Virus record (IMG/VR): IMGVR_UViG_3300020347_000044
Location: 1 to 20,247 of that record
Direction: 5' to 3' (one strand)
Source: a virus
DNA: 20,247 bases
Part shown: one piece after another, positions 1 to 20,247 of the stretch
Layout: each line of letters begins with the position of its first letter
Position numbering within the stretch: position 1 is the stretch's first letter
Program-made: the position numbers and the translations under genes
Notes under the pieces: generated by a model
What the model was told of the DNA's origin: nothing
The model's database searches: none
What the model saw: the letters and a program-made list of their open reading frames with translations, nothing else

Positions 1-226
1 ACCATCGCCACAAGCGATGGCTAATCTACGAAAGCTAAGGACAAAAGAACATCTGAATAAAGAAAAAGAAGAACAAAGCGGGAGCGTTCTAGAAGTTCTC
101 TTTTTCTTTGTTCCACTACTAGCTAAGACAGATGAATACTTGGAATCTGTCGTCTTTTGTCTGTGCTTGAGCCGTATGCTACAAACGACCCACGAGCCCA
201 GTAAACAAGCGGGTTGACAGACCTAA
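1..226. other. Gene-free leader with hairpins, possibly the 5' part of the structured RNA
   Basis: I see no credible gene here; the only open frame (17-217) lacks a ribosome site and has the composition of chance translation. The stretch does hold inverted repeats: a perfect 7-bp stem 2-8/14-20 with a 5-base loop; an A/G-rich arm at 59-74 pairing with a T/C-rich arm at 95-109 with one bulge; an alternative 8-bp pairing 71-78/106-113 that competes with it; and a perfect 7-bp stem 127-133/145-151. Such density suggests transcribed, folded RNA continuous with the stronger structure that follows, and possibly starting left of the window. Strand is inferred as + from the downstream genes, not shown. 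Confidence 0.4.
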
Positions 227-607
227 TCGACCCTTGCTGGTCGACCCTGAGGTCAGATGACGCAGGGAATCGTTGTTAAGTTATTGCTTTGTAATAACTT
301 ATGCATAAGATTCGTGAGTCATTGATCCTCGGATATACTGAGGTGCATAGAGGCGATGGCTCAGTGAGCCTCGTCGCACCGAAGCTAGGGAAAATCGCTC
401 GGGCTTGGCGAGCGAAACTGGGCGAAGCGGGGGCTTCCTACCCCGCGGAGGGCAAAGGGTCATGGTTCTCGGAAGCATGACACTTATCGAGCGTAAATAA
501 AACTGGGAGACTTGTCACATAGCTCCTGCGAAGCAGGGGGGCTATGGGGGAAGTCGCAAAAAAAGGCAAGTGGGGGTAACAACCTGCACATTTATTTTTT
601 GATTTTT
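227..607 (+). ncRNA. Candidate large structured non-coding RNA, family not recognised
   Basis: No gene covers this stretch, which is more GC-rich at 350-570 than the rest of the window. Perfect or near-perfect stems read directly from the sequence are 227-232/239-244, 245-249/263-267, 278-285/293-300 (8 bp), 301-305/344-348 enclosing 327-330/340-343, 358-362/366-370, 395-401/409-415 (7 bp), 427-432/441-446 (GCGGGG/CCCCGC), 459-464/476-481, 518-523/541-546 enclosing 525-529/533-537 with a GAA loop, and 509-513/551-555 closing that last arm. The segment 488-493 repeats the CGAGCG found at 409-414, so 396-401 can pair with either copy. AAACTGGG occurs at 415-422 and 500-507. Size, ornateness and a phage context resemble the GOLLD and ROOL classes of large bacterial/phage RNAs, but I cannot match it to any of them. 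It is not recognisable as tmRNA, RNase P RNA, SRP RNA or a group I/II intron. Confidence 0.5.
570..607 (+). terminator. Possible intrinsic terminator at the 3' end of the structured RNA
   Basis: A modest stem (570-572/587-589 with inner 575-577/582-584 around an AACA loop and an imperfect middle) is followed at once by a T-rich run at 591-607. It would end the candidate RNA near base 600. The stem is weak, so this is tentative; the hairpin at 639-659 is an alternative end. Confidence 0.3.
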
Positions 608-615
608 GAGAAATA

Positions 616-863
616 AGTACACTTTATCCACTTGTATACCACTTTATTTTGGAAAGTGGCTTTTATAAATATTAAGGATTATCAACGACTTACGTAATTT
701 AGTACACTTAGTACACTTTTTTTCTAGATATTATTTTTAAAGTAGTGCTACCCTGTTGAATATGTACTTTATGTACTTCTGTTTCATAAGTCCTTTATAT
801 ACCATATACTTAACTAGTGACACTCGTCCAAATATACTGGTTTGCTACTGGTATAAGTGTACT
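616..863. repeat. Array of 9-base iteron-like repeats in an AT-rich gap
   Basis: AGTACACTT occurs three times (616-624, then a perfect head-to-tail pair 701-709 and 710-718) and once inverted as AAGTGTACT (855-863). A second head-to-tail pair, TATGTACTT, sits at 761-769 and 770-778 and shares the GTAC core and the 9-base period. CACTTTAT also occurs twice, at 620-627 and 640-647. The stretch holds no gene. Phased short repeats in an AT-rich gap suit a DNA-binding protein: a replication initiator, a repressor, or the phage packaging protein recognising its start site. The sequence alone does not decide between these. Confidence 0.5.
639..666 (+). terminator. Hairpin, possible second terminator
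   Basis: CCACTTT (639-645) and AAAGTGG (653-659) form a perfect 7-bp stem with a 7-base loop, followed by CTTTTAT. The T-run is short and interrupted, so termination may be partial. It lies between the structured RNA and the packaging genes and would insulate one from the other. Confidence 0.4.
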
Positions 864-895
864 TCTTGTTACACGATAGATGTGCTCCAATGGTA

Positions 896-923
896 TTGAC
901 AACTATGTACGGATGTGTATTAG
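896..923 (+). promoter_or_regulatory. Possible sigma70-type promoter just upstream of the small terminase gene
   Basis: A perfect TTGACA -35 box (896-901) is followed after 16 bases by TATTAG (918-923), a 4/6 match to the -10 consensus. The predicted start would fall at about 930-931, exactly on the ATG of the first gene, so that transcript would be leaderless. The gene has no Shine-Dalgarno sequence, which agrees. Two other -10-like TATACT hexamers (805-810, 833-838) lack convincing -35 boxes. Confidence 0.3.
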
Positions 924-930
924 TCTCATT

Positions 931-1476
931 ATGCCCAAGTCTAGAGATCCTTTTGCAGACAAGAGGAAGACATCCAATGGAATCAAACCTGAACAAGCTA
1001 AAAAGAAGATAGCGGTTAAAAGAACCGCATGTCATCGTAAACGAATGAAAGCCGAGAAAGATATGAAGGAAGCTCAAAAGGAGCTGGGTAAGGTAGAGAA
1101 ACAGTTGGATGTTAAACAACAGTTCTTAAATGCCATTAACAATGCTCCGACTCCAGCTCAGCAGCGTAAGGCACTACTGGCATTATTTGCAGAGAAGGGT
1201 ATTAACCCTATCGAAGAGCTGATGAAGTATACAGATGACGGTGAAGTACCCCTTAAAGAGAAGATTGCCATCTGGAAGGAATTAGCTAATTATACCCAAC
1301 CTAAATTAAAAAGCGTAGATATATCGGCAAATGTGACTGGGGAGATGAAGGTAGTCACTATGGATTTTTCAAAAGTAACTCAGGAGCAGATCTCCAAGCA
1401 CGTTGAAGCAGAGATTATTGATGTAGGAGAAGACTATGATGAGTTCATAAGCGAGGAGGAAAAGAGTGGCGATTGA
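931..1476 (+). CDS. Putative terminase small subunit (DNA packaging)
   Basis: The 181-residue product is highly charged. Residues 1-60 are basic and run into a Lys/Glu/Gln-rich helix likely to be a coiled coil; a stretch near 110-135 reads KIAIWKELANYTQPKLKSVD, and the C-terminus is acidic. The segment with ELANYTQPK resembles the conserved ELA.Y..PK(R/L)K block of many phage small terminases, and the gene lies two genes upstream of the large terminase, the usual place. The small subunit binds phage DNA and positions the large subunit for cutting. I chose ATG 931 over the in-frame ATG 880: the upstream 17 residues look like untranslated sequence and 931 fits the predicted promoter. Neither start has a Shine-Dalgarno site. 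The 3' end overlaps the next gene by 11 bases. The assignment rests on context plus a weak motif. Confidence 0.65.
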   Translation: MPKSRDPFADKRKTSNGIKPEQAKKKIAVKRTACHRKRMKAEKDMKEAQKELGKVEKQLDVKQQFLNAINNAPTPAQQRKALLALFAEKGINPIEELMKYTDDGEVPLKEKIAIWKELANYTQPKLKSVDISANVTGEMKVVTMDFSKVTQEQISKHVEAEIIDVGEDYDEFISEEEKSGD

Positions 1477-1699
1477 TAGCGATTACGATGATCTATTTGA
1501 TAAGACTCGTGGTAACTTAGGTGAGCACTTTAGCAACTATATGTTCATTGTAATGGACGATGATGGTGATCTATACTATGATTATTCCAACCCAAGGGTG
1601 GGTAGGATGTTAATAAATGAAACTGCGATGGATATGTCTAGTACCCCAATTGATATATGCTGGGAAGTAGAGGAAGAGGAAGAGGAGGAAGAAGAGTGA
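1466..1699 (+). CDS. Hypothetical small acidic protein with a poly-Glu tail
   Basis: This 77-residue protein starts at GTG 1466, preceded 5 bases earlier by a strong GAGGAGGA site, and overlaps the upstream gene by 11 bases and the large terminase gene by the four bases GTGA. It is Asp-rich at the N-terminus, with YMFIVMDDDGDLYYDY in the middle, and ends in WEVEEEEEEEEE. The Glu run is encoded by the purine-rich stretch that also serves as ribosome site for the large terminase, so it may be a by-product of that overlap. Lying between the terminase genes it could help packaging, but I recognise no family and assign no function. Confidence 0.7.
   Translation: MAIDSDYDDLFDKTRGNLGEHFSNYMFIVMDDDGDLYYDYSNPRVGRMLINETAMDMSSTPIDICWEVEEEEEEEEE
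1682..1698 (+). promoter_or_regulatory. Ribosome binding site that fixes the large terminase start at GTG 1696
   Basis: AGGAGG at 1683-1688 sits 7 bases before GTG 1696, an ideal spacing, whereas the in-frame ATG at 1657 has no comparable site upstream. Starting at 1657 would add 13 residues rich in Gly and Arg that are simply the purine run read in another frame. GTG 1696 is therefore the better start, and its last bases overlap the stop of the preceding gene, suggesting translational coupling. Confidence 0.75.
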
Positions 1700-3015
1700 A
1701 TGTAACTGTTCCAGCACAAGGGTGGTCTCCTAGACCATATCAACTAGGTCTTGTTAAGTACATGACTCAAAAGAAACGTGGACTACGAGCAGTAGTCGCA
1801 TGGCATCGTCGTGCAGGTAAGGATCTTACTTGCGTGAATGTTATGGCAGTAAAAGCTTTACAGCGGGTGGGTACATATTGGTACGTCCTACCATATGGTA
1901 ATCAGGCACGCCGTATTGTTTGGAACGGCATGACTGGTGAGGGTAAGAAGTTTATTGACTACTTCCCTAAGGAAATAATTGAAAAGAAGAGTGAACAGGA
2001 GATGCGTCTCCACTTAACCAATGGATCTATTATACAACTTATGGGGTCTGATGATCCTGATAAGATGGTGGGTGCTAATCCCATTGGCGTGGTATTCTCT
2101 GAGTTTAGTATCTCCGACCCATCTGCTTGGCAACTTATCAATCCAATTCTAGCAGAGAATGGCGGGTGGGCTTTATTCAATGGTACACCTCGTGGTGAAA
2201 ATCATTTCTACAAATTATTAGAAAAAGCTAAGGTCGTTCCCGACTGGTACTCAAGTCACCTATCCGTTAAAGACACGAAGGCTATCTCTCCAACTGATCT
2301 CCGCAAAGCTAGAGATGAGCTAAACAATGAAGCACGATTCCAGTCGGAATACATGTGCTCATTTAAAACTCCAGTAGAAGGTTCGTACTACGGTCCAATC
2401 ATATCAAGATTGTACAAGAACAATCAGATGCTGCAGGAACTAAACCCTGAAACGTCTTTACCAGTACACACTGCGTGGGACTTAGGTATGGATGACGCAA
2501 CAAGTATTTGGTTCTTCCAGCAACATAAGAGTGAGATCAGGCTGGTAAACTACTACGAGAATAGTGGAGAAGGCTTCCCGCACTACGCACGAGAGTTAAA
2601 TCGCTGGGCTGTGCAGAAAGGAATTACCTTTGGCAAGCACTACGCCCCGCACGATATTAAAGTACGAGAACTCGGCACAGGTAAGAGTAGACTTGAGGTT
2701 GCCAGATCTTTAGGACTTAAGTTCACACCTGTACGCAAGCTGGCTGTGCAGGATGGTATCGAAGGTGTCAGAAATATTTTGCCCCGATGCTGGTTTTCAA
2801 GAATGGCGTGTGCTGTGGGTATAGAGCATCTTAAAGGATATCACAAAGAATGGGACAGCTCTCGTCAGGTTTTTAGGAAGACACCTGTGCACGACAATAA
2901 CTCACATGGAGCTGACGCATTTAGAACCCTAGCAATGGGACTCAAAGAGGAGAGAACTTATGGAAAACACAAAAAACGACCAACAAGCTACGAAGTCACC
3001 AATGTCAATTGGTGA
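1696..3015 (+). CDS. terL: Terminase large subunit (packaging ATPase and nuclease)
   Basis: The 439-residue protein (counted from GTG) is the motor that pumps DNA into the prohead and cuts it. The ATPase half shows a Walker A-type loop WHRRAGKD at about residues 36-43, a Walker B-type strand IGVVFSE with the catalytic Glu at about 136 (Ser in place of the usual Asp before it), and the coupling motif FNGTPRG at 161-167. The nuclease half shows WDLGMDD at about 261-267, supplying the first metal-binding Asp, a candidate Asp in APHD near 320, and HGADAF with the last Asp near 407. All three nuclease regions are intact, so both activities are expected. It is shorter than T7 gp19 (586 aa) and looks like the compact HRRAGKD-type terminases. 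Its last 56 bases overlap the next gene. Confidence 0.96.
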   Translation: MNVTVPAQGWSPRPYQLGLVKYMTQKKRGLRAVVAWHRRAGKDLTCVNVMAVKALQRVGTYWYVLPYGNQARRIVWNGMTGEGKKFIDYFPKEIIEKKSEQEMRLHLTNGSIIQLMGSDDPDKMVGANPIGVVFSEFSISDPSAWQLINPILAENGGWALFNGTPRGENHFYKLLEKAKVVPDWYSSHLSVKDTKAISPTDLRKARDELNNEARFQSEYMCSFKTPVEGSYYGPIISRLYKNNQMLQELNPETSLPVHTAWDLGMDDATSIWFFQQHKSEIRLVNYYENSGEGFPHYARELNRWAVQKGITFGKHYAPHDIKVRELGTGKSRLEVARSLGLKFTPVRKLAVQDGIEGVRNILPRCWFSRMACAVGIEHLKGYHKEWDSSRQVFRKTPVHDNNSHGADAFRTLAMGLKEERTYGKHKKRPTSYEVTNVNW

Positions 3016-3388
3016 CAGAGTGTATACGAGATTATCGTTAATAGATCAGGCAACAGTAATGTACCACGCCGAGGGCATGGAATTCATAGAGCTGTTGGAC
3101 TATTATTTGAATTGCCCGCCAGATGCTAAACGATATGTATGGTCTGGTCCAAGATACTTTGTATTAGCAGAAGAGCTCGACACAGAAGACCCCCACGATC
3201 CATTATCTAAGAAGATTGACCCATACTGGCACATAGCTTGGCAACATTGTCTTGATGGCTTTGGACCAACACTTTTTAAAATAGCTCCCTATAGGCTTGA
3301 CAAGGTTATGTTTATGCGTAATAAAGATGGACATGAATCCAAGTTTAGACTCTATTCTTGGGATAGACTTAAAAAATTTTTTAAATAA
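2960..3388 (+). CDS. Hypothetical protein, 142 aa, overlapping the large terminase gene
   Basis: I do not recognise this family. The start at ATG 2960 is backed by AGGAG at 2948-2952 with 7-base spacing, both lying inside the large terminase gene, so the two genes share 56 bases. An ATG at 3002 would reduce the overlap but has no ribosome site. After a polar N-terminus the protein is compact and aromatic-rich (many Trp, Tyr, Phe), with segments such as EFIELLDYYLNCPPDAKRYV and a basic end RLKKFFK. No signal peptide, membrane segment or catalytic motif is visible. Its place between terminase and portal genes suggests a packaging or head role, by context only. Confidence 0.75.
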   Translation: MENTKNDQQATKSPMSIGDRVYTRLSLIDQATVMYHAEGMEFIELLDYYLNCPPDAKRYVWSGPRYFVLAEELDTEDPHDPLSKKIDPYWHIAWQHCLDGFGPTLFKIAPYRLDKVMFMRNKDGHESKFRLYSWDRLKKFFK

Positions 3389-3390
3389 TC

Positions 3391-3600
3391 ATGGGATCAA
3401 AACCAAAAGCACCTCCACCTCCTCCACCACCGCCACCTCCCCCGCCTCCCCCTACACCTGTAGCACGGAGACCGATTCGTCAGGCAACAAGGCGTAGTCG
3501 GGTTGTTAACCCAACGGCGATGCAGCGTGGATCAGATGATGCACCATTGTATCAGAGAAAACAAAAGCGTGGAACTTTAGGTGGTGGTATTAAAACTTAG
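3391..3600 (+). CDS. Small poly-proline virion-type protein upstream of the portal
   Basis: The 69-residue protein begins MGSKPKA, then has 14 consecutive prolines (residues 8-21), TP, an Arg-rich middle (ARRPIRQATRRSR) and the end GTLGGGIKT. All four proline codons are mixed through the run, so the repeat looks maintained at the protein level. Ribosomes stall on such runs and normally need EF-P. The gene occupies the place of T7 gene 7.3, a small basic virion protein immediately before the portal gene that ends SSGGGINI; the C-termini share the GGGI motif. A virion or tail-assembly role is an inference from position and that short likeness. It starts 2 bases after the previous stop and has no clear Shine-Dalgarno sequence. 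An overlapping frame at 3297-3497 is a shadow. Confidence 0.75.
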   Translation: MGSKPKAPPPPPPPPPPPPPPTPVARRPIRQATRRSRVVNPTAMQRGSDDAPLYQRKQKRGTLGGGIKT

Positions 3601-3603
3601 CAC

Positions 3604-5223
3604 ATGTCAGACTTAGTTCGTTTAAAGATTAGATATGAAGAGTTGAAACTTCTTAGAAGCAGCCTTGATGGTATGCTTAAGGATGCACAACGTTATGTCC
3701 GACCTAACGGAACTGAGTTTGATCATGGACCTAACTTTAAAGAAGATGGTTCGAAAGAGATTTACGACGACACAGCAGTGTGGTCTAATCAAATGTTTGC
3801 CAATGGATTGTCTGCTAATCTGATACCCAAAGCTGAGAAATGGATGTACTTGCGTGTGCAGGACACAGAGAACTCTGAGCTTAATGATGAACAGCATACA
3901 TATTTAAATCAGGTAACCGACAGGATTTTACACGAGTTAGCACTTCCGCAGAGCCAGTTCTATGCTGCCAGCCACGAGTGCTTTCTTGATGTAGGTGCTT
4001 ACGGCACATCCCCTGTTCAGATGTCTGACGTTAACGGCGTTGTTAACTTTCGAGCAAGACCACTTTCCGATGTATTTTTTGATGTAGATGAATATGGTGA
4101 AGTTAATACTGTGTATTATCGGTGTTATAAAACTACACGACAGCTAGTAGGCTTACTGCCTGAGGTAGTAAACATGGATGGCTTTAGTGATAAAGACCCA
4201 AACAGGAAGTGGGAATTAGTTTACTCAATTGAGCCAAGTAAAGATCGTCGAGCTAAGATGGGTGGACGCATTGGAGCAGAACGCCCATACACTGTAACAT
4301 ATTGGTGTCCCGACTTTAAGACACCTATCCGTCAGGATGGTGCTAGTTATTTTACTTTCCTTATCCCTCGATGGGCAAAGCAAGCTGATGAAGTGTACGG
4401 TCGTAGCCCAGCTATGACATGCCTATCTCAGATTCGTGTACTAAATAAAATGGTGAAGGAGGTGCTTACTTCTGCGGAGTATATGAACTTCCCAACACTT
4501 ACAGCAGAAGAAGACAGTATACTACTTCCGCTTAAGTACGGTTCTCGCCAGATCATGTTTCACGAAGCTGGCAGTGAAAAGCCATCCCCAATCTTGGGAG
4601 GTAATCAACCCCAGTATGCTATGCAGATGATTGAGTCTTATAAGGCATCAATTCAACGCTCATTCTTTGTGGATCAGATTATTCGTGAGCAGAAGCGTGA
4701 GCGTCAGAGCATTCTTGAGATACAAGATACTCGTGGGCAAATGCTTCAACAACTTTCTCCACTACTTAATCGTATGGAAGCTGAGTATATTGCACCAGCT
4801 GTTGAGAACACCTTCATGTTTCTAGACAGACGCAATGAATTGCCAGATATACCAGCAAGCTTGAATGGAGCTAAGCTAGAGATTACATATACAAGTCCTA
4901 GTTCTCAAGCTCAGTTTGCAAGCCGTCTTTCAGATATCAGTGCATTTATGCAGGATATCACACCATTAGCTAATGTTAAACCTGAAATTCTCCAAGCAGT
5001 TAATGAAAGAGAACTTTTAGATAGCTACGCTAAGTATAGAAATGTAAATCCATCAGTTATAAAATCCAGTGATACTATGGGTGAGGAGCAGGCTGCACAA
5101 GCAGAACAAGCTCAGACACAACAAATTGCTGGAGCTCTGCCTGATATCGCAGGTTCTATGAAGGATGTTGCACAAGCAAGAAAGATAGACCCCGAAGGTG
5201 TAGGTCAGCTATTAAATATTTAA
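3604..5223 (+). CDS. Portal protein (head-tail connector)
   Basis: At 539 residues this is almost the length of T7 gp8 (536) and fits the podovirus head-tail connector family. Near the N-terminus it has RYVRPNGTEF and DDTAVWSNQMFANGLSANL, followed by W.YL and a block FLDVGAYGTSPVQ, all typical of that family. The C-terminal 60 residues are Gln/Ala-rich and helical, as expected for the crown domain. Twelve copies would form the ring at one capsid vertex through which DNA enters and leaves, docking the terminase and then the tail proteins. It follows the poly-proline gene by 3 bases and is followed directly by a GTG start. No strong ribosome site is visible. Confidence 0.96.
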   Translation: MSDLVRLKIRYEELKLLRSSLDGMLKDAQRYVRPNGTEFDHGPNFKEDGSKEIYDDTAVWSNQMFANGLSANLIPKAEKWMYLRVQDTENSELNDEQHTYLNQVTDRILHELALPQSQFYAASHECFLDVGAYGTSPVQMSDVNGVVNFRARPLSDVFFDVDEYGEVNTVYYRCYKTTRQLVGLLPEVVNMDGFSDKDPNRKWELVYSIEPSKDRRAKMGGRIGAERPYTVTYWCPDFKTPIRQDGASYFTFLIPRWAKQADEVYGRSPAMTCLSQIRVLNKMVKEVLTSAEYMNFPTLTAEEDSILLPLKYGSRQIMFHEAGSEKPSPILGGNQPQYAMQMIESYKASIQRSFFVDQIIREQKRERQSILEIQDTRGQMLQQLSPLLNRMEAEYIAPAVENTFMFLDRRNELPDIPASLNGAKLEITYTSPSSQAQFASRLSDISAFMQDITPLANVKPEILQAVNERELLDSYAKYRNVNPSVIKSSDTMGEEQAAQAEQAQTQQIAGALPDIAGSMKDVAQARKIDPEGVGQLLNI

Positions 5224-5499
5224 GTGGTACAAAAAGTTATACAGTCCGTTGCTCGTCTTAAAGAAAGAGGAGAGCTAAGAGATGATCTCTTGAAGATACT
5301 AGACACCCCTGAGGGTGAACGGTTTTTTAGAATACTTCTAAGAGAGTGTCATGTAACTAAACCAGTCTTTCATAGTGATGACGCAAAGCTGCGTGAGTGT
5401 GAGGGCAGACGTAGATTGGCTATGAGTTTCCTTTCGTTGTTGGGTCAAGACGATCCACAGCAAATAATAAACCGATTAGGAGAAGAACATAATGTTTAA
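5224..5499 (+). CDS. Bbp19-like small phage protein
   Basis: This 91-residue protein starts at GTG 5224, directly after the portal stop, and overlaps the scaffold gene by 8 bases. The centre reads LDTPEGERFFRILLRECHV, then CEGRRRLAMSFLSLLG. This matches the pattern of the Bbp19 family, named from Bordetella phage BPP-1: a T.dG..vl..L block followed by a eG.R..a..il..l block, in small proteins encoded among head genes. The molecular role of that family is not established as far as I know. Location between portal and scaffold implies a head or head-tail function. Start choice is the least certain point, because the ribosome site is weak. Confidence 0.7.
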   Translation: MVQKVIQSVARLKERGELRDDLLKILDTPEGERFFRILLRECHVTKPVFHSDDAKLRECEGRRRLAMSFLSLLGQDDPQQIINRLGEEHNV

Positions 5500-6439
5500 A
5501 CTAAATAACATACTACGAGAAGAGGCTGAAGAAGGATCGTCTGGAGGTGGTGGTTTGGGAGCAGGTCTTGTACCCGACTCAACACCTGAATCCACACCAG
5601 AAGAGAATGCGTCAGCTGATCAATATCAGTCGCTCTTGGCATCACTGCCAGAAGAGTTAAAGAATAACGCAACAATTCAAAATACAAAATCTTTTGATGC
5701 GTTGGCTAACCAACTTGTTAATGCTCAGAGTGCACTAGGTGCTAAACGTCTTGAACAACCTCAAGCTGATTGGACTGACGAGAAGTGGGATGACTACTAC
5801 ACTCAAGTCCGACCTGAGAATAACGAGTACACTATTCCAGAGGAGATTAGTATTTCGGAAGAGTTTGATGGTGTGGACATACCTGCACCAACAGAAGATC
5901 AACTTCAAGAGCTTACCGACTTTGCTACAGACATGGGACTAAATCAAAGACAGTTCGATGGTCTTGTGGGCAGGTGGGCTGAGCTACAGATGGAGGGCAA
6001 TGCAGCTGTGGACAACCACAATAAAGAAACTATACATAAGTATGGAGCTGACATGGCTGAGCACTGGGGTACAAACTTTGAGGTTAACATGAAGCAAGCG
6101 AATGAAACATTCGATGCTTTGTCTCAGGAAATACCTGAGTTGCAAGATCTTGTTAACTGGAGTCCAGTCGTAGCAAATCATCCTGCCGTCCTTAAGTTGT
6201 TCCACAAGATCTCTGAGATTTCTGGAGATGCTCTACCTATGGGTAATTCTGGAGCGTCACCATTTGGTCAGAATGAATCAGTTCAGGGGATTAAAGCCCA
6301 AATTGAGCAGTTGGATTCAGACAATAAACAGTTGGTTATGACTGACCCATCAGCACTTTCATTTGCGGATCGTGAAAAACGAGAGAATATTCTGCAGAAG
6401 CGTATTAAGCTTTATTCCCAACTATATGGGAATAGTTAG
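5492..6439 (+). CDS. Capsid assembly scaffolding protein
   Basis: The 315-residue product matches T7 gp9 (307 aa) in length and lies directly before the major capsid gene, as T7 gene 9 does. It is strongly acidic, has a disordered Gly/Ser/Glu/Pro-rich N-terminus (EEGSSGGGGLGAG and PDSTPESTPEENAS), Gln/Asn-rich helical stretches in the middle, and a basic C-terminus (DREKRENILQKRIKLYSQLY) of the kind that binds capsid protein electrostatically. Scaffold directs shell assembly and leaves before or during packaging. AGGAG at 5478-5482 supports ATG 5492, and the 8-base overlap with the upstream gene suggests coupled translation. Sequence identity between scaffolds is usually low, so the call rests on composition, length and order. 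Confidence 0.85.
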   Translation: MFKLNNILREEAEEGSSGGGGLGAGLVPDSTPESTPEENASADQYQSLLASLPEELKNNATIQNTKSFDALANQLVNAQSALGAKRLEQPQADWTDEKWDDYYTQVRPENNEYTIPEEISISEEFDGVDIPAPTEDQLQELTDFATDMGLNQRQFDGLVGRWAELQMEGNAAVDNHNKETIHKYGADMAEHWGTNFEVNMKQANETFDALSQEIPELQDLVNWSPVVANHPAVLKLFHKISEISGDALPMGNSGASPFGQNESVQGIKAQIEQLDSDNKQLVMTDPSALSFADREKRENILQKRIKLYSQLYGNS

Positions 6440-6465
6440 TGTATAGGCTTGACAGATTGTCAAAT

Positions 6466-6504
6466 ATAGGCTACTCAGATACATACTGGGTAGCCTATTT
6501 TTTT
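6466..6504 (+). terminator. Strong intrinsic terminator after the scaffold gene
   Basis: ATAGGCTAC (6466-6474) pairs perfectly with GTAGCCTAT (6490-6498). A T:G wobble and CAG/CTG extend the stem to 13 bp around a 7-base loop, and seven Ts follow at 6498-6504. Just upstream, TTGACA-gat-TGTCAA (6449-6463) is a separate small inverted repeat. The terminator separates the packaging/scaffold cluster from the capsid gene, so capsid message must come from readthrough or from a promoter in the next 136 bases. Confidence 0.85.
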
Positions 6505-6640
6505 AGGTCCAGTAAGCAGCTTTAGAAAGCCGTTGGTTTCGTAAAACTAGATGAGTCCGAAAGGGTAGCTCGTTGAACAAAACAAAACTTAATATACTGA
6601 TCCTCTTTCAGTATACAACTAATTCTAAATATTATATATT
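6505..6640 (+). promoter_or_regulatory. Leader of the major capsid gene with an 8-bp hairpin
   Basis: No gene fits here. A perfect stem TATACTGA/TCAGTATA (6593-6600/6608-6615) has a pyrimidine loop TCCTCTT, and a small GCTTT/AAAGC hairpin lies at 6519-6530. Bases 6616-6640 are A/T-rich and hold no Shine-Dalgarno sequence before ATG 6641. A promoter is expected, because a terminator lies upstream and capsid protein is needed in bulk. TATACT at 6593-6598 could be a -10 box, but the best -35-like hexamer (TTGAAC, 6573-6578) is only 14 bases away, so I cannot name the promoter; a phage polymerase site is possible. Confidence 0.4.
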
Positions 6641-7714
6641 ATGGGACTACCAGTAGGTGATCAGGGTTACAGTTCTTCCCCTGCGTCTGATCCAAAGAAC
6701 TATATCGAAGCTGCTTATTATGACTCGTTCCGTGCGGGTTTCGAGCAAGCTTTTCAACAAACCGAATCAAAACTCCAGCCATACTTCGAAACTGAAACTC
6801 AAAGTTCTGAGTTCCAGTTCTTCGACCGTATTGGTGAGGCAGCTGCAATGACCGAAGATACTGGTCGTTACGAAGCTAATCCTCAGAGTGAGATCGAAAA
6901 CAACCGTCGTCGTCTTGGTCTTAAAGACTATGAGCTTGGTAAGTATGTGGATGAGAAAGATCTCAAGCGAGTTCTTACTGATCCAATGAATGCTTACACT
7001 CAAGCTATGTTAGCTTCAGGTAAACGTAAGATGGATGATATCATTATTGATGCTTACTTTGGTACTGCTAACGCAGGCAAAAGTGGCGGTACTGCACTAA
7101 CCTATGTTGCTGGGACTACCGATGAAGGTGGTACTGACATCTCTGTTGGCGGTAATAATGCTGGCTCATCCAATCCTATTACTGCAACAGGCGGTATCTA
7201 CACTCTAGGTGCTGCTACAACTGAAGGTGTTTCTGTCGGATCTCAATTCGACGGTACAGCTGGAGGTGCTGCTGCAGGTACTGGATTGACTCTTGCAAAA
7301 CTTAAAGGTCTTCGTGCAACTATGCAGCGTTTGGAAGCAATTGATCAAGATACAATCTTGAACTGCTTCTTAACTCACAAGCAGTTGGAAGATCTATTGG
7401 GTATTGATGAAGTCATCAATTCTGACTACGCAGTTCGCAAGTCGCTTGCAGAAGGTAACGTAACCACATTCATGGGGTATCGTTTCATTCTTACCGAGCG
7501 TCTCAAGCTCAGCACTGGTGCTGCAGGTGACGAACGTCGCGTTATGGTTTCTACTCCGAAATCTCTTAAGATGTCTGTTGGTACTGCCCTCAAGGGTGAT
7601 ATCTGGCGTGACACTTCTAAGAAAAACATCCCTTACTTGTACTTCAAGCTTTGTGCTGATGCATCTCGTATGTGGGGTGAAGTATCGGGTGAGATCCGTT
7701 GCGTAGAGGCTTAA
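6641..7714 (+). CDS. Major capsid protein
   Basis: The 357-residue product is close to T7 gp10A (345) and has the expected place between scaffold and tail tubular A genes. Recognisable capsid features are an N-terminal arm, a helical region around DYELGKYVDEKDLKRVL, QAMLASGKRKMDDIIIDAYF, and a C-terminal part with LTHKQLEDLLGIDEVINSDY and FMGYRFILTERL, consistent with an HK97-type fold. A Gly/Thr/Ser-rich stretch at about residues 140-215 looks like a flexible or surface-exposed insertion. The gene stands alone between two terminators. No Shine-Dalgarno site is present; initiation seems to rely on the A/T-rich leader. ATG 6641 is the first start in the frame and begins MGLPVGDQGYSS. Confidence 0.94.
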   Translation: MGLPVGDQGYSSSPASDPKNYIEAAYYDSFRAGFEQAFQQTESKLQPYFETETQSSEFQFFDRIGEAAAMTEDTGRYEANPQSEIENNRRRLGLKDYELGKYVDEKDLKRVLTDPMNAYTQAMLASGKRKMDDIIIDAYFGTANAGKSGGTALTYVAGTTDEGGTDISVGGNNAGSSNPITATGGIYTLGAATTEGVSVGSQFDGTAGGAAAGTGLTLAKLKGLRATMQRLEAIDQDTILNCFLTHKQLEDLLGIDEVINSDYAVRKSLAEGNVTTFMGYRFILTERLKLSTGAAGDERRVMVSTPKSLKMSVGTALKGDIWRDTSKKNIPYLYFKLCADASRMWGEVSGEIRCVEA

Positions 7715-7724
7715 TCTCTTAATC

Positions 7725-7766
7725 GTAGTCTCCCCTGTCAATTCGGGGGAGACTACTTATTTTTTT
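7725..7766 (+). terminator. Strong intrinsic terminator after the major capsid gene
   Basis: GTAGTCTCCCC (7725-7735) pairs perfectly over 11 bp with 7746-7756; the loop is 10 bases and a T-rich run (7757-7766) follows. It lies 10 bases after the capsid stop and corresponds in place to T7 Tphi. The next ATG (7769) comes 3 bases after the T-run, so the terminator occupies the initiation region of the following gene. Confidence 0.92.
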
Positions 7767-7768
7767 AT

Positions 7769-8368
7769 ATGGCTATACAAAAGTTAGATATTATAAATAC
7801 AGCTCTCCGAATGGTCGGAAGCTACCATCTAGACCGTTTAGATGATGGGTCATCAACATATGAGATTGCTGACGGGGCGTACATTGCAGCTTTTCAGGAA
7901 ATCTTTGGGGAGAACATATTTACATTTAATCGTAAACGAGTAACACTCACAGGTACTGAATCAGCAGATGAGCAATACAGCCACTCATATACTCTGCCGA
8001 ATGATCTTAATATCTTTATTAAAGCCGAAAACTCCGACAGGTTTGTAATCTCCGATTACTACACTGAAGGTTCTACTATGCTTGCTAATTATAGCACGCT
8101 AACACTTTACTACTCATACATTCCATCTGATGAAGATATTACCAGCTTACCTGCTTACTTGCACAGACTATTGAGTCTACACATGGCAGCTAATATGGCT
8201 ATCGAATTATCTGGTTCAGAGAATAGAGTTATACAATTATCACAACAATATGTCGCTGCTCGTTCTCGTGCTAGAGTGATGTCAGCCCGTCAAGGTCCTG
8301 CACAGGAGTATATTGATGCATCAACTTCTAGATTCTTAAGAGCACATAATCAATATGGCAAAGTATAG
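7769..8368 (+). CDS. Tail tubular protein A (head-tail adaptor, gp11-like)
   Basis: The 199-residue protein is nearly the length of T7 gp11 (196). The N-terminus QKLDIINTALRMVGSYHLDR follows the typical pattern of this family (..LDI.N.ALR.iG...l..l), and a middle Tyr-rich segment TLTLYYSYIP plus a helical C-terminal end also agree. Copies form a ring under the portal that connects head to tail. Its ATG lies 3 bases beyond the T-run of the capsid terminator with no Shine-Dalgarno site, so expression must depend on readthrough and unusual initiation. Its end overlaps the tubular B gene by 14 bases, consistent with coupled translation of two tail-tube partners. Confidence 0.92.
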   Translation: MAIQKLDIINTALRMVGSYHLDRLDDGSSTYEIADGAYIAAFQEIFGENIFTFNRKRVTLTGTESADEQYSHSYTLPNDLNIFIKAENSDRFVISDYYTEGSTMLANYSTLTLYYSYIPSDEDITSLPAYLHRLLSLHMAANMAIELSGSENRVIQLSQQYVAARSRARVMSARQGPAQEYIDASTSRFLRAHNQYGKV

Positions 8369-11300
8369 AAATGTAACTACTGACTTCAGCGGAGGACTTG
8401 TAACTGATCATATTCTTGGTCGTGTTGACATTGAACGTCTTCAGAAATCAGCTAAACCATTTACTAACTTCTTTCCGTCGCTACAAGGTCCAGCTATTTT
8501 TAGAGATGGATTTAAATTTTCTCAATTAGCTGATGCAAACAAAACTGTTTCAATTCCAGTAACACTTTCAGACGGTCGTGCCTACCGTGTTGTTTTATCG
8601 GAGTTACAACTTACTGTATACAACAGCAGTGGCACTCAGCTTACTCAAATAGCAGCACCCTACAGACTTAATGAATTAGATGATGTTAGGTGGTCTACTG
8701 AAACAGATATACTTTATTTAGTTCACGGACGACACGCCCCAAGAACTCTTACAGTTGATGTTCAATTTCAATTAGCACGGTTGTTGCCATCCGATTATCT
8801 AACAGCTCCCTATGATGGATTAGAATCATCAGACGGAGATACTTTATTTGCAGATGCTCAGTATGACCTAGGAGATGACTCTTGGAGTTTAAATGAAGTT
8901 GAGTTTACATCTCCCCCATTTCTAGACGTAGACGTTACGGACAATGTGTTAGCACTCAGCAACAACCAAGAGTATGTTCGGCTTGAATCTTCTTATGGGG
9001 CTGAGTTTGATTGGATTGTTAACGCAGCATCTCCTGCAGAGCAATTAACTTGGTATGTTGAATACTTTGTAAATGATCAATGGTCTGTTGGTAGAGTATT
9101 AAATTCCACAGTCGATGCAAATATACCCGACCCTACAACTAGTGTCGTTTATGTAGACCCCGTTGATTCAGTTGTTAATATCAATGATTCAACAGCCAAG
9201 TTGAGTATTGCTGACAGGTCTGCTTCATTTGTAGCTACCAATTCAAATGCTGCTTTTTATCAATTTGATGGGCTAGAGGCAGGAGAAGTTAATGTTCGAT
9301 CAGATGTATTAGTTTTTTCACCGAATCAAGTTAACAGTTGGATTCGTGTAGGTGGCGAAAGAATCTCTCAAAATGTTATTGAACCTAAAGATACAAAAAA
9401 TCGTTGGTATAAGATAAAAGAATATAAAGGCGTATCCACACACCCTGTTGACTACTTCAGAGGTGTAGATTCAGATATAGAGACTAAGTATATATCTGGA
9501 AACATATATAAGTCTTATGCTGATGATTCTTTCACTGTTTATTCGCTAAATGATTCGTCTAGTAGCCAAGTAGCAACATCAAAAGTATCTGGCTCTGGTA
9601 ATAGGGTGTTTGGCTTTAATAATTCATTTGCACCACACAATGGTGGTTCTACATTTGTAGCTGACGCTGACACTACAATTGGAGATCTAACTACAGCCGT
9701 CGAGCAGGATACTCTTGAAGTTTATACATCTGCAGACGCTTCTCCTAACAACATACCTGAAATTGTTCAAGAGACTGTTACTTGGAGTGCTGGGGCTACA
9801 GCAATTGGTAATCTTATATCACCAGTAGGACGTATTGATGTATTTGACAATATTACCGATCCCGATAAAAAAGCTCAGCATACAGCAACTCTTACATCAA
9901 GCACAGGCGGTTTTTCCCTAGAAGATGTTGGTCGTTTTATTTTTATGAAGCTGGGAGAAAATTGGCTTACTGTTAAAATCACTGGATTTACTACTGCATT
10001 TCAGGTAACTATTGATGTTAGAGGAGCTATACCTAAAAGTAAATTAACAGGCAAAATTTCAAATGAAGGTGTTGCGTCTTCTTTTAGAATGGGAGCGTGG
10101 TATACTAATAATTACCCCGCAACCGTAACTGAATATGAGCAACGCAGAGTCTACGGGGGTTCGTATGAAAGTCCTAATTTTGTTTGGATGAGTAAGAACG
10201 GAGACCAGACTGATTTTAGAACTGCAGAGTCCGATGGTGATGTTTTAGATACGACAGGTATTTCATACCCGCTTGGTAATGTTAATGCTACAATACGTTG
10301 GTTAGGTTCTGCTAAAGCTCTTACAATTGGAACTGATAATGGTATTTACAAGTTATCTCCAAATGACTTCTCTGCTGCAGTTAGCCCAACTAACATACGC
10401 ATTGAGTTGGAAGACCCCGAGGGCGGTTTAAAGCAAGCAACGTTTGTTGGCTCAGCTGTGTTCTTTCCTGATGTATCTGGCGGTCGTTTATTGGAATTTG
10501 TATATGATGCCCAAGTACAGGCTAGTAATACTAACGATGTATCTAAGCTAGTTTACCCAACATTCTTAAATGATCCCATTATACGAATTGATTATTCGCA
10601 CACACCACAGCCTAGAATTTGGTGCTTAACTTCAAAAGGATTCTTATACTGCCTAACACATCATAAGAAAGAAGACTTCTACGCTTGGTCTAAAATAGAC
10701 ACAGAGGGCGAAGTCACCGATATGTGCGTACTGAGAAAAGGATTCCAAGATACTGGTGAAGATCAATTATGGGTAACAATTAAACATGGCTCTAAGTATG
10801 CGTACGAAGTATTAACAGAAGCCCACAGAGATGAAGACTCTACTGATCTTAAAGAGAATGCTCACTTCTTAGATTCTTATATTCGCTTTCCAGAAGACGG
10901 AGTATCTACAGCAGAAGATCCAATTGCAAACTCGTTAGATGTGTCGGCTAGGTATGATGAAGGAGACGTAGTTAGAATTGTTTCTGATGGTGTAGATAGG
11001 GGAGACTTTACTGTGGGTGCGGGTGGATTAATAGATGTCACTAATACTCTTAAGACTAGCTATGTTTTAATTGGTAAACCCTATGTAGGATTTATTGGAC
11101 TTACTATAAACACATGGGCTACAGCCAGAGGCACAAGCTATGGAGCTGAAGCAAGAGTTGTATCTATGCGACCATATGTTTACAAGTCAGTAGGCTACTC
11201 AGTAGGTATTGACGACAAGTATGAGTACGTTGAATTTGATCGTTCGACTCCTGAAGCATTGATGGAAGAAGAGTCAACTTACTTATTAAAAGAAGACGGT

Positions 11301-11477
11301 ACAAAGATACTAGATGGACCAGATAGAAAAGATAAGCTGTACACAGGGTTTGGCAGAGAACTTCCTGTACGGGGCTCGCTTTTTGGAGTGGACAAAGTGC
11401 CAACAATCAAACACGATAAACCTTATCCGCTAACTGTGGTATCTTTAGTGGTCAAAACCGATTTTAATAACTCTTAA
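8355..11477 (+). CDS. Tail tubular protein B (tail nozzle, gp12-like)
   Basis: The 1040-residue protein begins with the signature of phage tail nozzle proteins: DFSGGLV..HILGRVDIERLQ, then FTNFFPSLQGPAIFRDGFKF. Further family-like segments are EYEQRRVYGGSYESPNFVWM, WLGSAKALTIGTDNGIY and QATFVGSAVFFPDVSGGRLL in the C-terminal half. It is mostly beta-rich, without membrane segments. T7 gp12 has 794 residues, so about 250 extra residues are present, probably in the region around 150-500 where no family signature is visible. It would form the hexameric nozzle beneath the gp11-like ring, from which fibres and ejected proteins emerge. Start ATG 8355 lies inside the previous gene and gives MAKYRNVTTDFSGG. 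Confidence 0.92.
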   Translation: MAKYRNVTTDFSGGLVTDHILGRVDIERLQKSAKPFTNFFPSLQGPAIFRDGFKFSQLADANKTVSIPVTLSDGRAYRVVLSELQLTVYNSSGTQLTQIAAPYRLNELDDVRWSTETDILYLVHGRHAPRTLTVDVQFQLARLLPSDYLTAPYDGLESSDGDTLFADAQYDLGDDSWSLNEVEFTSPPFLDVDVTDNVLALSNNQEYVRLESSYGAEFDWIVNAASPAEQLTWYVEYFVNDQWSVGRVLNSTVDANIPDPTTSVVYVDPVDSVVNINDSTAKLSIADRSASFVATNSNAAFYQFDGLEAGEVNVRSDVLVFSPNQVNSWIRVGGERISQNVIEPKDTKNRWYKIKEYKGVSTHPVDYFRGVDSDIETKYISGNIYKSYADDSFTVYSLNDSSSSQVATSKVSGSGNRVFGFNNSFAPHNGGSTFVADADTTIGDLTTAVEQDTLEVYTSADASPNNIPEIVQETVTWSAGATAIGNLISPVGRIDVFDNITDPDKKAQHTATLTSSTGGFSLEDVGRFIFMKLGENWLTVKITGFTTAFQVTIDVRGAIPKSKLTGKISNEGVASSFRMGAWYTNNYPATVTEYEQRRVYGGSYESPNFVWMSKNGDQTDFRTAESDGDVLDTTGISYPLGNVNATIRWLGSAKALTIGTDNGIYKLSPNDFSAAVSPTNIRIELEDPEGGLKQATFVGSAVFFPDVSGGRLLEFVYDAQVQASNTNDVSKLVYPTFLNDPIIRIDYSHTPQPRIWCLTSKGFLYCLTHHKKEDFYAWSKIDTEGEVTDMCVLRKGFQDTGEDQLWVTIKHGSKYAYEVLTEAHRDEDSTDLKENAHFLDSYIRFPEDGVSTAEDPIANSLDVSARYDEGDVVRIVSDGVDRGDFTVGAGGLIDVTNTLKTSYVLIGKPYVGFIGLTINTWATARGTSYGAEARVVSMRPYVYKSVGYSVGIDDKYEYVEFDRSTPEALMEEESTYLLKEDGTKILDGPDRKDKLYTGFGRELPVRGSLFGVDKVPTIKHDKPYPLTVVSLVVKTDFNNS

Positions 11478-11482
11478 ATATT

Positions 11483-12088
11483 ATGGGATTAGAACTAGTA
11501 GCAATAGCAGCATCAGCAGCCTCAGGCTTAGTTAGCTATGTGGGTGCTCAGCGAACAGCTCAAGCTGCTGAGTACTCGGCTGACACTGCACGAGATCAAG
11601 CAGATGTTAACTCTAAGATTGCTTTTCAACGCCGACAAGCTGAGGCACAGGACGCGACATTCCAAGCAGGAGTGCAGGATTACAATAAACAAGTAACTAT
11701 TGCAGAGTTTGGTCAAAAAGAACTTCAATTTGAAGATAAGGTTCAAGAGTTAAATGCTACTTTTGCTAATAATGCTTTTAGTACTCAAGGAAGCTTTAGT
11801 GATTTATTTAACGCTAAGCAATCTGAGTTTAATTTAGCAGCTAATAACCTGTATTCAGAAACAGCACAAAAATCTTTTAACTATGACGCTCAAGCTGATC
11901 TCTTAACTAATCAAGCGAACAGGAGTCTAACATTAGGTTCATATGAATCTAAGAATGTTCTTTATGCAGGAGCTAACAGAGCTAATGCATTTGAAAATCA
12001 AGCCAGTGCTGCTAGAACTCAAGGGATTGGATCTCTAATAGGAGCTGCGGGTCAATCAGCACAGCTGGGTGTAAAATACTTTGGATAA
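11483..12088 (+). CDS. Internal virion protein A, gp14-like
   Basis: At 201 residues this matches T7 gp14 (196) in length, order and character. The N-terminus LELVAIAASAASGLVSYVGA is a small-residue hydrophobic helix able to insert in membrane, and the rest is Gln/Ala/Asn-rich and likely helical (RRQAEAQDATFQAG, AGANRANAFENQASAARTQG). T7 gp14 is ejected first and forms the channel in the outer membrane. Similarity in sequence to gp14 is not evident by eye, so the role is inferred from order and the Ala/Gly-rich helix. It starts 5 bases after the tubular B stop; the upstream TTAAATATT lacks a Shine-Dalgarno site. Confidence 0.75.
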   Translation: MGLELVAIAASAASGLVSYVGAQRTAQAAEYSADTARDQADVNSKIAFQRRQAEAQDATFQAGVQDYNKQVTIAEFGQKELQFEDKVQELNATFANNAFSTQGSFSDLFNAKQSEFNLAANNLYSETAQKSFNYDAQADLLTNQANRSLTLGSYESKNVLYAGANRANAFENQASAARTQGIGSLIGAAGQSAQLGVKYFG

Positions 12089-12101
12089 CTTTTAAATTAA
12101 C

Positions 12102-14714
12102 ATGGCTATATCTTTATCAACTAAAACAGCGACAACTGCTCCATTATCACGAGAAGTATTTGACCCGAATATTGGGTTTAAGTCAGGACTTGAATCTGTA
12201 GCACAGGGCTTGTCTAAGGTGTCAGCTTCGGCAGCAGGTATGGCAGATAAATTTATAGCTGATCAAGAGAAGGTGTATAAGAGTGCAGCTACTAATAATG
12301 CAACAGTTTTTTCTTCAAATGTGAATGCAGACTTCAGGACGCTCCAGACAGTGATGCAAGATGATAATGCAACGCAAGAACAGGTTGCAGAAGCTCAAGC
12401 AAATTTTGATAGACACGCAAACATAACTGCCGAAACATTAGATCCAAATGGCGTAGCTCCGACAAAATACTACGATGATTCTGTAGTTAAACTTCAATCT
12501 GACTACGGAGTAAAGCAACAAGAACTTCAAAATATACGATTTAGTCAAACACAGAAAAAGGCAGTAGAGTTGGAAGCATCTGAACTTAGTCTTACTGATT
12601 TTGCTGCAAGGGGCGAGTTTACAATGAACTACGCAACTCGAGAAGCACAGAGTATTATTCAAACTTTTGATGAATCTCACTTGTTTAGCACTATTAATGA
12701 TCGAACTGCAATTAATAAACAAGTCATTAATAACTACGAAACTACTTTTGATACAACACTTCTTAGGTTAAACCAGCAGCCGCTCAACCCAATGCAAAAA
12801 GCTAGTGAGTTGGCTAAGCTAGAAGCGTCAGTTCGTGAATTTGCTTCTTTGGATGACCCGTATATTAAAAATAAAGCTGAGCTATTTTTAACAAAAATAC
12901 AGTCAAATAGAGATACACTTATTACTGAATCGGGTAAAGCTCGTGAAGAAGCAATGAAAGTTTACTCAGCCCAAGTCGCTGAAAGTTCAAAAACACTTAG
13001 TATTCGTTTAGAGAATCAGGTGAGTGAAAGTCCTACAGGAACTTACGATCCAGCTCTTGTAACGGGAACTGATGGATTGGCTGTTACAATGAGTCAAAGC
13101 AACAAGCTCGATCCTAGCGTTGCTACTGATACTCAGATAAAAGAACAGAACCTTGCAGTTAATTCTTTATATGCTAACGCACCCAATGCTGACGGCTACA
13201 CTCCCCGAGGAGCTGCTGCTATTGCATTACTAAACGGCGAAGCTTTTACAGGGTATGTTCCAGAAGTTTATGATCCAAGACGAATACTTGGAGCTGAAGC
13301 AAACTTAGAGGGTGTTGCTTCGTATGCTGAGTTAATTAACAACCCCGATGTATTAGCAGCTGAGACTGCAGCAGTTACTAAATTAGCTAATGAAATTAAA
13401 ACTGCCGTAGACAGTAACGACTTTAGTGCTTTATCAAAAATCAGTCCCACCATAGCTCAAGCAATGGCAGGAGTTGATGATATACCAATTATTAATAGAG
13501 ATGATTATGAAAACCCCGAAGAGTATTTACAAGCCGTTCAAGATGCTCAGGGTGCTAGAGATATAGCCTTTGCAAAAGCAGATATAGCTTATCAAACTGC
13601 TAGAGCTAATAAAACTTTTGGTGATCTCTTAGAGGGTAAGCCAGATTTTGGAATTATACCAGTTAGAGGCTCTGAGTTTTCTAATATGACACCTGAGGGG
13701 CAGTTAAGAACTTTACAGACAATGGTTCAAAAAAATGGCATCGCTGCTATATCCGTTGCTCAGAATTTACAAGCAAGTGGAAATGAAGCTGATCAAATCA
13801 TGGGAGTTTTGATGGAAATGGAAATTTCAGGAAAAGGCGATATGTTTATAATGTTAAATAAAACAGGATCAGAAATTTCTGCAGATAAAAGTTACTCAAC
13901 TAAAGATGAAAAGAAGAAAATCTCAGGAGGATACCTACTGCAAGTAAAAAAACGTATACAAGAAAAAGGTATTACCACTCCCTTAGACATATTAGCAACC
14001 AGTGCTAGTAGAAATGGTAACATCGCACTTTCTGAATTCTACAGAAACATTGAAAACGGTATGTTAATCCAATACGGAAATAATTTAAGTGGGGGGACTG
14101 TAATTGATCCTAAAGATGCCGTTGAATCTTTATTAAAGAGACAAGAAGAAATTGTGTACACCTTAGGAGTTCCTGATGAAAATGAAAATGGAATTACTGT
14201 ACGCTACCCAGCTCCAGTTGGCTCAGATGCTAAGTGGGCTAAAGCTCAGACCTATTTCAACAATCCAAATACATTTACTAAATTGTATGCCGAATCAGCA
14301 TTAAAAGTGTTTTTTAACGAGAATAAAGAAGCAGTGGGAAGAATTGGAGAAATGTACGATGTCACAGAAATGAATCCAGCTCTTAGGAAAGCACTTAGTG
14401 TAATTAAGATTAATGTCGACGAAGGTGCTGCTTTAGTAAGAGGTGCTCTTAACAATAAATCAGGTCAGCTACCATACGTTGACTTGGGTGCGTTAAAGAC
14501 TATAGATGGTATTACATACATAGTTCCGAAGTTTTTAAATCAAATTACTGGGAACTACGATACACTAATAAGTAAAGAAACAGGTAAGCCTTATATGGTA
14601 TCTTTAGATAAAATTTACACAGATATTAATCCAGAGCTGTATAAATCTCCCGATACATTTATGGGTGGACTACAAGAACTTGCTGTTCAGAATTTAAATA
14701 TATTAGGCTTATAA
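12102..14714 (+). CDS. Internal virion protein B, gp15-like
   Basis: This 870-residue protein holds the place of T7 gp15 (747 aa), between the small and the very large internal proteins. It is Ala/Gln/Glu/Asn-rich and predominantly helical, with coiled-coil-like stretches near residues 40-165 and 270-310. I see no signal peptide, membrane helix or enzyme motif. In T7, gp15 forms the periplasmic part of the ejection conduit with gp16; the same is inferred here from order and composition only. It follows gene A by 13 bases and precedes the largest gene by one base. The 5' region has no Shine-Dalgarno sequence (AATTAAC before ATG). Confidence 0.75.
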   Translation: MAISLSTKTATTAPLSREVFDPNIGFKSGLESVAQGLSKVSASAAGMADKFIADQEKVYKSAATNNATVFSSNVNADFRTLQTVMQDDNATQEQVAEAQANFDRHANITAETLDPNGVAPTKYYDDSVVKLQSDYGVKQQELQNIRFSQTQKKAVELEASELSLTDFAARGEFTMNYATREAQSIIQTFDESHLFSTINDRTAINKQVINNYETTFDTTLLRLNQQPLNPMQKASELAKLEASVREFASLDDPYIKNKAELFLTKIQSNRDTLITESGKAREEAMKVYSAQVAESSKTLSIRLENQVSESPTGTYDPALVTGTDGLAVTMSQSNKLDPSVATDTQIKEQNLAVNSLYANAPNADGYTPRGAAAIALLNGEAFTGYVPEVYDPRRILGAEANLEGVASYAELINNPDVLAAETAAVTKLANEIKTAVDSNDFSALSKISPTIAQAMAGVDDIPIINRDDYENPEEYLQAVQDAQGARDIAFAKADIAYQTARANKTFGDLLEGKPDFGIIPVRGSEFSNMTPEGQLRTLQTMVQKNGIAAISVAQNLQASGNEADQIMGVLMEMEISGKGDMFIMLNKTGSEISADKSYSTKDEKKKISGGYLLQVKKRIQEKGITTPLDILATSASRNGNIALSEFYRNIENGMLIQYGNNLSGGTVIDPKDAVESLLKRQEEIVYTLGVPDENENGITVRYPAPVGSDAKWAKAQTYFNNPNTFTKLYAESALKVFFNENKEAVGRIGEMYDVTEMNPALRKALSVIKINVDEGAALVRGALNNKSGQLPYVDLGALKTIDGITYIVPKFLNQITGNYDTLISKETGKPYMVSLDKIYTDINPELYKSPDTFMGGLQELAVQNLNILGL

Positions 14715-14715
14715 T

Positions 14716-17700
14716 ATGAGTAATGAATTAAATGAGTTAGAGACTTACTACAATTTTAAAAATGAGTCTAAGACTACTCAACTCCCAGCAGGGATGTCTT
14801 TGTACACTACTGGTGAGCAGGCAGCTACATCATTTTCTCGAGGCGTAGATGATTCCCTGCTTGTAGGTCTACTCCCTGAAGTTATTGGAATGGCTACTGC
14901 CACATCTAATGATAAAAAGAGTGGGCTTAAACCCCTAACTCCAGATGAATTTAAAGATCAAGGCTATGATTACTTTGGAGATGCCTTTGAGTATAAGATT
15001 GGTGAGACACCATCAGCTACTCAGCTTAGATTTAATCGCTTTACTAGACAGCAGACAGATCAAACAGTAACTTCTAATAACACAGGAGTTATGCAACCTT
15101 TGTTAAATTTTGGGTCTGAGTTTGTGGGTGGTATGGCAGGTGATTTACCTATAGCTTTTGTACCATATGCTAATGTAGCTAATGCAACCGCAAAAGCTGC
15201 TAACGCCATGAAAGTTGGTTGGAGAACAGCATCTAGACAAGCGTTGCGAAATCAAACAAAACGACAAGCTGCGTATGTAGATGCATTTGAATCAGGGTCG
15301 AAGTGGAAGATTGGTAAATTTGTAGCTAAAGATTATTTTAAAGAAGCAACAATAGCTGCCTCAATAGAGTCTCCTTTGTGGGGTGCTGCTGCATCATATG
15401 TTGGTGATGATGTAGGATTTGGTGACGTTTTAGTTAACGGAGCATTTTCAGTTGGAGCTTCAGTTCCATTCTCAGGCTTTTCAATTAGAAGTGCATTTAA
15501 AAAACAAGCTGAGTATGTAAAATTTAATAATGATGTAGATCAAGTTAATGAATTTATGGAAAGTGGAGAAGTAGCTCAAGCTGCTTTTAAGCTAGCAGAG
15601 TTCTACGAGCCAGCTCAAAAATTAGCTCAAGAGAACAAGGAGTTTGCATTTATACTTGAAGGTGTCGACGATGTAAACAGTTTAACTCCAGAACAAATAG
15701 ATGCAGCTCGCAGATTTAATTCTGCAATAACTATAGAAGAGCTGAAAAAAGGTGTGGCTAATTTGTTGTTACAAAAAGCAGCTACTGTTGGCGAGAAAGC
15801 ATCTGCCTTGGAAAATGCAGATGAGATTAAAAATACGACCGAGCGTATATATACAGCTATGGATCGTAATGAAATGCACCTACTAAGCGACGATGATTAT
15901 GAGTTATTACTAGAGTCAGGCTGGACACCGTCTGATGGGCACACTAGGGCTCGATTAGCCTACTCTAATCTTAGAGATCAATTTAGAGGTGCAACATACG
16001 AACCTTCGGATGGAGACTTTCAGTCGGGACGAGGTGATTACCTTCTAACCGATAATGCTAGAGCAGCGGCTCAGCGTTCTATAAGTGAATACGACGGACC
16101 GCAAATGTTTGTAGTTGAAGACACTACTATAGATACAATAGCACTTGTTAATCCTAAAACTGGTAAGGTGACAATAAATCCAGCAAAGCTCCAAGAAGAT
16201 TGGGATGCTGGTATGCCTTATCTATTAGGTTTAAGTGAGGGGGATGGTTCTGCTCAAAAGAAACTTGTATTTGCAGATATTGACTTAGACAAGTTTAGAG
16301 AAGCCTTAGGCTCTGTTGAACGATATAGGGAGTTTATTCTTTACCACGAAGCAGGACACGTTGCATTGAAACATAAAGGAACAAAGCGTTCTGAGTGGAT
16401 GAGTCAAGAAGCTCTTAATAACGAAAAAGCAGCTAATGAGTTTGCAGCCATGTCTATGGGAATTGATTGGCGTACAATGCGTAAGACATTGGACATTCCT
16501 GTTCAGGGCGAGCTTAACTTGGACACACCTACAACGGTAACTTATAAAGCTGGGGTTCGGGCTGTTAATGCAGCTGTAGCAGCTGGCGAAGGTGTTAGTG
16601 TGCTTAGAAAAGCGGGTGAAGAACACTATGGTAATCCGTTTAGTCATTTGGCTAATGCTCGGGATGCTGTTAAAACATCTAACCTGCAAGAAACAGTTGA
16701 TGCATATCGTGCTTGGCTAGAAGGGACTGACCACACTGATGTTAAGCAAGAACGCAGACAATGGGTTTTAGATCAGATAGACTCTGGTGCTTTAGATGGC
16801 AAAGTTTTACTTTATTACAGCAAGCAACAACCTAACCACGCAGAGGTGTTAGCAGAGTTTATTTCGGAGCGTCGTGCTTCTGCAGATGCAGACCCGCTTC
16901 CCGATACATTTAATCCTCAGCTGACTCAAGAAGCTTTTGACGAACTTAAGATTAAACTAGGTGAAACTATTTTAAATCCTCAAACTAAGCAGTCTAATTC
17001 AAGCACTCCTAAGCTTTCGGAAGAAGCAACTACTCAACTTGAACGAAACACTTTAGACTTTAACAGCCTACAGAATAATCGTTTGAAGTTCTTTGATGAC
17101 AACATCAGAACACTACTTGGTAATCCCGAAGCTCTTGACGCAATACTCAGTACACCAGAGGGCTACAACGCAGTAGCTGACTCCCAACGAGTGGCTCGTA
17201 AGGCTCACGTAAAGGAGAAGCTGGAAGAACTTGGACTAGAGGATTATGAGTTCATTGCTAATCAAATTATTGATATTCAAGGCAATACCGATTTCCGACT
17301 AGCAGCAGTTAATAAATTCTTTGATCGCTACAGCATATACGAAACAGACACTCAGATATTTGACTATAAAGGCATACCAGATGACCTCAAAACTAGCGTT
17401 TATATAATCTTAGGGGAGAACCCCGATAACCTATTAAAAGCCCGTGCAGAGGTAATTCAGTCCATTAATGAAGCAAATTCTGCTGGTATCTTATCACTTG
17501 TTCACAATGAAGCTACATACAAGAGATATAGGCAGGGCATCGACCAGTTTGATACTGTTAAGCAGAAGGTTGAGTGGATTCAAACTCAGCTCGATGGTCA
17601 GCAACGCTCAGGGTTTAACCCGCAAGCATCTGCTCAAGTTAAATCTCGAGCACAGGTTATTCTAGACTCTAAGCCTATTAATGATGTTCTTGAGAAACAC

Positions 17701-19713
17701 GGGCTGTGGGATGTATTTATTGGTGCAGGGCATGGACCATATTTGGAAGTGCTCCGCAGGCAGACAGGTGGTAACCCCGATGCAGTTAGAATATATGGTG
17801 AAAATTTACGTGAAAATATTAATGAATTCGCTGCTGATCTTATGTCTGCGATTCGCACTGGTACTACTCCAGATAAGTGGAAAGGCGTTGAAGCTTTTGA
17901 AGAACTTGTAAGTGTAATCAATCAAGTTCGTAATTCTCAAATAGCAGCTCTTAATCGCATGGGATCTAATGTCCGCGTTCGGTCAGACTTTTCTGGCTGG
18001 AGTCAGCGTTGGTCTGATGATGCAATCAAACGAGTTGGTATTGAAGCTTGGAAGAAAGATATGCGTACTTCCGTAGATTGGGAAGCTACAGAGAAAGCTC
18101 ACGGAGGTTTATTACTTCGTAGGGACGGTAAGCAAGTTAAGTTTACTCGTGAGCAATATCTAGATGAATGGTATCATCAGATTGTAGAGCAGAAGCAGAA
18201 GACTGATGGAGCTGATATAGCCAAGTCATTTGAACAGTCTCGTACTTTAATTCTTAAAGCAGATTCAGAAGCTGCAATGCTCGCTAAGTATAGCGGTGAA
18301 GCTAATTTAGGTAAGCTCCTAATGGACCAGATACGTTACCGTTCTGAGATGATATCTAATTTAAACTTTCTTGGGAATGATCCAGCAAAACTTATGCAAG
18401 ATTTGTTGAATGATGCGGGAGCAATACGAGGAGATAACATTGGTCGTCTTAAATACGACACAGTTCTCGGAACAACAAAGTTACTTACTAATGATTTGGA
18501 CAACCCTGTTGATGCTACATTTGCAACTATAATGAAAAAAGTTCGTGCAGTAGGTAACTTGGCATTCTTACCATTATCAGGTTTTTCTGCTTTGATGGAT
18601 ATACCTCTTGTATCCGCTACTTTAAAGTACACGGGGGCTGGCGATGCAACAATTGCAGAGCTTATGCCACTGTATCAAGCTGCGTTGAAACGTCAGTTTA
18701 AAGGTGATCCCGAAGGTTTATCTAAATATCTTAAAGATGCAGGAGCTGGCTTTGACTTAATGAATAATGCAAACCTTAGAGGTATTACTGGGGACACTTC
18801 AGGATCTCAAGGTTTCTTATCACTAGCAATGTCATTCATGTTTGAAGCTAATGGTATGACTAGGTTTACTGCGGCACACCAAGAACTTTTTGTAGATTGG
18901 ACAGCCAGAAACTTAGCTGAAGAAGCTAACGCAGGTGCATTTAGTGCAATCCGAATAGAAAGCTTAAAAAACTTTGGATTTACTGACGCTGAGATAGATG
19001 TGTTACTTAAGTCCGTATCTGATGAAGCTCCTGACGGAATAGCACGCATTATGCCTCAAACTATTGAGAATGTTGAAGCGTCTAACAAGCTTCGTGAATA
19101 CATGATTCACTATATCAAGCAGTCAGCATTTGAACCAGATGTTGGTGCTCAAGCAATCTCTCGTGGCAATTTAAAGTCTGGCACAATTGGAGGCGAGTCC
19201 ATGCGTACAGGATTTCAATATTTACCATCAATTCTAGGGCTTAGCCGAGTTATATTTAACAGATGGTCTCAGGGCTACAAAGGAGACCAGCTAAACCAAG
19301 TACGAGCAATGTCGCACCTAGTAGCATTTATTGGAACTTCACTAGCAGCAGCTTGGATGGTGTTGACACTTAAAGATATATCTAAGGGTCGATTACCAAT
19401 GAACCCGCTAGAATTGTCATCATTTGACATGAAACGCATTATTAACCAATCGGGACTACTTGGAGTAGGTGAGCTTGGTTTTGGAGTACTAGAAGGTCAG
19501 TTGCCTCTTGGTCCTTTAGCTAGTACACCATTTAACCTAGCAGGGGGAGTATTCTCAGGAGATCCTGAGAAAGTCGGAAGATCGCTCGCACCCTATGCGG
19601 GTGGTAATATGCCAGTAGTTGGTCCAGCTATTCGGGGTATGATCGGACTTGCTTTTACACAATCTATTACTGACTTCATGTCAGCTGAAAATGACTACAT
19701 CCAAAGATACTAG
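14716..19713 (+). CDS. Very large internal virion (ejection) protein with a metallopeptidase-like motif, gp16-like
   Basis: At 1665 residues it occupies the place of T7 gp16 (1318 aa). Near residue 540 it reads YHEAGHVALKH, a canonical HExxH zinc motif (H544, E545, H548), followed by EKAANEFAA at 570-578. HExGH plus a downstream E..AN.FA block is the arrangement seen in ImmA/IrrE-type metallopeptidases, so a zinc protease domain is probable, with E570 or E575 as candidate third ligand. I see no lytic transglycosylase signature like that of T7 gp16. The C-terminal part has hydrophobic segments near residues 1276-1300 and 1534-1552 and a Gly/Leu-rich end near 1583-1602, suitable for membrane insertion after ejection. 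The rest is helical and charged. It likely enters the host with the DNA. Role by context; protease by motif. Confidence 0.85.
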   Translation: MSNELNELETYYNFKNESKTTQLPAGMSLYTTGEQAATSFSRGVDDSLLVGLLPEVIGMATATSNDKKSGLKPLTPDEFKDQGYDYFGDAFEYKIGETPSATQLRFNRFTRQQTDQTVTSNNTGVMQPLLNFGSEFVGGMAGDLPIAFVPYANVANATAKAANAMKVGWRTASRQALRNQTKRQAAYVDAFESGSKWKIGKFVAKDYFKEATIAASIESPLWGAAASYVGDDVGFGDVLVNGAFSVGASVPFSGFSIRSAFKKQAEYVKFNNDVDQVNEFMESGEVAQAAFKLAEFYEPAQKLAQENKEFAFILEGVDDVNSLTPEQIDAARRFNSAITIEELKKGVANLLLQKAATVGEKASALENADEIKNTTERIYTAMDRNEMHLLSDDDYELLLESGWTPSDGHTRARLAYSNLRDQFRGATYEPSDGDFQSGRGDYLLTDNARAAAQRSISEYDGPQMFVVEDTTIDTIALVNPKTGKVTINPAKLQEDWDAGMPYLLGLSEGDGSAQKKLVFADIDLDKFREALGSVERYREFILYHEAGHVALKHKGTKRSEWMSQEALNNEKAANEFAAMSMGIDWRTMRKTLDIPVQGELNLDTPTTVTYKAGVRAVNAAVAAGEGVSVLRKAGEEHYGNPFSHLANARDAVKTSNLQETVDAYRAWLEGTDHTDVKQERRQWVLDQIDSGALDGKVLLYYSKQQPNHAEVLAEFISERRASADADPLPDTFNPQLTQEAFDELKIKLGETILNPQTKQSNSSTPKLSEEATTQLERNTLDFNSLQNNRLKFFDDNIRTLLGNPEALDAILSTPEGYNAVADSQRVARKAHVKEKLEELGLEDYEFIANQIIDIQGNTDFRLAAVNKFFDRYSIYETDTQIFDYKGIPDDLKTSVYIILGENPDNLLKARAEVIQSINEANSAGILSLVHNEATYKRYRQGIDQFDTVKQKVEWIQTQLDGQQRSGFNPQASAQVKSRAQVILDSKPINDVLEKHGLWDVFIGAGHGPYLEVLRRQTGGNPDAVRIYGENLRENINEFAADLMSAIRTGTTPDKWKGVEAFEELVSVINQVRNSQIAALNRMGSNVRVRSDFSGWSQRWSDDAIKRVGIEAWKKDMRTSVDWEATEKAHGGLLLRRDGKQVKFTREQYLDEWYHQIVEQKQKTDGADIAKSFEQSRTLILKADSEAAMLAKYSGEANLGKLLMDQIRYRSEMISNLNFLGNDPAKLMQDLLNDAGAIRGDNIGRLKYDTVLGTTKLLTNDLDNPVDATFATIMKKVRAVGNLAFLPLSGFSALMDIPLVSATLKYTGAGDATIAELMPLYQAALKRQFKGDPEGLSKYLKDAGAGFDLMNNANLRGITGDTSGSQGFLSLAMSFMFEANGMTRFTAAHQELFVDWTARNLAEEANAGAFSAIRIESLKNFGFTDAEIDVLLKSVSDEAPDGIARIMPQTIENVEASNKLREYMIHYIKQSAFEPDVGAQAISRGNLKSGTIGGESMRTGFQYLPSILGLSRVIFNRWSQGYKGDQLNQVRAMSHLVAFIGTSLAAAWMVLTLKDISKGRLPMNPLELSSFDMKRIINQSGLLGVGELGFGVLEGQLPLGPLASTPFNLAGGVFSGDPEKVGRSLAPYAGGNMPVVGPAIRGMIGLAFTQSITDFMSAENDYIQRY

Positions 19714-19715
19714 TC

Positions 19716-19742
19716 TTGACAATCAACCTAATTTAACATAAC
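19716..19742 (+). promoter_or_regulatory. Possible promoter for the tail fibre gene
   Basis: A perfect TTGACA (19716-19721) begins three bases after the stop of the preceding gene, inside the only gap between tail genes. The best -10-like hexamer is CATAAC (19737-19742) at a short 15-base spacing; TATAAT at 19751-19756 overlaps the ATG and is too far away. A separate fibre transcript is plausible but poorly supported. Confidence 0.25.
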
Positions 19743-19754
19743 TATACATCTATA

Positions 19755-20247
19755 ATGCCTGATTCTAAAAACTCTAAAATCTCAGAATTGACTGAACTCA
19801 CAACCCCAGTAGGAGCTGACATAGTACCTATTGTCGATTCTTCGGATTCTGAGACAAAAAAGATTACATACACAAATTTAGTAGCTGGGCAGACTACGGG
19901 GATTGCAGCTAATGCAGCTAACATTGCAACTAATGCAGCCAATATTGCTAGTAACATTACAGATATAGCTACTAACGCAACTAACATTTCTACCAATCAG
20001 ACTGATTTAATTACTCAAGGGGTAGCTATATCTAATAACGCAGCTAACATTTTTAGTAACGAAACAGACATTGCAACGAACGCAACCAACATAGCAACGA
20101 ACGCAGCTAACATTGGTAGTAACGACACAGACATTGCAACTAATTCAGCCAATATTGCAACGAACGCAGCTAACATTGCTAGTAACGACACAGACATTGC
20201 AACTAATACGGCTGACATTGCAACTAATACGGCTGACATTGCAACTA
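19755..20247 (+). CDS. Tail fibre protein, N-terminal part (cut by the window end)
   Basis: The open frame runs from ATG 19755 past the window end, giving 164 complete codons. Residues 1-49 (MPDSKNSKISELTELTTPVG, then DIVPIVDSS and KKITYTNL) match the common N-terminal attachment segment of phage fibres and appendages, typically K.S.L......aD...ivD.s...tkkity..l. From residue 50 the protein is an unbroken run of 7-residue units (NIATNAA, DIATNAT, NIASNDT and the like) with Ile at fixed spacing, as in a trimeric coiled-coil shaft. The receptor-binding end lies outside the window. The upstream ATCTATA has no Shine-Dalgarno site. The order (after the gp16-like gene) matches T7 gene 17. Confidence 0.85.
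   Translation, partial: MPDSKNSKISELTELTTPVGADIVPIVDSSDSETKKITYTNLVAGQTTGIAANAANIATNAANIASNITDIATNATNISTNQTDLITQGVAISNNAANIFSNETDIATNATNIATNAANIGSNDTDIATNSANIATNAANIASNDTDIATNTADIATNTADIAT
19902..20247 (+). repeat. 21-base tandem repeats encoding fibre heptads
   Basis: The segment consists of about 16 diverged 21-base units, each coding one heptad. Two adjacent units, 20199-20219 and 20220-20240, are identical. A higher-order 63-base period is visible: AACGCAGCTAACATT recurs at 20100 and 20163, followed in both by near-identical sequence. Repeat number could change by recombination, lengthening or shortening the fibre shaft. The array continues past the window end. Confidence 0.9.

Follow-up and report, generated by a model that had tools for sequence, protein, structure and literature searches.

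Genomic Location of the Gene-Free Region

The window, meaning the whole 20,247-nt stretch of DNA that we analyzed, is a complete virus contig. Its first 607 nt carry no genes, and G+C content is 53% in 151–600 versus 31% just downstream and ~42–46% in genes. To the right lie an AT-rich control region (615–780), a putative late promoter (788–810, + strand), a candidate gene for the small terminase subunit (TerS; 931–1476, + strand), proposed from its position and a weak profile match only, and the gene for the large terminase subunit (TerL; 1696–3015, + strand; PHROG 2, E = 7.5e-28). Only short ORFs, of 66 and 59 aa, were found in the gene-free region, and ARAGORN detected no tRNA or tmRNA in the window. 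A very long virion protein of 1,665 aa is encoded at 14716–19713, downstream of the tail genes; a long virion protein in the relative G003 (L115/L116) has 2,328 aa.

Using the large terminase protein, we gathered 80 viral loci; the motif survey described below covered 66 non-redundant upstream regions. The carriers are a clade of uncultured, mostly marine phages of podovirus type with genomes of ~40 kb. The loci L002/L114, L003 and L113 have the same RNA as the window at ~94–97% identity. In more distant members, early genes run leftward, and a GC-rich gap of ~1–1.3 kb is followed by TerS, TerL and portal genes running rightward. The RNA site is the junction of these divergent early and late operons, with the RNA on the late (+) strand. 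DNA identity within the gap drops fast with distance, and two motifs described below, M1 and M2, persist.

One contig labelled as belonging to a Sneathiella MAG (L124) has an 82% identical TerL, the RNA motifs and the same kind of palindrome as other relatives. This weakly suggests an alphaproteobacterial host; the contig may also be a misbinned phage. The early module of L118 (17627–19776) encodes a ThiF/E1-like protein (Pfam, E = 5e-15) beside a small ubiquitin-like-looking protein that has no Pfam hit, and the pair is a possible phage ubiquitin-like conjugation set.

Folding and Extent of the Region

The original prediction described positions 1–607 as gene-free and dense in hairpins, with a GC-rich core, and the analysis bore this out. 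Positions 1–610 of the + strand had a predicted energy of −224.5 kcal/mol, compared with −181.9 ± 7.0 for dinucleotide shuffles (z = −6.1), and none of 20 shuffles was as low. The − strand of the same interval gave z = −4.95 against its shuffles.

The region is real, but the extent first given to it had to be revised at both ends. Because the contig and the window coincide, the feature is cut off at position 1. In L003, L113 and L114, it runs ~560 nt further left than the window start, and in L003 and L113 ~1,160 nt separate a minus-strand early gene from the terminase genes, so only the 3′ half of the RNA would be inside the window. On the right, we place the edge near 600–614, where the conserved motif M2 ends. 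We annotate this 3′ half as a structured RNA at 1–614 on the + strand, based on the fold and on alignment to L003, L113 and L114.

Several individual elements can be followed through the window clade, which comprises only four near-identical sequences. A long AU-rich hairpin, GAATAAAGAAAAAGAAGAAC / GTTCTCTTTTTCTTTGTTC, occupies 55–113 in both the MFE and centroid folds, and variants at 59 and 110 stay paired. The two long-range pairs proposed originally are exact complements: ATGCA (301–305) with TGCAT (344–348), which is invariant across the clade, and GACTT (509–513) with AAGTC (551–555), which in the fold closes a CATAGCTCCTGC..GCAGGGGGGCTATG hairpin whose variants at 523/541 and 524/540 stay paired. 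At 395–415, the outer pair of the hairpin TCGCTCG..CGAGCGA changes between U-A and A-U from the window to its relatives. All of these elements are on the + strand. Across the clade, we counted this one swap, about 10 G-U-preserving changes and a few disruptions. Relatives also differ in this region by single-base and whole-hairpin indels, with hairpins of ~50 and 88 nt gained or lost between near-identical sequences.

Covariation and Strand Preference

In the sister clade (TerL ~84–87% identical), 14 of 68 predicted pairs had changed on both sides with compensation, a number that none of 500 shuffles reached. Cells were paired in 96.6% of cases there, falling to 25–43% once the partners were slid. 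In clades A, B and C, the alignment folds were far more stable than column shuffles (z = −29, −42 and −20, respectively; these shuffles do not keep dinucleotides). Covarying pairs numbered 135, 65 and 46 in the same three clades, versus shuffled means of 55, 14 and 25, in counts that ignore phylogeny. In clade D, the alignment fold had z = −4, covariation was no better than shuffled and single-sequence folds were near shuffle level. A lack of compensatory changes in related phages had been named at the outset as evidence that would speak against an RNA; such changes are present in the sister clade, in excess in clades A–C and, as the U-A/A-U swap, in the window itself.

The + strand folded better than the − strand in every clade. 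Strand preference was also apparent in the palindromes that most relatives carry (see below), where energy-free alignments of the arms gave 584 G-U versus 182 A-C mismatches, and in 27 of the 31 loci, which are not mutually independent, G-U was the more frequent. This excess of G-U over A-C points to selection on a + strand RNA. Gene conversion between the arms could also maintain their likeness, but alone it would not yield the G-U asymmetry. Judged from these comparisons, the locus encodes a structured RNA with a functional + strand and a universal 3′ motif, M2.

Conserved Motifs M1 and M2

M2 lies at 534–614 on the + strand of the window and consists of a G-tract, GGGGGAA, ~23 nt, GTAACAACCTGC and a T-rich run. 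Across clades, the ~23-nt spacer is followed by either GTCCCTACCTGC or GTAACAACCTGC. A profile whose training set left out both the window clade and the sister clade had this as its single match in the window (nhmmer, E = 7.8e-10). M2 was present in all 66 non-redundant upstream regions, once in each, always on the + strand and 267–385 nt upstream of TerS. None of 26 more distant loci (distant relatives and outgroups) matched the profile, and when 2.9 million viral contigs were scanned for the M2 pattern, every match lay upstream of this TerS. We define the new family by an M2 motif that precedes TerS on the late strand, and the window belongs to it. Of the two tracts, the second (GGGGGAA) is universal; the first may be G or C and is C5 in several clades.

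M1, which is CGTGGGATCCGTAGGTGCATGGA in other clades, has a possible counterpart in the window, GAGGTGCATAG at 340–350 on the + strand, matched by eye only. The M1 profile found the sister clade and did not reach the window.

A Giant Palindrome in the 5′ Domain

The 5′ domain differs between clades, consisting of many small hairpins in the window clade versus a rod of several hundred bp in most others. The 5′ part of 31 loci forms an imperfect palindrome, ~610–860 nt long, that matches its reverse complement at 67–82% identity. The RNA of the window and sister clades lacks this palindrome. We considered whether the palindromes were an assembly artefact and ruled this out: across many separate contigs, as well as the MAG contig, the arms are 67–82% complementary rather than identical. 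In most palindromic loci, the left arm overlaps a conserved minus-strand gene of ~75–90 aa. A TAGTATATATT-like box is often found shortly to the left of the palindrome and could serve as promoter of either the RNA or the adjacent minus-strand gene. In L067, tandem repeats of AAGTATATCTATAGGTCTGTTG lie directly left of the palindrome (approximately −1570 to −1450 from TerS).

The Downstream Control Region

Sequence comparison delimited an AT-rich control region at 615–780 with repeated GTACACTT-type octamers, and within it a near-invariant core, ATCAACGACTTACGTAATT, at 681–699. The octamers are clade-specific (TCACACTT, GACAGACACTT or GTACACTT) and are spaced ~10–11 nt around the core; they could be operators or origin iterons. 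The putative late promoter at 788–810 combines a AAGTCCTT box with CATATACT, which is ATAAGTCCTTnATAnTCATATAAT in other clades. This promoter-like element is found in most loci between M2 and TerS, 23–116 nt before the aligned TerS start. Promoter and terminator scans scored only modestly over shuffle expectation. The early module of L073 encodes a small protein with a sigma-70 region 4 domain (907–1152, − strand; Pfam, E = 1.6e-16), which may recognize the late promoter box. A decamer, CAACGACTTA, occurs in both the RNA and the downstream core, but only in clades A and B, and this may be chance.

Comparison with Known RNAs

No Rfam 15 family, including GOLLD, ROOL and the group I and II introns, matched the window or 19 relatives at the gathering threshold. 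The best sub-threshold hits of the window (Ref84, DGCR5 and MEG8) were taken as chance. There was no hit at the DNA level in 50,697 phage records, cultured phages gave no real match, and no GTDB genome matched the M2 pattern; the MAG contig L124 was reached via its terminase instead. The corresponding intergenic position in Pelagibacter phage Skadi-4 folded no better than shuffles (z = −0.02). We found no report of this phage RNA in the open-access papers searched.

The region had been predicted to be an unassigned large phage RNA, either of a class such as GOLLD or ROOL or of a new one, that would be abundant or virion-linked. The structure, its covariation and the lack of a known Rfam family strongly support an unassigned large RNA; the RNA reaches beyond the window, and most relatives carry a giant hairpin. 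GOLLD forms a homo-oligomeric cage. Like the present RNA, it is phage-encoded, large and ornate, and the accessible text of one report describes a conserved 3′ region and a variable 5′ region (PMC12286853), a layout that the two share without this implying homology. Unlike the present RNA, GOLLD is often near tRNA genes; here there is no tRNA in the window, the site is upstream of TerS and Rfam gives no match. ROOL is similar in being phage-associated, ~600 nt long, complex in fold and obscure in role, but the present RNA has no Rfam match to it and no tRNA island, and most relatives carry a giant rod that the accessible parts of the published accounts do not describe for ROOL. The same parts describe no rod of several hundred bp lying over a gene for RNAs of this kind. 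The packaging RNA (pRNA) of phage phi29 is likewise a noncoding phage RNA tied to packaging. However, at under 200 nt it is far smaller, and the present phage has ordinary TerS/TerL-type genes and no Rfam match. In our reading, the RNA represents a new family among the large ornate phage RNAs; it appears to be GOLLD/ROOL-like in kind, lies in neither family and has no detectable homology to them.

Possible Roles of the RNA

The explanation that we favor, and consider probable, is a noncoding RNA gene of ~1.1–1.2 kb on the late (+) strand, probably made as a separate transcript. The window would hold the 3′ half of this gene, which would be read from the early/late junction. A separate transcript is suggested because the conserved late-promoter-like element sits downstream of the RNA 3′ end; we infer both the 5′ and 3′ ends from sequence. 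During infection, the product may work in trans, as a stably folded RNA that either multimerizes by itself or serves as a scaffold for proteins. That it works in this manner, which has been proposed for GOLLD and ROOL, is a more tentative suggestion, with a little under an even chance of being right.

The main rival is a replication pre-primer. RNA II of plasmid ColE1 is a long structured RNA with a G-tract that is read toward AT-rich DNA, and its RNA-DNA hybrid is cut to prime synthesis. By analogy, the phage RNA would be transcribed toward the AT-rich repeats, its G-tracts would hold an RNA-DNA hybrid there and cleavage would prime the leading strand. We rank this as the strongest rival because of the G-tract, the AT-rich downstream repeats, the PolA-type DNA polymerase that these phages encode and a GC skew of a single sign over both modules, the RNA-sense strand being G-rich even along the oppositely directed early genes. 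The universal GGGGGAA is at the RNA 3′ end and is followed by T/A-rich DNA with the octamer repeats and near-invariant core; most clades lack a clear terminator, and the RNA is located at the early/late divide. However, the first tract is C5, not G, in several clades, the cumulative skew has no inflection in two contigs and the repeats can equally be read as operators. RNA II also belongs to a plasmid and not to a phage. Overall, we consider a pre-primer unlikely. A bolder version, which we regard as less likely again, would make this a new giant phage RNA class in which one stretch of DNA encodes a protein on one strand and an arm of a several-hundred-bp RNA hairpin on the other, with the G-tract 3′ end priming or controlling replication at the early/late divide.

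The RNA could instead act in cis, as a very long, structured leader at the 5′ end of the late mRNA that would control transcription of the late genes or the stability of the message. Its strand, its near-fixed position 267–385 nt before the first late gene and the absence of a conserved terminator are all consistent with this. We nevertheless find a leader distinctly unlikely, since a conserved late-promoter-like element intervenes between the RNA and TerS and the bulk of the conserved structure lies well away from the genes.

The small early gene that lies wholly within the left palindrome arm raises the prospect of an antisense device, in which the rod would be a sense/antisense pair governing that gene. 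The minus-strand ORF is conserved in most palindromic loci, and its differences in clade B are mostly at third codon positions. However, the RNA of the window and sister clades has neither the palindrome nor a gene overlap, and antisense control needs no sense copy in the same + transcript, which makes the device improbable. Least probable is a DNA-level structure, such as a packaging site or an origin palindrome: the region adjoins the terminase genes, giant palindromes are present in most relatives and many contigs end within it, but a 3:1 G-U/A-C asymmetry and strand-specific folding are unexpected for duplex DNA, and the window clade has ornate hairpins with pair-preserving changes and no palindrome.

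Significance

To our knowledge, large ornate RNAs without a known role are few. The RNA described here adds a family that all sampled phages of one clade carry at an almost constant position in the genome, and several clades within it have diverged enough to allow covariation modeling. It is itself unusual for a conserved gene to overlap an RNA arm. The occurrence of an ornate 5′ domain or a giant rod in close relatives is a natural experiment on the job of the 5′ part, and because the RNA lies between early and late operons, next to repeats and a sequence resembling a promoter, particular roles can be tested.
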